Program-made: the position numbers and the translations under genes | Part shown: piece after piece, positions 1 through 64,000 of the stretch | Position numbering within the stretch: the first letter of the stretch is position 1 | Layout of the letters: each line of letters opens with the position of its first letter | DNA from: an uncultured Fodinibius sp. | Lineage (GTDB): Bacteria; Bacteroidota; Rhodothermia; Balneolales; Balneolaceae | Assembly (NCBI GenBank): GCA_913056455.1 | Contig: CAJXMJ010000002.1 | Location: forward strand, 248,001 to 312,000 | DNA: 64,000 bases | Direction: 5' to 3' | The notes under the pieces: generated by a model | Told to the model about the DNA's origin: nothing | The model's database searches: none | The model's input: the letters and a program-made list of their open reading frames with translations, nothing else

Positions 1-229
1 GATTAACAAAATGTTTGATACGGTGATCCAAGCATCCAAGTATGAGGCCGAAGAACTTTTTGCCTGTAATGCTTCGTGCCCTGATGGTCGGAATGTGATT
101 ATTCAACAAGGCTGTACCGATGTAAATAAAAATCTGCGCGATAATGGATTTTCTGTTCACGAAGTAAGCACCTACGAATATCTCAAAAGCGGCGGAAGTG
201 TCTTTTGTATGAAGATGTTGCTGTGGTAG
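1..229 (+). CDS. Amidinotransferase/DDAH-like enzyme, 3' end only
   Basis: The reading frame is open from base 2, so the gene begins before the window; about 75 C-terminal residues are seen. The segment FACNASCPDGRNVII followed by LKSGGSVFCM matches the end of the guanidine-modifying enzyme fold (dimethylarginine dimethylaminohydrolase, arginine deiminase and amidinotransferases). There the Cys in the final GGSVFC-type motif is the nucleophile that attacks the guanidine carbon. The substrate cannot be told from this fragment: it could hydrolyse methylarginine or arginine, or transfer an amidino group. It ends about 40 bases from the convergent four-helix-bundle gene. Confidence 0.7.
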   Translation, partial: INKMFDTVIQASKYEAEELFACNASCPDGRNVIIQQGCTDVNKNLRDNGFSVHEVSTYEYLKSGGSVFCMKMLLW

Positions 230-270
230 TAGGTGTTGAGGTTCGAAGTGCTATAGTTTCGAAGTTTACC

Positions 271-639
271 TCATCTATTATTCCTCAAATATTTAATGAG
301 AGCCAGAGTTAGATTCCTGGCGTCACTTGCTTTGCTATACACTTCTTCCAAATCACTTTTATTAATATATTTCTGGTCATAAGCCACATAAAGCAAGCTT
401 TTTACTTCTTCACAAGAACTTTGGGTATAATCCAAAAACCTTATAAACTCTTTTGATGAATATCGAGCGAAGCCTTCAGAAATATTCGTCATAGCAGAAA
501 CTGATGCTCTTTGAATTTGGTCTCGTAATCCAAAATCTTTCCGAAACTTTGGCTTTTTAGTCAATTCATAAACTTGGTAGACTAATTTTCTCGATTCTTT
601 CCAACAATCTAACTTTTCAAACTTTTTTACAGTCGACAT
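271..639 (-). CDS. Four-helix-bundle protein (S23/IVP family)
   Basis: A 122-residue all-helical protein that opens with a KFEKLDCWKESRKLVYQVYELT-type helix and contains RDQIQRASVSAMTNISEGFAR. This is the hallmark of the small four-helix-bundle family first found encoded in intervening sequences of 23S rRNA and common as free-standing genes in Bacteroidota. The family forms pentamers and has no settled function. The length is normal and complete. It is read against its neighbours, and both flanks carry short TTCGAAGT repeats, which suggests it arrived as a small mobile or recombining unit. Confidence 0.85.
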   Translation of the reverse strand: MSTVKKFEKLDCWKESRKLVYQVYELTKKPKFRKDFGLRDQIQRASVSAMTNISEGFARYSSKEFIRFLDYTQSSCEEVKSLLYVAYDQKYINKSDLEEVYSKASDARNLTLALIKYLRNNR

Positions 640-743
640 TTTACAGAAGGTTTATCGTTCTTTAGAAGTAAGATCATTATAAACCTTAATCCTTACAGTG
701 GAACTGAACTTCAATACTCCAACACTTCGAAACTTCGAACTTG

Positions 744-947
744 ATGAAACACAAAGGAGAATCCCAGGGAACTGAATTTCGCTGCGCCTATTGCGGAGAA
801 ACCAACCACACCTTCGTGGACCCCTCCCAAGGCAATACGCAAAAATATATTGAAGATTGCCAGGTATGCTGTCGGCCGAATAAACTTTCTGTTTCCTATG
901 ACCAATGGAATAAAGAGTTCATCATCCAAAGTCGTCAAGCCCAATAA
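744..947 (+). CDS. CPXCG-type cysteine-rich zinc protein
   Basis: A 67-residue protein with two zinc-knuckle pairs, CAYCGE near residue 15 and CQVCCRPN near residue 43, separated by an acidic HTFVDPSQG segment. This is the layout of the CPXCG-motif family (DUF2180/PF14255-like), small presumed zinc-binding proteins of unknown role in many bacteria. The ATG at 744 is chosen over the TTG one codon earlier because the protein then starts MKHKGE. It is probably a single-gene unit; the next gene starts after a long structured leader. The reverse frame is open here too but has no recognisable content. Confidence 0.75.
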   Translation: MKHKGESQGTEFRCAYCGETNHTFVDPSQGNTQKYIEDCQVCCRPNKLSVSYDQWNKEFIIQSRQAQ

Positions 948-1032
948 ATATTTTGGAGTATAGAGGATTGAAGCATCCTATCCTCAATATGATACTACCC
1001 AGAAATCTTCTATACTTATATTAAAACTCCCG

Positions 1033-1063
1033 TTGAAAATAGAGCTTCCTATTTGTATATTTC
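1033..1063 (+). promoter_or_regulatory. Promoter of the carA leader/ncRNA
   Basis: TTG at 1033 is followed after 20 bases by TATATTTC, one base off the Bacteroidota -7 consensus TAnnTTTG. The same bases also read as TTGAAA-N17-TATATT. Transcription would begin near 1069, exactly where the structured segment ahead of carA begins. The two cleaner promoters in front of the tRNA genes support the consensus. Confidence 0.55.
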
Positions 1064-1068
1064 TACAG

Positions 1069-1271
1069 TTTTGCGCTGGAGCTGAATAAAGCGCACAAAT
1101 TTTGAAATCTTGATTTTCCAACAGTACTCTTTTGATCTACGAATCTACAAAATTTGAAGTAGATGGCAGGCTCAACTGCCTCAAAAAGTTTCCGAACGGC
1201 ACTTCGATTCGGAAATCTCACATTCCATTCCCTTTTTCAAAATCCGACTCTTTGTTAGTCGGATTTTTTTT
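1069..1271 (+). ncRNA. Structured leader or small RNA ahead of carA, ending in a terminator
   Basis: About 200 nt between a good promoter and an intrinsic terminator hold successive hairpins: TTGCGCT/AGCGCAC near 1071, ATCTAC/GTAGAT around 1134-1160, GGCAG/CTGCC near 1164, TTTCCGAA/TTCGGAAA near 1190-1217, then the terminator stem. The carA start lies 43 bases after the terminator. It is either a free small RNA or a leader that controls carAB by premature termination. I see no match to 6S RNA, tmRNA, SRP RNA or a known riboswitch, and no clear antiterminator pairing by eye. Structure is seen; function is inference. Confidence 0.45.
1239..1270 (+). terminator. Intrinsic terminator upstream of carA
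   Basis: The stem AAAATCCGACT pairs perfectly with AGTCGGATTTT across a 7-base loop and runs into eight T residues. It is a textbook rho-independent terminator placed 43 bases before the carA ATG, so either it ends a separate transcript or it works as an attenuator. Confidence 0.8.
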
Positions 1272-1312
1272 ATGTCTAAACTTTAATATCACAAAACCAA
1301 TATACCCTCACT

Positions 1313-2431
1313 ATGTCACTCTATCCAAGAGATAAAGCTATCATTGCTCTATCCGACGGTACCGTGGAACACGGCTTTGCCATTGGTAAAAAAGGTACTA
1401 CCGGCGGGGAACTTTGTTTCAATACCAGTATGGTCGGCTACCAAGAAATTTTTACCGATCCCAGCTATTACGGTCAGCTAATGATGATGACCTATCCCCA
1501 TATTGGAAACTACGGCACTATGAATCGTGATGATGAAGCCCGGAAAGTTATGATTGCCGGACTTATCGTACGCTCTTTTTCGTGGGAACACAGCAATCAA
1601 CAAGCCGACGGTAACCTCCAGGAATACTTGGAACGCAACGAAGTGGTGGGCATTACCGGTATCGACACCCGAAAGCTGGTTCGCCATATTCGCAGTAAGG
1701 GTGTAATGAACGCCGTCATCTCATCTGCTGAACTCGACGAAGACAAATTAGTGAAAAAAGCCAAAAACTGGGATGATATGGTTGGCCTTGAGCTGGCGAC
1801 CGAAGTTACACGCCGCGAGCCGCAAACTGTTCACAGTGATGGTCCTTTTAAAGTTGCCGCCTTTGACTATGGAATTAAGCAGAGCATTATCGACAACTTA
1901 GTTGATCGGGGATGCACGCTCCGCGTCTTTCCCGCCAAAGGTAATTTCAAGGAAGAACTCGATAGCTGGAATCCCGACGGATTCTTCTTTAGTAACGGTC
2001 CCGGCGACCCGGATGCCACAGCGGAATATGCTCTGGATGCAGTTAACTATGCCAAAGAAACCGGAAAACCGATATTCGGAATTTGTCTCGGCCATCAGCT
2101 AATGGCACTATCCGAAGAAATCCCAACAACCAAAATGTTTGTGGGTCACCGTGGAGCCAATCATCCGGTGAAAAACCTGGAGACGGGACTAGTCGAAATC
2201 ACTACTCAAAATCACGGCTTTGCGGTGGATGAAGAAGCGATTGACGAGTCAAAGGTGGAAGTAACACACAAAAACTTGAATGACGGCACCATTGAGGGAC
2301 TGCGCTTTAAGAATTTCCCCGGCATGTCGGTGCAATATCACCCCGAAGCCTCACCCGGCCCTCATGACTCTCGATATCTATTTGATCAGTTCCTGGATAT
2401 GATCAAAGAAGGAAAAGGACAACCAGCATAG
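1313..2431 (+). CDS. carA: Carbamoyl-phosphate synthase small subunit
   Basis: Glutaminase subunit that releases ammonia from glutamine and channels it to CarB for carbamoyl phosphate (arginine and pyrimidine synthesis). The N-terminal CPSase domain begins with ALSDGTVEHGFAIG; the class I glutamine amidotransferase domain carries the nucleophile Cys258 in FGICLGHQLMAL and the His343/Glu345 pair in QYHPEASPGPHDS. At 372 residues it has full family length. No Shine-Dalgarno sequence precedes the ATG, as usual in this phylum. A 200-nt structured leader lies upstream and carB follows after 83 bases. Confidence 0.97.
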   Translation: MSLYPRDKAIIALSDGTVEHGFAIGKKGTTGGELCFNTSMVGYQEIFTDPSYYGQLMMMTYPHIGNYGTMNRDDEARKVMIAGLIVRSFSWEHSNQQADGNLQEYLERNEVVGITGIDTRKLVRHIRSKGVMNAVISSAELDEDKLVKKAKNWDDMVGLELATEVTRREPQTVHSDGPFKVAAFDYGIKQSIIDNLVDRGCTLRVFPAKGNFKEELDSWNPDGFFFSNGPGDPDATAEYALDAVNYAKETGKPIFGICLGHQLMALSEEIPTTKMFVGHRGANHPVKNLETGLVEITTQNHGFAVDEEAIDESKVEVTHKNLNDGTIEGLRFKNFPGMSVQYHPEASPGPHDSRYLFDQFLDMIKEGKGQPA

Positions 2432-2448
2432 ATCTCATAAGTTCGTAT

Positions 2449-2468
2449 GAACACGGTGCTCCGTGTTC
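2449..2468 (+). repeat. Hairpin between carA and carB
   Basis: GAACACGG and CCGTGTTC form a perfect 8-base stem with a TGCT loop in the 83-base carA-carB gap. There is no T tract, so it is unlikely to terminate; it may set the ratio of the two messages by protecting the upstream RNA end. Confidence 0.4.
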
Positions 2469-2514
2469 CAACTAATAATTATAATCTATCAACGAATAGA
2501 CCAGCAAAAAACAC

Positions 2515-5352
2515 ATGCCACGACGCGACGACATTAACAAAATTCTTATCATTGGATCAGGACCAATTGTAATCGGTCAAGCTTGTGAATTTGACTATTC
2601 CGGATCACAAGCCTGTAAATCACTTCGGGAGGACGGATACGAGGTTGTGCTTATAAACTCTAATCCGGCTACCATTATGACCGATCCCATGATGGCCGAC
2701 GAAATCTATCTAAAACCACTTACCGAAGAATCCATCAAAGAAATTGTAGAGATTGAAAGTCCAGATGCTGTTCTACCTACGATGGGTGGACAAACAGGCC
2801 TGAACCTAACTCGAAATCTGCAACAGGAAAACTATTGGACAGAGCATGGAATTAAGGTCATTGGCGTGGATATCGATGCCGTTGATATTACGGAAGATCG
2901 CCAGCAATTCCGCGATCTAATGGACGATATTGATATCCCCCAGTGTCGTAGTCGCGCGGCCGAATCCATGCTAGAAGCCAAAGAGATAACCGAAGAACTC
3001 GGTGGACTACCGATTGTAATTCGTCCATCCTTTACTATGGGTGGGGCCGGTGGCGGTATCGTTTGGAGTGAAGATGAATTTGAACGCAAAGTACGCAGAG
3101 GTCTCGAAATGAGTCCGGTACATCGCGTGCTCATTGAAGAGTCTATTTTCGGGTGGAAAGAATATGAACTTGAACTTCTTCGCGACCCCAATGACAACGT
3201 CGTCATTATCTGTACTGTCGAAAATATCGATCCAATGGGCGTACACACCGGTGACTCGGTAACTGTAGCCCCCTCCCAAACGCTTACCGACAAGCAGTTC
3301 CAGATGCTTCGCGATGCAGCCATTAAGATGATGCGTTCGATAGGAACTTTTGCCGGCGGTTGTAACGTACAGTTTGCGGTAGAGCCGGGCAGTGATCGTT
3401 TTGTAGCTATCGAAATTAATCCGCGCGTAAGCCGGTCATCTGCTCTCGCCTCCAAAGCAACGGGATATCCCATTGCCAAAATTGCTACCAAACTTGCCGT
3501 AGGATACAACCTCGACGAGCTTCCTAATCCCATTACCGGTAACACCTCGGCCTGCTTTGAACCATCTATCGATTATGTAATTGTGAAAGCCCCGCGCTTT
3601 AACTTCGAGAAATTCCCCAATGTGGATGAAGAGCTCACTACTCAGATGAAAGCAGTGGGCGAAGTAATGTCGATCGGTCGAAATTTTCCCGAAGCACTCA
3701 ACAAGGCATACCAGTCTCTTGAAATTGGACGCGCCGGATTGGGCGCCGATGGTTATAATGAAATCAATCGCAAAGATGTCCGGGAACGACTCAAAAAGCC
3801 CTACTGGGATCGCATGTTGAACATCCGAAATGCATTTAAGCTGGGCGCCTCGGTCGAAGAAATTGCTGACATCACCAAAGTAGACCCATGGTTTCTACAA
3901 CAGATCAGATATATGGTATCCCTCGAGAACCGTACCGAAGGGCAATCCCTTGATACCATCTCCAAGGACGACCTGTTTGAACTGAAACAAGCTGGTTTTG
4001 GTGATAAGCAGATTGCCTGGATGCTCAGCCAAAGCAATGGGAAAGTCACTCAGAAACAGGTGCGTAAAAAGCGACACGAGCTAAACCTCAAACCATCATT
4101 TAAGGTTGTAGATACCTGTGCAGCAGAATTCCCCGCAGAAACACCCTACTTTTACTCTGCTTATGAAGGGGAAAACGAAAGTGAGGTATCCGACAAAAAG
4201 AAAGTGCTCATCTTGGGTAGCGGCCCCAATCGCATAGGCCAAGGTATAGAATTTGACTACTCTTGTGTCCATGCCGTACAGGCTGCCCAGGAAATGGGCT
4301 ACGAGACCATTATGATTAATTGTAATCCCGAAACAGTTTCAACTGATTTTGACACCGCTGACAAACTCTACTTCGAGCCGGTCTTCTGGGAACGCGTGAT
4401 GGATATTTACGAACACGAACAACCCGAAGGTGTCATCCTACAAGTAGGAGGACAGACGGCCCTGAAATTAGGCAAAAAGTTCGTCGAAGAGGGGATCAAG
4501 ATTTTTGGCACTGAATTCGAGATGATCAACTTTGCCGAAGACCGCGGATCATTCTCAGAGTTTCTCCGGGATCTCGATATTCCATTTCCTTCTTACGGAA
4601 CGGCAGAAGACGTAGAAGGTGCCCTTAAAATTGCGGATCGCATTGGCTACCCGGTGCTCATCCGACCCAGCTACGTGCTTGGCGGACAGGGAATGCGCAT
4701 CGCTGTTAAACAAGAAGAACTCGAATTCTACACCGAACGCGTCCTCGATACCCATCCCGAAAATGCATTCCTCATCGACAAGTTCTTGGAGGATGCGGTT
4801 GAGGTAGATGTAGATGCCGTTTATGATGGAGAGGACATGCATATCGCGGGCATCATGCAGCACATTGAACCAGCTGGTGTACACTCGGGCGATTCAACAG
4901 CCGTAATTCCGACTTATTCACTAAGCGATACGGCTATTGAAAAGATCAAAGAGTATCACGAAAAGATAGCTTCCAACATGAATATCAAAGGGTTCTTAAA
5001 CGTGCAGTATGCCGTTAAAGGCGATGACGTATACGTTCTGGAAGCTAATCCGCGGTCAACACGAACCATTCCTTTCCTTGCCAAAGCAACCGAGCGCCCC
5101 GAAGCACAAATTGCTGTGAAGGTAATGCTGGGTGCCAAGCTCAAAGACTTTGATAAAGAAGATTTAACCTCGAAGCTTAAAAAATGGGCAATCAAAGAAC
5201 CGGTATTCCCATTTGATAAGTTTCCTGAGGTCAAAAAAGAACTCGGTCCTGAAATGAAATCCACCGGAGAAAGCATCTACTTTATGGAAGATTTCAACGA
5301 CGAGCATTTCAAAAAACCATACGAGTTTAAAAACCTTTATCTGAGCAAGTAA
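2515..5352 (+). CDS. carB: Carbamoyl-phosphate synthase large subunit lacking the MGS domain
   Basis: Uses two ATP, bicarbonate and CarA-derived ammonia to make carbamoyl phosphate. Both homologous halves are present, each with a dinucleotide-like N-terminus (ILIIGSGPIVIGQACEFDYSG at residue 9 and VLILGSGPNRIGQGIEFDYS near 563) and an ATP-grasp core (RPSFTMGGAGGG, RPSYVLGGQGM). At 945 residues it stops right after the second ATP-grasp unit, whereas the enterobacterial enzyme is near 1070. The missing part is the C-terminal MGS-like domain that binds UMP, IMP and ornithine. The bases after the stop hold no coding remnant in any frame, so this is a natural end; shortened CarB is known in parts of Bacteroidota. 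Confidence 0.96.
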   Translation: MPRRDDINKILIIGSGPIVIGQACEFDYSGSQACKSLREDGYEVVLINSNPATIMTDPMMADEIYLKPLTEESIKEIVEIESPDAVLPTMGGQTGLNLTRNLQQENYWTEHGIKVIGVDIDAVDITEDRQQFRDLMDDIDIPQCRSRAAESMLEAKEITEELGGLPIVIRPSFTMGGAGGGIVWSEDEFERKVRRGLEMSPVHRVLIEESIFGWKEYELELLRDPNDNVVIICTVENIDPMGVHTGDSVTVAPSQTLTDKQFQMLRDAAIKMMRSIGTFAGGCNVQFAVEPGSDRFVAIEINPRVSRSSALASKATGYPIAKIATKLAVGYNLDELPNPITGNTSACFEPSIDYVIVKAPRFNFEKFPNVDEELTTQMKAVGEVMSIGRNFPEALNKAYQSLEIGRAGLGADGYNEINRKDVRERLKKPYWDRMLNIRNAFKLGASVEEIADITKVDPWFLQQIRYMVSLENRTEGQSLDTISKDDLFELKQAGFGDKQIAWMLSQSNGKVTQKQVRKKRHELNLKPSFKVVDTCAAEFPAETPYFYSAYEGENESEVSDKKKVLILGSGPNRIGQGIEFDYSCVHAVQAAQEMGYETIMINCNPETVSTDFDTADKLYFEPVFWERVMDIYEHEQPEGVILQVGGQTALKLGKKFVEEGIKIFGTEFEMINFAEDRGSFSEFLRDLDIPFPSYGTAEDVEGALKIADRIGYPVLIRPSYVLGGQGMRIAVKQEELEFYTERVLDTHPENAFLIDKFLEDAVEVDVDAVYDGEDMHIAGIMQHIEPAGVHSGDSTAVIPTYSLSDTAIEKIKEYHEKIASNMNIKGFLNVQYAVKGDDVYVLEANPRSTRTIPFLAKATERPEAQIAVKVMLGAKLKDFDKEDLTSKLKKWAIKEPVFPFDKFPEVKKELGPEMKSTGESIYFMEDFNDEHFKKPYEFKNLYLSK

Positions 5353-5380
5353 TAACCTTATATTTACCTACTTTTTAGCG

Positions 5381-5418
5381 GATGCCATCGTACAGAAACG
5401 GTGGCATCTATATTTTCA
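5381..5418 (+). terminator. Probable carAB terminator
   Basis: GATGCCATCGT pairs with ACGGTGGCATC (one G-T wobble) over a 6-base loop, followed by TATATTTTC. It starts 28 bases after the carB stop. The T tract is broken, so efficiency is uncertain. Confidence 0.5.
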
Positions 5419-5501
5419 TAACTGAATCCCACTTTCAGCACATTAATTTATAATTACGATTTACTCAAAGTTACCGGGTAAATCAGATTTACCAGTAATA
5501 A

Positions 5502-7682
5502 ATGATTAAAGAAGCACGCAGCAAACTCAATAACGTTTTTGGATTTGAGGATTTTCGTCCTCTACAGGAAGATATCATTTCGAACGTTATGGACGAGAAA
5601 GATACACTCGTCATCATGCCCACAGGAGGCGGAAAGTCACTCTGTTATCAAATCCCCGCACTCCTTTTTGATGGACTTACCATCGTTGTATCACCGCTTA
5701 TTTCGCTGATGAAAGACCAGGTTGAGCAGCTACAACAATATGATATTCCAGCTATTTATCTTAACAGCTCGCTTACTGAGCAGGAATACGAGCATAACGT
5801 ACAGCGGCTAAAAAACAAGGAGATAAAGCTGCTATACCTCGCACCGGAAACACTGCTGATGGAACGAACACGCAATCTGCTTTCCAATCAAAATGTCGAT
5901 CTCTTTACGATTGATGAAGCACACTGTATATCGGAATGGGGACACGATTTTCGTCCCGACTATCGTGAGCTCACTAAGGTTCGGGAAGACTTTCCCGGTG
6001 CAACATGCCTGGCTCTGACAGCCACAGCAACTCCTCGCGTGCGCCAGGATATCAAGGATGTTCTGGAATTTGAAGAGTCTGATACATTTTTAGCCAGCTT
6101 TGATCGCAAAAATCTGTTTTTAAAAGTAGCTGACAAAGAAGATCCGGTGGAACAAACACTCGATTTTCTCTATACGCGTAAAAAACAATCCGGGATTATT
6201 TACTGTTTCTCTCGTAAACAGGTAGAAGAACTTTTTGTGGAGCTGAAAAAAGCTGGGCATTCCGTTAAACCCTACCATGCGGGATTATCAAAGAAGCTGC
6301 GTAACCGAAACCAGGAGTTATTTATTAGGGATGATGTCTCTATTATCGTAGCTACTATTGCTTTTGGAATGGGGATCGACAAACCCAATGTGCGCTTTGT
6401 CATGCACTACGATATGCCCAAGAATATCGAATCGTACTATCAACAAATTGGACGGGCTGGCCGTGACGGGCTTCGTTCGGATTGCCTGCTTCTCTACAGC
6501 CGATCTGATAAGCAAAAGATTCAGTACTTCATCAATCAAAAAGAGGGTAAAGAAAAAGAGGTCGCCGAAAAGCACCTCAAAGATCTTATGAAGTTCTTGG
6601 AAACTGATGAGTGCCGACGTGTTCCGCTGATGAAGTATTTTGGCGAAACCTATGAAAAAGATGAATGTGGCATGTGTGATAATTGCTTATCAGTAGATGC
6701 CGAAGTAGAAGACCTAACCGTGCAGGCACAAAAAATGCTTTCCTGCATCGTCCGTACAAACGAAGAGTTCGATGCCTACTATATAGCTGATGTGCTGCGT
6801 GGATCCACAAAGGAAAAGGTGTTGGAAAATGGTCATGATGAGCTTTCTACATACGATATTGGCAACGAGTGGGCCAAAGAACACTGGATTCTACTGGCCC
6901 GCCTCTTGGTTAATCAAGAATACCTGAGTCGAGAAGAACAGCATGGTGCTCTACACATTACCGACCAAGGGAAAGCCGTACTGGATGGCAAAGAAAATGT
7001 ATTTGGCGTACTCGACCGCAGCGATACCGTCGTCGATGACGAAGCAATAGACAGAACTTCTGCCGATGTCGAAAATAATTATGACAAAGACCTATTTGAA
7101 CAGCTGAAAAAGAAACGTAAAGAATTGGCCGATCAGCAATCGGTGCCGCCGTATGCTATCTTTCCCGATACTACACTTATGGAGATGGCGTATTACTATC
7201 CCCAGTCCAAGGATAACTTAATGCCCATCTATGGAGTAGGCTCGGTAAAACTGAAAAAATATGCTACTGATTTTCTAAAAATCATCAACAAGTACTGTCG
7301 GGCCAACGATGTTGAAGAAAATACCGAATCATTGCAGGAGAAAAAGAAGAAACAACAGGAGTACGGTGAGCCGTATATGCGGATTGGCAAAGAGTTTAAT
7401 GCCGGCAAATCTATTGATCACCTAGCCGAACAGTTTGGTGTTAAGGACGTCACAATCATCAATCACCTGAAAAAATATCTCAAAGAAGGACACAGCATAC
7501 GTCCGGAAGGCATTGTTAAAGCTTCTTCTCTTTCTACCCGGAAACGTGATGAGGTTTTAGAAGTTATGGAGGAAGTCCCAACGCATATGCTGCGCAAAGT
7601 ATATACCGAGCTCGATAAATCGGTAAGCTACAGTGAGCTGCGTATTATCCAACTATATTACATGGCAAAAAACAAGAAGTAG
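5502..7682 (+). CDS. recQ: ATP-dependent DNA helicase RecQ
   Basis: A 3'-5' helicase that acts in recombination repair and stalled-fork processing. Seen in order: Walker A MPTGGGKS (residues 39-46), DEAH box (138-141), TATATP motif III, QIGRAGRDG motif VI near 316, zinc-binding cysteines 371, 389, 392 and 395 of the RQC region with its winged helix, an HRDC domain around 527-600, and a C-terminal helix-turn-helix tail (615-726) typical of the Bacteroidota form. At 726 residues it is longer than the 610-residue E. coli protein because of that tail. It stands alone between carAB and ddl. Confidence 0.96.
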   Translation: MIKEARSKLNNVFGFEDFRPLQEDIISNVMDEKDTLVIMPTGGGKSLCYQIPALLFDGLTIVVSPLISLMKDQVEQLQQYDIPAIYLNSSLTEQEYEHNVQRLKNKEIKLLYLAPETLLMERTRNLLSNQNVDLFTIDEAHCISEWGHDFRPDYRELTKVREDFPGATCLALTATATPRVRQDIKDVLEFEESDTFLASFDRKNLFLKVADKEDPVEQTLDFLYTRKKQSGIIYCFSRKQVEELFVELKKAGHSVKPYHAGLSKKLRNRNQELFIRDDVSIIVATIAFGMGIDKPNVRFVMHYDMPKNIESYYQQIGRAGRDGLRSDCLLLYSRSDKQKIQYFINQKEGKEKEVAEKHLKDLMKFLETDECRRVPLMKYFGETYEKDECGMCDNCLSVDAEVEDLTVQAQKMLSCIVRTNEEFDAYYIADVLRGSTKEKVLENGHDELSTYDIGNEWAKEHWILLARLLVNQEYLSREEQHGALHITDQGKAVLDGKENVFGVLDRSDTVVDDEAIDRTSADVENNYDKDLFEQLKKKRKELADQQSVPPYAIFPDTTLMEMAYYYPQSKDNLMPIYGVGSVKLKKYATDFLKIINKYCRANDVEENTESLQEKKKKQQEYGEPYMRIGKEFNAGKSIDHLAEQFGVKDVTIINHLKKYLKEGHSIRPEGIVKASSLSTRKRDEVLEVMEEVPTHMLRKVYTELDKSVSYSELRIIQLYYMAKNKK

Positions 7683-7855
7683 TTTAAGCGGGGCGGTGTA
7701 TTATTTACCAACTCCTATATGTAAAGGGAATAAAAGCACCGTTTCCTAATTTTTTACTAAAGAAAAGTAACCGCTTTCCTCTTGCATTTATATCACATCT
7801 GAGGTGATCTTTTCTTATCATTCGGAGTGCAATAACCTAAACCCGAATATTTTTT

Positions 7856-9064
7856 ATGAGTTCTCGCAATCTCGTTGTGGCATTTGGCGGTGTTTCTCCG
7901 GAGCATGAAGTATCAGTGCTCACAGCTATGCAGGTCATAGCTTCTCTGAAAGAAACAAACTATAATATCCTTCCGCTTTACATTTCAAAATCGGGCCGAT
8001 GGCTAACAGGTACTCCCCTTCTGGAAATGGAAAACTATCAAGATCTTGATGAGCTCAAAGGGCAGGCTACTGATTGTACTTTTTCTCATGACAATTTAGG
8101 AAAACCGGTACTACTGGAAACAGAGAAGAAGGGCTTCTTCAATACATCTGAAAGCTATCCGATTTATGCCCTTATCCCGGCTTTTCACGGCTCGGAAGGA
8201 GAAAACGGGGCTTTTCAGGGCACATGCGAAATGTACAACATTCCCTATGCAGGCAGTGGCGTTTTTTCGTCAAGCCTGGGAATGGACAAAATAAAAGCGA
8301 AAGATATATGTCGATCTCATGACATTCCTGTTGTAGAGGGATTTGACTTCTTTGAATCAGAATGGGTTAAAGATCAACAATCTATTTTGACGCTTGCAAA
8401 ACAGCTCGGCTATCCCGTCATCTTGAAACCCGTCAACTTAGGCAGCAGTATTGGCGTTTCAAGAGCTGAACATGAAGATGAACTTGTTGAGGCCGTAGAA
8501 ACAGCTTTTCGTTATGATGAGAATCTGATGGTTGAAAAAGCCATTTCGCCCTTGGTTGAGATTAACTGCTCGGTGTTGGGTACGGTCCATAACCTCCAAA
8601 CAAGTGTTTGTGAACGTCCGCTCGGCCAAGACGAGACGCTTTCTTTCGAGGACAAGTATCAGTCCGACAACGGATCCCAAAAAGGAATGGCATCAGCCGA
8701 TCGTGAAATTCCCGCAGATATTTCGGATAAACTTACAAAAAGCATTCAGTCGCTTTCAGCGAAGATTTTCAAACTATTTAGAGCCTCAGGCATCGCCCGA
8801 CTCGATTTCTTAATCAATGGAGATACCAAGGAGCTCTATTTTAATGAAATTAACACCATCCCGGGTTCATTCTCATTTTACCTTTGGGAAGAAAGCGGAA
8901 TGAATATGCGCGAATTAATGCTAAAGTTAATTGACATAGCTACCGAACAGCATCAGAAAAAGGTCGGAAGGATCCGTTCTTATGATACAAACCTTCTCAA
9001 CGAAAAAGCTGTTAAAGGAATTAAGGGCTTAAAAGGAGCTCAACAAGAATCGTCGGACAAATAA
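7856..9064 (+). CDS. ddl: D-alanine--D-alanine ligase
   Basis: ATP-grasp ligase that makes the D-Ala-D-Ala end of the peptidoglycan stem in the cytoplasm. Motifs: GVSPEHEVSVLTAM at the N-terminus, HGSEGENGAFQGTCE, the grasp segment PVILKPVNLGSSIGVS, and the metal and substrate loop NEINTIPGSFSFYLWEESG. A long insert makes it DdlA-like rather than the short DdlB form, and about 30 basic residues trail the core (402 residues in all). The lipoprotein gene follows after 23 bases and probably shares the transcript. Confidence 0.95.
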   Translation: MSSRNLVVAFGGVSPEHEVSVLTAMQVIASLKETNYNILPLYISKSGRWLTGTPLLEMENYQDLDELKGQATDCTFSHDNLGKPVLLETEKKGFFNTSESYPIYALIPAFHGSEGENGAFQGTCEMYNIPYAGSGVFSSSLGMDKIKAKDICRSHDIPVVEGFDFFESEWVKDQQSILTLAKQLGYPVILKPVNLGSSIGVSRAEHEDELVEAVETAFRYDENLMVEKAISPLVEINCSVLGTVHNLQTSVCERPLGQDETLSFEDKYQSDNGSQKGMASADREIPADISDKLTKSIQSLSAKIFKLFRASGIARLDFLINGDTKELYFNEINTIPGSFSFYLWEESGMNMRELMLKLIDIATEQHQKKVGRIRSYDTNLLNEKAVKGIKGLKGAQQESSDK

Positions 9065-9087
9065 TTATTAACTATAATTTTCGGATC

Positions 9088-10593
9088 ATGTCATTATTTA
9101 GCTCGCAAAACTATCTACCTGTACTCATTGTATCATTGTTGCTGCTATGGGGTTGCAAACAACCCGAAACGGTTGTTATTGATGATTCCCCCACCGTTAT
9201 GGCTCCTTCTGATACCACTGAGCAGTATCCGACCGCCGATGACGATTCGGAGTTCCGAAAACTTGTTATCGGTGAATACCAACCCATATCAAGTTTTGAT
9301 CCTCTGCTCGCTGATAATGGAGCAACGATGCGGAGCCTGCAACTAATTTATGAGGGACTTGTCCGCCTTGATACCAACGGGGATATTATACCTGCGATAG
9401 CAAAAAACTGGAATATCAGTAATGATTCACTTTCCTATACATTTACCCTTAATCAAGATATTTACTATCACGACAGTGACGTTTTCAGCACGGGTACCGG
9501 ACGACGACTCACCGCCCAAGATGTGAAGTTTGTATTTGAACGAATGGCCAAAGCCGGCAACCCACCTACAGCAGCAAAGCTGTTTTGGAATATTAAAGGT
9601 TTTGAGCCTTTTTACCAGGAACAGCATAAGGTTTATGATCCCCAAAAAAGAACGCTATCGGATATCTCAGGCATCCAAACCCCAAATGACAGTACTGTCG
9701 TTTTTAAACTCCATGAGCAAGATCCTCAGTTTTTAGAAAAACTGGCCACCCCCTATGCCCTCATCTATCCGCAGGAAGCTGTCAATGCCACACAAAATAC
9801 TTTTGCTCCCGTCGGTACGGGTCCATTTACCCTTTCATCTCAAAGAGCAGATTCAACTTATATCTTTGCCAAATCTCAAAAATATCATGCTTCTGCCTCC
9901 ATCAAACTAAACAGAGTTGATATTCTTACAAGTAGCTCTGAATCTAACCTCATGAAACAAATGGGATCGGGCGAAATCCATCTGCTTCCCGAGCTTGGGC
10001 CCAATATAATTAAGAATGTGACTTCAACTGCGGGATCACTTAAAACAGGATTTAGTGATCGATACACGTTAACGAAACGGGACCAGTTTTACGACGTCAT
10101 AATCCGTTATAATCCGGCTGCAAATATTTCTAATGCAAATGCCAAACGCCTCTCACAGTTGGCCTATAGCAAAACCTCATCTTACTTTGAACAACTGCCG
10201 GGCTCCCTCGTCACTGCTGACTCTACTGCAAGTAAACTTTCTTCGGACTCAACCCTTACTGTGAAAAATCTGTATTCGGTTTTCTCGGAAGACCCATTTA
10301 CACGGACATACCTGGGAAACCTTTCTAGAATATTAAATCAACAGGGAGTCAATCTGGAAATGACCAAATTTCGAATCCCTACAAGAAACACCGACCTGTG
10401 GGTCACTCAGCATTCCCCGCTCATTAATGACAATAAGGATAAGTTAAAAGATAGTTATCCCGAGTTATGTCGCTTTCGGGTGTATCCTACGGCACTACAG
10501 CGCAACGAAATAACTGGACTTGATTTCAATCGATACGGATGGTGGCTTGACTTACGCGATGTTTCCCTCCCCACTCTAGACAAATTAAATTAA
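9088..10593 (+). CDS. Peptide-type ABC transporter substrate-binding lipoprotein (family 5)
   Basis: The N-terminal signal ends in the lipobox LLWGC (Cys23), so the mature protein is lipid-anchored. The rest is a family 5 solute-binding protein (DppA/OppA/NikA fold): FDPLLADNGATMRSLQLIYEGLVRLD, PAIAKNWNISNDSLSYTFTL and TAQDVKFVFERM are its standard landmarks. Ligands of the family are short peptides, nickel or haem; nothing here decides between them. No permease or ATPase gene is adjacent. It sits 23 bases after ddl and 4 bases before nadK, which suggests one transcript; a link to recycled wall peptides is only a guess. Confidence 0.85.
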   Translation: MSLFSSQNYLPVLIVSLLLLWGCKQPETVVIDDSPTVMAPSDTTEQYPTADDDSEFRKLVIGEYQPISSFDPLLADNGATMRSLQLIYEGLVRLDTNGDIIPAIAKNWNISNDSLSYTFTLNQDIYYHDSDVFSTGTGRRLTAQDVKFVFERMAKAGNPPTAAKLFWNIKGFEPFYQEQHKVYDPQKRTLSDISGIQTPNDSTVVFKLHEQDPQFLEKLATPYALIYPQEAVNATQNTFAPVGTGPFTLSSQRADSTYIFAKSQKYHASASIKLNRVDILTSSSESNLMKQMGSGEIHLLPELGPNIIKNVTSTAGSLKTGFSDRYTLTKRDQFYDVIIRYNPAANISNANAKRLSQLAYSKTSSYFEQLPGSLVTADSTASKLSSDSTLTVKNLYSVFSEDPFTRTYLGNLSRILNQQGVNLEMTKFRIPTRNTDLWVTQHSPLINDNKDKLKDSYPELCRFRVYPTALQRNEITGLDFNRYGWWLDLRDVSLPTLDKLN

Positions 10594-10597
10594 TACT

Positions 10598-11470
10598 ATG
10601 AAATTTGCGGTTATAGCAAATCCCCGGAAATATTCTGTCAAGAAACCGTTTAGTGACCTATTATCGTGGTCAGATAATCACGATGTGAAGGTTTACTTTT
10701 GTTCAGATTTAACAGAGTTATACGACGGAGACGATCACCCCTCTGCTACCATTGTTAAAGATGAAGAAACTGCCATCGATCAAGCAGATATCATCATTGC
10801 CCTGGGCGGCGACGGTACTATGTTATACACCGCTCGTCTGATGAAAAGTATTCAAAAACCAATACTTGGTGTCAATAGCGGCCGGTTAGGATTCATGGCC
10901 TATACGCAGAAAGAGAATCTATACCAGGCGCTCAATTATCTTGTCGAAGACAAATATCGGATTGAAAAGCGTTACTTGCTGGAAGCGAAGGATAATCAGG
11001 GTGATATTTATCACGCCCTGAATGAGTTTCTTTTTTCAAAAAAGGACTCCACCTCAATGGTGAACGTGAGCGCCGAATACAACGAGATGTTTATCAACAA
11101 CTATTGGGCAGATGGATTGATCGTCGCCTCACCCACGGGTTCCACGGCTTATAATCTATCTTCCGGCGGACCCATCGTGATGCCAAATACCGATGTTATG
11201 GTAGTAACACCAATTAATCCTCATACACTTACCACCCGTCCACTTGTATTGCCGTCAGATAAGCATCTTAAAGTGACAGTACAAAAGCAAGATCACGAGG
11301 TGCTATTTTCCTATGATGGACAAATCAAGGAGATTTCCGAATATCCATACGAGGTCAATATTAAACGCTCAAACTTTACCATTGATCTGATTGAACTGCC
11401 CAACCAAAGCTATTTTGACACCCTCCGTAATAAGCTGATGTGGGGCATGGATTCGAGACAACGATCTTAG
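10598..11470 (+). CDS. nadK: NAD kinase
   Basis: Phosphorylates NAD to NADP in the cytosol. The diagnostic GGDG motif is at residues 70-73 (ALGGDGTMLYTAR), followed by GVNSGRLGFMA, the NAD-binding SPTGSTAYNLSSGGPIV segment and PINPHTLTTRPLVLP. The length of 290 residues is typical. Only four bases separate it from the lipoprotein gene before it, so the two are surely cotranscribed. A 10-base inverted repeat follows the stop. Confidence 0.96.
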   Translation: MKFAVIANPRKYSVKKPFSDLLSWSDNHDVKVYFCSDLTELYDGDDHPSATIVKDEETAIDQADIIIALGGDGTMLYTARLMKSIQKPILGVNSGRLGFMAYTQKENLYQALNYLVEDKYRIEKRYLLEAKDNQGDIYHALNEFLFSKKDSTSMVNVSAEYNEMFINNYWADGLIVASPTGSTAYNLSSGGPIVMPNTDVMVVTPINPHTLTTRPLVLPSDKHLKVTVQKQDHEVLFSYDGQIKEISEYPYEVNIKRSNFTIDLIELPNQSYFDTLRNKLMWGMDSRQRS

Positions 11471-11471
11471 T

Positions 11472-11516
11472 GTTGAATGTTAAAAGTATTAAGGTTCTAA
11501 CACTGAAACATTCAAC
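11472..11516. repeat. Inverted repeat after nadK
   Basis: GTTGAATGTT and AACATTCAAC form a perfect 10-base pairing around a 25-base AT-rich spacer. There is no T tract. Comparable AT-rich inverted repeats close other genes in this window (after ftsH, and inside the thiamine-linked operon). Confidence 0.5.
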
Positions 11517-11615
11517 CTTCAATATTTATACTTTGAACCCTTTCAGTCCCTGATATTCAGGAGATAAAATATTATCTTAAACCTGAAATTTTTAATCTCC
11601 AAAACTATTAGTCTC

Positions 11616-12572
11616 ATGAAAGTAACAGTAGTCGGTGCCGGCGGTAATGTCGGTTCAACGGTATCTATGGCCGTAGCGCAACGTGATTTTGCTAAAGAAG
11701 TTGTCATGGTCGATATCGTGCAAGAAAAAGACGGTGATAAAATTTATCCATCAAAAGGACGTGCCCTTGACCAGTGGGAATCTTCGCCCATCCATCAGTT
11801 TGATACCAAACTGACCGGAACGGTTGATTATGAAGATACAGCCGGTTCTGATGTTTGTGTAATTACAGCAGGTGTTCCCCGTAAACCGGGAATGAGCCGT
11901 GACGACCTGCTCGAAATTAATGCTAATATCGTTCAGGATGTTACTGAAAAACTTGTTAAGCATTCTCCCAATACTATCATCATCGTAGTATCCAATCCCC
12001 TTGATGTGATGGCACAGGTTGCCCTCGAAACGAGCGGATTCGATTCAAGTCGTGTAATGGGTATGGCCGGTATTTTGGATACAGCTCGCTATCGCTCGTT
12101 CCTTGCTGAAGAAATTGGGGTTTCACCCAAGGATATACAAGCACTACTGCTTGGCGGACACGGAGACACTATGGTACCCCTTCCCCGCTTTACTACAGTT
12201 TGCGGTATGCCGATTACCCAATTTATTGATGAAGACAAGCTTGAAGAAATTGTTGAACGCACCAAAGGTGGCGGCGGTGAACTTGTGAATCTCATGGGAA
12301 CTTCCGCTTGGTACGCACCGGGCGCTGCTGCCGCACAAATGGTAGAAGCGATTATGCTCGATCAAAATCGTGTATTCCCATGTGCTGCTCACCTAAACGG
12401 CGAATACGGACAAAAGGATCTGTTCCTTGGCGTACCTGTGAAACTGGGAGAAGGCGGTATAAAAGAAATAATAGAGGTTGACTTAAACGACGAAGAACAA
12501 CAACTTTTAGACGAGTCGGCTGATCATGTACATTCTGTACTTAAAGAATTCCGTCAGCTGATGGACAAATAA
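11616..12572 (+). CDS. mdh: Malate dehydrogenase (LDH-like)
   Basis: NAD-dependent interconversion of malate and oxaloacetate in the TCA cycle. The Rossmann glycine motif GAGGNVG is at residues 7-13. The loop ITAGVPRKPGMSRDDLL places Arg89 and Arg95 as the dicarboxylate-binding residues that mark malate over lactate dehydrogenases. The catalytic pair is Asp155 (GILDTAR) and His182 (GGHGDTMVPLP). At 318 residues it belongs to the LDH-like MDH group of Bacteroidota. It is a single-gene unit closed by a strong terminator. Confidence 0.96.
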   Translation: MKVTVVGAGGNVGSTVSMAVAQRDFAKEVVMVDIVQEKDGDKIYPSKGRALDQWESSPIHQFDTKLTGTVDYEDTAGSDVCVITAGVPRKPGMSRDDLLEINANIVQDVTEKLVKHSPNTIIIVVSNPLDVMAQVALETSGFDSSRVMGMAGILDTARYRSFLAEEIGVSPKDIQALLLGGHGDTMVPLPRFTTVCGMPITQFIDEDKLEEIVERTKGGGGELVNLMGTSAWYAPGAAAAQMVEAIMLDQNRVFPCAAHLNGEYGQKDLFLGVPVKLGEGGIKEIIEVDLNDEEQQLLDESADHVHSVLKEFRQLMDK

Positions 12573-12616
12573 ATCGCAATAAATTGAGGACGTAAGGCCC
12601 TCACTACTTGCATTTT

Positions 12617-12656
12617 AAAAAAAAGGACTCCGCAGATCATACCGGAGTCCTTTTTT
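12617..12656 (+). terminator. mdh terminator
   Basis: AAAAGGACTCCG pairs with CGGAGTCCTTTT over a 10-base loop, with long flanking A and T runs, so it would work in both directions. A near-identical stem closes the next gene. Confidence 0.88.
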
Positions 12657-12865
12657 ATTGTGAATACCTTCCAAATCAACTGAAATTTGGAAGGACGTTT
12701 CCTCATCTTGTTTTCAGTTAATATGCATTCAATATTCAATTCTCCTACCAAACCATAAGCAGATGAAAGGAACCTCCTGACTCCTGCCTATTATTGAAAA
12801 ACACTTTTATATCATTCATTTTACGATGCTAAAAAACCTTCATAAAAAAATATATCAATATAATT

Positions 12866-13288
12866 ATGAAGACTGTTCATCATTTAATAACCATTTTGTT
12901 GTTATCATTTATCGTAACAAGCTGTAGCACATCCGGTGCATTTCGTTCAACTAATCTCACTGAGGTTCAATTAACTGAAGCCAATTACGAAGTGGTAGCT
13001 ACGAGTGTAACCGGTGAAGCCACCGCCGGATATTTATTTGGAGCAAGTTCAGGTATTGGAAGTCAACAAATGCAAACATTTGCCCTCGCACGTGTTTCTG
13101 GAAGCGGAGAGATATATGGAGAAGCAATTGAAGATTTATGGCAAAATTTTCGCAGAGAGAATGATGCTGTGGAGGGACGTAATTTAGCTCTTATCAATGT
13201 TCGCTATGATACTGATGCCCTTAATTTATTCCTTTTTACACGACCAAAAGTATCAGTTAGGGCTGATGTGATTGAATTTAAGGAATAA
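12866..13288 (+). CDS. Small lipoprotein, possibly DUF6567 family
   Basis: A 140-residue envelope protein. The N-terminus is a lipoprotein signal with a clear lipobox ending at Cys20 (FIVTSC). The mature part has a beta-rich pattern with the glycine-rich segment GEATAGYLFGASSG and a LINVRYD strand. It resembles small Bacteroidota lipoproteins grouped as DUF6567, although I hold that match loosely. No function is known. It stands alone between two terminators. Confidence 0.65.
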   Translation: MKTVHHLITILLLSFIVTSCSTSGAFRSTNLTEVQLTEANYEVVATSVTGEATAGYLFGASSGIGSQQMQTFALARVSGSGEIYGEAIEDLWQNFRRENDAVEGRNLALINVRYDTDALNLFLFTRPKVSVRADVIEFKE

Positions 13289-13387
13289 CTTGAGAACGAG
13301 AACTTCCTTTTCTCTAAATTATATTCAACCAGGGCACTTAGCACTCACAAACCGACGCAAAGTGTTGTGAGGTACTATTTAAATTAT

Positions 13388-13423
13388 AAAAAGGACTCTG
13401 CAATCTATAGCAGAGTCCTTTTT
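13388..13423. terminator. Bidirectional terminator between the lipoprotein gene and fhs
   Basis: AAAAAGGACTCTGC pairs perfectly with GCAGAGTCCTTTTT over an 8-base loop. Lying between convergent genes, with A and T runs on both sides, it can stop both transcripts. Confidence 0.88.
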
Positions 13424-13451
13424 CATTTTACCATCTAACCAAAGAAAACAG

Positions 13452-15131
13452 TTAGAAAAGGCCTGTAATAACTCCGTTATCATCTACATCCATATCTACT
13501 GCTGCCGGCCTTTTTGGTAGCCCCGGCATCAACATCATATTTCCACAGATAATTACTAAAAATCCGGCTCCTGCAGATAGTTGTACATCCGTTACGGTGA
13601 GCGTAAAATCTTTGGGCGCACCTTTTAAAGTAGAATTATCTGACAGTGAAGATTGTGTTTTGGCAATACAGATTGGGAGATCTCCATAGCCCAATTTCTT
13701 GTACCTTGCGAGATTTTTAAGGGCCTTTTTCTCAAAATAGATATCATTTGCCCCATATATCTCGGTAGCAATAGTATGGACTTTATCCTCTACCGGCTCA
13801 TCCAAATCATATAGCGTAACTTTCTCAGGAACCGGGTTGACCTCTGCAAGATCAACAGTTTTTTCAGCCAGTTCTGTCACCCCTTCACCACCTTTAGCAA
13901 AACCGTCGTGGGCGGCACATTCTACGTCCATCTCTTTACAAAATTCATAGATGCGATCAATTTCATCTTGGCTATCGCCCTCAAATTTGTTGATGGCTAC
14001 CACTATAGGTGCCTTAAACTTTTTCATGTTTTCGATGTGAGCACGAAGGTTCTCAAGACCCTTTTCAAAAACCTCCGGATCATTATATCCATTCTGTGCC
14101 TGTTCTACTGACAACCCACCATGGTATTTTATTGCGCGGCAGGTCGCTACAAGTACCACCGTCGATGGCCAGATATCGGATGTACGGCAAACAATATCAA
14201 AGAATTTCTCTGCTCCCAGGTCAGCCCCAAAACCAGCTTCTGTTACCACATAATCTGCAAGCTTAAGACCAATCTTATTGCCTAAGATACTGCTTGTACC
14301 GTGAGCAATATTGGCAAACGGTCCGGCATGAATCAGGGCAGGCACATGTTCAAGTGTTTGTACCAGGTTCGGCATAATTGCCTCATTCAAAACCACTGCC
14401 ATTGCTTTGTGGGCATCCAAATCACGAGCGCGAACGGCTTCACCGGATCGCTTATATCCAACTACTATTTTTCCAAGCCGCTCTTTTAAATCTTCGCGCG
14501 AAGTCGCCAGCGCCAAAATAGCCATGATCTCCGAAGCCGCAGTAATCAAGAAGCTCGACTCCCGAGGCACGCCATTTACTTTACCTCCCAATCCAACAAC
14601 AGTATTTCGGAGGGCTCTATCATTCATATCCATCGCACGGTTCCATAATGTATTTGTCACATCAATATCCAGCTCGTTGCCTTTATAGATATGATTATCC
14701 AACATAGCTGCCAGCAGATTATGCGCTGTTGAAAGAGCATGGATATCCCCATTAAAATGGAGATTTATTCGCTCCATCGGTATTACCTGCGAATAACCAC
14801 CGCCGGCTGCTCCCCCCTTGATACCAAAGACAGGGCCAAGAGACGGTTCCCGGAGGGCCACAAGTGGCTTCTTACCTATCTTTTGCAATCCCTGACTCAA
14901 TCCAATTGATGTCAATGTCTTGCCTTCTCCGGCAGGGGTAGGTGTCATCGCCGTAACGAGAATAAGCTTGCCATCGGGACGGTCTTTAAATTTCTCCAAC
15001 ACATTCAGTCGTATTTTTCCGGTATACTTGCCGTAAAACTCAAAGTTTTCTTCATCCAGCTCAAGATCCGCCATAAACTGACGCATATGATTGAGAGGGG
15101 CATCCTGCGCAATTTTAATACTTTCTTCCAT
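13452..15131 (-). CDS. fhs: Formate--tetrahydrofolate ligase
   Basis: Makes 10-formyl-THF from formate, THF and ATP, feeding purine and one-carbon metabolism. The ATP-binding P-loop TPTPAGEGKT is at residues 64-73, followed by SIGLSQGLQKIGKKPL and the long GPVFGIKGGAAGGGYSQV segment that identifies the family. At 559 residues it is full length. It is read alone, with about 250 bases before the NYN gene upstream, and ends at a shared terminator. Confidence 0.97.
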   Translation of the reverse strand: MEESIKIAQDAPLNHMRQFMADLELDEENFEFYGKYTGKIRLNVLEKFKDRPDGKLILVTAMTPTPAGEGKTLTSIGLSQGLQKIGKKPLVALREPSLGPVFGIKGGAAGGGYSQVIPMERINLHFNGDIHALSTAHNLLAAMLDNHIYKGNELDIDVTNTLWNRAMDMNDRALRNTVVGLGGKVNGVPRESSFLITAASEIMAILALATSREDLKERLGKIVVGYKRSGEAVRARDLDAHKAMAVVLNEAIMPNLVQTLEHVPALIHAGPFANIAHGTSSILGNKIGLKLADYVVTEAGFGADLGAEKFFDIVCRTSDIWPSTVVLVATCRAIKYHGGLSVEQAQNGYNDPEVFEKGLENLRAHIENMKKFKAPIVVAINKFEGDSQDEIDRIYEFCKEMDVECAAHDGFAKGGEGVTELAEKTVDLAEVNPVPEKVTLYDLDEPVEDKVHTIATEIYGANDIYFEKKALKNLARYKKLGYGDLPICIAKTQSSLSDNSTLKGAPKDFTLTVTDVQLSAGAGFLVIICGNMMLMPGLPKRPAAVDMDVDDNGVITGLF

Positions 15132-15378
15132 AGTGATATTTATTTATTTCAGACTCCCAGTATAAAATTCCTATCCAGCTAACATCCGACAGTATTGAAA
15201 AGCCATTATTAGACAAAAGAGTCTTTTATTTCTTTTAGGAATGAGGCTAAGAAGAAATGTAACAAAGCGCAATATTTAATTGGCTTTGAAAAATTTTTTA
15301 GGAGCAGAATACCCCTGTGCTATTCATACCTTCCAATAGTTGGGCACCCTAAAAATAATTCTTTAATCACTGATTACA

Positions 15379-16188
15379 TTACGGAGCCGAGACCAATACA
15401 ATATCTTCGGCAACCAATCCTTTCTCATTTTCAATGAGATCAAATTCGAAAATGAGATCACGACTGGGCAGAAAATCAGTATCAAAGTTACTTTCAAACT
15501 GAGAAATATGAGCAAAGACCGTACTGTATGGAGATTCCTCAAAACGTGAATCAGTAATCCATAGGTTTTCACCTATATCGGTTAAGAAGCGCAGGAATCC
15601 GTACCCGTCGTTATGAGAAAAGTCGTAACAGACACCGCGTACACGAGAGCCCGGCTTACCCCATCCATAAGGTGATTCGATTGGCAGCAGACCCGGAATT
15701 AGATAGCCCGAAATATAAACATCCGACTCTTTCTTCAGATTTTCAGACATATCATCAAAACCGACAAGCTCGACGCGCGTACCCTTTCGCTGAACGGCAT
15801 CCACCACACTTACATAACTTCCATTATTAGTCAAAAGTACAATTTTATCCAGGTCATCGGCCTGCGTAACCATATCTACGGCCATATCCATATCGACTGT
15901 AGACTTTGTAATAACCTCCTCCGTTTCTTCATCCCTATAATATTGTACAGGTTCTTTTATCACCTTGTATTCGAAATCGCGCAGCACTTCGCTAAAGCGT
16001 GTCGTTTTATCCTTATAGTCTTGATCTTCTTCGGCCCTTCGCTCATCAAAAGCCAAGTATACATTCATGCGGGAGGGAGTCATACCATCGCGACAGGCAA
16101 ACTTGCGCAGTACATCGTACCGAAGACCAAAACCGCCGTTCATAGTTACATTTACCGCGTCAACATAAATACCAACTTTGCCCTTCAT
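15379..16188 (-). CDS. NYN-domain protein fused to a cold-shock-like RNA-binding domain
   Basis: Residues 1-165 form a NYN (LabA/DUF88, PIN-like) nuclease fold: VGIYVDAVNV with Asp10, and STVDMDMAVDMV with Asp99, Asp101 and Asp105. Residues 184-266 read as a cold-shock OB fold with RNP1-like DGYGFLRF and RNP2-like VFAHIS. An RNA-binding domain joined to a nuclease fold suggests an RNA-processing or RNA-sensing role. The third acidic motif of the nuclease family (SGDSDF-like) is TNNGSY here, so two expected aspartates are missing and catalysis is doubtful. The gene stands alone with no obvious partner. Confidence 0.75.
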   Translation of the reverse strand: MKGKVGIYVDAVNVTMNGGFGLRYDVLRKFACRDGMTPSRMNVYLAFDERRAEEDQDYKDKTTRFSEVLRDFEYKVIKEPVQYYRDEETEEVITKSTVDMDMAVDMVTQADDLDKIVLLTNNGSYVSVVDAVQRKGTRVELVGFDDMSENLKKESDVYISGYLIPGLLPIESPYGWGKPGSRVRGVCYDFSHNDGYGFLRFLTDIGENLWITDSRFEESPYSTVFAHISQFESNFDTDFLPSRDLIFEFDLIENEKGLVAEDIVLVSAP

Positions 16189-16285
16189 AATAATATCACC
16201 AAATAGTTTTAAATATTTGAGCTAATAGTTTCTAAAAGGGGCAGGCGTTCCCTAAAATGAACTATTCAAAACCGGGAAAATGGTC

Positions 16286-17758
16286 CTACTTCTTTTGTAA
16301 ATAATTTGGTATTGCCAACAAGACCATGCCTGCTCCGCCTATTAATAACACTGTAAAGCGACTTGTCCATTCCGACCCCATCCACTCTATTACCCAAGGC
16401 AAGGCATACAATGAACCGGCAGCAATCAACATCATCAGAAATGTGCGTGCAAGTTGATAATTAACGGGATACACGCTAACACTTTTATAATAGAGCATTA
16501 TCGCCATAGAGGCATAACTTAGAAAGGTAGCATAAGCAGATCCCATCATTCCGAAATGGGGGATCAACAAAAGATTGGCAACGACAGTTATTCCCGCCCC
16601 TATTAGCGTAATAACGGGCAACACTTTGGTTTCCTCTTCGATAAATATCCCGGCCGAGAAGTTCATATACCAGCCCTGAAACCAGTAAGCTCCCAACAAA
16701 ACAGGCACAATACTCAAGCCCGACCAATATTGTTCGCCAACTAAATAGACATCGAGCACCGGCACTTTAATCTGGACGATATGCTGGGCAAATAAGGCAA
16801 CGATCAGAAAGCATATTCCGGCAACTACATTAAAATACCGAAATACATCCCGATAAAGGTCAGGCGCATCGGGGTCGTCGGACTCACGTAAAAAGAAGGG
16901 CTGCCATGCCATTCGAAACATCTGCACCAGCAGTAACATAAATACCGACAGCTTATAACAAGCACTATAGATACCCACGACGTCATCAGGAGTCATCTCC
17001 GGACTATATAGCTCTGCCACCGTAGATTGGGATAGATAATTACCCAGAAAAAAACGGTCCAGTGTTTCGTTGATAGCATAGCCAAGTCCTGCCGGCACAA
17101 AAGGTAATCCAAACCTCAGTGCTTTACGAAATAGGGGCGTATCCCAATTCCCCGAAAGCATAGGAGCAGTAGCGATCCAAAGAGCAATTGCTGTTAATCC
17201 TGAAGCAATGAGACTTGCAAAAAATACCGCCTCGATACCCCAACCAAGTCCGAGAATCAGATAAAACTGCAGTCCGACATTCACCAGAATGTTCCCTGTT
17301 TTAAAAATAGCAAACAGCCATTGTCGGCGGACTAAGCGAAGTTCAGCAAAGGGGACCAGCACCATCGTATCAAACCAAAGAATGCCTAGCATCATCCAAT
17401 AGAGATTTTGGCTTCCCGTGGATTCCAAACTCATGGCCGGCATTAAAACAGGAGCAAGAAAAACAAGAGCTACTACCAAGACTGTAGAAAGAGCTCCCAA
17501 CCCCATCTGCAGGGTTTTAAACACATTTTTAGCCTGATCCCGATCTTTGGCATAGCGAAGGTAGGCTGATTCCATCCCAAAGGTGAAAATAACATTTAGA
17601 AAAGCGAGTCCGGCATAAACCAAACTCACCACCCCATACTCTGATGTGGGAAACACATCAGTATGCAGCGGCACCAGCAGGTAGCCAATAAAACGAGCTA
17701 ACACACTGCTGATACCATAAATAAGTGTATCAGAAAGTAGTTCGCGTAGCTTTTTCAA
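16286..17758 (-). CDS. Polysaccharide flippase (MOP/Wzx-like membrane protein)
   Basis: A 490-residue integral membrane protein with about 12-14 hydrophobic helices, beginning LSDTLIYGISSVLARFIGYLLVPLHTDVF and continuing SEYGVVSLVYAGLAFLNVIFTFGMESAYLRYA. This pattern defines the oligosaccharide-flippase branch of the MOP superfamily, which moves lipid-linked sugars across the inner membrane. No glycosyltransferases are near, so the substrate is unknown. It is transcribed in the same direction as aroQ upstream, across a gap of about 70 bases. Confidence 0.88.
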   Translation of the reverse strand: MKKLRELLSDTLIYGISSVLARFIGYLLVPLHTDVFPTSEYGVVSLVYAGLAFLNVIFTFGMESAYLRYAKDRDQAKNVFKTLQMGLGALSTVLVVALVFLAPVLMPAMSLESTGSQNLYWMMLGILWFDTMVLVPFAELRLVRRQWLFAIFKTGNILVNVGLQFYLILGLGWGIEAVFFASLIASGLTAIALWIATAPMLSGNWDTPLFRKALRFGLPFVPAGLGYAINETLDRFFLGNYLSQSTVAELYSPEMTPDDVVGIYSACYKLSVFMLLLVQMFRMAWQPFFLRESDDPDAPDLYRDVFRYFNVVAGICFLIVALFAQHIVQIKVPVLDVYLVGEQYWSGLSIVPVLLGAYWFQGWYMNFSAGIFIEEETKVLPVITLIGAGITVVANLLLIPHFGMMGSAYATFLSYASMAIMLYYKSVSVYPVNYQLARTFLMMLIAAGSLYALPWVIEWMGSEWTSRFTVLLIGGAGMVLLAIPNYLQKK

Positions 17759-17829
17759 ATGTGAAAATTAGATTGTACTGTATAGCTAAACAAAGATCTC
17801 TTCCTACGATTGAAATGACAAGTCAAAGG

Positions 17830-18264
17830 TTATTTGCTTGCTATTAACTTTTCAAGAGCATGTACCCCAAGCAGATAGCTTTGTTTCCCAAAACCGGTAA
17901 TAATCCCATTTGCTACTGCTCCCGTTAGCGTACGCTCCCGAAACTCTTCACGTGCATGAATATTGGAAAGATGTACTTCCACGATAGGAATATCAATGAG
18001 CTCAAGTGCATCACGAATTGCTACTGAGGTATGCGAAAACCCTCCAAAATTAACAATAACCCCATCAAAGTCACTTGCCAAAAGCGATTGAATAGCTTCA
18101 ACCAATTCTCCCTCTAAATTACTTTGGAAAAACGTCATTTCATGGTCGGGAAACGAGTTGATAAGCAGCTGTTCAATATCTTTAAGGGTGGCAGCCCCAT
18201 ACTGCTCGGGATCGCGTTTACCAAGCATGTTTAGATTAGGACCATTCAAAACTGATATTTTCAT
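17830..18264 (-). CDS. aroQ: Type II 3-dehydroquinate dehydratase
   Basis: Third step of the shikimate pathway, as a dodecameric type II enzyme. It starts ISVLNGPNLNMLGKRDPEQYG, with the catalytic Arg17 and Tyr22, and has EVHLSNIHAREEFRE with the catalytic His103. The normally invariant NPGAYTHTS substrate loop reads NFGGFSHTS at residues 72-80: Asn72 and His78 are kept, but Pro and Ala are replaced. At 144 residues it has family length. Its start overlaps the stop of the HIT gene by four bases, so the two are translationally coupled. Confidence 0.93.
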   Translation of the reverse strand: MKISVLNGPNLNMLGKRDPEQYGAATLKDIEQLLINSFPDHEMTFFQSNLEGELVEAIQSLLASDFDGVIVNFGGFSHTSVAIRDALELIDIPIVEVHLSNIHAREEFRERTLTGAVANGIITGFGKQSYLLGVHALEKLIASK

Positions 18265-18659
18265 AAGGATACCTCAGCGGCAATCTTATCTTTCAACTCA
18301 ACCATCCGCTCCTCACTGACCGAAACGTTATGTCCCAGCGCCATCACCTGATTTGTTTTATATAGAGGAATCAAATGTACATGGGCATGCGGTACTTCCA
18401 ATCCCTGAACAATAACGCCGGTCCGCAGCGGATTCAGCGCCTCATCGATGGCCTTAGCAATATGACGGGATACCGCCATGGTACTCTGCATCAGCTCGTC
18501 CGGCAGATCAAAAAAGTAGTCAATTTCCTTTTTAGGAACCACCAGTGTATGCCCTTCGGCAATGGGATTAATATCCAAAAAAGCAATATGACTGTCGGTT
18601 TCAGCTACTTTATGGCACGGAATTTCACCCTCAATAATTTTTGTGAATATCGTAGACAT
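18261..18659 (-). CDS. HIT-family nucleotide hydrolase
   Basis: A 132-residue histidine-triad protein with the catalytic motif PHAHVHLIPL (His91, His93, His95) and the N-terminal IFTKIIEGEIPCHKVAE signature of the Hint/YcfF branch. These enzymes hydrolyse phosphoramidates and adenylated compounds such as AMP-lysine or diadenosine polyphosphates. It is the first gene of the pair with aroQ; coupling to a shikimate enzyme has no known meaning. Confidence 0.93.
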   Translation of the reverse strand: MSTIFTKIIEGEIPCHKVAETDSHIAFLDINPIAEGHTLVVPKKEIDYFFDLPDELMQSTMAVSRHIAKAIDEALNPLRTGVIVQGLEVPHAHVHLIPLYKTNQVMALGHNVSVSEERMVELKDKIAAEVSL

Positions 18660-18769
18660 AGTAATTATTGATTTTCAATTATTAGATCTTGGACTCAAAG
18701 TATAGTAAAAACGCTGCAGTTATAATTTTTCATTTTTAATTCCTAATTCATAATTCATTCTATCTACAA

Positions 18770-19780
18770 CTACTTGGTAGCCCGATATTCCATTTTAGAC
18801 TCATTTACTTCAATAACTCCCTCACCAATTCCCCAATCCAGGTAACCCAGCACTTCTGACAAAACAAGAAACAAGGCACCCTTTTTTATAGCATTAGCAA
18901 AAATATGATACGACAAATCCAATAACGTCATCGGTTTTTTACGCAACAACTGTTTAATTTTCTGATATCGCTTTTGGTGTTCGCCAAGGTGATGATCAAC
19001 AACAGAGGCAGCTTGTTCTATTATTTCTCCATGGCCGGGTAGCACTAACCCACCCTGCTCGCGGATCCACTTCAGTGATTCGCGATACTGCAATAAGCTT
19101 CTGTTCCGTTGATCTGTTTCTGCATCAAAATTAATTAACGCATTGGTGCTGATATGTCCCAGCAATAGATCGCCACCAAAAATTACTCCGCTGTCACTAA
19201 TATATGATACATGACCGGGAGCATGGCCCGGCGTATGCACAACTTCGAACGAAAGATCTCCGCTATTAAGCAGTTCTCCATCTTGAATCCATTCAGGTTC
19301 AATCGCCAGCTGAAATTGCTGCAGCCAATCCAGCTGATCCACCATGTTCTGAATATGATCTTCAGGGATACTATGTTTTTGGAAAAAGGCTTCAAATAAT
19401 TCAGCATCATCATTTCCACCAAAATTCGATCTCTCCAGAGGATGTCCGAACACCGTTGCTCCCGCACGATCAGCAAGCCGGGCAGCCTGTCCGTAATGAT
19501 CAGGATGTCCGTGCGTTAGCCAAATCTCATCGATGTCCTCAATTGATAGCCCCTGTTTATTTAAATGGCTGGAGACACAATCAAAAGCCTCATCAGTATA
19601 TTGACCGGTATCGACCAGTACATTTTTTTCGTCCTTTATCAGATAACTAAAAACATCACCCACGGCAAACGGAGTGGGAATTTTAATAGGAAAGATAGAA
19701 TTTTTTCTTAAAATATCGGGGCGTAACACACTTGTTGCTTTAAATTTCAAAATACGTTGAAGGTACCATTTTTTTACCAA
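18770..19780 (-). CDS. MBL-fold metallo-hydrolase
   Basis: A metallo-beta-lactamase fold with the metal motif THGHPDH (His90, His92, Asp94, His95), then HTPGHAPGHVSY, FGGDLL and LPGHGEII, the full set for a dinuclear zinc hydrolase. The C-terminal HLGEHQKRYQKIKQLLRKKPMTLLDL segment resembles the helical tail of LACTB2 and RNase-like MBL proteins that cleave thioesters or RNA; the substrate is unknown. No ATG fits: the frame opens at a TTG at 19780, and a GTG at 19729 would match the usual family start better. Confidence 0.85.
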   Translation of the reverse strand: MVKKWYLQRILKFKATSVLRPDILRKNSIFPIKIPTPFAVGDVFSYLIKDEKNVLVDTGQYTDEAFDCVSSHLNKQGLSIEDIDEIWLTHGHPDHYGQAARLADRAGATVFGHPLERSNFGGNDDAELFEAFFQKHSIPEDHIQNMVDQLDWLQQFQLAIEPEWIQDGELLNSGDLSFEVVHTPGHAPGHVSYISDSGVIFGGDLLLGHISTNALINFDAETDQRNRSLLQYRESLKWIREQGGLVLPGHGEIIEQAASVVDHHLGEHQKRYQKIKQLLRKKPMTLLDLSYHIFANAIKKGALFLVLSEVLGYLDWGIGEGVIEVNESKMEYRATK

Positions 19781-19845
19781 AATGAACCAATATACTCTAC
19801 CTTTATTCCTAATTTCAAAGAAATAAAATTTTACTCGTTTTTTCC

Positions 19846-19877
19846 TTGAAATTAGTTACTCGAAATCCGTATATTTG
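19846..19877 (+). promoter_or_regulatory. tRNA-Lys promoter
   Basis: TTG, 21 bases, then TATATTTG, an exact match to the Bacteroidota consensus TAnnTTTG. It ends 19 bases before the mature tRNA. Confidence 0.75.
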
Positions 19878-19896
19878 GAATCTGTTTTTGACCCAA

Positions 19897-19969
19897 GAGT
19901 CGGTAGCTCAGTTGGTAGAGCAACGCCCTTTTAAGGCGTGGGTCGTGGGTTCGATCCCCTCCCGACTCA
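19897..19969 (+). tRNA. tRNA-Lys (anticodon TTT)
   Basis: A 73-nt cloverleaf: acceptor GAGTCGG/CCGACTC, D arm GCTC/GAGC, anticodon stem ACGCC/GGCGT around CTTTTAA giving anticodon TTT, T loop TTCGATC and discriminator A. CCA is not encoded. The T stem, GTGGG against CCCTC, contains one T-T mismatch at its second pair. A terminator follows directly. Confidence 0.96.
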
Positions 19970-19992
19970 CAATATGCAATGAAACTCTCTCT

Positions 19993-20029
19993 AAGCCTCT
20001 GCTGGTTGATAGCCTCAGAGGCTTTTTTT
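19993..20029 (+). terminator. tRNA-Lys terminator
   Basis: AAGCCTCTG pairs with CAGAGGCTT over a 14-base loop, followed by seven T residues. Confidence 0.88.
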
Positions 20030-20151
20030 GTATAATTCAGAGTAAAAAAAGTAAAACGGTTGAAGAATCTTGGAATTTAAATACCGTTAACTTTCGTTGA
20101 ATGTGATACATATTTATCCCAACTTTAGTTGATTTCATTTAATTCGTTTCT

Positions 20152-22152
20152 ATGCCCGAGAATAAGAAGAAGCAAAACCCGAACAAAAACGACAAAAAAA
20201 AGAATAAAGGACTTCAAGGCCCCGGTGGTAAGCATCAGTATACCTTTTACTGGATTGTCTTAGCAGCGCTGTTTGGCTTTTGGCTATTCAGTTCGCAAAG
20301 CGGTGGATTTTTTGGCGGCCCACCCACCATTGATTACAGCGAGTTTCGTAATCAAATTACCTCCGGAAATGTCGAGAAGGTTCTTATACAGGGTGAACAG
20401 GTCACGGGGGATCTTAAAGAAGCAACGCGTCTCAAGGCGGCCGAGAACGATACGACCCACTATAAAAGCTTTAATACCTATCTTCCTTCTTTTGGGGATG
20501 ATAAATTGATGAGCATGCTCGAGGAAAACGAGGTGCAGGTAGAAACACGACCCAAAAGTGACTTCAACTGGTGGACGGTACTGCTCTGGGGACTACCCCT
20601 TATATTCCTGATTATGATCGGCTTCCAATTCTTCCGACAAATGCGCATGCAGGGACAGAACATGTTCAAAATCGGAGAAAGTAAAGCCAAGCTGCAGGAT
20701 GCTGAAACGGTCGACACAACATTTGATGATGTAGCCGGACTTGAAGGAGCTAAAACGGAACTTCAAGAAGTCGTCAGCTTCCTTAAAGATCCCGAGCAAT
20801 TTGATTCGCTGGGTGGAGAACTCCCTCGCGGACTATTGATGGTAGGGCCTCCCGGTACCGGTAAAACATTACTTGCACGAGCAGTAGCCGGCGAAGCGGG
20901 CGTACCATTTTTTACGATTACCGGTTCCGATTTTATGGAGATGTTTGTGGGCGTTGGCGCCAAGCGCGTTCGCGATATGTTCAACAAAGCCAAAGAAAAA
21001 GAACCCGCAATCATCTTTATTGATGAAATTGATTCAATCGGTCGTAAACGTGGAGCCGGACTCGGCGGCGGCCATGACGAGCGCGAACAGACACTCAACC
21101 AATTGCTCTCCGAGCTCGACGGATTTGAGAAAAACGAAGGCGTCGTTGTAATGGCCGCAACAAACCGTCCCGATATTTTAGACAAGGCATTGCTGCGTCC
21201 CGGCCGTTTTGACCGACAGATTACAGTACATCTGCCCACGCAGGAACACCGTGAACAAATTTTGGAAATCCACTCTAAGAACAAGAAAATTTCGGATGAT
21301 GTGGATATGGAAGAAATTGCCCGTTCAACACCCGGCTTTAGCGGTGCCGATCTCCAAAACTTACTCAATGAAGCCGCTCTTATTGCTGCCCGATATAAAC
21401 GAAAAGCCATTGAACAGCAGGATATTGATCAAGCTCGTGACAAAGTAATGATGGGACTGAAACGCGAGGGCATCAGACTTACTGACCATGAGAAAAAGCT
21501 GTTAGCTTACCACGAAGCCGGACATGCTATTGTAGCGGCGGTATTACCTAATACCGATCCCATCCACAAGGTAACCGTAATTCCACGGGGACAGGCCATG
21601 GGTGTCACTATGCAGATGCCAGACAAAGAGAAATATTTGTATGAAAAGAAATATATGCTCGATCGCATGGCTGTAATGATGGGTGGACGTGCTGCAGAAA
21701 ACCTCATTTTTGACACGGCAACAAGCGGTGCCGAAAACGATCTCAAGCAGATACGGAAGTTGGCACGAAAGATGGTGCTCGACTGGGGTATGAGTGAGAA
21801 ATTTAACAATATCGCTTTCGGTAGTCAGCGCGAACAGGTATTTCTTGGTGAGCAGATGGGTAGCTCCAAAGAATATAGCGATAATACAGCCCGTGAAGTA
21901 GACGAGGAAGTCCTCAGAATACTCAAAGAGGCGTATGATCGTGCAATGACCGCTATCACCGAACACAGAGATATACTGGATAAACTCGCTGATGAACTTA
22001 TCGAACACGAAGAGATATCCGGCAAAAAAGTGATGGAATGGCTTAATGGATCAGCGGACGAAGATGATACCGCTGAAGAAGAGAACCGGGAGATAACAGA
22101 GGATGATACTACATTAAAAGAGAACGAAGAGCCCGCTGACGAAGAAGAGTAG
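20152..22152 (+). CDS. ftsH: ATP-dependent zinc metalloprotease FtsH
   Basis: Membrane-anchored AAA+ protease that degrades misfolded membrane proteins and some regulators. After a lysine-rich N-terminus come two membrane helices (about 31-48 and 139-162) bracketing a periplasmic domain. The AAA module has Walker A GPPGTGKT (232-239), Walker B IIFIDEID and the ATNRPDILD second region of homology. The zinc site HEAGH is at 454-458 and a later ENDLKQ supplies the third ligand. The last 40 residues are very acidic. At 666 residues it has normal length. No SD sequence is seen. Confidence 0.97.
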
Positions 22153-22203
22153 CAATAAATTGTCTGAAGTCTGAAGCTTTGAGGTTCTAAATGAATTTAT
22201 TGC
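22152..22203. repeat. Inverted repeat after ftsH
   Basis: GCAATAAATT and AATTTATTGC pair over ten bases around a 32-base spacer, overlapping the ftsH stop region. There is no T tract. It may be a weak terminator or a dispersed AT-rich repeat. Confidence 0.4.
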
Positions 22204-22276
22204 AATCTTCATATAAGGTATAGCAAGCTCAGTTGTATTATTGTCTTGGTACTTTTGAATTAAAAGCACCGATATC

Positions 22277-22450
22277 ATGATTGATTATAAAATCATCTTT
22301 GAAAGCGGAGTAACTGAAACAATTACCGCCGGCAGCATTGAGCTAAACGATGTATTAGACAAAGTTGAGGTCAAAGATGATGATGGCAACGAGATTGATG
22401 GGGTATACCTAAACTTTGAGGACATTTCGGCTATCATTCCTCAGTCGTAA
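22277..22450 (+). CDS. Small acidic protein, 57 residues, unknown
   Basis: An intact short frame: MIDYKIIFESGVTETITAGS, then a very acidic EVKDDDGNEID turn and ending FEDISAIIPQS. The amphipathic beta-strand pattern and an ATG 124 bases after ftsH make a real gene plausible. I recognise no family. It could be a small ubiquitin-like or beta-hairpin protein. It has its own space between ftsH and mscL and no frame competes with it. Confidence 0.55.
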   Translation: MIDYKIIFESGVTETITAGSIELNDVLDKVEVKDDDGNEIDGVYLNFEDISAIIPQS

Positions 22451-22568
22451 TAATTATACATTTGCACCCAACACCTGATAACCAAGCCTTTCCTATAGGT
22501 TTTTTATCTACATTTTCGTAAGGTTATTTTTATCAGGTATTTAACTTATTGTCAATTTAGGAGGGAAT

Positions 22569-23024
22569 ATGCTCAAAGAGTTTAAAGAGTTTGCCATCAA
22601 GGGAAATGTAGTAGATATGGCTGTGGGTATCATCATCGGGGCAGCCTTTACCGGTGTAGTTCAGTCACTTGTTAAAGATGTATTGATGCCTCCATTGGGA
22701 CTACTGATGGGAGGAGTAGATTTTTCAGAGTTTTTTGTTGTGCTCAGAGAAGGCAGCATCCCTCCTCCATACGCTACCATATCTGCCGCCCAGGAAGTAG
22801 GTGCCGTAACCTTAAATTATGGGCTGTTTATAAATACTGCTATCAGCTTTCTGATCGTAGCATTTGCCGTATTTATTTTGATACGCTACATCAATAAGCT
22901 AAAGCGACCGGAGGAAACGCCCGAGCCGGTGGCTCCATCAATTAAAAAATGTGACTACTGCTTTTCTGATATTTCTGTAAAGGCAACTCGTTGCCCACAT
23001 TGTACTTCGGAGTTAAAAGAATAG
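22569..23024 (+). CDS. mscL: Large-conductance mechanosensitive channel with a C-terminal zinc ribbon
   Basis: Pentameric inner-membrane channel that opens under membrane tension to release solutes on osmotic downshock. The N-terminus FKEFAIKGNVVDMAVGIIIGAAF is the family signature and first helix; the second helix lies about residues 86-106. After the basic cluster the protein carries a zinc ribbon (Cys128, Cys131, Cys142, Cys145) in place of the plain helical bundle of E. coli MscL, giving 151 residues. Unusually for this window, a full AGGAGG ribosome site sits six bases before the ATG. Confidence 0.95.
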   Translation: MLKEFKEFAIKGNVVDMAVGIIIGAAFTGVVQSLVKDVLMPPLGLLMGGVDFSEFFVVLREGSIPPPYATISAAQEVGAVTLNYGLFINTAISFLIVAFAVFILIRYINKLKRPEETPEPVAPSIKKCDYCFSDISVKATRCPHCTSELKE

Positions 23025-23103
23025 TCTATAAGACTTTATTATTTAACCCCTCGGGGTTTAAGGTCTATTCGGATATGCAATATCCAAATTAAGCACAATT
23101 CTT

Positions 23104-24654
23104 TCACACAAACGCCACAACAATTAGCATATATAATACGGCACCTATTCCCGCAGCCATAAGAGCCAGAGGAATCTGTGTTTTAACGTGATCCATCAAG
23201 TCACTACCGGTAGCCAGTGACGAAAGTATGGTTGTATCCGAGATAGGTGAACACTGGTCCCCAAAAACACTGCCGCCTACGACCGCTCCAAAGCAGATTG
23301 TAATAAAGAATGGATCAGGCAGTATGGCCCAAGCCAGCGGCATCGCCACCGGGAATACTACCGCATAGGTTCCAAATGACGTACCCGCTGCAAAAGCAAT
23401 TAACATACATAACCCCATCAAGATGGCAGGCAAAAACGTGGGCGTGATGGAATCGCCCACCATGGCAACAACATATTCAGCCGTACCCACCGACTCGGCC
23501 ACCTCTTTCAGTGTTACCGCCAGGGCCAATACAATAGCCCCAATCGTAACTCCTTTGCAACCATCAATGAAACCATCCATCACTGTTTTAAGCTCCATTC
23601 CCTTAGCCAATGCTATAAACATCCCCACGAGTACGGCCAAGACAAAAGCCTCGGCAATCATCAGCAGCGGATCCTCGGTATTTCCCATAACATAAAAGGT
23701 GATTATATAAGGAATAATTGCTACCCCAAGCAGCGTACCAATGGGACCAAAGAAATCAATCAATCCCGAATTATAATCTTCCGGGATATCCATTTCTGTC
23801 AGTTCTTTCGAGGACATCGGATCAGAACCGTCCCGATCCAGCTTACCGGTTTCCCGAGATCGTTTAATGGCTTCGCGCATTTTTTTACTTGGTATCCATG
23901 GCAACATCTCCCAGGCAAAGAGTAGCGTCATCAATAGAGCCAAAATGCCATAAAAGTTGAATGGAATAGCCTGAATAAAGAAGTTGACAACATCCTGATT
24001 GGTCTCAAACAGTGGAATCGTCCCTACCAGCAATCCCGCAATATAGAGCGGCCAGACATTGAAGGGAATTACCGTAGCAGCCGGAGATGCGGTAGAATCT
24101 ACCATATAGGAGCTTTCTTCGTGCGAAACGCCCTGCTCATCCGAAATGGGGCGAACAGTTGCTCCGGTTAAAACTGTACTAATAGTCCCCCCTTGATGAA
24201 AAACTAATCCCATCATCCAGGTAAAGAATTTGGCGGACCTTGGTCCGCGCACAACCTTATTTGCGGCCCACTCTGCAAAACGTTCGGCCCCTCCGGTGCG
24301 TGTCCAAATGCCGATCAGTCCACCAAGCGACCAAAGATATACCAACAAAATAAGCGCAAAATCCTCAGTCCCAATTGACGGTATCAGGTAAGCGTCCACA
24401 ATATTGATGTTGCCGGAAATAAATCCTCCCAACACAATACCTACAAACAATGAACTCACCACTTCTTGGGTCCAAAAGGCTAATACAATAGCAATAAGCG
24501 GCGGTAGTACCGACCAAATCCCGTAATGGTCACCGTATTGGGGAAGTTCACCCGCAAAAATAATTCCCAATACGATTACAATAAGAGCAATAACAATATT
24601 AATCCGATTTCCTTTGGATAGCTGAGAAAGCATTGAATTGTTGGTATTTGTCAT
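23104..24654 (-). CDS. Na+/H+ antiporter, NhaC family
   Basis: A 516-residue membrane protein with about 12-13 helices. The segments GDQCSPISDTTILSSLATGSD and FHQGGTISTVLTGATVRPISDE are typical of NhaC-type antiporters, which use the proton gradient to expel sodium, or exchange malate and lactate in some relatives. Family is clear; the exact ion or substrate is not. It diverges from plsC and converges with mscL. A sodium antiporter beside mscL suits a cell facing changing salinity. Confidence 0.88.
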   Translation of the reverse strand: MTNTNNSMLSQLSKGNRINIVIALIVIVLGIIFAGELPQYGDHYGIWSVLPPLIAIVLAFWTQEVVSSLFVGIVLGGFISGNINIVDAYLIPSIGTEDFALILLVYLWSLGGLIGIWTRTGGAERFAEWAANKVVRGPRSAKFFTWMMGLVFHQGGTISTVLTGATVRPISDEQGVSHEESSYMVDSTASPAATVIPFNVWPLYIAGLLVGTIPLFETNQDVVNFFIQAIPFNFYGILALLMTLLFAWEMLPWIPSKKMREAIKRSRETGKLDRDGSDPMSSKELTEMDIPEDYNSGLIDFFGPIGTLLGVAIIPYIITFYVMGNTEDPLLMIAEAFVLAVLVGMFIALAKGMELKTVMDGFIDGCKGVTIGAIVLALAVTLKEVAESVGTAEYVVAMVGDSITPTFLPAILMGLCMLIAFAAGTSFGTYAVVFPVAMPLAWAILPDPFFITICFGAVVGGSVFGDQCSPISDTTILSSLATGSDLMDHVKTQIPLALMAAGIGAVLYMLIVVAFV

Positions 24655-24792
24655 CCTCTGTCTGGTTGATGTTCAAAAGGTCAGTGCAATCTGTATAAAA
24701 GCGGCCATCAAATCAAATGGCATATTCTCGCAATAAATCATCATTTTGCTATATTAGGCCTCACAATATTTGGCGAATAGATTAGGGACATT

Positions 24793-25560
24793 ATGAGCTA
24801 CTCTGATTTTGGTTTTACAGAATACCTGCGAAGCATACTGGCAATTGCCACATTTTTTCTGATCTTTCTGCTGTTTACTCCAATTATTCTATCTCTTTTA
24901 CTCATATCCTTTGGCAAGGCCTCCAACTTAGTTGTTGAAAAAATTGCCCCCATCATGGTGCGTCCGGTCATGTGGGTAAGCGGGATCTCTTTCGATGTAA
25001 AGATGCATACTGATGAACTAACCAGTCCCGCCGTCTTTATCATTAACCATAGCTCTACGGTGGATGTCCTTACCCTATTAGCCCTGGGATTACCCAAAGT
25101 TCGTTTTGTTGCTAAATGGGAATTTCAATACAACCCTGTTTTTCTGATTTTGGGGCGACTCACCGGCCAGATTTTCATTAAGCGCGAAAAGACTGAAAAA
25201 GCCATTCAAACGCTTAAAAAAACACATCGGCGCATTAAACGTGATCAGCTTTCCGTGATGATGGCACCCGAAGGTTCCCGTAAACATCCCGGCATTATCG
25301 GACCCTTTAAAAAAGGTCCCTTTCGGATGGCTATGGATCTGGATTATCCTATTGTGCCCATCTATTTTGAAGGGAATCGTGAACTTAGCAAGGGTGGTAC
25401 CATGATCACTAAATCTGGCCACGTTACGGCCCACATTCATGAAGCTATTGATGTGTCAGACTGGACGGTTGACAACCTGCATGAGCACATCAAAGAAGTT
25501 CGACAACTATATTTGGATTGGGCGGGTGTCGAGGATGATGATGTTAAATCGATTTCCTAA
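24793..25560 (+). CDS. plsC: 1-acyl-glycerol-3-phosphate acyltransferase
   Basis: Adds the second acyl chain to lysophosphatidic acid at the inner membrane, giving phosphatidic acid. An N-terminal hydrophobic helix (about 14-40) precedes the acyltransferase box NHSSTVD (Asn85-Asp91, His/Asp catalytic pair) and the second motif APEGSRKHPGIIGPFKKGPF that holds the phosphate. At 255 residues it has normal length. The CYTH gene begins 15 bases later, so the two likely form one transcript. Confidence 0.92.
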   Translation: MSYSDFGFTEYLRSILAIATFFLIFLLFTPIILSLLLISFGKASNLVVEKIAPIMVRPVMWVSGISFDVKMHTDELTSPAVFIINHSSTVDVLTLLALGLPKVRFVAKWEFQYNPVFLILGRLTGQIFIKREKTEKAIQTLKKTHRRIKRDQLSVMMAPEGSRKHPGIIGPFKKGPFRMAMDLDYPIVPIYFEGNRELSKGGTMITKSGHVTAHIHEAIDVSDWTVDNLHEHIKEVRQLYLDWAGVEDDDVKSIS

Positions 25561-25575
25561 ATAATTATTTGCTAA

Positions 25576-26091
25576 ATGAGCATTCTCAACATTGAAATTA
25601 AAGCCCGCTGCGATCAACCCGATCATATCCGTAAAATACTTCGCGAGCACAATGCTGATTTCAAAGGTACCGATCATCAAATAGATACCTACTTTGAAGT
25701 GCCTGAAGGAAGACTAAAATTGCGACAGGGTACGATCGAAAACAACCTTATTTTTTATAAGCGTGACAATCAATCCGGACCCAAGGCCTCAAATATTGAC
25801 CTTGTCCCTGCAGAACATCCCGAAGAGCTACATGCGCTGCTCGATAATGCACTGGATACTAAAGTAATTGTGGATAAACAACGTGAGATTTATTTCATCG
25901 AAAACGTAAAGTTTCATATCGATGAAGTAAAAAAACTCGGAAATTTTGTAGAGATTGAAGCAATCGACGAAGATGGCACCATTGGGAGGGAGAGATTACA
26001 GGAGCAATGTGAAAAATACCTCCGGCTATTTGGAATCACCGATGACCAGCTCATTGCTCATTCCTATTCAGATATGCTCCTCGGAAATTAA
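25576..26091 (+). CDS. CYTH-domain protein (class IV adenylate cyclase-like)
   Basis: A triphosphate tunnel enzyme fold. It starts [13 protein letters not shown], the NIEIKAR form of the ExExK metal motif, followed by the [15 protein letters not shown] and ENNLIFYKR strands that line the tunnel with basic residues. The family includes thiamine triphosphatases, inorganic triphosphatases and class IV adenylate cyclases; the sequence alone does not choose between them. It is cotranscribed with plsC and followed by glpK. Confidence 0.88.
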
Positions 26092-26176
26092 TCTCACTTC
26101 TTCAGCAATAACATTTTCTTTTCTACCCCTCAGTTGGTTACTTGCATTTACAATTGGTCCGCAAATAACCACTGTT

Positions 26177-27667
26177 ATGAAATATATTTTATCATTAGAT
26201 CAAGGTACTACCAGTTCTCGGGCCATCCTGTTCGATCGTCACGGTGCTATAAAGGCCATGGCACAAAAAGAATTCGAGCAAATATTTCCACAGCCGGGCT
26301 GGGTCGAACATGATCCCAATGAAATTTGGTCATCACAAACCAGCGTTGCTGCTGAAGTCGTTACAAAAGCTGATATCCGACCCAACCAAATTGCTGCCAT
26401 CGGTATTACCAACCAGCGCGAGACAACCGTTGTTTGGGATCGCAAAACAGGTAAACCCATCTACAATGCCATTGTTTGGCAAGATCGGAGGACAGCCTCC
26501 ATCACTGACCAGCTCAAGGATGAAAGTCTCGAAGAAACCTTTCGTTCGAAGACGGGATTGGTGCTCGATCCCTACTTTTCAGGCACTAAAATTAAATGGA
26601 TCTTAGATAATGTAGATGGTGCCCGTCAAAAGGCAAAGCGGGGCGACCTGCTATTTGGCACGGTAGATTCCTGGCTAATCTGGAAAATGACCGCCGGCCA
26701 AAAGCACGTCACTGATATCACCAATGCCAGCCGAACGTTGCTTTTTAATATTCACGACTTTAAGTGGGATAAGGAACTTTTACAGATACTGGACATCCCC
26801 GAATCCATACTCCCGGAGGTAAAATCATGCAGTGAAATATACGGACATACGGCCGGAAATATTTTTGCTGCGGAAATACCTATTGCAGGTATAGCGGGAG
26901 ATCAGCAAGCAGCCCTGTTCGGACAAATGTGCAATCAAAAAGGGATGGCCAAAAATACCTACGGCACCGGTTGTTTTATGCTAATGAATACCGGACAGCA
27001 ACCCATCAATTCCCAAAATAAATTACTTACAACCATTGCCTGGCAAGTCAACGGAACTACCGAATACGCACTCGAAGGAAGTGTCTTTATAGGCGGGGCT
27101 GTTGTACAATGGCTTCGTGACGGGCTCGGAATTATCAATGACTCATCAGAAATTGAAGAACTGGCTTCTCAAGCTGAAAGCTCAGACGGTATATACCTGG
27201 TCCCTGCTTTTTCGGGTTTGGGAGCACCGCACTGGGATCCACACGCTCGCGGAACTATCACCGGCATTACGCGCGGCACTGATGTCTCCCATATTGCCCG
27301 AGCAGCATTAGAAGCTATTGCGTTTCAATCTGCCGACCTGCTCAAGGCAATGGTGGCTGACTCGGAAATCGATCTCAAAGAACTTCGTGTTGACGGCGGC
27401 GCTTCTGTTAATAAACTGCTAATGCAATTTCAGGCCGATATCCTGGGAGTTCCCGTTATACGACCTAAAATAACCGAAACGACAGCATTGGGGGCTGCTT
27501 ATTTGGCCGGACTTGGCGTAGGTTTCTGGGATAATATCTCCAGTATTGCTAACCAGTGGAAAGCGGGCACTACTTTTTTGCCCGACATGGATGATCAAAA
27601 AATTCAGGGTCATTATGCGGGATGGCAGCGGGCCGTCGAACGCGCTAAAGGATGGAAACAAAAATAA
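26177..27667 (+). CDS. glpK: Glycerol kinase
   Basis: Phosphorylates glycerol to sn-glycerol-3-phosphate. The start [20 protein letters not shown] is the FGGY-family phosphate motif; [29 protein letters not shown] and [21 protein letters not shown] follow. The frame is open further upstream, but that part overlaps the CYTH gene and does not resemble the family, so the ATG giving 496 residues is used. glpD follows immediately. No glpF uptake gene is in the window. Confidence 0.95.
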
Positions 27668-27687
27668 CGTACACCAATCACTTTACC

Positions 27688-29247
27688 ATGGATCGCAATA
27701 AACTCCTTCAACAAGTACAAGACGATACCGAAATATGGGACTTCATTATTATTGGCGGTGGAGCCACAGGATTGGGTGCCGCGGTTGAGGCCGCGTCCCG
27801 AGGATATAAAACCCTACTTTTGGAGCAGCATGATTTTGCCAAAGGCACTTCGAGTCGGAGCACCAAGCTGGTCCACGGGGGCGTACGTTACCTGCAACAG
27901 GGCAATGTGGCGCTTGTTTTGGAAGCCCTTCGCGAACGCGGACTCCTTCGCCAGAATGCGCCACATCTGGTTAAAAATCAGTCCTTTATTGTTCCCAATT
28001 ACGATTGGTGGGAAGGCCCCTTTTACGGAATCGGACTGAAGATTTATGATAAATTAGCGGGCGATTTAGGATTGGGCCCCTCTAAAAACCTATCCAAAGA
28101 AGAAACCTTAAAGCATATTCCCACACTTGAATCCGATGATCTTAACGGTGGCGTAATTTATTACGATGCCCAGTTCGATGATTCTCGTCTGGCTATCAAC
28201 CTGATGCAGACCATTTTTGATCACGATGGCGTGGCTCTAAACTATATGAAAGTGACCGATCTGCTTAAAGCCAATGGACTGGTTTCCGGGGTCAAAGTCG
28301 AAGACCAAGAAGGGGATTACGATATCGAAATTCAGGGACGTGTTGTCATCAATGCCACCGGGATGTTTACCGATGACATCCGCCGAATGGATAATCCAAA
28401 AGCCAAACGACTCATGAAACCGAGTCAGGGAGTACATTTAGTTTTGGACAAATCCTTTCAACCGGGCGAAAGTGCAATCATGGTCCCTAAAACTGATGAC
28501 GGACGCGTCCTCTTTGCCGTGCCGTGGCACGATCGCATTATTGTTGGCACCACCGATACTCCCCTCGAAAAACCGTTACTGGAACCCCGTGCCCAAGAAG
28601 AAGAGATAGAATTTCTGCTTACCCATGCCGCCCGCTATCTTACCAAAGATCCTAAACCCGAAGACGTGCTCAGCGTTTTTGCGGGTATTCGACCGCTTGT
28701 TTCACCTGAAGGTGACGATGATACGGCATCAATTTCCCGCGACCATACCCTGCTTATTGATCCGTCGGGACTGGTAACAATTACCGGTGGAAAGTGGACA
28801 ACCTATCGCAAGATGGCCGAAGATACCGTCAACGAAGCAGCAGTAGTGGCCGGCCTTGACGAACGGGAGTCCGTAACTGAAAACCTGCGTCTGCACGGTT
28901 GGCTCAAAAATACCGATGCCGCAGATCCCTATGAACTTTACGGCTCCGATGCGCTGGCACTCAAAAAGATTGCCGGAGAACATGAAGGCTGGGATAAACC
29001 CATTCATCCAGACCTTCCCTATACACCCGCCGAAGTTGTTTGGGCAGCCCGTAACGAGATGGCCCGCACAGTCGAAGATGTGCTCTCACGGCGCACACGT
29101 GCCTTGCTGCTCGATGCCCGAGCCAGTATTGAAATGGCCGAACCGGTAGCTGATCTTTTAGCGGAACAATTAGGTCGAGACGATGAATGGAAGCAGCAAC
29201 AAGTCGAGGAATACACCGAGTTAGCTAAAGGCTACTTATTGACCTAA
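27688..29247 (+). CDS. glpD: Glycerol-3-phosphate dehydrogenase (FAD-dependent)
   Basis: Oxidises glycerol-3-phosphate to dihydroxyacetone phosphate and passes electrons to quinone at the membrane. The FAD fingerprint IIIGGGATGLGAAVEAASRG and the GTSSRSTKLVHGGVRYLQQGN segment identify it; IPTLES, VLSVFAGIRPLV and GLVTITGGKWTTYRKMAED follow in family order. The ATG at 27688 is preferred because the upstream in-frame ATG at 27652 lies inside glpK and adds a non-conserved stretch. With glpK it completes glycerol catabolism into glycolysis. Confidence 0.94.
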   Translation: MDRNKLLQQVQDDTEIWDFIIIGGGATGLGAAVEAASRGYKTLLLEQHDFAKGTSSRSTKLVHGGVRYLQQGNVALVLEALRERGLLRQNAPHLVKNQSFIVPNYDWWEGPFYGIGLKIYDKLAGDLGLGPSKNLSKEETLKHIPTLESDDLNGGVIYYDAQFDDSRLAINLMQTIFDHDGVALNYMKVTDLLKANGLVSGVKVEDQEGDYDIEIQGRVVINATGMFTDDIRRMDNPKAKRLMKPSQGVHLVLDKSFQPGESAIMVPKTDDGRVLFAVPWHDRIIVGTTDTPLEKPLLEPRAQEEEIEFLLTHAARYLTKDPKPEDVLSVFAGIRPLVSPEGDDDTASISRDHTLLIDPSGLVTITGGKWTTYRKMAEDTVNEAAVVAGLDERESVTENLRLHGWLKNTDAADPYELYGSDALALKKIAGEHEGWDKPIHPDLPYTPAEVVWAARNEMARTVEDVLSRRTRALLLDARASIEMAEPVADLLAEQLGRDDEWKQQQVEEYTELAKGYLLT

Positions 29248-29441
29248 AAAAGTTATTCATTCCGGAGCAGAGCGCCGGAAGGAGGATTCATAAATTACTA
29301 TAACCAGAGCTGCAATTAGAAATATATTAGATCCATCGGATAGACACGACAAAGCCTCCAATGGAATTACAATTTGCCGCGTTGCATTAAGGCCACGTTT
29401 TCATATTTTCGGGAGTCCTCAACGAATTTCAGCATCCACTC

Positions 29442-31949
29442 ATGGTCGAACATAATCCCGAAGCAAAGCAAAAACAATCTGAAGAAAGCGAACAGCGAAA
29501 AACCGATGTTTCGTATCGCCGACAACCTAATACCATTGCCGAGCACCAGGTTCGAGGACAAAAAGTTCTTCTCCGTTCCGATAATAATATAGAGCTGCAA
29601 ATTACCGTTCATACCGATGAAATCATCCAGCTGAAATACGTGCTTGAAGGCGATCGTCCCTCTAATTTTTCCTATTCTATCGATCCGCAGTTTGAGCCCA
29701 AAAACCCTGCATTTTCGATACAAGAAACAGAAAAGTATGTTGAAATAGCTACGGATTCACTCCTGTGTCGTGTATCACAAAAAGATATGAAGGTCAGCTT
29801 TTGGGATACCGACGGTACCTTGTTATGTCAAGATGCCAAACCCTTCCGGCGCAAAGACAGCATTATGAAGGGCGTTACCGAAGTAAAAGTTACCAAGGAA
29901 GCACCCGGCGACACCCATTACTTTGGATTGGGCGATAAAATCACTGACGACGGCACACTGCGTGGGCATTCATTTGAAAACTGGAATACTGATGCCTACG
30001 CTTATGAGCTGGATGAGCATCGCGATCCGCTCTACCGGAGTATCCCTTTTTATCAAGCACTTAATAGCAATGGCAACGCCTACGGCATCTTCTTGGATAA
30101 CACTTATCGTTCCCATTTCGATTTTGATTCAAAAAATAAGAAAACCTGTACCATTTCAGCCGATGGCGGATGCATGAACTACTATTTTATCTACGGTCCA
30201 GAGCTAACTACGGTATCCGAACGGTACGCCAAGCTTACCGGCACGCCCGAGCTACCGCCCCTGTGGGGACTCGGCTACCACCAGTGCCGATGGAGCTACT
30301 ACCCCGAAGAGCGAGTCCGAGAGCTGGCCCAAGTCTTCCGTGACAAAGAGATTCCCTGTGACGCCATCTACCTCGATATCGACTACATGGCCGATTATCG
30401 CGTCTTTAGCTGGGATAACGATCGCTTCCCCGATCCAAAAAAATTAATCAGTGATCTCAAAGAAGAAGGCTTTGAAACCATTGTCATGATCGATCCGGGT
30501 ATTAAAATGGATGAGAATTATGAAATATATCAACAGGGATTGGAAAACGACTATTTCTGTAAACGTCCCGATGGCGAACTGATGATCGGTCCCGTCTGGC
30601 CACCTAAAACAGTTTTCCCCGACTATACGAATCCCGAAGTGCGCCAGTGGTGGGGCGACCTCTATCAAGACCTGCTCACCGATAAAGGAGTCAGCGGCGT
30701 ATGGAACGACATGAACGAACCGGCCGTCTTTGAAGTCAAAGCTAAAACCTTTCCCGATAACATCCGCCACCATTTCGACGGATATTTTGCCAGCCATAAA
30801 AAAGCACATAATATCTACGGCATGCAGATGGCCCGTGCCTCATACGATGGCATCAAAAAACACCACAAAAATAAACGCCCCTTTCTGTTAACCCGCGCCA
30901 ACTTTTCCGGCGGACAGCGATATGCCGCCCTGTGGACCGGTGACAATATCGCCAACTGGGAGCACCTCCGTCATGCCCTCGAGCAGTGTGTGCGGCTCAG
31001 CATCTCCGGATACTCCTTTGTGGGGACGGATATCGGCGGCTTTGTCGAGCAGCCCAGCGCCGAACTCTTTACTCGCTGGCTGCAGCTGGGCGTCTTCCAC
31101 CCGCTCTTCCGCAACCACACCATGGGCTACGAAGAAGAAGGCGCTGATGTCGTCAAAGAAGACCAGCAAAAACAGAAGAAACTACAATCCGATGCCGACC
31201 AGGAGCCGTGGACATTCGGGCAAAAATATACCAATATCAACCGCTCGGTCATCGAACTTCGCTACCGCCTGCTGCATTACCTTTACACCGCATTTCACCA
31301 ATACGTAGAAGACGGCACCCCAATATTACGTCCCGCAGCCTTCCACAACCAAGACGATGCCAAGTCTGTAACCTCGCACGACACCTTTTTGTTTGGGGAT
31401 AAGATTCTGGTTGCGCCTGTTATCAAGAAAGATGCACGCAGTCGAAAAACCTATCTCCCCTCGGGCAAATGGTACGACTATCGCACCAACGAGCTCCTTG
31501 AAGGTGACCAAACTCACACCGTTGAAGCTCCTATTTCAGAAATTCCCTTTTTTGTAAAAGCGGGAACGGTACTGCCCCTTCGCGAAGTGATGCAATACAC
31601 CCGCGAACGCGATCCCGAACTGTTGGAACTCAATGTGTACTACGGAACGCAACTAAGCGAAAGCAGCCTGTATGAGGATCAGGGAGAAGGGTTTTCTCAC
31701 AACGAGGGCAACTACCGTTTAACCAAATTTCAATTTAAATCGGATCCCCAAAATAAAACCGTAACGATCACGGCCGATCGTGAGGGTACTTTTGATCCTG
31801 AATATGATAAAGTAAAAATCAATCTCATCGGGCAATCATTTGAACCCGATCATATTGAAATTGACGGACAGTCTGTCTCACCATCCGAAGATCAAGGCGT
31901 ATTCACATTTAAAATCGATACCGATTTTAAAACCATCAAAATTTACTGA
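29442..31949 (+). CDS. Glycoside hydrolase family 31 alpha-glucosidase
   Basis: An 835-residue alpha-glucosidase of family GH31. The catalytic nucleophile is Asp423 in GVWNDMNEPAVF and the acid/base is Asp501 in WTGDN; substrate-pocket motifs LWGLGYHQCRWSYYPEERV and YLDIDYMADYRVF precede them, and beta-sandwich domains flank the barrel. There is no signal peptide, so it should act in the cytoplasm on maltose or short alpha-glucans. About 60 N-terminal residues are hydrophilic and may be partly untranslated. It lies after glpD but with a gap of nearly 200 bases. Confidence 0.93.
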   Translation: MVEHNPEAKQKQSEESEQRKTDVSYRRQPNTIAEHQVRGQKVLLRSDNNIELQITVHTDEIIQLKYVLEGDRPSNFSYSIDPQFEPKNPAFSIQETEKYVEIATDSLLCRVSQKDMKVSFWDTDGTLLCQDAKPFRRKDSIMKGVTEVKVTKEAPGDTHYFGLGDKITDDGTLRGHSFENWNTDAYAYELDEHRDPLYRSIPFYQALNSNGNAYGIFLDNTYRSHFDFDSKNKKTCTISADGGCMNYYFIYGPELTTVSERYAKLTGTPELPPLWGLGYHQCRWSYYPEERVRELAQVFRDKEIPCDAIYLDIDYMADYRVFSWDNDRFPDPKKLISDLKEEGFETIVMIDPGIKMDENYEIYQQGLENDYFCKRPDGELMIGPVWPPKTVFPDYTNPEVRQWWGDLYQDLLTDKGVSGVWNDMNEPAVFEVKAKTFPDNIRHHFDGYFASHKKAHNIYGMQMARASYDGIKKHHKNKRPFLLTRANFSGGQRYAALWTGDNIANWEHLRHALEQCVRLSISGYSFVGTDIGGFVEQPSAELFTRWLQLGVFHPLFRNHTMGYEEEGADVVKEDQQKQKKLQSDADQEPWTFGQKYTNINRSVIELRYRLLHYLYTAFHQYVEDGTPILRPAAFHNQDDAKSVTSHDTFLFGDKILVAPVIKKDARSRKTYLPSGKWYDYRTNELLEGDQTHTVEAPISEIPFFVKAGTVLPLREVMQYTRERDPELLELNVYYGTQLSESSLYEDQGEGFSHNEGNYRLTKFQFKSDPQNKTVTITADREGTFDPEYDKVKINLIGQSFEPDHIEIDGQSVSPSEDQGVFTFKIDTDFKTIKIY

Positions 31950-31950
31950 T

Positions 31951-31990
31951 ATCCCTGATAGTAGTCACAGGGATTCCCCTATATTTTTAA
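31951..31990 (+). terminator. Possible terminator after the GH31 gene
   Basis: ATCCCTG pairs with CAGGGAT over a 10-base loop, then CCCC and ATATTTTTAA. The stem is short and the T run is displaced, so this is weak. Confidence 0.35.
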
Positions 31991-32061
31991 GTCCCCCTCC
32001 TTATTATTCTGTAACTACTTGTTTTTCTAAAACTTATATCTAATAAAAAGGGGAGACTATT

Positions 32062-32535
32062 ATGAGATCACTATTCGCGTTTATCCTGTGTATCTGTTTT
32101 TCAATTGCTATCACATTCGATGCTGTTGCCCAAGACATGCCAAAGGCCAAAAAGATGGAGGGACATATCTGGCACCAAGTAGTGATGGTGAAGTTCGAGC
32201 CCGGCATGGCTGATTCAGCCGCAAAAATCATCAACAATCATTTTATGAAAGCCGGCATGGAGATGGATTCAGATATGCCCGGTCCGCAGATTATGCGCCT
32301 TCGATCCGGCGAATGGGACATGCTGATGGTCTGGACATTGAAAGGCATCGAGGATATGAACTGGGAGACGTCGCCCGATGATGCTAAATGGATGGCTCAA
32401 ATGGCTAAGCAGGAAGGCGGTATGGATAAAGCTATGAAGCTGATGAAAGACTATGTATCGCTCATCGATAATTCTACATCGTACTTAGCCACTACCCGTG
32501 ACATGCCCGCCGAAGCGATGGGCAGTCGGGAGTAA
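32062..32535 (+). CDS. Exported methionine-rich protein of unknown function
   Basis: A 157-residue protein with a cleavable signal peptide (cut probably after TFDAVAQ). The mature part has about 14 methionines, including MAQMAKQEGGMDKAMKLM, and the segment HQVVMVKFEPGMADSAAKI recalls the ferredoxin-like strand-helix unit of dimeric alpha/beta barrel proteins. No family is recognised with certainty. Methionine clusters can bind copper or scavenge oxidants, but that is only a possibility. A GGGGAG purine tract precedes the ATG. Confidence 0.7.
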   Translation: MRSLFAFILCICFSIAITFDAVAQDMPKAKKMEGHIWHQVVMVKFEPGMADSAAKIINNHFMKAGMEMDSDMPGPQIMRLRSGEWDMLMVWTLKGIEDMNWETSPDDAKWMAQMAKQEGGMDKAMKLMKDYVSLIDNSTSYLATTRDMPAEAMGSRE

Positions 32536-33052
32536 ATATATCATTCGAACATCATTAGATAGCAATTGTAACCTTTGTTGCGGAGCAAATTAACATTTAA
32601 ACTGCGCGGGAATGAATTCCCGCGCTAATAGAAAGACCGTTTATAATTCCCTCCCTGCGAGGATACGGGATCGATTCGGCGGGTTTGTTATATTGATTGG
32701 GTTAGTCCTAAGAACACACCCCGGTTTTTGGAAAACACAAAAATCCCCTCTCAAGAGAGGGGATTTTATTCCTGCTAAATTCTAATAATGCAACCCGAAA
32801 AATATCTCATAATTACGCCGATGAAGGGAATTTACTATTGCCATGACCACTGAAGCAATCTCTTAAAAGCACATCTCAAATCCCCTCCATGGGAGGGGTG
32901 CCGAGACCTTCGAGGCGGAGTGGGTCGTTAATACCGCAGGAAGAATTCCCGCGCCGGTGATTATCAATCATGGCATTCTTCAATTCATTTCAAATTCTCT
33001 TACCTTTATATTTTTGTCCAGTTCATCAACCATGAGATAAATTTACAGCTAA
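32536..33052. repeat. Repeat-rich intergenic region
   Basis: This 517-base stretch has no convincing gene. It holds a 22-base palindrome of GCGCGGGAAT and ATTCCCGCGC (32604-32625), a 12-base-stem hairpin (32740-32767), a TCCCCTCC...GGAGGGGTG hairpin followed by GGCGGAGTGGGT (32880-32925) and a second partial AATTCCCGCGCC half-site near 32944. Elements of this kind are dispersed through many Bacteroidota genomes, as far as I recall. The combination looks like a landing site or debris of small non-coding repeats. Confidence 0.6.
32740..32767. terminator. Symmetric terminator-like hairpin
   Basis: AAAATCCCCTCT and AGAGGGGATTTT pair perfectly across a CAAG loop. A and T ends on both sides would allow termination in either direction, but the nearest gene end is 200 bases away, so it may simply be one of the dispersed repeats. 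Confidence 0.5.
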
Positions 33053-33796
33053 ATGATTCGGGTCACTCTCCGCTTTTACGGTGATTTAAACGACCTCCTT
33101 TTCGGTGGATTTACCGGCCCCATGGTACAGCGTAAACTGCCGGGACCTACTTCCGTTAAAGACCTTATCGAAGGATGCGGCGTACCTCATACCGAAGTAG
33201 ATCTGATCCTGGCTGATGACCGCCCGGTCGACTTCTCCCACCTCATCCGGGAAGACCAATCCATTAGTGCCTACCCCTTTTTTAACCATCTCGATATACC
33301 CGCAAGCAAGCGCCTGCAAAAGCCCACCCTGCCCCACAACCGCTTCTTGGTCGATACCAACTTAGGTAAGCTAGCTCGCTACCTCCGGATGGCCGGCTTC
33401 GATACGGCCTATATTCGAGAGCAAGCAGACGAAGAAATCATCAGCCAAATGCTGGGAGAACAAAGGGCGCTGCTCTCCCGTGATCACAAGCTACTGATGC
33501 ATAAAGTGGTGGAATACGGTTACCTGCCGCGGTCGGATGATCCTGCCGAACAGTTCCGTGAAGTATGCCGCCGTTTTGATCTGCTTGATAAGATCCATCC
33601 CTTTTCAAGATGCCCGAACTGCAACGGTGTGCTGCAATCCGTATCCAAAGAAGATATCACCGATCAGCTTGAACCCCTTACCAAACAGCATTTTGAGGAT
33701 TTCTCACAATGCGTCGACTGTGGACAGATTTACTGGGCCGGCTCACACCGACGCCGACTGGATCCAAGAATAAAAGAGCTATTCAACCGAACCTAA
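33053..33796 (+). CDS. Mut7-C RNase-domain protein with an N-terminal ubiquitin-like domain
   Basis: Residues 1-80 match the Mut7-C ubiquitin-like fold (RFYGDLNDLL, then SVKDLIEGCGVPHTEVDLIL and DRPVDFSHLIREDQSISAYP). Residues 93-240 match the Mut7-C PIN-like RNase domain: FLVDTNLGKLARYLRMAGFDTAY with its first acidic residue, LLSRDHKLL, and a zinc ribbon CPNC...CVDC. The family is named after the C-terminus of C. elegans Mut-7 and is presumed to cleave RNA; its bacterial role is unknown. The length is normal. Confidence 0.88.
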   Translation: MIRVTLRFYGDLNDLLFGGFTGPMVQRKLPGPTSVKDLIEGCGVPHTEVDLILADDRPVDFSHLIREDQSISAYPFFNHLDIPASKRLQKPTLPHNRFLVDTNLGKLARYLRMAGFDTAYIREQADEEIISQMLGEQRALLSRDHKLLMHKVVEYGYLPRSDDPAEQFREVCRRFDLLDKIHPFSRCPNCNGVLQSVSKEDITDQLEPLTKQHFEDFSQCVDCGQIYWAGSHRRRLDPRIKELFNRT

Positions 33797-33849
33797 GTAC
33801 AAGATTTTTATAAATTCATTCTGTGTATCCACATCTCGTCCCAAACAAA

Positions 33850-34611
33850 TTATTTCAACTTATCTATAATCTCCGGTATCTCTTTTTCCTCGAACGTCCG
33901 AATAAGCTTAAGGGTATGGGGAAGCAGAAATCCAGGGGGATCAACCACTTTCTTAGCCACCTTCGCGATGTGTTCATCCATCTCGCGAATAATATGTTCC
34001 TTCTCCTGCTCATCTGCATGCGTCAGGGTCACAGCAGCATTCCATGCGAAATCCCGCGCCCTCCTGATGCTGAAATTCACAACCGCCTCATCGCTTTGCT
34101 TGCCTACCCAGTCGATCAAAAACAGCAGCGGTGATGCCCGTGAAATGCGCACCTGCATTTCATCAATCAGTTCCTCTAGCAGGATATTCACCGTCATAAA
34201 ATCCTTCTTAAGGGATTGTATCTGTCCGTCCGGAACGGTCTCGGCCGCTGCTATTCCCAAGTCCAGGTTGATATGTGCATTCATACCCAGCAGAAGGTGC
34301 TGCAAGATAACCGGTTTTGGGCCGCCGGGATCCACCGCCGCATCGAAAGCGATCTTCCATACCAACGATACCGGTTGGTCGTGCCGGTAGCCCCAAAAGG
34401 CACGAATATACTTCTTGGCAAAATCGACATCGAATCGCTCCATGCGCCGGGCATCCTCGAACTGTCCTTGTGCTATCCCCTCCGCTATCTTGGCCGTGGT
34501 TCTACGATATACAAAGGCAAAAATAGCCAACGGACTACCTTCTTCTACGGTAGTTTCGATGATATCATCGAGCTCATCTAGTACTCCGTCAATAGATTTT
34601 ATTTCTGACAT
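33850..34611 (-). CDS. DUF5995 family protein
   Basis: A 253-residue all-helical protein without signal peptide. The segment PVILQHLLLGMNAHINLDLGIAAAE is the family landmark, with several conserved histidines and the earlier DFAKKYIRAFWGYR stretch. The spread of histidines and acids along helices recalls metal-binding helical bundles, but no function is established. It converges with the Mut7-C gene and diverges from the HNH gene. Confidence 0.8.
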   Translation of the reverse strand: MSEIKSIDGVLDELDDIIETTVEEGSPLAIFAFVYRRTTAKIAEGIAQGQFEDARRMERFDVDFAKKYIRAFWGYRHDQPVSLVWKIAFDAAVDPGGPKPVILQHLLLGMNAHINLDLGIAAAETVPDGQIQSLKKDFMTVNILLEELIDEMQVRISRASPLLFLIDWVGKQSDEAVVNFSIRRARDFAWNAAVTLTHADEQEKEHIIREMDEHIAKVAKKVVDPPGFLLPHTLKLIRTFEEKEIPEIIDKLK

Positions 34612-34715
34612 AGCTATAACCTTCAGTTAGATGACATTTAATCTGATTTTCTTTATTAATCAAAGTATAATGTTATTCTTAAAACATTCATTATTAATTG
34701 GGTGTAAGTTTTTAC

Positions 34716-35606
34716 ATGACCCTAGATAAACAGATAAGGTTAGCTGCTTTTAACTGGCTGAGTGATCAAGTAGAGAAACACGGTGATGTACTCAACCGGG
34801 ATAAGTTGAGACAGGGTTTTGAATTCAAAGGTACACGAATCCCATTGGTTTCTCCTCAAGGTATTTTTAAACCCAAACAACTAGATCTGCCGCTGACCAT
34901 TACTACATCACCCAAGGGGCCTTATAAAGATAGTTTTGATGAGAATGATTTTCTGCTCTATAAGTACAGAGGCACTAATCCGATGCACCGCGACAATATA
35001 GGATTGCGCAAATGCATGCAGAAAGAAATTCCGCTCATTTATTTTCATGGTGTTGTACCCAGTAAATACTTGGCCGTTTGGCCCGTATATATCATTGGTG
35101 ATAACCCCAATACTTTGACATTCAAAGTGGCAGCTGACAACCAGTATGAAATTGAGTATGACGAAAACAAACTCAAAGAAGAAAATAATTACCGCCGAGC
35201 TTATATTACTTCTACTGTGAAAAGACGGCTTCACCAGCGGGGATTCCGAGAACGGGTTATGGCCGCTTATCAATCACAATGCGCTTTCTGTCAGCTAAAA
35301 CATGCAGAACTACTCGATGCTGCCCACATTATTCCCGACAATGAGGATAAAGGAGTCCCGTCGGTAAATAATGGTTTAGCATTATGTAAGATTCATCATG
35401 CAGCTTTTGACCAGCATATTATTGGTGTTTCTCCTGATTACCAGATTAAAGTAAAAGACAACGTACTTCGAGAAAAGGATGGGCCGATGCTGAAGCACGG
35501 TATTCAAGAATTGCAAGATCAAAAACTAATATTACCTAAATCGAAGAAAGCGTGGCCGAAGCAGGAGTTTTTGGAGGTGAGATACCAAGAGTTTCAAAAT
35601 ACGTAA
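34716..35606 (+). CDS. HNH endonuclease, restriction-type
   Basis: The C-terminal third carries an HNH nuclease: CAFCQLKHAELLDAAHIIPD, then NNGLALCKIHHAAFD, with the zinc cysteines and catalytic histidine of the HNH_2 family. The N-terminal 180 residues form a separate domain seen in orphan HNH restriction enzymes and thought to read modified bases (SRA-like or McrA-head-like); no methyltransferase gene is near, so a type IV role is possible. The ATG used here gives MTLDKQIRLAAF; an upstream TTG would add six residues. It is AT-richer than most neighbours and could be acquired. Confidence 0.82.
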   Translation: MTLDKQIRLAAFNWLSDQVEKHGDVLNRDKLRQGFEFKGTRIPLVSPQGIFKPKQLDLPLTITTSPKGPYKDSFDENDFLLYKYRGTNPMHRDNIGLRKCMQKEIPLIYFHGVVPSKYLAVWPVYIIGDNPNTLTFKVAADNQYEIEYDENKLKEENNYRRAYITSTVKRRLHQRGFRERVMAAYQSQCAFCQLKHAELLDAAHIIPDNEDKGVPSVNNGLALCKIHHAAFDQHIIGVSPDYQIKVKDNVLREKDGPMLKHGIQELQDQKLILPKSKKAWPKQEFLEVRYQEFQNT

Positions 35607-35898
35607 CAAATAGTACAAAATGACAATTATTAAAGAAGCCCAAAAAGACCAACGAGTTATAGGGCTATAAACAAGCCCTGTATAAAGTTAGATAATGTTC
35701 AAATCCAGTCCAGGGCAATACAAGAAATATATTTTAAAGCTACTTCCTCTATTTCGCTTATCCTTTCGAAATTTCTCCCTTAAAATAAATACAGAATAGA
35801 TTACCCCACCACCCTATTTATTTTTTCTAATTGACAACATTCTATTATATAATGTTTTGCCAGAGCATTATACCCTTTAAACCTTAGGAAGTAGATAT

Positions 35899-36405
35899 AT
35901 GAATGTATCCCGATTTCTAACCCTTGCCGCTAAGCCCGTGTTATTCCTGCTGGAATATCTGTTCAAGCTCGCTGCTGGGGTTATCGGCATGCTTGTGTTG
36001 GGGGCCGGCGGTTCTTTTTTTAGTAAAATGGGAACGGGCTTCAGCTCTATTGGGAATGTTCTCAATCAAATCGCTGAATGGCCTGACAGGCTTACCTATA
36101 TCGGCACCGTAGTTCAGGATTATAACACCCTTACCGCCTCAGCATTTAACGAACGTTACGGTGGAAATGCGATAAATCGGCTGATGGAATTACTAAACGA
36201 AGGCGTGGCCTATGGACAGGCCGTATATCAAAATATTACTGAACAACCGGTTATAACCATTTTAGCGACCCTTATTGTTTTTCTTCTCTTTTATATCATC
36301 GGTCGGGCCTGCCGCTTTTATCGCCAAAAGGGACAGGGTTCTTTTCTAATTAAAAAAGAACGCGAACTTGGAAAACGGGTTTTTGATCAGCCGGAAACCT
36401 CTTGA
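35899..36405 (+). CDS. Membrane protein of unknown function
   Basis: A 168-residue protein with a hydrophobic N-terminal third (residues 5-50, one or two helices containing GVIGMLVLGAGGSFF), a hydrophilic middle, a second helix at about 125-145 (ILATLIVFLLFYIIG) and a basic C-terminal tail (KKERELGKR). I recognise no family. It stands alone, after a gap of about 290 bases without a gene in which only a weak hairpin (near 35660) is visible. Confidence 0.65.
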   Translation: MNVSRFLTLAAKPVLFLLEYLFKLAAGVIGMLVLGAGGSFFSKMGTGFSSIGNVLNQIAEWPDRLTYIGTVVQDYNTLTASAFNERYGGNAINRLMELLNEGVAYGQAVYQNITEQPVITILATLIVFLLFYIIGRACRFYRQKGQGSFLIKKERELGKRVFDQPETS

Positions 36406-36491
36406 AATAAACAGGCAAACTTCTATAGATCATAAATAAGAGTGATTGGGATTAGTTGTTCCCCTCCATTCTGGGCAAACCAACAGCCACA

Positions 36492-36854
36492 TTATTTCAA
36501 TTTCATGATCTTCGCCGCTCGTTTGGGTCCGATTCCTTTAACGGATCGAAGCTCTTCTTCGGTGAGCTCCATCAGGGCTTCTTTGCTTGTGATGCCCATC
36601 TCCACCAAGTTTTCGGCCACGCGGCTGGTCACCCCGTCAATATTGCTCAGCTCCTCGATGATCTGCTCGTTGGAACCCACCCTGCCTTGCTCGGCTTCGG
36701 CACCCTTTTCGGGAGGGGATTGTGAGGTCGTATGGTCTTCTGCAGTCGGTTTGTGTTGTTCTTCCGTTTCCGTTGGTCGCTCCCATTTTTTGCAGAGCCA
36801 GTACCCGCCGATGGGCAGGGCCGCAAGGAGTACTATTTTCAAGAAGAATCGCAT
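36492..36854 (-). CDS. Membrane-anchored helix-hairpin-helix protein
   Basis: An N-terminal membrane helix (IVLLAALPIGGYWLC) is followed by a charged, low-complexity linker rich in Glu, Thr and Pro, then two tandem helix-hairpin-helix motifs (IDGVTSRVAENLVEMG and VKGIGPKRAAKIMKL). HhH pairs bind DNA without sequence specificity, so the layout resembles a short ComEA-like DNA-tethering protein, though ComEA has its own HhH spacing. The ATG used gives MRFFLKIVLL; one seven codons upstream (36875) is possible. Topology decides whether the HhH faces DNA or the periplasm. Confidence 0.72.
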   Translation of the reverse strand: MRFFLKIVLLAALPIGGYWLCKKWERPTETEEQHKPTAEDHTTSQSPPEKGAEAEQGRVGSNEQIIEELSNIDGVTSRVAENLVEMGITSKEALMELTEEELRSVKGIGPKRAAKIMKLK

Positions 36855-37174
36855 AGTTTTAGGATGCTTATACAAACAGTTTATAAAAGTATAATCAAAA
36901 ATTTAATACTTTCCTGCAATACGGTTTTCCTGAAGTATTTTCCGTTTTTTCACTCAGGGGGTCTGGAGGAATTGCGGGAAGGAAAAGCGCCAAAGCATTA
37001 GATGGTTTAGAGCAAAAGCGTACTTACGAATATCAAAAAAACAATATCTACAATTCCCACCAGCGCTTTTTTCGACTATTTTCTGGCGACAAAAAATAGT
37101 CATATCCATTGCATCAAAATAAAAGAAACACTACCGATGTTTTTGCCAATAAAGAAGTAAACCACTCCAATAAC

Positions 37175-37378
37175 CTACTTTATTTTATCCCTCAATAAAC
37201 CCATCAGTCCGCCAATCGTTGCCGCACCACCTCCCACCAACATCCAGATGGCTTTATCGGAACCGGATCCGCCAAACAATTGATCCACCTCAGATTGAAA
37301 CGACTGGTATTCTTGGTATCCGAAATACAATAATAGTAGTCCACCGACCAGTAATGCTGCTGAAATAACCTTTCTCAT
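37175..37378 (-). CDS. DUF3185-like small membrane protein
   Basis: A 67-residue protein with two membrane helices (VISAALLVGGLLLLYFGY and AIWMLVGGGAATIGGLMGLL) joined by a short loop with GGSGSDKAIW, matching the DUF3185 pattern. No function is known. It stands between the HhH protein and the metallopeptidase-like gene, all on the minus strand but widely spaced. Confidence 0.75.
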   Translation of the reverse strand: MRKVISAALLVGGLLLLYFGYQEYQSFQSEVDQLFGGSGSDKAIWMLVGGGAATIGGLMGLLRDKIK

Positions 37379-37475
37379 GATATACCTTATTGGTTTTTAG
37401 TATACCCATAGCTACCAAATTTGGCGGCCAACAACAAGGCGACCCAAGCTTAAATATTTACCGCGGCCTTTACTG

Positions 37476-38207
37476 CTATTGTTCCGCGGGGATAATCACC
37501 GTTTTCAAATTCTTCCAGCTTACAGCTAGTACAATCACCCAGAGCAATGTCCACAGATTCACAATAACGGGCGACCCGATAATGCCTGTCTGGTCCAACA
37601 CGCCCTGCTGATACAGCGCGTTCATCCCGATAATGACGACCAGCACATCAAAGATAAACGGCAGTAAAAGAAATCCGGTAAATCCCCACACCCGCTGGGA
37701 TGATGTTATGCTTTTCCAGCAGCGTACCAGCGGCGGCAAACAGATCGCGGTTACCATCACAATAGCCAGGGCCCAAAGCAGGTTGTCTCCAAGATAGTCA
37801 CCCAAGAAATATTTGAGTTCCATGAGCTCATCTCCCATTCCCATTAATGCGGTAAAAATTCGAGCAAAAGGCATGCTTCCAAAAATTAAAGCAAAGCCGA
37901 CAGACTGTATTCCGGGTGAATTATCATACCGATTGCTCAGCAGATAGTATCCAAGATAAATGATCAGGTAGGTAAAAAGAGGTCCTGCTAAAGAGGCTAT
38001 AATTGTCAGATCACCTTCGCAACAAAGCCCCCAGGTATTAAAATTTCGTTCCCCCCAGCATCCACAAATGATCCGGCCCACTACGGTATGCGCAATCTCG
38101 TGCAGCTCGTGCATCACAAATAAGAGCGCGACAAATGCGGTTGTGTTTTTTAAGGTAAGATTCAGTTTATATTCCGATGCGATCTTTTTGGCAGATTCTA
38201 AAGCCAT
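37476..38207 (-). CDS. Membrane protein with an HExxH motif (M50-like?)
   Basis: A 243-residue protein with about six hydrophobic helices. Near the end of the first helix it has HELHEIAH, containing the metalloprotease motif HEIAH (His36, Glu37, His40), as in site-2 proteases of family M50. The cysteine-rich loop CGCWGE...WGLCCEGD follows, and AGPLFTY recalls the AGP segment of M50 enzymes. The second M50 ligand motif (NPxDG) is not visible, so it is either a divergent intramembrane protease or an inactive relative. It stands alone downstream of the SLC12-like gene. Confidence 0.6.
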   Translation of the reverse strand: MALESAKKIASEYKLNLTLKNTTAFVALLFVMHELHEIAHTVVGRIICGCWGERNFNTWGLCCEGDLTIIASLAGPLFTYLIIYLGYYLLSNRYDNSPGIQSVGFALIFGSMPFARIFTALMGMGDELMELKYFLGDYLGDNLLWALAIVMVTAICLPPLVRCWKSITSSQRVWGFTGFLLLPFIFDVLVVIIGMNALYQQGVLDQTGIIGSPVIVNLWTLLWVIVLAVSWKNLKTVIIPAEQ

Positions 38208-38313
38208 TTCCTAAAGAATTGCATTTGAACTATAGTGATTAATAACTGCCCTAAAGCAGTTTTTTTAATCTATTATCTTGTGCAATTTTTGCTACGAATG
38301 ATCTTTAGTAGTG

Positions 38314-40545
38314 TTACGCTAAAATATTTTCATTGCCTGAATCAGCCACAAACACACAGGCCGATTGCGTAGTTTCCACATACGATCTGAGCTGTTCCAA
38401 GTCTGGATCATTAGGTAATCCCATAAGATCAAGATCGGCTTGCGGGGCGTTCTGCAATGCTTCGTTAAAAGTCCCAACCTCCACATGTTTTAGGACATCC
38501 GGCAAACGGGCCGCATCCAACAGGTTATCAAGATAGCGATATGCTTCTTCAACCTGCGAATCTTCCACGACTGTAATAACTCTCATCTGTGCATTCCAGT
38601 TCATCTTTAATTTATAGGCTGTCAACAGGGACAGATCTACATTACCAAGCTCCATACTCAGGTCCCAGTCGGGGCTCTGTTCTCGTATCCATACATTGAT
38701 AGCAGAACTCCGACCCAGCTGTGCTATAGGATCTTCAACATACAGCTGTATCCCCATCTTATTATGCCGTGCCTCGTTAATTATAGAGTGGATCTCATCA
38801 TCGTACCGCTTGTGGCTCGGCAATCGCAGGAAAAGTATATTAGGCTTGAAAAATGTACCTTGCAACGTCTGCAACGAAGTCAATACCGCCTGTCTAAAAT
38901 CATCCGAATCAATAATACTCCACCGGGTATATACATTTTCCCGGCTGAACGACATTGCAAAATCCATCAACGACTCCCCGAATTTGCTGTGGTCTTTGGT
39001 GCCTCCCATACCTACCAGTTTTACAGATCCCTTGGGATATACCAGGTTGCGGATAAGACTAAAGCTGCCTCGCAGTTCACGGGCACTGCGCACCGGCACC
39101 AATAGGTTGGCTTTCCAGGCTCGTTCGTTATTTTCGGGAAGTAGTGAAACACGTTTCGCTGCCCATTCTGCCAACGAAACAAAAAGACCACTTCGCATAT
39201 CCCCGTAGGGGACCTTGAGTTTCCTGTTGGTAAGATACAGGTAGATAAGAATTACCAGGCTAAGAGCAATAATGCCAAAGGTAGAATTGATGATAAACAT
39301 CGTGAATAAACACCCAACGGTTCCCAAAAATGGAACAAATTTAGGAATGGGAAACGTCGGACGAAAACTGATCATATCCATCTGCTGCTCAATAAAGACC
39401 ACCAGGTTAATCATCATATAGGTGATCAAGAAGAACATGGTGATGAGCGGAGCGATGGTATTTAAATCCCGAAGCAGGAGAGTCGCCAGTACCAGTCCTC
39501 CGGTCAGTAGAATAGCATTACGGGGCTCTCCGTTTTCGGCCAGCTTCGAAAAGACTTCTCCACCCGGAAATATTTTATGATCGCCCAACGCCTGCAAAAT
39601 ACGCGGTGCCCCTACGATAGAGGCCAGCGCCGAGGAAAAGGTAGCTCCCAATAATCCGCCCAGCACCGCCGGGGCCCACAGCGCGTAATCGATCATTACG
39701 TTATAGTTGCTCACCAGCTCATCGACCGGCGCTACTTTGGCCATCCAATAGCCCGAAGCCATATAAATCACATAGCTGATAGCAATAGCCGAAAGGGTAC
39801 CCAGCGGTATGCTTTTCTTGGGATTCTTAAGCTCACCCGACATATTTGCTCCGGCCATAATACCGGTAGCCGCCGGAAACAGAACGGCAAAAACCACCCA
39901 AAAGCTGACCCCCTGGAAATTCTCCTCCGGGGCACCGGGGAAATCACCCCACCACTGAATGCTATGCTCCATGGCTCCCGTAAAAACAGTAGCACCAACA
40001 GAAACCAAAGCCCCTACAATTACCGCTAAAATGATGTACTGTATGCGAAACGCCAGTTTGGCACTCAAAAAAGCAACCATAAAAAGAATGCCAAATACTG
40101 CCACATCTACTAAAATGGCATAATGGCTGGGAAAGATATACAGCCACCCCTCCCTGAAACCAAAAATATACATGGTAATGGCAAAGGTTTGCGCAAGGTA
40201 TAACGGCACACCCACGCTACCGCCCACTTCCAGTCCCAACGATTGTGAAATTATGGAGTATGCACCACCTGCTTTGATGCGAATATTAGTCGTAATACAC
40301 GACATGGAAAGTGCCGTAAAGGTGACAATCACAAAGGCAAGTGTGATAATCATCCATCCGCCCAAAAGTCCGGCATTCCCAATAACCCAGCCTTGGCGAA
40401 GAAATAAGATAACGCCCAAAATAGTAAGCAGCGTGGGAACAAATACTCCGCCGAACGTTCCGTATTTTTGCTGAACGGTGGATTCCCGCTCTTCTACCTG
40501 CTCTTGCAGCGTCGCTTCTCCCGGAGTTTGCTCAGCCATACGCAA
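38314..40545 (-). CDS. Cation-chloride cotransporter-like permease (SLC12/APC family)
   Basis: Residues 25-460 form twelve membrane helices of the APC fold: KYGTFGGVFVPTLLTILGVILFLRQGWVIGNAG and AGANMSGELKNPKKSIP are near-invariant in SLC12 Na-K-Cl cotransporters. The C-terminal 280 residues are a soluble alpha/beta domain, as in eukaryotic and bacterial SLC12 proteins (743 residues in all). It should couple chloride to sodium or potassium entry and help volume regulation. An ATG two codons in (40539) is an equal candidate start. It diverges from the DUF1456 gene. Confidence 0.87.
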   Translation of the reverse strand: MRMAEQTPGEATLQEQVEERESTVQQKYGTFGGVFVPTLLTILGVILFLRQGWVIGNAGLLGGWMIITLAFVIVTFTALSMSCITTNIRIKAGGAYSIISQSLGLEVGGSVGVPLYLAQTFAITMYIFGFREGWLYIFPSHYAILVDVAVFGILFMVAFLSAKLAFRIQYIILAVIVGALVSVGATVFTGAMEHSIQWWGDFPGAPEENFQGVSFWVVFAVLFPAATGIMAGANMSGELKNPKKSIPLGTLSAIAISYVIYMASGYWMAKVAPVDELVSNYNVMIDYALWAPAVLGGLLGATFSSALASIVGAPRILQALGDHKIFPGGEVFSKLAENGEPRNAILLTGGLVLATLLLRDLNTIAPLITMFFLITYMMINLVVFIEQQMDMISFRPTFPIPKFVPFLGTVGCLFTMFIINSTFGIIALSLVILIYLYLTNRKLKVPYGDMRSGLFVSLAEWAAKRVSLLPENNERAWKANLLVPVRSARELRGSFSLIRNLVYPKGSVKLVGMGGTKDHSKFGESLMDFAMSFSRENVYTRWSIIDSDDFRQAVLTSLQTLQGTFFKPNILFLRLPSHKRYDDEIHSIINEARHNKMGIQLYVEDPIAQLGRSSAINVWIREQSPDWDLSMELGNVDLSLLTAYKLKMNWNAQMRVITVVEDSQVEEAYRYLDNLLDAARLPDVLKHVEVGTFNEALQNAPQADLDLMGLPNDPDLEQLRSYVETTQSACVFVADSGNENILA

Positions 40546-40707
40546 TCATCTATTAATTTTAGCTTGACTTGGAAATAACAATAAACAAAACTTCAAAAAG
40601 ATGTTATAATTTTACTAAGTATTTCTAAAAAATTGCTTACTCATCTACTGCTAAACAGACTTCTACCTCGATTAGCACAAATTCTTGTCCAGCATAATTC
40701 GAAAATC

Positions 40708-40738
40708 CTGTCTAAACCCATACCTTTGCCCACAGTAC
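40708..40738 (+). promoter_or_regulatory. Possible promoter of the DUF1456 gene
   Basis: TACCTTTG matches the Bacteroidota -7 consensus exactly, 33 bases before the ATG. The -33 element 20 bases upstream reads CTG in place of TTG. Confidence 0.4.
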
Positions 40739-40771
40739 TCATCGCCAATTCCCATCCTATCATAAGAACCC

Positions 40772-41242
40772 ATGAGAAACGACGACGTCATCCAAAGTAT
40801 TCGATATATGCTGGATCTGAACGATAATGAGATAGCACATATCCTAAAGCTACGGGGATACAAACCCGAACGAGGTGAAGTAGCCCACATTTTTAAGAGT
40901 CAGAACCTGCCCGATGATGAGAAGGGAGAAGATTGCGGTCACGTTCTCATGGCTTATTTTTTGGATGGCCTTATCTATTACAAACGGGGAAAGAGTAAAG
41001 ATCATCCGCCCCGTCCCATCCAAACACCGGTTACGAATAATATGGTGCTTAAGAAGCTCCGGGTAGCATTTAAGCTACGTGAAAAAGATATGCATAGCAT
41101 TTTGGAACGGGGAGGATTTTCGATATCCAAGCACGAGATGAGTGCCCTTTTCCGTCGTAAGGGACATGATAATTACCGGGAATGTGGGGATCAGATATTG
41201 CGGTATTTTTTAAAAGGATTAACCGATCGGATAAGAGATTAA
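40772..41242 (+). CDS. DUF1456 family protein (YehS-like)
   Basis: A 156-residue protein built of two repeats of about 70 residues: each opens with a short helix (VIQSIRYMLDLNDNEIAHILKL and VLKKLRVAFKLREKDMHSILER) and ends with a G(H/D)-CG-L-YFL-GL segment. This is the DUF1456 layout of E. coli YehS, whose role is unknown. No partner gene is adjacent. It is complete and of family length. Confidence 0.9.
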   Translation: MRNDDVIQSIRYMLDLNDNEIAHILKLRGYKPERGEVAHIFKSQNLPDDEKGEDCGHVLMAYFLDGLIYYKRGKSKDHPPRPIQTPVTNNMVLKKLRVAFKLREKDMHSILERGGFSISKHEMSALFRRKGHDNYRECGDQILRYFLKGLTDRIRD

Positions 41243-41742
41243 AGGACTTTTTTTATGAATGATTATGAATAATCAAGAAGACATAAGCCAAGCAAGAAAT
41301 TATGAAGCCCTTCTAAGCTGTTGGTTGAATAGTTTCTTTCCACCTTTTGGCATGAGGATTCTGTGGTTGAGGCATACAGAATGTGAATGAGCATTTCATA
41401 CCGGCTCGATCGGGAAGCTCGCACTTTAGTCAAAGGACCATTGAAATGCTCACATTCAAAGGCCGAAACCGAATTCAGAATTCTAAGCGCTTGATCTTTT
41501 GGTTCGTTTTGGATCAAGCCAAAATGAACAAGGAAGAAAAAAAGCTACTACATTGACAATCCCACCTCAGAAGGGGGGAACACTAAATTACTCCCAGCAA
41601 ATTAACAAGTTCGCATGCATCATTTTTAATTCAATTTCTGCTATTAACTCCCCACACAATATCCTTATATTAGGTGGTTAAAAACAAGCGGATATCCTAT
41701 CCACTCTATCTTTCCAATTCTTAATTTAAAATTTCTGTTATC
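41243..41742. other. 500-base gap without a convincing gene
   Basis: A minus-strand frame of 84 codons (41263-41517) is open but resembles no protein and has no start signal. Within it lies a hairpin: GTTCGTTTTGG and CCAAAATGAAC (41502-41529, one wobble) around ATCAAG, overlapped by a CTTGATC/GGATCAAG pairing, and a doubled GAATTC. This looks like a degenerate dispersed repeat. The last 150 bases are AT-rich leader of ettA without a recognisable promoter. Confidence 0.45.
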
Positions 41743-43413
41743 GTGAGCGATCAAAAAGTCATCTTTTCCATGGAGGGCGTAAGCAAAGTTTACAAGCCCA
41801 ACAATTTCGTTCTTAAGGACATATACCTCTCCTTTTTCCACGGAGCTAAAATCGGCGTACTCGGCAACAACGGCTCCGGTAAAAGTACCCTGCTGAATAT
41901 TATCGCCGGTAATGATGAAGAGTATCAGGGTAAGATATCACGTAATAAAGGCATTACTTTTGGGATGCTTCCCCAAGAGCCCAAACTCGATCCCGACAAA
42001 ACGGTCAAAGAGATCGTACAAGAGGGCGTTCAGGAGCAGATCGACCTGCTGGCTGAATACGAAGAAGTAAATGCTGCTTTTGGTGATCCTGATGCTGACT
42101 TTGAAAAGCTGATTGAAAAACAGGAAAAGTTGCAGGAGAAGATCGAACACCTTGGCGCCTGGGATCTGGACAGCAAGCTGGACCAAGCGATGGATGCCTT
42201 GCGCACCCCGCCCGGAGATACAACAGTAGAAGTACTCTCGGGTGGTGAGGCGCGCCGCGTAGCACTCTGTCGACTGTTGCTGAAAAAACCGGATGTCCTC
42301 CTGCTCGACGAGCCGACCAACCACCTCGACGCCGAATCGGTGGCATGGCTCGAACAGCACCTGGATCGCTATGAAGGTACGGTCATCGCCGTAACCCATG
42401 ATCGCTATTTCCTTGATAATGTTGCAGGATGGATCCTCGAACTCGATCGAGGCGAAGGTATTCCTTTCGAGGGCAATTACAGCTCCTGGCTGGACCAGAA
42501 GAAAAAACGTCTGGAGCAGGAAGAGAAACAGGAATCAAAACGACAGAAAACACTGCAAAAGGAACTGGAGTGGATACAGCAAAACCCAAAAGGGCGCCAA
42601 TCCAAAAGTAAGGCCCGGATTAATCAGTACGAGGAACTGCTATCCGAAGAGCGTAAAAAACAGCGCGAAGAGATGGAGATTTTCATCCCTGCCGGTCCTC
42701 GACTGGGTGACAAAGTGATCGAAGCAAACGATGTTTCGAAGGGCTATGATGATCGACTACTTATTGAAGAAATGAATTTCAGTCTGCCACCCGGCGGCAT
42801 TGTGGGTGTCATTGGTCCCAACGGCGCAGGAAAGTCAACGCTTTTTAAGATGATTACCGGTGAAGAAGAGCCGGACAGCGGTACTATTGAAATCGGCGAA
42901 AGTGTTGAACTTGGCTATGTAAATCAAAAACGTCCGCTTGATCCCGAAAAAACCATTTGGGAGGAAATCTCTGGAGGCAAAGATATGGTCAAGCTTGGGA
43001 ATCGGGAATTGAATTCAAGAGCGTACACTGCCCGGTTTAACTTTAGCGGAAGTGATCAACAAAAACGATGCAGCGAGATTTCAGGTGGAGAGCGAAATCG
43101 CGTCCACTTAGCAAAGATGTTGAAAGAAGAGGCCAACGTACTACTTCTTGATGAACCAACCAACGATCTGGACGTGCATACGCTTCGGGCACTGGAAGAA
43201 GCCCTGCTCGATTTTGCAGGTTGCGCCGTCGTCATTTCTCACGACCGCTGGTTCTTGGATCGTATTGCTACACACATGCTCGCATTTGAAGGCAACAGCC
43301 AAGTGTACTGGTTCCAGGGCAACTACTCGGAATACGAAGAAAATCGAGAAAAACGATTGGGATCAAAGTATCACCCTGAACGTGTTCAGTATAAAAAACT
43401 GATGCGAGATTAG
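41743..43413 (+). CDS. ettA: Energy-dependent translational throttle protein EttA (ABC-F)
   Basis: A ribosome-bound ABC-F ATPase that gates the first peptide bonds according to energy state. Two ABC domains in one chain: Walker A GNNGSGKST and signature LSGGEARRVALCRLLL, then Walker A GPNGAGKST and signature ISGGERNRVHLAKML, joined by a charged linker (KKRLEQEEKQESKRQKT) and preceded by an arm insert. At 556 residues it matches E. coli EttA closely. The start is GTG (MSDQKVIFSMEGVSKVY). It is followed by a GC-rich palindrome. Confidence 0.94.
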   Translation: MSDQKVIFSMEGVSKVYKPNNFVLKDIYLSFFHGAKIGVLGNNGSGKSTLLNIIAGNDEEYQGKISRNKGITFGMLPQEPKLDPDKTVKEIVQEGVQEQIDLLAEYEEVNAAFGDPDADFEKLIEKQEKLQEKIEHLGAWDLDSKLDQAMDALRTPPGDTTVEVLSGGEARRVALCRLLLKKPDVLLLDEPTNHLDAESVAWLEQHLDRYEGTVIAVTHDRYFLDNVAGWILELDRGEGIPFEGNYSSWLDQKKKRLEQEEKQESKRQKTLQKELEWIQQNPKGRQSKSKARINQYEELLSEERKKQREEMEIFIPAGPRLGDKVIEANDVSKGYDDRLLIEEMNFSLPPGGIVGVIGPNGAGKSTLFKMITGEEEPDSGTIEIGESVELGYVNQKRPLDPEKTIWEEISGGKDMVKLGNRELNSRAYTARFNFSGSDQQKRCSEISGGERNRVHLAKMLKEEANVLLLDEPTNDLDVHTLRALEEALLDFAGCAVVISHDRWFLDRIATHMLAFEGNSQVYWFQGNYSEYEENREKRLGSKYHPERVQYKKLMRD

Positions 43414-43425
43414 GGAAAAATTGCT

Positions 43426-43449
43426 AGCGCGGGCATTAATGCCCGCGCT
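43426..43449. repeat. 24-base perfect palindrome of the GCGCGGG type
   Basis: AGCGCGGGCATT and its exact complement AATGCCCGCGCT abut without a loop, 13 bases after ettA. The outer GCGCGGG...CCCGCGC is shared with the palindrome at 32604. It has no T tract. It looks like a REP-type dispersed element and may also protect the ettA message end. Confidence 0.65.
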
Positions 43450-43514
43450 GTTGATTCTATACGGCTTAACTGTTTTGACACGCCCCGATTCTGTCCTCTT
43501 AAAAATACTAACTA

Positions 43515-43796
43515 TTACTCTCCAGATTTCTCTTCTAACAACGGCAGTTCGGAGTCTTCTCCTTCCGTAAGCTCATAGCCCCACTTTTTGAGCAACGGTT
43601 TCTCCATGGATTCATCGCGATATTCATCGGGAATCAGGATAGGAATTCCATAGATCACCGGAAAGTAGCGGCCGCATTCAGCACAGCTCAGGAGAGCTTC
43701 GAGAATTTCGCCTTCTTCACCTTCATTAATGATATCGATATCCAGGTCATGTTTATCGATCGGACAGCACAGTTTTTTCAGTAATGATTCAGTCAT
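43515..43796 (-). CDS. Trm112-like zinc-ribbon protein
   Basis: A 93-residue protein whose core reads LLKKLCCPIDKHDLDI, then LSCAECGRYFPVIYGIPILIPDEY: the Trm112/YcaR pattern with zinc cysteines at 10-11 and 38/41. In eukaryotes and archaea Trm112 binds and activates SAM methyltransferases, and E. coli YcaR partners a tRNA methyltransferase. Here it is the last gene of a TPP-riboswitch operon whose first gene is a SAM methyltransferase, so it may be that enzyme's activator (inference). An acidic tail of about 25 residues follows the core. Confidence 0.85.
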   Translation of the reverse strand: MTESLLKKLCCPIDKHDLDIDIINEGEEGEILEALLSCAECGRYFPVIYGIPILIPDEYRDESMEKPLLKKWGYELTEGEDSELPLLEEKSGE

Positions 43797-43810
43797 TTTT
43801 TTATCTTTTT

Positions 43811-43867
43811 AACCACTAAGACACATAGAGTATTATGCTTAGTGATCTTAATATTCTCTTAGTGGTT
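43811..43867. repeat. Inverted repeat inside the thiamine-linked operon
   Basis: AACCACTAAGA and TCTTAGTGGTT pair perfectly over 11 bases around a 35-base AT-rich centre, filling most of the gap between the last two genes of the operon. Similar AACCACTAAGACAC-type repeats are dispersed in Bacteroidota genomes, as I recall. It could trim the message before the Trm112-like gene. Confidence 0.6.
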
Positions 43868-43871
43868 ATGC

Positions 43872-44507
43872 CTATTCCTTCAACGTCTGTTTGTATTTTT
43901 TCGTTATTTTTCGAGGCTCTTTTGAATTCAGAATCCCCGAAATCACCGCTACGCCGTTAAAATCTAACTCATCAAGTTCACCAATATTTTCGGGCGTAAT
44001 TCCACCGGACAAAAACAGCGGCATATCTGTGATTCCTCGGGCCTTTCGTACCGTTTCAGGCTGTACAATGGGACAGCTTTCCACCGAAGGCGACGGGAAC
44101 ATCGCGCAGAATGAGACGTAATCGAAATCATGATCTTCGGCCCATTTAACGACCTCCAGATCGTTGCTGCATGTGATTCCGGCGATAAAATCGCAACCGA
44201 CTTCTTCTTTGATATGCTCGAAATTTTCAGGGATTGACTCAAAATGAATCCCGTGAACATCAGTATTTTTCAGTAGCTCCCAATCATCATTGATCAATAC
44301 CGGCACATTGTATTTGTCAGCCATCTGCTTGATATAGGTAATTAATTGCTCTTTATCATAGTCGTTCATCCCATCCGGCCAGTGGTTCCAGATCTGTAAA
44401 ATTCGGATACCACCTTCGAGCGACTGCTCAATTTTGTCCAGTAGTTCAGCCTGTTCCATCGTCGGATCAACGACCAAGTATATGCCGTTTAGTTTATTAT
44501 TTGTCAT
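43872..44507 (-). CDS. ThiE/TenI-fold protein with altered active site
   Basis: A 211-residue TIM barrel of the thiamine-phosphate synthase family: LNGIYLVVDP, VPVLINDDWELL, HGIHFES, GITCSNDLEVV and PLFLSGGITPENIGEL, ending VISGI. Compared with B. subtilis ThiE, the pyrimidine-diphosphate-binding QFREK is QIWNH (38-42), the GQED segment is lost, and the GPIYPTETK loop is CAMFPSPSV (134-142). The phosphate cradle (GGI, VIS) survives. It may be a TenI-like tautomerase or act on a related phosphate, rather than join HMP-PP and thiazole phosphate. Control by a TPP riboswitch keeps it linked to thiamine. Confidence 0.75.
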   Translation of the reverse strand: MTNNKLNGIYLVVDPTMEQAELLDKIEQSLEGGIRILQIWNHWPDGMNDYDKEQLITYIKQMADKYNVPVLINDDWELLKNTDVHGIHFESIPENFEHIKEEVGCDFIAGITCSNDLEVVKWAEDHDFDYVSFCAMFPSPSVESCPIVQPETVRKARGITDMPLFLSGGITPENIGELDELDFNGVAVISGILNSKEPRKITKKYKQTLKE

Positions 44508-44565
44508 AGATTCAACATTTTGTTTTAGTCATCTCGCTTGATCTCCTTCAAAAGGACTTTAAAAC

Positions 44566-45630
44566 TTACTTCCAGCCCTTCTCCATCGCTTTAAAAAATG
44601 CATTCCAATACGGATCATTACCATCGAACTCAAAGGTTTTTTCTTTTCCACTTTCAATAAGGATGGTTCCTTCTTTTAAATCCGTTAATTCACCAACCAC
44701 CGTTGCCGGGATCGACTGATCCTGCAGATGGCTGACCAAATTATGCTCTTGCCCATCGCTGACAGCCATAATCATTGATCCCGCTCCAACACAATAGCGA
44801 TGATCAATTTCAAAAAGCTCGCAAATATTTCGAGGCGCCTCTCCAACAGGCAGCCTGTCGCTGTCCACTCGAAAGCCACAACCCGAAGCTTCAGCCAACT
44901 CAGAAATACCGCCCAACAATCCCCCTTCTGTGACATCATGCATAGCTTTTAACTCCTTATTCGGGGCCAATACTTCAGTCGCCATAAGCGCATCCTGCAG
45001 CGATGAGGTACGATAAAAATTTGTGCAAGCCTGCTCATAGATATCAGAGCCACACTCCTCTTTCACTGTTTCAGGAAAACTCTTCGCCAGGATTGCGGAA
45101 GAAACCAATGCACTTTCTTTAGTTACTATGATTTTATCGCCCGGTTCGGCACCGTCACTTGTAATAATTTCATCCAGCGGTGCCTGCAAAAACATCGTAC
45201 CGCCCCCCGGCGTTGTCGAATCCTGATCGGGAACCTGCGCGGTATGTCCACCGGTTATAGCAATATCTAATTCTTCACACATCCGATGGATATGCGACCA
45301 ATAGGTCTTGAATTTTTCAAGTGTAAAATCTGCAGGCAGATTCAACGTAAACTGGGCATACTGTGGAGCAAAGCCGGTAGTAGCTAAATCGTTGACCAGC
45401 AAATGTACCGACAACCAGGCCGATTCCTTAAGTCCCAGAGAAGGAATTAACGAGAGCGGATCACTCGAAGTCGCCAAGCCATTACTATTTCCAAGATCTA
45501 TAACGGCTGTATCCACTCCGAATTTGGGACCGGTAATAACCTCACTGCGCTCTCGGCCATGTTGTGGGCCAATTATTTCCCGAAAAAGCTTGCTGTTGAT
45601 CTTTCCACTGCTGTCTTCAAATGCACTCAT
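44566..45630 (-). CDS. AIR-synthase-related (PurM/HypE/ThiL-like) protein
   Basis: A 354-residue ATP-dependent PurM-fold protein. The N-terminal half has FGVDTAVIDL (the GDDAAVI-like motif, residues 38-46), ATSSDPLSL and LLVNDLATTGFAPQY with Asn80-Asp81; the C-terminal half has LKAMHDVTEGGLLGGISELAEAS, near-universal in the superfamily. HypE, SelD, PurM and ThiL share this fold; ThiL phosphorylates thiamine phosphate to TPP. The GDDAA of true ThiL is GVDTA here, so I do not call it thiL. It starts two bases after the methyltransferase stop, a tight coupling. Confidence 0.78.
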   Translation of the reverse strand: MSAFEDSSGKINSKLFREIIGPQHGRERSEVITGPKFGVDTAVIDLGNSNGLATSSDPLSLIPSLGLKESAWLSVHLLVNDLATTGFAPQYAQFTLNLPADFTLEKFKTYWSHIHRMCEELDIAITGGHTAQVPDQDSTTPGGGTMFLQAPLDEIITSDGAEPGDKIIVTKESALVSSAILAKSFPETVKEECGSDIYEQACTNFYRTSSLQDALMATEVLAPNKELKAMHDVTEGGLLGGISELAEASGCGFRVDSDRLPVGEAPRNICELFEIDHRYCVGAGSMIMAVSDGQEHNLVSHLQDQSIPATVVGELTDLKEGTILIESGKEKTFEFDGNDPYWNAFFKAMEKGWK

Positions 45631-45632
45631 AG

Positions 45633-46370
45633 TTATTCGTTTTCCTCGACGTCAGTTAGCTTTACATGCAGTCCAAAAAAGTCGCCTATCGGCAGTCCCC
45701 AGCGCTGAACGGGAAACCATTTTGGAAGACCGGTAGCCGTCCACTCGATCTCGTACAGTCGTCCCTCCAATGCCTCGTGAATCGTACTAATCAGTTTCTT
45801 TGGCGTATAAAAATTAGCGGTTTCGTAATAGGGATTTGCCCCAAAAACCTCCTGCACTCGCCGGCGCATCACTTTTGTAGAATTGCGATTCATGATACCG
45901 AAAATCATCCCGTACTTCCCAACTCGTACCGCCTCACGGATTACCTTGATTGGATCATCGTAATAGGCGAAGGTGGCAATGAAAGCCAGTGCATCAAAGG
46001 TATTATCCTTGAAGGGCATGTGATGCGAATCAGCCCACACCAGATCACCATCAAAATGTTTATTCCCCTCGCCCAGCATGAAAGGAGAAATATCTGCTCC
46101 TGTAGCTTCAATGCCGATTTCCTGCCACCAACGGGTAAAGCGCGTCGTTCCACAGCCGTATTCCAGCAGCGTCTCAACTCGCTCATCTTTTTGGATGAGT
46201 TTAGCCAATACTTTCTTCTGCCAGATCTCGGCCCGTTTATAGCGACCTTCGTAGTAGTCCTCATATACTTCGGTATGCTCACGATTGAAAAACCATTCCT
46301 CGCGCTCCTGCCACTGTTCAAGTTTTTTGGTGGCCAGCTCGAAATTTTTCTTTTGGATATTATTGCTCAT
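45633..46370 (-). CDS. SAM-dependent methyltransferase, first gene of the TPP-riboswitch operon
   Basis: A 245-residue class I methyltransferase: motif I LLEYGCGTTRFTRWW (68-82), acidic motif II Asp93 (ATGADISPFML), then WADSHHMPFKDNTFDAL (112-128). The N-terminal helix-rich segment REEWFFNREHTEVYEDYYEGRYKRAE and C-terminal GLPKWFPVQRWGLPIGDFFG are probably substrate-specific. The substrate is unknown. It is the gene nearest the TPP aptamer, and its partners are a PurM-like and a ThiE-like protein, so a thiamine precursor, analogue or breakdown product is the natural suspect. Confidence 0.82.
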   Translation of the reverse strand: MSNNIQKKNFELATKKLEQWQEREEWFFNREHTEVYEDYYEGRYKRAEIWQKKVLAKLIQKDERVETLLEYGCGTTRFTRWWQEIGIEATGADISPFMLGEGNKHFDGDLVWADSHHMPFKDNTFDALAFIATFAYYDDPIKVIREAVRVGKYGMIFGIMNRNSTKVMRRRVQEVFGANPYYETANFYTPKKLISTIHEALEGRLYEIEWTATGLPKWFPVQRWGLPIGDFFGLHVKLTDVEENE

Positions 46371-46440
46371 TGCATCATCATAACTAATTGTAAATAGCTT
46401 CGGCTTTCTTCCGGATAATAACAGGCAGGCAATCAGCCAG

Positions 46441-46465
46441 AAAAAAGCTCACAATGAGCGGACAG
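46441..46465 (-). terminator. Riboswitch expression-platform terminator
   Basis: Read on the minus strand, GCTCA-TTG-TGAGC followed by six T residues lies seven bases beyond the aptamer. The stem is short but correctly placed to stop transcription when TPP is bound. Confidence 0.65.
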
Positions 46466-46543
46466 GCTTCCCTACGCTGGTATTATCCAGATCAGGTCGA
46501 TGGGTGTGATCTCAGCCCCGCCATGCGAGGCACCCCTGAAAGC
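46466..46543 (-). promoter_or_regulatory. TPP riboswitch (THI element)
   Basis: On the minus strand the aptamer reads GGGGTGCC, GGGGCTGAGA, then ACCCATCGACCTGATCTGG and ATAATACCAGCGTAGGGAA, which are the invariant blocks of the thiamine pyrophosphate riboswitch (pyrimidine-sensing CTGAGA loop and the CTGGATAATACCAGCG helix). P1 closes with GCTTTC/GGAAGC. It lies about 100 bases ahead of the methyltransferase start with a terminator between, so TPP should switch the four-gene operon off. Confidence 0.95.
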
Positions 46544-46669
46544 TTAAAGTAATGATTTTAGAAGGATTGGTAAACAACTATTACATCGAATTCAGACCAT
46601 ATCTTTCTAAAAAGGGAACAGTTCCAACTATGGCTACACCAAGTCTGTTTATATCCGGTTACAATTCCT

Positions 46670-46807
46670 CTACGGAACGGGACATAAGCCCATCGCAACC
46701 TGTACAAGGAATGAGCCCACAATCAGTCCGATAGCCGTGACCATAACTACAGATCCCCACGAAAAGCGTGTATCTTCTTCTGTATTATTCCTGAAAAATC
46801 TAATCAT
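46670..46807 (-). CDS. Tiny single-span membrane protein, 45 residues
   Basis: An intact frame starting MIRFFRNNTEEDTRFSWGS, then one hydrophobic span VVMVTAIGLIVGSFLVQVAMG and a CPVP end. It begins 12 bases after the stop of the histidine-methyltransferase gene, so it is probably cotranscribed with it and ends well before the riboswitch. I recognise no family. The polar-then-hydrophobic layout is far from random, which supports a real gene. Confidence 0.55.
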   Translation of the reverse strand: MIRFFRNNTEEDTRFSWGSVVMVTAIGLIVGSFLVQVAMGLCPVP

Positions 46808-46819
46808 ATCACGTCTCTA

Positions 46820-47764
46820 TCATTTCTTTTTCAAATAATGCATTGAAAAATAATTTTTCTCATCTGTCCATACTTTCTCTATCGAATACCAATCAGCAAC
46901 CAACTCTTCAAATTCCTCAAGGCTGTATTTATATGAATTTTCGGTATGAATAGATTCTCCCTCCTCAAACCCAATTTCATGATCTCCGACAGAGACCATC
47001 TGTTTATCTGTTGATACCAAGTGCATTTCAATCCGTCCGGCCCCTTCATTATAAAATGCCTTATGGCGAAATTTTTCGATCTCAAAGTTCGCATCCAGCT
47101 GACGATTAATGTGAGCCAATATATTTTTATTGAACTGAGCTGTAACACCCTGCTGATCGTTATAGGCCGATTCGAGAACATCTATCTCTTTCTTGAGATC
47201 TACACCGATAAGCATTTCTGAGTTTTCACCCGTTATACCGGCGATATTTCTTAAAAGTTCCTGCGCCTCTTGTGGATCAAAATTGCCAATTGTTGACCCC
47301 GGAAAAAATACGACCTGATTTTGACGTGATCCCTCTGTAATTGGTAATTCAAAACGGGATGTATAATCTGCAAAAACAGGGATGATAGATATCTTCGGAT
47401 ATTCCAAACGCAACCGGTTAACGGTTTTCAATAAAAATTCTTCAGAAATATCCACCGGGATATATGTGGAAAGGTATGACAACTCTTCAAGTAAAAACCG
47501 AGTTTTGTAACTGCTTCCACTACCCAGTTCTATCAGCATTACATCTGAACCAATATAGTCTGCAATTTCTTTGATATTTTTTTGCAGAATTTCCTTTTCG
47601 CAGCGAGTTAGATAGTATTCGTCAAGGCGGGTAATCTGTTCAAACAAATCTGATCCCTTCTCGTCATAGAAATACTTGCTGGGAAGCTGTTTTTGAGACT
47701 TTGACAATCCCTCCGCTACCTCTTTCTGCATGAGATTGTCATCAACTGATGAAAAATCTTCCAT
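46820..47764 (-). CDS. egtD: EgtD-type histidine N-alpha-methyltransferase
   Basis: A 314-residue SAM methyltransferase of the Methyltransf_33 family. LIELGSGSSYKTRFLL (78-92) is the EgtD version of motif I, VVFFPGSTIGNF carries the conserved Asn161, and IHTENSYKYSLEEF near the end supplies the substrate-binding Glu. EgtD trimethylates histidine to hercynine, the first step of ergothioneine synthesis. No egtB-type sulfoxide synthase is in the window, so the end product is uncertain. Family is firm; substrate is inferred. Confidence 0.88.
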   Translation of the reverse strand: MEDFSSVDDNLMQKEVAEGLSKSQKQLPSKYFYDEKGSDLFEQITRLDEYYLTRCEKEILQKNIKEIADYIGSDVMLIELGSGSSYKTRFLLEELSYLSTYIPVDISEEFLLKTVNRLRLEYPKISIIPVFADYTSRFELPITEGSRQNQVVFFPGSTIGNFDPQEAQELLRNIAGITGENSEMLIGVDLKKEIDVLESAYNDQQGVTAQFNKNILAHINRQLDANFEIEKFRHKAFYNEGAGRIEMHLVSTDKQMVSVGDHEIGFEEGESIHTENSYKYSLEEFEELVADWYSIEKVWTDEKNYFSMHYLKKK

Positions 47765-47819
47765 ATAAGAACATGAGCATTATAAAACTATTGCACAGCT
47801 AAAACGATAGGTTTGGTCT

Positions 47820-48071
47820 CTATCGTTCTCTATAGAAATAGATTTTTTTATTCGTAGAGTCCTTACCACTCTTGATCTTTACCCCTTTCTTCTGATTATA
47901 TTGATAAACAGCCGTTCGCATGGAATTGACGCTTTTATCATCTTCGTAATCAATCTCGATAGCTTCCCCACCAACTTCAAGTTTGTCAAGTGCATCTAAC
48001 AAAGGCTTAAACTTCGAAGACCTTTTCTTTGAAGTATAAATTTTTTCTCGATCTACAAACTTAATATCCAT
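47820..48071 (-). CDS. Small basic protein, 83 residues, unknown
   Basis: The frame reads MDIKFVDREKIYTSKKRSSK and contains ALDKLEVGGEAIEIDYEDD and NSMRTAVYQYNQKKGVKIK, suggesting a helix followed by a winged-helix-like or beta-hairpin unit. No family is recognised. It lies in an AT-rich patch with the next small gene, upstream of egtD and in the same orientation. Base composition differs from the housekeeping genes, which suggests transfer. Confidence 0.6.
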   Translation of the reverse strand: MDIKFVDREKIYTSKKRSSKFKPLLDALDKLEVGGEAIEIDYEDDKSVNSMRTAVYQYNQKKGVKIKSGKDSTNKKIYFYRER

Positions 48072-48177
48072 ATCAAGTATATTTTTAAACTATTTCAATA
48101 AGCATATATAAAAGATACAATTTAATTTATAAAATAATATAAATACGAACTATATAGACTATATAAACATGCGATAT

Positions 48178-48210
48178 AAAAAAAGCTTGCAGGAAATCCC
48201 TACAAGCTTT
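48178..48210 (-). terminator. Terminator of the 65-residue gene
   Basis: AAAGCTTG and CAAGCTTT pair, with an inner AGG/CCT extension. The A run on the plus strand gives a T run on the minus strand right after the stem, so it acts on the minus transcript. Confidence 0.7.
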
Positions 48211-48240
48211 GGCAAAAATATGATAAAATAAACTTATCTA

Positions 48241-48438
48241 TTATTGAATTTCATAAAATTGTTTATAAACGTAATCCCAAAAATCTGCTAAATTTGAACC
48301 TTTATTATGTGGGTTTTTTGATTTTGTAGATTTCATTGCATCAACACAAGCTTTTTCTTTGGCATCATAATAAGCTTTTAACTGATGCGCAGTGGGGTCC
48401 TCAATCATTTCTTCGAACTTCTCAATTTTCTCAGGCAT
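48241..48438 (-). CDS. Small helical protein, 65 residues, unknown
   Basis: The frame reads MPEKIEKFEEMIEDPTAHQL, with KAYYDAKEKACVDAMKSTKS and a C-terminal LADFWDYVYKQFYEI helix. It is hydrophilic, with no signal or membrane span and no recognised family. It has its own downstream terminator, which supports a real gene. It is AT-rich like its neighbour. Confidence 0.55.
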   Translation of the reverse strand: MPEKIEKFEEMIEDPTAHQLKAYYDAKEKACVDAMKSTKSKNPHNKGSNLADFWDYVYKQFYEIQ

Positions 48439-48825
48439 AAATAAAAAGGCTTTGGTTCTTTTTGTTACATAACGGTAAAAGGGGGCAAAATGTTTCCTCC
48501 CAATTTCTAATAAAGCAGTTTGTCATTGATATTGCAATACCCAGCTGACAAATCTCTTTTGATCATAATATTAATAAGCATCCGCTATTGCTGGCACGCT
48601 CCTGTTAGATTGATCTGGTCCATTTGTTTTTGAAAGTCCAATAGCTCTTGCAAGAGTTTAACATGTAATAAATCATCACTTCGCTCGATGATTTTCATTT
48701 AGATTATTTAATTACTGTTGAAAGTTTTTATCAGATATGCACTTTTATGTCTATAAGACTTATGTACAGAACGAGCATTTACCAAAACTAATCAAGGAAG
48801 GAAGGAGTATTCAAAGGTTATGCTA
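48439..48825. other. AT-rich gap beside tRNA-Val without a clear gene
   Basis: Only short frames are present: a 37-codon minus frame (48585-48698, MKIIERSDDLLHVKLLQELL...) and a 29-codon plus frame (48737-48826). Both are too short to support. No repeat of the tRNA 3' end was found in this stretch, so an integration site is not shown. Confidence 0.4.
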
Positions 48826-48864
48826 AAATAACAAATCCCTGCAAGCTAACCACTTACAGGGATT
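48826..48864 (-). terminator. tRNA-Val terminator
   Basis: AATCCCTG and CAGGGATT pair around a 15-base loop; on the minus strand the stem runs into TTGTTATTTTA. It begins four bases beyond the tRNA. Confidence 0.65.
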
Positions 48865-48868
48865 GAAG

Positions 48869-48942
48869 TGGGCGCTGCAGGATTCGAACCTGCGACTTCT
48901 TCCTTGTAAGGGAAGCACTCTAAACCGCTGAGTTAAGCGCCC
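48869..48942 (-). tRNA. tRNA-Val (anticodon TAC)
   Basis: A 74-nt cloverleaf on the minus strand: acceptor GGGCGCT/AGCGCCC, anticodon stem CTTCC/GGAAG around CTTACAA giving TAC, T arm GCAGG-TTCGAAT-CCTGC and discriminator A. CCA is not encoded. It reads GTA and related valine codons. Confidence 0.96.
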
Positions 48943-48956
48943 GTTTTTAGAGAGCA

Positions 48957-48986
48957 CAAATATACGGATATTCTTTAATCTCGCAA
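48957..48986 (-). promoter_or_regulatory. tRNA-Val promoter
   Basis: On the minus strand TTG, 19 bases, then TATATTTG, an exact Bacteroidota consensus, ending 14 bases before the tRNA. Confidence 0.75.
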
Positions 48987-49123
48987 AACAATTTATTGAA
49001 CCTTTGGCACCAGAAAATTATAATTAGGTTAACAGTGTTAAGTTAATGCTTGACTTACGATTTTGATTCAACCATTTTAGTCGTAAATACATATTCGTTG
49101 GTTCTCATTTCAACATTTTTATT

Positions 49124-50434
49124 ATGGCAGATCAATCAAAAACCCACACTCCTTTTGAAGCGGTAATCATAGATGGCGGACGTATTCCATTTCAACGCTC
49201 GGGCACCGGATACAAAAAACTGATGGCTTACGATTTGGGCCGCATAGCTATTGAAGGACTCATGGGCCGCGCCCCAATTAATGGCGACGATCTTGACCGC
49301 GTGATTATGGGTACGGTTATTCAAGAGGTTAATACCAGCAATGTTGCCCGTGAATCGGCACTGGGGGCCGGCATACCCAACAGCGTGCCGGCACACACCG
49401 TAACGCAGGCTTGCATTTCATCAAATCAGGCTATTACCAGCGCCGTTGAACTTATTCGGTCGGGGCAATCAAAAATTATACTGGCCGGCGGTACCGAAAC
49501 AATGAGCGATATTCCTATTCGGTTTCGCAAAAAGTTTCGTCAAAAGCTGTTGGATGCCCGCAAATATAAGTCACTGAGTGATTTTCTTAAGTTTTTCAAG
49601 GGGCTTCGTCCTTCTCATCTACTGCCTGAAATTCCGTCTATTTCAGAATTTTCAACCGGAGAAACCATGGGCGAAAGTTGTGATAAGATGGCTGCTCGTT
49701 TTGGGATCAGCCGGCAAGACCAGGACGAATATGCGCTTCGCTCCCACCAGCTGGCAGCCAAAGCAACCAACAAAGGCTGGTTGGATGATGAGCTTTTACC
49801 GGCCTCAGTACCTCCCGACTTTGAAACAATAAAACATGACAACACCTTTCGGGAGGATACTTCCATGGAGAAGCTGCAGAAATTGTCCCCCGCATTTATT
49901 AAACCGCATGGCACTATCACGGCCGGGAATTCCTCGGCCTTAACCGACGGAGCTTCAGCTTCTATCATCATGGAAAAACAGGAGGCCTTGGATCGCGGAC
50001 TTAAACCAAAAGCTATTCTTAAGGCTTATACCTATGTAGCCCAAGATCCCGAAGATGAGCTCTTACTCGGCCCAGCCTATGCTACGCCTAAAGTCTTGGA
50101 TATGATGGGGTTGGAGCTTTCGGATATTGACGTTTTTGAATTCCACGAGGCTTTTGCAGGGCAGATCCTGACGGTGCTTAAAGCACTCAATTCTGATACT
50201 TTTGCCAAAAAGAAGCTGGATCGTAACAAAAAAGTAGGCGACATCCCGATGGAGAAGTTTAACTGCTGGGGCGGCTCACTTTCACTGGGCCATCCTTTTG
50301 GGGCAACGGGGACGCGACTGGTGACAACGGCAGCCAATCGCCTGTATCATGAGGACGGCGAACTTGCACTCGTTGCCGCATGCGCTGCGGGCGGACAGGG
50401 TCATGCCATCATCCTTCAACGCTTCGAGGGTTAA
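49124..50434 (+). CDS. fadI: Acetyl-CoA C-acyltransferase (thiolase)
   Basis: Last step of fatty-acid beta-oxidation, cleaving 3-ketoacyl-CoA. The acyl-accepting Cys97 is in TQACISSNQAI; EFHEAFAGQ supplies the His and AACAAGGQGHA the second Cys. A 35-residue insert after residue 135 (FRKKFRQKLLDARKYKSLSDFL) and the length of 436 residues fit the FadI branch rather than the shorter FadA. fadJ follows after 33 bases, forming a two-gene unit. Confidence 0.93.
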   Translation: MADQSKTHTPFEAVIIDGGRIPFQRSGTGYKKLMAYDLGRIAIEGLMGRAPINGDDLDRVIMGTVIQEVNTSNVARESALGAGIPNSVPAHTVTQACISSNQAITSAVELIRSGQSKIILAGGTETMSDIPIRFRKKFRQKLLDARKYKSLSDFLKFFKGLRPSHLLPEIPSISEFSTGETMGESCDKMAARFGISRQDQDEYALRSHQLAAKATNKGWLDDELLPASVPPDFETIKHDNTFREDTSMEKLQKLSPAFIKPHGTITAGNSSALTDGASASIIMEKQEALDRGLKPKAILKAYTYVAQDPEDELLLGPAYATPKVLDMMGLELSDIDVFEFHEAFAGQILTVLKALNSDTFAKKKLDRNKKVGDIPMEKFNCWGGSLSLGHPFGATGTRLVTTAANRLYHEDGELALVAACAAGGQGHAIILQRFEG

Positions 50435-50467
50435 TACCAAGATTTTTAATTACTCAGTCATACTATT

Positions 50468-52591
50468 ATGAGCTATCTAAACACGGAAATTCAAGACAAC
50501 ATCTTAGTTGTAACGCTAGATCAACCCGATTCTAAAGTAAATAAGCTTACCGAGGAACTGATCTCAGAAGTTAAAGACCTGCTCGATAATACGAATCCCA
50601 GCGATATTAACGGCATCGTAATGGTCAGCGGAAAAGAGAACAATTTTATTGCTGGCGCTGATGTTGAAATGCTGAAAAACAAGAAGGCTCCTGAGGAAAT
50701 TGAGGACTTAAGTCAACGCGGAAACCGGTTGCTCCTTCAGCTGGAGAACTATCCCAAACCAGTCGTTGCCGCTATTCACGGCTCATGTCTCGGCGGGGGC
50801 TTGGAAGTGGCCATGGCCTGTAATTATCGGGTGGCCTCCAAGCACTCTGATACGGTCATGGGTCAGCCGGAAGTACAACTGGGACTTTTGCCCGGAGGAG
50901 GTGGAACACAACGACTGCCCCAACTTATTGGCGTACAAAACGCCCTTACCTATATGCTTACCGGCAAAAACATCTACCCGCGCAAGGCTTATAAATTGGG
51001 GTTAGTAGATGAGCTTACCCATCGTGATGCGGTTCTTACCGCGGCCAAAAATGCGGTGGGCAAAATAAACAGCGGAAAGTTTGAGCGCGAGGATAAGCGC
51101 AGTCTTGTACATCAGCTGATGGAGGGCATGAGTCCGTTACGCAAAATCATCTATTCACAGGCGCGAAAACGAGCAAAATCAGAAAGCAAAGGTAACTACC
51201 CTGCCCCCGAAAAAATTATTGACTGCGTACAGGAAGGATATGAAAACGGTATGCAGGCTGGATTAAAACTGGAATCCAAAAACTTTGGCAAACTGGCAGC
51301 AACGCCCGAGTCGGAAGCAATGGTAAACCTCTTTTTTGCCATGCAGAGTGCCAAGAAAAATCCTGACAAAGAGAAGGCCAAAGAGATTCAAAAGATTGGA
51401 GTCTTGGGAGCCGGCCTTATGGGATCCGGAATAGCAGATATAAGTGTTAATAACGAATATCGTGTACTATTAAAAGACCAAGAGGTAGAACAGGCTGCCA
51501 AAGGGAAAAAATCTATCTGGGATGACCTCGACAAAAAACGTAAAAAAAGAATTATCTCTGAGTTTGAGCGCGACCGTATTGCCAGTCATGTAACGCCAAC
51601 AGCTACCTATGACGGATTTGAAAATGTAGGGCTTGTCATTGAGGCCGTCTTTGAAGATCTGGATCTTAAACAATCCATCATCAAAGAGGTAGAAGAGGTT
51701 ACGCCCGATGACTATATATTTGCTTCTAACACCTCTTCGCTGCCAATCAGTAAAATCGCTGAAGCTTCGCGCCGCCCGGAACAAGTCGTAGGCATGCATT
51801 ACTTTTCGCCGGTACCCAAAATGCCGCTCCTCGAAATAATTACGACCGATCAAACCGCTGATTGGGTTACCGCTACTGCACGAGAAGTAGGTATCCAACA
51901 AGGCAAACATGTCATAGTAGTCAATGATGGCCCTGGCTTTTATACAACCCGGATTCTGGCGCCCTTTATGAATGAGGCGCTCATGCTACTCGAGGAAGGT
52001 ATCTCCATAAAAGAACTGGACAACCACATGAAACAGTTTGGGTTTCCCGTTGGTCCGGCAGCTCTGTTTGATGAAGTGGGTATTGACGTAGCAGCACATA
52101 TTACCGAAGTACTTAGCGACCTTTTTGCCGAGCGCGGTGTTCATCCCAGCAAAAAGCCGACAGAACTTTTTGAAGAAGGTTATAAAGGCAAAAAGAACAA
52201 GAAGGGCTTTTATATGTACGAGGATAAAAATGGAAAAACGAAGAAAACCGATCCAAATAAAGATATTTACCAATACTTTGAAGGAAGTGGGCGCAAGTCT
52301 ATAGATAGACAAACAGTGCAACAGCGCATGACGCTCACAATGGTAAACGAGGCAGCCTGGTGCTTGCAAGAAAATATCCTGCAAAATCCTACAGATGGAG
52401 ACCTGGGGGCTGTTCTTGGTCTTGGATTCCCTCCCTTCCTGGGCGGACCATTCCGATATATCGATCGGGAAGGAGCAAGTACAATTATTGAACGATTGGA
52501 AAAGTTTGAACAAGAACATGGCTCGCGATTTACTCCCGCAGATATCTTAAAAGAGTATGCGAAAAATGACAAGAAATTCCATTCGGAATAA
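50468..52591 (+). CDS. fadJ: Multifunctional enoyl-CoA hydratase/3-hydroxyacyl-CoA dehydrogenase
   Basis: Partner of FadI in beta-oxidation. The N-terminal crotonase domain has FIAGADVEML and GSCLGGGLEVAMACNYRVAS with the oxyanion-hole glycines; the dehydrogenase domain begins IGVLGAGLMGSGIADIS (NAD fold, near residue 308) and contains NTSSLPIS and HYFSPVPKMPLLEII with the catalytic His. The C-terminal helical repeats end near residue 700. Total length is 707 residues, as in E. coli FadJ. Confidence 0.95.
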   Translation: MSYLNTEIQDNILVVTLDQPDSKVNKLTEELISEVKDLLDNTNPSDINGIVMVSGKENNFIAGADVEMLKNKKAPEEIEDLSQRGNRLLLQLENYPKPVVAAIHGSCLGGGLEVAMACNYRVASKHSDTVMGQPEVQLGLLPGGGGTQRLPQLIGVQNALTYMLTGKNIYPRKAYKLGLVDELTHRDAVLTAAKNAVGKINSGKFEREDKRSLVHQLMEGMSPLRKIIYSQARKRAKSESKGNYPAPEKIIDCVQEGYENGMQAGLKLESKNFGKLAATPESEAMVNLFFAMQSAKKNPDKEKAKEIQKIGVLGAGLMGSGIADISVNNEYRVLLKDQEVEQAAKGKKSIWDDLDKKRKKRIISEFERDRIASHVTPTATYDGFENVGLVIEAVFEDLDLKQSIIKEVEEVTPDDYIFASNTSSLPISKIAEASRRPEQVVGMHYFSPVPKMPLLEIITTDQTADWVTATAREVGIQQGKHVIVVNDGPGFYTTRILAPFMNEALMLLEEGISIKELDNHMKQFGFPVGPAALFDEVGIDVAAHITEVLSDLFAERGVHPSKKPTELFEEGYKGKKNKKGFYMYEDKNGKTKKTDPNKDIYQYFEGSGRKSIDRQTVQQRMTLTMVNEAAWCLQENILQNPTDGDLGAVLGLGFPPFLGGPFRYIDREGASTIIERLEKFEQEHGSRFTPADILKEYAKNDKKFHSE

Positions 52592-52680
52592 CTTCTCTAT
52601 GATATCGTCTCGGGATAAGAATAGTAGCATGAATCTATATAACCCTATATGACAGACAAGATTTAAGGTATTCCCCAGAA

Positions 52681-52711
52681 TTGGAGCAAGCCGCCAAAAA
52701 TACTATCTTTG
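52681..52711 (+). promoter_or_regulatory. yajC promoter
   Basis: TTG, 20 bases, then TATCTTTG, an exact match to TAnnTTTG. Transcription would start near 52717, about 40 bases ahead of the yajC ATG. Confidence 0.7.
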
Positions 52712-52755
52712 TACACTCTTTTAAATACGTTGATAGTAATTAAATAAGTTATTTC

Positions 52756-53064
52756 ATGTTAAATATCGCACTATTATTAATGGGTTCTCCTGATGGCGGC
52801 GGAGGCTGGTCAAGTCTCATCTTCTTGGGAGCTATTTTTGCCATCTTTTACTTCTTTATCATCCGACCACAAACGAAGCGGCAGAAGGAGCTTCAAGAAA
52901 TGGTTGACAACATTGAAAAAGGAGATAAAATTGTAACTTCTGGTGGAATGATTGCCAAGGTAACCACTGTTGATGAAGATACCGTACTGGCTGAAATTGA
53001 TAAAGGTGTAAAAGCGCGGTTCAAGAAAAGCTCCATTTCGGATGTAAATCCCAATCAAGATTAA
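52756..53064 (+). CDS. yajC: Preprotein translocase subunit YajC
   Basis: A 102-residue single-span membrane protein of the Sec-DF-YajC complex. The membrane helix (LIFLGAIFAIFYFFIIRPQ) is followed by the family signature KRQKELQEMVDNIEKGDKIVTSGGMIAKVT. A glycine-rich GSPDGGGGW segment precedes the helix. ribBA starts 21 bases after it, so the two share a transcript driven by the promoter upstream. Confidence 0.94.
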   Translation: MLNIALLLMGSPDGGGGWSSLIFLGAIFAIFYFFIIRPQTKRQKELQEMVDNIEKGDKIVTSGGMIAKVTTVDEDTVLAEIDKGVKARFKKSSISDVNPNQD

Positions 53065-53085
53065 TTAAGTCTCCAGAATTACATT

Positions 53086-54351
53086 ATGGGCGCAGATATC
53101 AACTTCGATAGTATAGAAGACGCTATCGAAGATATTAAAGAAGGACGCATGGTCATTGTTGCCGACGACGAAGATCGTGAAAACGAAGGCGATTTTGTGA
53201 TGGCGGCAGAAAAGGTGACCCCTGAAGCAATTAACCTTATGGCTAAATATGGCCGTGGACTTATCTGCGTACCCATTACGCGTGAAAAGGCGTACTCCCT
53301 GAACCTTGATTATATGGTAACCGAGGGTGCTGATCCCGACGAAGCCGCATTTACGGTATCGGTCGATCACAAAGAGCTTACCACCACAGGAATCTCTGCT
53401 GGTGACCGCGCTAATACTATCAAGGAAATGATTAAAAAAGATGCCAAACCAGGTGACTTTCGACGTCCGGGTCATATATTCCCGCTTATTGGCACTGAAG
53501 GCGGTGTTTTGCGACGCGCCGGGCATACTGAAGCAGCAATCGACCTGGCTCGACTTGCAGACCTACAACCGGCGGGCATTATCTGTGAAATCATGAAAGA
53601 TAATGGAGCAATGGCGCGATTGCCCGACTTGGTGGAAATTGCTGATGAGTTCAATATGAAACTGATCAGTATTAAAGACTTGATTTCTTACCGCATGCAG
53701 AATGAATCGCTGGTGCGCAAGGTCGTGGATGTGAACCTCCCCACCATTTACGGAGATTTTCAACTCCATGCATTTCAAGAACGACTTACCGGGGATCATC
53801 ATCTCGCGTTGGCCAAAGGAGAATGGGATGAAGAAGATCCGGTATTAGTACGAGTTCACTCTTCATGCATGACCGGAGACATTTTTGGATCTAAACGCTG
53901 TGATTGCGGAGAGCAATTGCATCAGGCACTGCTTCAGGTCGAAGAAGAGGGACGTGGCATTGTCCTATATATGAATCAGGAAGGCCGGGGTATTGGATTA
54001 GTAAATAAGCTTAAGGCATACAAGCTGCAAGAAGAGGGCTTGGATACTGTTGAAGCCAACGAAGCCCTTGGTTTTGAACCTGATGCCCGTGATTATGGCG
54101 TTGGCGCACAAATCCTGCGCAATCTTGGGATATCTAAAATGCGGCTCATGACGAATAATCCCGTCAAGCGTGTCGGCTTAAAAAGTTTTGGACTGGAAAT
54201 GACAGAACGCGTACCCCTCGAGGTCGGTGCTTACCCTGAAAATGTAAAATACCTGAAAACCAAGCGCGACAAGATGGGACATGATCTAAAGCTTGATGAA
54301 TTAGATCCTCACAGCCCTAATTTTATAGACAGTATTGTTACGGAAGAATAG
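53086..54351 (+). CDS. ribBA: Bifunctional DHBP synthase/GTP cyclohydrolase II
   Basis: Carries the two entry reactions of riboflavin synthesis. Residues 1-205 are RibB (DDEDRENEGDFVMAAEKVTPEAIN, then RRPGHIFPL and GHTEAAIDLARLA). Residues 206-405 are RibA, with the zinc cysteines in HSSCMTGDIFGSKRCDCG and the catalytic LYMNQEGRGIGLVNKL and MTNNPVKR segments. Both sets of key residues are intact, so both activities are expected. No FMN riboswitch is visible; expression seems tied to yajC. Confidence 0.96.
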   Translation: MGADINFDSIEDAIEDIKEGRMVIVADDEDRENEGDFVMAAEKVTPEAINLMAKYGRGLICVPITREKAYSLNLDYMVTEGADPDEAAFTVSVDHKELTTTGISAGDRANTIKEMIKKDAKPGDFRRPGHIFPLIGTEGGVLRRAGHTEAAIDLARLADLQPAGIICEIMKDNGAMARLPDLVEIADEFNMKLISIKDLISYRMQNESLVRKVVDVNLPTIYGDFQLHAFQERLTGDHHLALAKGEWDEEDPVLVRVHSSCMTGDIFGSKRCDCGEQLHQALLQVEEEGRGIVLYMNQEGRGIGLVNKLKAYKLQEEGLDTVEANEALGFEPDARDYGVGAQILRNLGISKMRLMTNNPVKRVGLKSFGLEMTERVPLEVGAYPENVKYLKTKRDKMGHDLKLDELDPHSPNFIDSIVTEE

Positions 54352-54413
54352 TATAGTATTAACTGATTTATTCGTATATCAGTTAGTTGACTGATAACCT
54401 CTCTCTTCAAAAA

Positions 54414-55001
54414 CTATCCTTCTACAGGACGCTGAATATCAGCGTTACTTTCTTCGCTTGATTGGTCTTGGCGTTTTGAACCCGAAAGGTTCTCCGGTAC
54501 AATGCGCCTGTGGAATACCAACATAGCAATAATAGCAGTGCTGATAGCAACATCTGCTACATTAAAAATGTACGGAAAAACGGGATAGCCGCTGACCCTG
54601 AGATTAAAGTGAATAAAGTCGATCACATGCCCCTCGAGCAAGCCGCCATAGGATTCAATATATCCCATAATAAGGCGATCAATGATATTTCCTATGGCTC
54701 CGCCAAGGATCAATCCCATACAAAGAAGGTACCCAACCGTAGCCTCTTCTCGATTATAAAGTACGTACGACAGAATAGCGATAGTAGCCAAAATGGCAAT
54801 GCCGCTGATCACTTCTGTTGAAGCCCAGCGCATACCCAGTGCCATGCCCGGATTTTGGGTATAGTTAAAAGTAAGCCAGCCCGGAATAAGATCAGCATAA
54901 TGCCATTGTGGATTAAGGCGAATCCAATGCTTGCTAAGCTGGTCCAAAAAAATCACGATCAGCGCCGGGGCTGACAAGGCTGTTATTTTGCGTGTATCCA
55001 A
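54414..55001 (-). CDS. lspA: Lipoprotein signal peptidase
   Basis: Membrane aspartyl protease that cleaves prolipoproteins, several of which are encoded in this window. Four hydrophobic spans; catalytic aspartates in GNIIDRL and FNVADVAIS; FLDQLSKHW near the N-terminus and TQNPGMALGM between helices are family marks. A charged tail of about 25 residues follows the last helix (195 residues in all). It is the last gene of the ileS-dksA-lspA operon, nine bases after the DksA-like gene. Confidence 0.94.
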   Translation of the reverse strand: MDTRKITALSAPALIVIFLDQLSKHWIRLNPQWHYADLIPGWLTFNYTQNPGMALGMRWASTEVISGIAILATIAILSYVLYNREEATVGYLLCMGLILGGAIGNIIDRLIMGYIESYGGLLEGHVIDFIHFNLRVSGYPVFPYIFNVADVAISTAIIAMLVFHRRIVPENLSGSKRQDQSSEESNADIQRPVEG

Positions 55002-55010
55002 CTGAAAATA

Positions 55011-55418
55011 TTATTTACGCTTGAGTTTTGCATCAATGCTAAGCTGGGTATGGGGCACAGCTTCAAGCCTCCCCTTGGAAATTTTCTTACCCGTTACTTT
55101 GCAAACGCCGTAGGTTTTATTTTCGATCCGCTCTAAGGCATCATCCAGGTAACGAATAAATTTCTTTGTTCTGTTAAAAAGCATGTACGTTTTTTCACGC
55201 TCTTGAGCATCCGTTCCGGCATCAGCCATATGGAACGAGTATGCCGACTCATCGCTCGCATTTTCCATGCTGTCGCGCAAGGTACTTTGAAGCGATTCAA
55301 GCTCTCGCTGAGCCTCTTCACGTTTTTTCAAGATAATTTCTTTGAAATATTCCAGCTCCTCATCTGAATAAGGGGAAACGCGCTCTGTATCTGTATTTTC
55401 ATTTTTTGATGATGCCAT
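55011..55418 (-). CDS. DksA/TraR-family protein without a complete zinc finger
   Basis: A 135-residue protein with the long coiled coil of DksA (FKEIILKKREEAQRELESLQSTL), an acidic tip region and the C-terminal globular motif YGVCKVTGKKISKGRLEAVPH. Of the four zinc cysteines only Cys106 remains; the others are Thr109, Ser127 and Ala130. DksA-type proteins enter the RNA polymerase secondary channel; cysteine-poor forms are frequent in Bacteroidota. It sits between ileS and lspA, 15 and 9 bases from its neighbours. Confidence 0.87.
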   Translation of the reverse strand: MASSKNENTDTERVSPYSDEELEYFKEIILKKREEAQRELESLQSTLRDSMENASDESAYSFHMADAGTDAQEREKTYMLFNRTKKFIRYLDDALERIENKTYGVCKVTGKKISKGRLEAVPHTQLSIDAKLKRK

Positions 55419-55433
55419 AATTAGCTCACTATC

Positions 55434-58400
55434 TTAATTAGGGTTCCTTCTAATAGAAATGGTTGATTCACTATCGCCAATCTCCCAACTTTTTACAAAA
55501 TCTGACACTTCTAATTTTTCGAATGAAATTTCTTCTGCCAGAGTTTCGCTTTTGATATAATCCTTCATCGCTCTTACTGCTTCTTCAATCTCTTCAGAGC
55601 TATCAAAACCAATAATAATGCGATCTTCTACATCAAAATCTGCCTCTTTGCGCATATTCTGAATACGATTGACAAATTCGCGAGCCAATCCCTCCTGGAC
55701 AAGCTCTTCGGTCAACTCGGTATCCAGAGCTACACTTAAACCTTTTTCGGTCTCAACAGACCAACCTTCCAACCCGGTGCGGATAATTTCAAGACTATCT
55801 TCACCAAGCTGTACAATACCCTGGTCACCCAGATCAAGTTCAATAGACCCGGTTTCTTCGTATTCGGTAATCTCTTCGGTTGTTAACTCAGCAACTTTTG
55901 ATGCCACCGGCTTCATCTTGCTCCCCAACTTACTGCCAAGCTTAGGATAATTAGGTTTTGCCGACTTGTGAACAATTCCAGAATCGTCATCCACAAACTG
56001 TACTTCCTTAACATTTACCTCGTCCAGGATAATTTCTTTGACCGATTCAATGGCCTGTCGGTCTTCTTCTTTTTCGATTGGCAGAATGATACGTGACAAC
56101 GGCTGGCGAACATTGAGTTCCAACTTATTCCGCAAGCTCAACACCATGGATGAAATATGTCGCGCCAACTCCATACGATGTTCCAACTGCTTGTCAATCG
56201 CTGTTTCTTCTACCGTCGGATAAAATGAAATATGTACCGACTCTTCATCAGCTTCGGTCACCTCATTCAACCGCTGATAGAGCCATTCTCCCAAAAACGG
56301 GGCAATAGGGCTAATCAATTTAGCCAAGTCTACCAGACATTCATACAATGTTTGATAGGCGGCCTGCTTGTCAAGGCTTTTACCCTCTTTCCAAAAACGG
56401 CGACGATTTCTGCGCACATACCAGTTACTAAGTTCATCTACAAAATTTTCAATGGTACGCGCCGTTTTGGTAGGCTCGTAATCATCAAGGTACTCATCTA
56501 CCAACTTCACGGTTGTATTCATGCGGGAAATTATCCAACGATCCATCTCCACACGATCACTAACCGGAATTTGAGAGCCGGAATACGTAAATCCGTCGAT
56601 ATTGGCATACATTGCAAAAAACGAGTACGTATTTACAATAGTATTAAAGAATTTACGCTGTGTTTCCTGAAGCCCATCCTCACTGAATCGAAGGTTTTCC
56701 CACGGCGAAGAATTACTCATCATATACCAGCGAACCGTATCAGCACCATACTCCTGGATAACCTCAAACGGTTCAACGGTATTGCCTTTAGACTTACTCA
56801 TTTTATTGCCGTTTTCATCCAACACAAGCCCGTTGGATACCACATTTTTATAAGCGGGCTGATCAAAAAGCATCGTTCCCAGCGCGTGCAGGGTATAGAA
56901 CCATCCGCGCGTCTGATCAACGCCTTCGGCAATAAAGTCAGCGGGGAAATTCTCCTTAAACTTATCTTTATTTTCAAATGGGTAATGCCATTGCGCAAAC
57001 GGCATCGATCCGGAATCGAACCAAACATCCATCAAGTCGGGAATACGTCGCATTGTTCCGCCATCGGGACCTTCCCAGGTAATATCATCAATATGGGGAC
57101 GGTGCAAATCGAGCTCCTTATCATCGGGCAAGCCCGCTTTTTTCTTGAGTTCTTCAACACTACCAACCACTTCAACATGCTCGGGATTCTTATCACTTAC
57201 CCAAAGCGGAATTGGGGTACCCCAGTAGCGTTGACGCGAAACCGCCCAATCCACATTATTTTCAAGCCAGGTTCCAAAACGTCCGCTTCCTGTACTTGGC
57301 GGCTTCCAGTTAATCTTCTTGTTGAAATCCACCATTTTGTCTTTCACATCCGTAGTACGGATAAACCATGATTCCACCGGGTACTGCATCAACGGTGTAC
57401 CTTTGCGCCAGTCATGTGGATAGTTGTGTACATACGTTTCATGCTTGTACATCAGGTACTTATCCTTGATGGCGCGTGCAATTTCACTATCGGCATCCTT
57501 GAACCATTGTCCCTCAAACTCGGGTACCTGATCAGTAAATTTCCCGTCTTGATCTATCGGATTAAATAACGGGATATCATGCTCCTGTCCCATTTCATAG
57601 TCATCAGCACCAAAAGCAGGTGCGGTGTGTACAACACCGGTACCTTCTTCCGTTGTCACAAAATCGGCTGAGACAACCCTCCATGCATCATCCTTATCAA
57701 ATTCTTCAAGCGCATAATCAAATACCGGGTCGTACGTCCAGCCAACCAGCTCTTGGCCCTTATATTCTTCTACAATCTCATAATCATGGTCAATAACTTC
57801 ATCGATGCACTCCTTGGCCATGATATAATACTCAGTGCGATCACCCTCGGAGAGTTCGATTTTGGCGTAATCGAGATTAGGATTCACCGCCAACGCCATA
57901 TTTGAAATAATCGTCCATGGCGTGGTCGTCCAGGCCAAAAAGTACACATCCTCGGCCATTTCCACCTTAAACTTTACAAATATAGATGGATCCTGAACTT
58001 CCTCATAGCCCTGAGCAACCTCGTGCGAAGACAATACCGTTCCACTGCCCGGTGAATACCACTGAATTTTATATCCTTTGTAAACTAAACCCTTCTCGTG
58101 CAGCGTTTTGAAAGCCCACCATACTGACTCAATGTAATCGTTGTCGAAAGTAATATAGGGATCATCCAAATCAACCCAGTAAGCCATACGGGTGGTAAGC
58201 TTATCCCAGAGATCTTTGTATTTGAGAACACTGCTACGGCACTTCTCATTGTATTCGGCAATACCATATTCTTCAACCTGCTCGCGACCCTCGAGATCAA
58301 GCTCTTTTTCTACCTCAATCTCAACAGGAAGACCATGCGTATCCCAACCGGCCTTACGATCAACACGGAAGCCCTTCAGGGTTTTGTAACGGCAAAACAT

Positions 58401-58604
58401 ATCCTTAACCGTACGTGCCAACACGTGGTGAATGCCCGGCTTGCCGTTTGCCGTAGGCGGCCCTTCATAAAAGGTGAAGGGAATCCCATCTTCGCGAGTG
58501 GATACACTCTTCTCAAATATATCATTCTCCTTCCACCACTTGAGGGTCTCGACTTCGAGTTTTGAAAAATTTAGTCTTTTGACTTCGTCAAATTGTTTAC
58601 TCAT
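55434..58604 (-). CDS. ileS: Isoleucine--tRNA ligase, type 2 with GxHH motif
   Basis: Charges tRNA-Ile. At 1056 residues, with the AGWDTHGLPVEIEVEKEL and WSPGSGT-like segments, it is the eukaryote-like IleRS2 class. The KMSKS loop is at 601-605 and the editing domain (TTPWTIISN) is present. The class I signature that should read HxGH reads GIHH at residues 57-60 (NGKPGIHHVL), with first and third positions exchanged. This swapped motif has been reported in some IleRS2 enzymes and linked to very high mupirocin resistance. First gene of the operon with the DksA-like gene and lspA. Confidence 0.96.
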   Translation of the reverse strand: MSKQFDEVKRLNFSKLEVETLKWWKENDIFEKSVSTREDGIPFTFYEGPPTANGKPGIHHVLARTVKDMFCRYKTLKGFRVDRKAGWDTHGLPVEIEVEKELDLEGREQVEEYGIAEYNEKCRSSVLKYKDLWDKLTTRMAYWVDLDDPYITFDNDYIESVWWAFKTLHEKGLVYKGYKIQWYSPGSGTVLSSHEVAQGYEEVQDPSIFVKFKVEMAEDVYFLAWTTTPWTIISNMALAVNPNLDYAKIELSEGDRTEYYIMAKECIDEVIDHDYEIVEEYKGQELVGWTYDPVFDYALEEFDKDDAWRVVSADFVTTEEGTGVVHTAPAFGADDYEMGQEHDIPLFNPIDQDGKFTDQVPEFEGQWFKDADSEIARAIKDKYLMYKHETYVHNYPHDWRKGTPLMQYPVESWFIRTTDVKDKMVDFNKKINWKPPSTGSGRFGTWLENNVDWAVSRQRYWGTPIPLWVSDKNPEHVEVVGSVEELKKKAGLPDDKELDLHRPHIDDITWEGPDGGTMRRIPDLMDVWFDSGSMPFAQWHYPFENKDKFKENFPADFIAEGVDQTRGWFYTLHALGTMLFDQPAYKNVVSNGLVLDENGNKMSKSKGNTVEPFEVIQEYGADTVRWYMMSNSSPWENLRFSEDGLQETQRKFFNTIVNTYSFFAMYANIDGFTYSGSQIPVSDRVEMDRWIISRMNTTVKLVDEYLDDYEPTKTARTIENFVDELSNWYVRRNRRRFWKEGKSLDKQAAYQTLYECLVDLAKLISPIAPFLGEWLYQRLNEVTEADEESVHISFYPTVEETAIDKQLEHRMELARHISSMVLSLRNKLELNVRQPLSRIILPIEKEEDRQAIESVKEIILDEVNVKEVQFVDDDSGIVHKSAKPNYPKLGSKLGSKMKPVASKVAELTTEEITEYEETGSIELDLGDQGIVQLGEDSLEIIRTGLEGWSVETEKGLSVALDTELTEELVQEGLAREFVNRIQNMRKEADFDVEDRIIIGFDSSEEIEEAVRAMKDYIKSETLAEEISFEKLEVSDFVKSWEIGDSESTISIRRNPN

Positions 58605-58912
58605 ACAGGCCGTTATACCTTCTCTTTTGGCTTTTATAAAGCTACCAATATAAGAGTTTTCTATTCCTTACAGTAGCTTAAGTTTTCTAATAATTTTTTA
58701 TCTAAATAAATGAACCCCTAAGATACAAGTCTTAATTCATCAATTCACATTCTGAGGCGTATTTTACATTATTAGCGACCTATAAAAAGCATTGCGCCAA
58801 CAATTTGCAAATTAGAATTGCGACAAATCTTTACGCTATACTTTATTGTCCTCAGCTATTATTTTAGGGCCTATAATCTAAATAAACGAAATTAAATAAT
58901 TGTCTCTATTTC
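58605..58912. other. Divergent intergenic region between ileS and the phosphatase gene
   Basis: 308 AT-rich bases that must hold the ileS promoter (minus) and the phosphatase promoter (plus). No exact TTG-N-TAnnTTTG pair is seen in either direction; TATACTTTATTG near 58836 is the nearest plus-strand candidate. No leader structure such as a T-box is visible ahead of ileS. Confidence 0.4.
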
Positions 58913-59425
58913 ATGGATATACCCGTAGAAGTCCCTATAACCAGAGAAAATCACTATAAAATTTGTTTTGTATGCCTTGGCAATATTTGTCGTAGTCCAA
59001 CCGCCGAAGGAATATTCCAACACTTAATTAACGAACGTAATCTTGAAAACCATTTTGAGATCGATTCAGCAGGCACCTCTGCCTATCATGTTGGGGAATC
59101 CGCCAATAGTAAAAGTCAACGTACTGCCCAAAAACATGGCATTACACTCCATTCAAAAGCCCGTCAATTTGAGAGTTCTGATCTGGACTACTATGATTTG
59201 ATCTTGGCGATGGATAACGAAAACCTGCAAAATGTGCGCCAGATAGCCCATGACGATCACGAGGATAAATTAGGTCTTATGCGTGATTTTGACCCAAACC
59301 CCGGTGACGGAGAAGTTCCCGACCCTTATTACGGAGGGCCAGAAGGATTTGAGAATGTATTCCAAATCGTGAAACGAAGCTGCGAAAATTTGCTTGATGA
59401 ACTTGAAACACATGTAAAAAAATGA
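58913..59425 (+). CDS. Low-molecular-weight protein tyrosine phosphatase family
   Basis: The P-loop CLGNICRS (Cys21 nucleophile, Arg27) near the N-terminus and the general-acid Asp in VPDPYYGG define the LMW-PTP family; IDSAGTSAYHVGESAN and DLILAMDNENLQNV are standard. At 170 residues it is slightly longer than usual. Its stop overlaps the start of a fructosamine-kinase-like gene by four bases; in other bacteria this pairing has been tied to repair of sugar-damaged amines, with the phosphatase acting on ribulosamine-5-phosphate-type adducts, not on tyrosine. Confidence 0.9.
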   Translation: MDIPVEVPITRENHYKICFVCLGNICRSPTAEGIFQHLINERNLENHFEIDSAGTSAYHVGESANSKSQRTAQKHGITLHSKARQFESSDLDYYDLILAMDNENLQNVRQIAHDDHEDKLGLMRDFDPNPGDGEVPDPYYGGPEGFENVFQIVKRSCENLLDELETHVKK

Positions 59426-60288
59426 TCCCGAATTCTGTCAAACAGCATATTCAACAAGCAGTAGACCAACCCATAATATCATCTCAACAAGTTTCCGGTG
59501 GTAGTATTAATCAAGCAGCAAAAGTTACGCTGGGAGATAAAACAAGCTGTTTTTTAAAATGGAATACATCAGCTGATCCGCATATGTTCATCGTTGAGGA
59601 GAAAGGACTTGAGCTGCTTAAATCAGCTGATACCAACCTGCGCATCCCCTCAGTATTAGCCACCGGACAAACAGACGAAGGCACAGGCTTTTTCCTGCAG
59701 CAATTCATATCCGAAGGTCGGTCACAACCGAATTCCGCCAGTGATTTCGGCCGAGGACTAGCACAGTTACACAAACATCACAATGAAACCTATGGTCTGG
59801 ATCACGATAATTTTATTGGCCGACTTCCCCAATCCAATACCCCTCATGAAAACTGGATTGATTTCTTTATCCAAGAACGCATGAAACCCCAGCTCCAAAT
59901 GGCCACTGACAGTGGAAAACTGGGATCTGATACTGTCAGTAGCTTTAAGAGGATGTACAAAAAACTGCCCGATATCTTCCCGGATGAACCTCCCAGCTTA
60001 TTGCATGGCGATCTGTGGGGCGGAAACTACTTTTTTGATCAGAAGGGCAAAGCTACTATTTATGATCCGGCCGTATATTACGGGCATCGCGAAATCGAGC
60101 TGGCATTTACGCATCTGTTCGGGGGATTCCCAACCAAATTTTACGATGCCTATGAAGAGGCCTACCCGCTATCATCCGGCTTTTCACAGCGCAAGGACAT
60201 CTACAACCTATATCCCCTGCTGGTGCATACTAATTTATTTGGCGGTAGCTATGCGAGACAGGTAGAGGGTATTGTTCGTCAATTTTAA
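59422..60288 (+). CDS. Fructosamine/ribulosamine 3-kinase-like protein
   Basis: A 288-residue aminoglycoside-phosphotransferase fold of the FN3K family: VSGGSINQAAKVTL at the N-terminus, HGDLWGGNYFF with the catalytic Asp, then IYDPAVYYGHREIELAFTHLFGGFP, nearly invariant in the family. FN3K enzymes phosphorylate sugar adducts on protein lysines so that they fall off; bacterial members prefer ribulosamines and erythrulosamines. Translationally coupled to the LMW phosphatase, which supports that two-step deglycation. Confidence 0.9.
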   Translation: MIPNSVKQHIQQAVDQPIISSQQVSGGSINQAAKVTLGDKTSCFLKWNTSADPHMFIVEEKGLELLKSADTNLRIPSVLATGQTDEGTGFFLQQFISEGRSQPNSASDFGRGLAQLHKHHNETYGLDHDNFIGRLPQSNTPHENWIDFFIQERMKPQLQMATDSGKLGSDTVSSFKRMYKKLPDIFPDEPPSLLHGDLWGGNYFFDQKGKATIYDPAVYYGHREIELAFTHLFGGFPTKFYDAYEEAYPLSSGFSQRKDIYNLYPLLVHTNLFGGSYARQVEGIVRQF

Positions 60289-60378
60289 CGGTCATACCAC
60301 TCGAAAAGCTTGTTCAGTAATAAGTAAATGGTATTTTATTTTTGGAACATAATTTCTTGAAACAATAATCATACAAAC

Positions 60379-61122
60379 ATGACAACACCCCCAAAACGTA
60401 TTATCAGCTTGGTTCCAAGCCTCACGGAACTGGTTATTGACCTGGGCCTGCAAGAGCAACTGGTGGGACGAACCCGGTTCTGCGTACATCCCAAAGAACA
60501 AGTCGACGAAATCCCTATTATCGGCGGGACAAAAAATCCACGGCTGGATAAAATTCGAGATCTTAATCCCGATTATATTATCGCGAATAAAGAAGAAAAT
60601 CGTCCTGAAGACATTGAAGCACTTTCAGACGACTTTGAAGTCAACGTCACTCAAATTGCAACTATTGAAGATGCACTAATTACTATTCATGAGCTTGGCA
60701 AAAAGTTCAATACATCAGAGAAAGCAGAAAGCTTGATCAGTGATATCCAAAACGTACTCAAAGATCGCCCACAGGTGTCCAAATTAAATACGGCCTATCT
60801 TATATGGAAAGATCCGTGGATGACGGTAGGCCGCGACACCTATATCCATGATATTATGAATCACTGGAAACTGCCCAATGTATTTGCAGATCAGAAACGT
60901 TATCCAAAAATAAGTCTTGATGATCTAAAAAAACAAAATCCCGACCTTATTTTATTGAGCAGCGAACCATATCCTTTTAAGGAAAAACATATGGCACAAA
61001 TTGAGGAAGCATGTCCCGCGGCCCGCGTACTGTTGGTAGAGGGGGAATGGTTTAGCTGGTATGGATCGCGCATGAAACAGGCCTTTCAACGCCTCAACGG
61101 CTGGCGCAAAACCATTGTTTAA
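60379..61122 (+). CDS. BtuF-like helical-backbone metal/cobalamin-binding protein without signal peptide
   Basis: A 247-residue protein of the cobalamin/iron-siderophore binding fold (Peripla_BP_2): RIISLVPSLTELVIDLGLQEQLVGRT, VPIIGG-like DEIPIIGGTKNPRLDKIRDLNPDYIIAN, and the long backbone helix. It starts directly with MTTPPKRI, so no export signal is visible; many BtuF-like proteins of this short form exist without one and their role is unclear. No permease or ATPase gene is adjacent. Cobalamin or a related corrinoid is the best guess for the ligand. Confidence 0.82.
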   Translation: MTTPPKRIISLVPSLTELVIDLGLQEQLVGRTRFCVHPKEQVDEIPIIGGTKNPRLDKIRDLNPDYIIANKEENRPEDIEALSDDFEVNVTQIATIEDALITIHELGKKFNTSEKAESLISDIQNVLKDRPQVSKLNTAYLIWKDPWMTVGRDTYIHDIMNHWKLPNVFADQKRYPKISLDDLKKQNPDLILLSSEPYPFKEKHMAQIEEACPAARVLLVEGEWFSWYGSRMKQAFQRLNGWRKTIV

Positions 61123-61185
61123 AAAAGAGTTACCTACTGGCAGTTGTAAATTGTTATACTATTAGTAGTTAATCGTTGGTTTCTT

Positions 61186-62907
61186 ATGAATACTATTCTA
61201 TCACATAACCGGGTCATATTCACATTCCTTTCAATTATTGCGCTATGGGTCATTTCCATTTCTCCGGTTTGGGGGCAAAATCAAACTGTTGAGGAACAAG
61301 AATATATCGCAGCCCAAACTGCCTATATTGACGGGTTAACCGCTTTTGAGAACAATAATTACGAGGAAGCAATAAGCCTTCTAAACAGGGCTTATGTAAA
61401 ACTTCCGAACCATCCCGGAATTAACTTCGCACTAGCCGATGCCTATCTGCAAATAAATGACTATGAAAATGCAGAGTACTATAGTAAACAGGCTCGTATT
61501 CTTAACCCTGAAAACAAATGGTACCACCTTCAGCTTGTTGAAATTTATAAGGCTATCGGTAATAACGAGGCTGCTGCCAAGGAGCTTCGAAATGCCCTTA
61601 CTCATCATCCCAAAGATACCGACATTCTGTTTGATCTTGCTCAAACCTATTCCCAATTGGGAAAGCTGGAACAGTCGAACACAGTGTATAACAAGCTTCT
61701 GCAACTAAAGGGAGAAATGATTTCAATACGGCTTGAGAAGCTTAAAAATTTTAATAAGCTGAACATGAAAGATTCAGCGATTGTTGAATTGGAGAAAATC
61801 CGGACGATGGATCCGGGCAACCTCTCTACACTTCACCTCCTGAGCAATTACTATTTGGAACTAAAGAAACCAGATGAAGCTCGTGATGTTATTGGCAATG
61901 CCCTTGAGATCAATAGCAACAATCCGAAATCACGGATGATCCTGGCCGACATTTACTTGACGCAATCCAAATGGGATAGTGCAGAAACCACCCTCCGACT
62001 TCTTATAGACGATTCAACATTTGGCAATAAAAGCAAAGAAGAAGTCGCCCACTTTATTTATAACAAATACAAAAATGAGCCTTCAAATCCTTCGATTCAA
62101 CAGATAGCAAATAGCATATTCAAAAAACTTATACAACATTCCCAGGCAACCGGCAAAGCATATGCGTTATCGGCAGATTTCTTTTTGAACACGGATCAAA
62201 ACAATTACGCTCTGCGCGCACTTGAGCGGGCAAATGAACTAACTCCCTCAAATGATTCCGCCTGGCAAAAAAGACTGCAACTTCTGCTTGAGCAACGACG
62301 ATTTGACGATGTGATCGAAACAGGCAAGCAGGCTATTCAGAATGTCCCTCAAGATCCCATCCTGCTATATATGCTCGGCAACGCATATTTGTCTTCTCGT
62401 CAATATGAAAAGGCCGAAGAACATCTCAAAGAAGCATCAACCCTCCCTGCACGTCGCCCGCTAAAAGCCAACATTTTTGGCTCCCTGGCCGACACTTATG
62501 CGGGTCTGGAAGAATGGGATTCTGCTTTTGAATACTATCAGAAAGCCATAGATCTGGATAGTCAGAATCCTGTTATTTACAATAATTACGCCTATTATCT
62601 ATCCCAACAAGAACAACAACTTCCCAAAGCAGAAAAACTGGCGCTTCGGGCTTTAGAGTTTTCACCAAACAATACTTCGTTCTTGGATACCGTTGGATGG
62701 ATATACTATAAACAAGGCCAATTGCAAAAAGCCCAAAAATATATTCGGCAAGCTGCTAATTCGGCTGATCCCAGCGCTGATATCCTGGAACATATGGGTG
62801 ATGTTTTACTTAAACTTGATAAGCCGAACGAGGCCAAAAAGTGGTGGCAAAAAGCGCTCGAAAAAGATTCAGCAAAAACACATCTCAAAGATAAAATTTC
62901 GGATTGA
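61186..62907 (+). CDS. Exported tetratricopeptide-repeat protein
   Basis: A signal peptide (FTFLSIIALWVISISPVWGQ) leads into about a dozen TPR units over 540 residues, each with the G/A-x-x-L-x-x-x-x-x-Y/F-x-x-A pattern, for example FENNNYEEAISLLNRAYVKLP and AYLSSRQYEKAEEHLKEAS. TPR arrays bind other proteins. It is the first of three coupled envelope genes: the DUF4292 lipoprotein starts two bases after its stop. It probably acts in the periplasm in envelope assembly. Confidence 0.88.
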   Translation: MNTILSHNRVIFTFLSIIALWVISISPVWGQNQTVEEQEYIAAQTAYIDGLTAFENNNYEEAISLLNRAYVKLPNHPGINFALADAYLQINDYENAEYYSKQARILNPENKWYHLQLVEIYKAIGNNEAAAKELRNALTHHPKDTDILFDLAQTYSQLGKLEQSNTVYNKLLQLKGEMISIRLEKLKNFNKLNMKDSAIVELEKIRTMDPGNLSTLHLLSNYYLELKKPDEARDVIGNALEINSNNPKSRMILADIYLTQSKWDSAETTLRLLIDDSTFGNKSKEEVAHFIYNKYKNEPSNPSIQQIANSIFKKLIQHSQATGKAYALSADFFLNTDQNNYALRALERANELTPSNDSAWQKRLQLLLEQRRFDDVIETGKQAIQNVPQDPILLYMLGNAYLSSRQYEKAEEHLKEASTLPARRPLKANIFGSLADTYAGLEEWDSAFEYYQKAIDLDSQNPVIYNNYAYYLSQQEQQLPKAEKLALRALEFSPNNTSFLDTVGWIYYKQGQLQKAQKYIRQAANSADPSADILEHMGDVLLKLDKPNEAKKWWQKALEKDSAKTHLKDKISD

Positions 62908-62909
62908 AC

Positions 62910-63674
62910 GTGAAGCTACATCAACATTTAGTATACTACTTGATATGGGGATGTTTATGCTTGGCAATGATTTCCTGTTCGAGTACCCAAAAACTTATGG
63001 ACGACAATTTTCGTTCATCCCAGGCAAACCTATCTCAAGTCATTAACCAATTGCCCAATTACAGCAATAGCTTACAAACTGCTAAAGGTAAAGGACGAGC
63101 CATTGTAAGCGAGCCGGGCAACACCGAGCGTGTTACCATCCGTTTTTCCAGCAACCGGCTAAAAAGCTTGGTAACGATCCGCAACGGCATCGGTATTGAA
63201 GGAGGAGAACTACTAACGGACGGAGACACCCTTCTTATTTATAACAAAGTAGATAAATATGCACGGAAAGTGCCGGTACAGGGAGCAAACCTTAGTCGCA
63301 TAAACCGGCTGGCTTCCCTCAATATTTTGGATATGCTTAATTATCCCATCAAAGAAAAAGATGTTAAGCAATTTCTGGAAAATGAAACGCTATACCAACT
63401 ACAGTTAAAAAGCGGTACAAAAGTTTATATCCATAAAAATTCACATACGATTCGACAGATCAGGCAGCCTTCATCTACCAATCTGCCGTATTCAAAAATT
63501 GAATATGAGGCCTACACCTCAATGAAGGGGTTCACCCTTCCACGTAGAATTAGTATATTCGGGCTTGAGGGTGAATCAAAAATTGCTTTACAATTAACAG
63601 CATTAGAGCTAAATACTACGCTTGACACATTAACAATTACATTGCCAGACGATATTCCCATTTATCACGAATGA
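62910..63674 (+). CDS. DUF4292-like lipoprotein
   Basis: A lipoprotein signal with lipobox MISC (Cys23 from the GTG start) precedes a beta-rich LolB/LolA-like fold (GKGRAIVSEPGNTERVTIRFSSN, LVTIRNGIGIEGGELLTDGDTLLIYN). This matches DUF4292, a Bacteroidota family resembling the outer-membrane lipoprotein receptor LolB. The start is GTG at 62910 or TTG at 62904; neither has a ribosome site, and coupling to the preceding stop is likely. The next gene overlaps its stop by four bases. Confidence 0.8.
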   Translation: MKLHQHLVYYLIWGCLCLAMISCSSTQKLMDDNFRSSQANLSQVINQLPNYSNSLQTAKGKGRAIVSEPGNTERVTIRFSSNRLKSLVTIRNGIGIEGGELLTDGDTLLIYNKVDKYARKVPVQGANLSRINRLASLNILDMLNYPIKEKDVKQFLENETLYQLQLKSGTKVYIHKNSHTIRQIRQPSSTNLPYSKIEYEAYTSMKGFTLPRRISIFGLEGESKIALQLTALELNTTLDTLTITLPDDIPIYHE

Positions 63675-64000
63675 AAAAAACATGTAGTCTCATAGCGATT
63701 ATTGCCTGCTTTTTGATGGCTCCCGACCTCCTGTTGGGGCAGTCCGCTATCATGAAGGAGTTTAAGGAGCTACGAGAAAATGTTGTCGAAAAGCAGAAAA
63801 ATACCCGCGCTGAAATTGAACGACTCAATAAGCAAATTCAGCAGTTTGAACAACGTCTACAACGAGCAGATGAAAAATATGAAGCGCTGTACCAGAAATA
63901 CCAAAACTTAAAACAGCTCATTGCTCTTCAGGATGAAAAGCTCACTCAGCTACAGCAGGAACAGTCTCAAATCCAAGAAGAAATCACTATTACCACGGAA
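63671..64000 (+). CDS. EnvC-like murein hydrolase activator, 5' end only
   Basis: The first 110 residues are seen: a signal peptide (LIAIIACFLMAPDLLLGQS) and then an uninterrupted coiled coil (NTRAEIERLNKQIQQFEQRL and onward) running out of the window. This is the layout of EnvC and other M23-domain activators, in which a LytM domain follows the coiled coil; in Bacteroidota such genes regularly follow TPR and DUF4292 genes. The LytM domain itself lies beyond the end, so the call rests on the N-terminus and context. Confidence 0.72.
   Translation, partial: MKKTCSLIAIIACFLMAPDLLLGQSAIMKEFKELRENVVEKQKNTRAEIERLNKQIQQFEQRLQRADEKYEALYQKYQNLKQLIALQDEKLTQLQQEQSQIQEEITITTE

Follow-up and report, generated by a model that had tools for sequence, protein, structure and literature searches.

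Which process does a TPP riboswitch control when the genes behind it do not correspond to a known thiamine pathway? This question is raised by a locus of an uncultured Fodinibius sp., located in a stretch of DNA of 64,000 nucleotides (hereafter the window). On the minus strand, a TPP riboswitch aptamer (RF00059) spans positions 46,451 to 46,547 and, with a score of 59.4 bits (E 4e-9), it exceeds the Rfam gathering score of 54.3 bits, which bears out the aptamer claimed in the preliminary description of this DNA. The adjoining terminator, which the same description regarded as unmistakable, was overstated. The terminator-like hairpin at 46,447 to 46,459 (minus strand), a possible expression platform, comprises 5 bp followed by T6, and the scan of the window leader returned this single candidate compared to a mean of 0.6 in shuffled sequences. 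Such hairpins were found in 24 of 80 leaders of related loci versus 112 of 1,600 shuffled leaders. As a terminator, the window hairpin is weak, and most of these leaders lack such an element.

Four genes follow the aptamer on the same strand. They encode a class I SAM-dependent methyltransferase of 245 aa (45,633 to 46,370; Methyltransf_11, PF08241, E 7e-16), a HypE/ThiL-type enzyme of the PurM superfamily of 354 aa (44,566 to 45,630; AIRS, E 2e-11, and AIRS_C, E 4e-22), a ThiE/TenI-type barrel of 211 aa (43,872 to 44,507; TMP-TENI, PF02581, E 9e-33) and a Trm112-like protein of 93 aa (43,515 to 43,796; Trm112p, PF03966, E 1e-5). All these Pfam matches are above the curated cut-offs, confirming the four-family content described previously, and only two bases separate the methyltransferase and HypE/ThiL-type open reading frames. 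When the four proteins were searched with Pfam and NCBIfam, no known thiamine biosynthesis or transport gene was found in the operon besides the ThiE-family one, in agreement with the earlier view that this is not a classical thi operon.

The arrangement extends far beyond the window. Among 80 named loci, which are the best 80 of 204 relatives and belong to Bacteroidota and Balneolota, order and strand of the four genes are kept in 78, the operon being interrupted by contig ends in the other two, and a TPP aptamer lies upstream of the methyltransferase gene in all 80. This conservation is beyond chance. The search for the aptamer and the four families in a row, which had been suggested together with two observations set beforehand as refuting the proposal, thus recovered a complete set in 78 loci; the set was neither restricted to one genome with shuffled neighbours, nor does the riboswitch normally drive a classical thi gene. 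A classical thi operon from which genes have been lost here is ruled out, the named loci being alike in 78 of 80. A larger cluster is ruled out as well, no fifth gene family recurring in more than 12 of the 80 loci, and the sole recurrent extra neighbour, of the ABC ATPase type (12/80), occurs at scattered positions and on both strands.

Regarding the aptamers, the model used (R1) was built on 16 sequences including six of the ten Balneolales copies (G003, G009, G028, G036, G046 and G074), which are apparently the same DNA as loci L072, L073, L074, L077, L078 and L082; 74 of the 80 operon aptamers are therefore independent of it. The 11 lowest-scoring operon aptamers among the 80 loci are all above the Rfam gathering score. 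The Rfam model was also used to scan 38 chosen genomes carrying the operon (hereafter holders), a selection that excluded all eight in which a further ThiE-family match was found, ten others of the 49 holders described below, and G013, G036 and G074. With this model the operon aptamer of G086 (L090) has 54.0 bits, marginally below the gathering score of 54.3. At all three gene junctions, the commonest spacing is a 4-base overlap (28/79, 31/78 and 38/78 loci, with start codons picked by script). When the distance matrices of the four proteins were compared, r was 0.59–0.85, and 0 of 999 permutations reached such values, which fits a unit inherited together. The earlier suggestion that the four genes belong together is hence supported by a riboswitch-linked unit recurring in two phyla. 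Plasmid searches returned no clear further copy, either with the methyltransferase (one match, 32% identity) or with the ThiE-like protein (18 ThiE-like matches, all below 60% identity).

What thiamine genes accompany the operon? Whole-genome profile searches were performed on 49 holders (50 of the 80 loci were submitted and L122 was omitted). ThiC was found in three of them, and eight had a second ThiE-family match scoring 40 bits or more, leaving 46 and 41 holders, respectively, without such matches. ThiL was above its cut-off in all 56 holders tested, and the source genome has a separate ThiL above cut-off (239.7 bits). TPK was present in 9 of 9 Balneolota holders and 0 of 47 Bacteroidota holders tested. 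Since all three Balneolota non-holders tested also possess ThiL, along with TPK, ThiL does not track the operon. The absence of TPK from the Bacteroidota holders tested is only moderately unusual (Fisher p 6e-5, uncorrected for kinship); of 296 genomes sampled from the class that includes G104, 63 have TPK, and at least one holder is in this sample. Within the genus Fodinibius, four genomes have the operon only, seven a classical thiE only, none both and one neither (Fisher p 0.01, uncorrected for kinship), while among the ten holders of the order Balneolales one (G036) also has a classical thiE. In the two of the seven classical operons examined (L058 and L059), a thiE-family pair was identified by Pfam and thiO and thiG were assigned by eye; L058 also has thiD and tenA by NCBIfam. 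Replacement of thiE by the set fits the split within the source genus, but 3 of the 49 holders carry ThiC too, so the operon cannot be regarded as a plain substitute.

Further TPP sites point to uptake. In 24 of 27 holder genomes examined, a TonB receptor is encoded behind another TPP site; in G098, G100 and G112, no TonB receptor follows the second TPP site examined (one site each). Of 20 holder regions with a second TPP site (each at most 19 kb), 7 contain a PnuC-type transporter and a NadR-like kinase, the pair in Pedobacter matching Pfam NMN_transporter and AAA_28, respectively. These two proteins could be a source of TMP for ThiL. It had been considered that Bacteroidota holders, in which TPK is absent (0/47) and ThiE mostly missing, depend on the operon as their sole source of TMP; this argument from necessity fails, because the PnuC-type transporter and NadR-like kinase could make TMP. 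Together with the TPK of all nine Balneolota holders tested, this pair speaks against a salvage or repair function, since organisms that import thiamine may need no salvage.

The ThiE-like protein has diverged from its characterized relatives. It misses the equivalog cut-off of ThiE (TIGR00693, 110.2 versus 145.1 bits) and the curated cut-off of the TenI thiazole tautomerase (NF005819, 47.8 versus 251 bits). Arg59 and Lys159 of the pyrophosphate site of ThiE are replaced by Trp (residue 40) and by Ala, Val or Ser (residue 142), each in 77 of 79 ThiE-like proteins. The alignments agree with the earlier report of lost substrate residues, the changes lying where ThiE binds pyrophosphate. The phosphate clamp, a glycine pair and a Ser, is kept, and Cys134 and Cys145 are invariant (79/79).

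Similarly, the HypE/ThiL-type protein misses the cut-offs of both ThiL (TIGR01379, 80.2 versus 184.15 bits) and HypE (TIGR02124, 78.6 versus 251.6 bits). Its structure model (pLDDT 93) matches the folds of HypE (3vys, E 8e-24) and ThiL (3c9u, E 3e-22), with AIR synthetase also among the matches, and the acidic residues of the ATP/Mg site are retained. The former designation as PurM/HypE/ThiL-like is correct as to the superfamily, with the refinement that HypE is nearest and ThiL next. HypE carries a C-terminal cysteine, the acceptor of the carbamoyl group; in the 80 HypE-like proteins, the last residue is never Cys, and 76 have no Cys within the last 10 residues.

The methyltransferase passes Pfam PF08241 (59.1 versus 21.2 bits), has a conserved glycine-rich motif and shows by far the highest conservation of the four proteins (mean pairwise identity 0.77; 124 positions with at least 95% conservation among 81 sequences). 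Bud23-type chains are among its sequence matches. Its structure model has low confidence (pLDDT 59), inadequate for claims on the fold, so that its structural matches, of which 6f5z is the ninth, are hints only. No obvious step of thiamine salvage calls for a SAM methyltransferase, which tells against a salvage or repair function. The Trm112-like protein passes Pfam PF03966 (25.9 versus 22 bits) and misses the NF038101 equivalog cut-off for Trm112 methyltransferase partners (60.8 versus 77 bits), and its best PDB matches are the Trm112-type chains 6zxw and 6f5z. On the basis of homology, it is probably the partner of the operon methyltransferase.

The same riboswitch-led genes occur in dozens of species that mostly lack known B1 genes, and they are therefore probably involved in an undescribed way of acquiring, rebuilding or repairing B1. 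That the operon specifically serves to salvage or repair thiamine under repression by TPP has, in our estimation, about an even chance of being correct. The high prevalence of ThiL (56/56) with the scarcity of ThiC and of a second ThiE-family protein would also suit a partial de novo route replacing ThiC or ThiG, in which the HypE-like enzyme would perform an ATP-dependent ring closure resembling that of PurM, a methyl group would come from the methyltransferase, and the ThiE-like barrel would join or complete the product. Ring-closing enzymes are known from the PurM superfamily, and the fold match to AIR synthetase is in line with such a reaction; three or four enzymes are however few for de novo synthesis, and the TPP-controlled TonB receptor of most holders examined is a sign of uptake, making this route rather improbable. 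Ordinary salvage of HMP and thiazole, with a diverged ThiE still making TMP from HMP-PP, would account for a TMP-TENI domain far above the Pfam cut-off and for the retained phosphate clamp. It is hard to reconcile with the missed ThiE equivalog cut-off, with the loss of the residues equivalent to Arg59 and Lys159, and with the lack of a fifth gene family in more than 12 of the 80 loci, and we regard it as unlikely.

The operon might instead respond to thiamine starvation by sparing TPP rather than supplying it, the methyltransferase and the Trm112-like protein modifying RNA, protein or another metabolite, and the other two proteins making or recycling a cofactor. The targets of known Trm112 partners are mostly translation factors, tRNA or rRNA, and both the Bud23-type matches and the exceptional conservation of the methyltransferase, as expected with a large conserved partner, lend themselves to this explanation. 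In contrast, the kinship with ThiE and with HypE/ThiL suggests a small phosphorylated substrate, and operon and classical thiE never occur together in the source genus; we give such a response a slim chance. Handling of a thiamine antimetabolite, whereby an analogue is made, altered or destroyed, comes to mind since bacimethrin synthesis uses a methyltransferase, but an operon that is retained on its own and repressed by TPP fits poorly with detoxification, and the only recurrent neighbour is the scattered ABC ATPase type, so that we deem it very improbable.

For a salvage or repair module, a mechanism can be proposed. By the usual logic of TPP riboswitches, the aptamer is empty and the message is made when TPP is scarce; one coupled message would then yield the four proteins. 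The methyltransferase and the Trm112-like protein would form one holoenzyme, and the HypE-like protein would use ATP to activate an oxygen of a small substrate, by analogy with its relatives. The ThiE-like barrel would bind a thiazole- or thiamine-phosphate-like compound through its phosphate clamp and might employ Cys134 and Cys145 where ThiE handles pyrophosphate. Together, the four proteins would convert a thiamine-related compound, either scavenged or damaged and perhaps imported through the TPP-controlled TonB receptor, into thiamine or thiamine phosphate, the final step to TPP being likely performed by ThiL or, in Balneolota, TPK. Any particular chemistry for the four proteins must be considered improbable. 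It is possible, though doubtful, that they constitute an unknown enzymatic route to thiamine phosphate which dispenses with HMP-PP coupling by ThiE and with ThiC, draws on SAM for methylation and on ATP for activation, and serves as a main or reserve supply of B1 in many environmental Bacteroidota that would count as non-producers by gene lists.

B1 makers and users are usually predicted from gene lists, in which genomes with thiL only are classed as non-producers. For example, two Flagellimonas strains with thiL and the rest of the pathway missing were scored as unable to make B1 (PMC12688033). An invariant TPP-controlled operon in such genomes implies either that these predictions are wrong or that an unknown salvage or repair step exists, and a concrete enzyme set in culturable genera, with type strains of Algoriphagus, Pontibacter and Gracilimonas among the named loci, is now available for settling this question of B1 supply. 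Among the literature matches listed, in which subscription journals are mostly uncovered, no title describes the four-gene set, and an earlier description is possible. In the accessible portion of a TPP-regulon survey, Bacteroidaceae are the Bacteroidetes lineage covered (PMC3766115), which may explain the absence of the operon from that survey.

Several known systems resemble this one in part. The TPP operons thiSEGCHF-tenI, OMthi and pnuT-tnr3 of Bacteroides share with it the leader aptamer and a ThiE/TenI-family gene, and OMthi is a TonB receptor under a TPP riboswitch, like the receptor of most holders examined (PMC5613172). Unlike these operons, the four-gene operon has no thiC, thiG, thiH, thiF, thiS, transporter or TPK, and it encodes instead a methyltransferase, a HypE-like enzyme and a Trm112-like protein. 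With ThiE (1g4t, 3o16), the operon protein shares the barrel family, the phosphate clamp with its glycine pair and Ser, Gln38 and, in 77 of 79 sequences, Asn73, whereas the positions that align with the ThiE pyrophosphate and Mg site are altered, the two cysteines are invariant and the ThiE cut-off is missed. With HypE (3vys) and ThiL (3c9u), the HypE-like protein has the fold and the acidic ATP/Mg residues in common; it misses both curated cut-offs, lacks the C-terminal cysteine of HypE and has GGH where the aligned ThiL and HypE sequences have Asp. Finally, the methyltransferase and the Trm112-like protein each match, by homology only, one subunit of the Trm112–Hvo_0019 complex of Haloferax volcanii (6f5z), whose methyltransferase is itself just putative and whose comparison with the operon methyltransferase relies on the pLDDT 59 model.

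In the window, the operon extends from position 46547 down to 43515 on the minus strand and comprises a TPP aptamer (59.4 bits) and four open reading frames encoding, in this order, a class I SAM methyltransferase, a PurM-superfamily enzyme (the HypE-like protein), a ThiE/TenI-family barrel (the ThiE-like protein) and a Trm112-like protein. The preliminary description proposed that this combination be sought elsewhere as a conserved set, and the arrangement proved to be widely maintained. Using the HypE-like protein as query against 78 genomes (G000, the window's own, and relatives within the order), clear orthologues were found in 10, with 64-100% identity. All 10 carry the four genes in a row, the contig of G013 starting inside the methyltransferase gene, and an aptamer precedes the operon in the nine that have upstream DNA to examine. 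In a wider scan, a methyltransferase profile was run against a collection of 84,980 species and the best 80 of 204 relatives were kept. Among these 80 loci, the four genes share the same order and strand in 78, the exceptions (L079 and L121) being cut by contig ends, while a covariance model built from 16 aptamers located an aptamer upstream of the methyltransferase gene in every case. The distance from aptamer end to methyltransferase start is 39-195 bases (median 69), and the 11 lowest-scoring of the 80 aptamers were all confirmed with Rfam's own model; a further operon aptamer, that of genome G086, reached 54.0 bits with it, just under the gathering score. According to record titles, the best 80 of 204 relatives all belong to Balneolota or Bacteroidota, with genera such as Aliifodinibius, Gracilimonas, Pontibacter, Algoriphagus, Pedobacter, Arenibacter, Salegentibacter, Mucilaginibacter and Chitinophaga, among others. 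Two Arenibacter species each possess two operon copies with a riboswitch (L102 and L107, on one contig; L104 and L115).

In the window, two bases separate the methyltransferase and HypE-like genes; across the loci, when start codons were set by script, the commonest spacing at each junction is a four-base overlap. No gene family other than these four occurs repeatedly near the operon in more than 12 of the 80 loci. Downstream, its neighbour is an EttA gene on the opposite strand. Directly upstream lies an EgtD-type histidine methyltransferase gene (46820-47764, minus strand; TIGR03438, above cut-off), which is also found a few kb from the operon in loci L043 and L044 and is unmatched in L045. 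Further TPP aptamer-like matches occur in stretches L135 (8813-8904, minus strand), L206 and L207, with no recognised thiamine gene closely following on the same strand; the one in L135 faces the end of the Trm112 gene of the operon.

In G000 (3.28 Mb, 95.9% complete), ThiC has no match, and the sole ThiE-family match above cut-off is the operon gene, the other one (24.4 bits) covering part of the profile only. TPK and a separate ThiL (239.7 bits, above cut-off) are present. ThiC is likewise unmatched in all 78 genomes of the order set, despite the occurrence of a classical thiE, the ThiE-family gene of ordinary thi operons, in 16 of them; the known route to HMP thus seems unavailable to this set. 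Classical thiE accompanies the operon in one of the 10 holders (G036), and the 12 genomes of the window's genus contain either the operon only (4), classical thiE only (7) or neither (1), and never both; the two Fisher tests on gene content are uncorrected for kinship. One classical congener operon (L059) has a TPP aptamer in front, and the stretch examined for a second (L058) begins at thiD. In L058, thiD and tenA were named by NCBIfam, the thiE pairs of both loci by Pfam, and thiO and thiG by eye. Stretch L063 contains a 640-aa open frame (7901-9823, plus strand) that matches the ThiE family and, beyond that, the PurM superfamily, likely a ThiE-ThiL fusion; the adjoining gene is thiM-like by eye.

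Absence calls come mostly from draft genomes. ThiC was found in three of the 49 holder genomes searched (G103, G106 and G124); eight genomes, including these three, contain another ThiE-family match scoring 40 bits or more in addition to the operon gene. In G103 and G124, the surroundings of ThiC have, by eye, the appearance of full thi operons. In Pedobacter, Mucilaginibacter and Arenibacter, the extra ThiE-family genes sit in genomes devoid of ThiC. ThiL scored above cut-off in all 59 genomes tested (56 holders and three Balneolota non-holders). TPK is present in all nine Balneolota holders and all three Balneolota non-holders, in none of the 47 Bacteroidota holders, and in 63 of 296 genomes evenly sampled from the class of G104.

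G000 contains three TPP aptamer matches: the operon leader, a site before a TonB receptor (L004) and an orphan (L005, 7153-7250, plus strand; 53.3 bits, slightly short of the gathering score) with a T-run at its end. This orphan runs antisense to a P-type ATPase gene, at the 3' end of the latter, and no gene of at least 110 aa is listed just downstream on its strand. Among the 27 holder genomes in which one or more other TPP sites were examined, a TonB receptor follows such a site in 24 (exceptions: G098, G100 and G112); these 27 were drawn from a set omitting the eight genomes in which a second ThiE-family match was found. Of 20 regions around other TPP sites, seven also encode a PnuC-type transporter and a NadR-like kinase. 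In Pedobacter, a cluster (L217, 1748-6857) contains, in this order, genes for the transporter, the kinase, a TonB receptor and a second ThiE-family protein, and may form a system for the uptake and phosphorylation of thiamine in this Bacteroidota genome, which lacks TPK.

TPP riboswitches usually allow the downstream unit to run when TPP is short, and by this logic the operon would run at low TPP. Since the known route to HMP is closed to most holders, and these seem to take up thiamine or a related compound, a salvage or repair step is indicated, which would supply thiamine or TMP to ThiL. The novelty of the operon is judged against the open-access literature and passages of two riboswitch surveys: a table passage of the 2013 survey gives Bacteroidaceae for the Bacteroidetes phylum (PMC3766115), and the word "methyltransferase" is absent from its main text and likewise from the 2007 survey (PMC2258182).

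The methyltransferase is the most constrained of the four proteins, with 124 positions at least 95% conserved among 81 sequences and a mean pairwise identity of 0.77 (HypE-like, 0.56; Trm112-like, 0.52; ThiE-like, 0.45). The distance matrices of the four proteins are correlated, for which shared descent of linked genes would suffice. The nearest chains to the Trm112-like protein are of Trm112 type (6zxw and 6f5z), and the methyltransferase model, with a pLDDT of only 59, matches the methyltransferase of the 6f5z complex at rank 9. The HypE-like model (pLDDT 93) matches HypE first and ThiL next, and Asp40, Asp57, Asp81, His129 and Asp232 are invariant (80/80); as a difference, the final residue is never a cysteine in these 80 sequences. 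In the ThiE-like protein, Gln38 (79/79), Asn73 (77/79), Gly168 and Gly169 (both 79/79) and Ser190 (78/79) are kept. The loss of substrate residues initially ascribed to this protein corresponds to changes at positions 40 (Trp, 77/79), 74 (varied), 93 (Pro, 72/79) and 142 (Ala, Val or Ser, 77/79), which align with the site where ThiE binds pyrophosphate and Mg. This changed site argues against a simple HMP-PP coupling as in ThiE, and Cys134 and Cys145 of the ThiE-like protein (79/79), together with the putative ATP site of the HypE-like protein, suggest a different chemistry.
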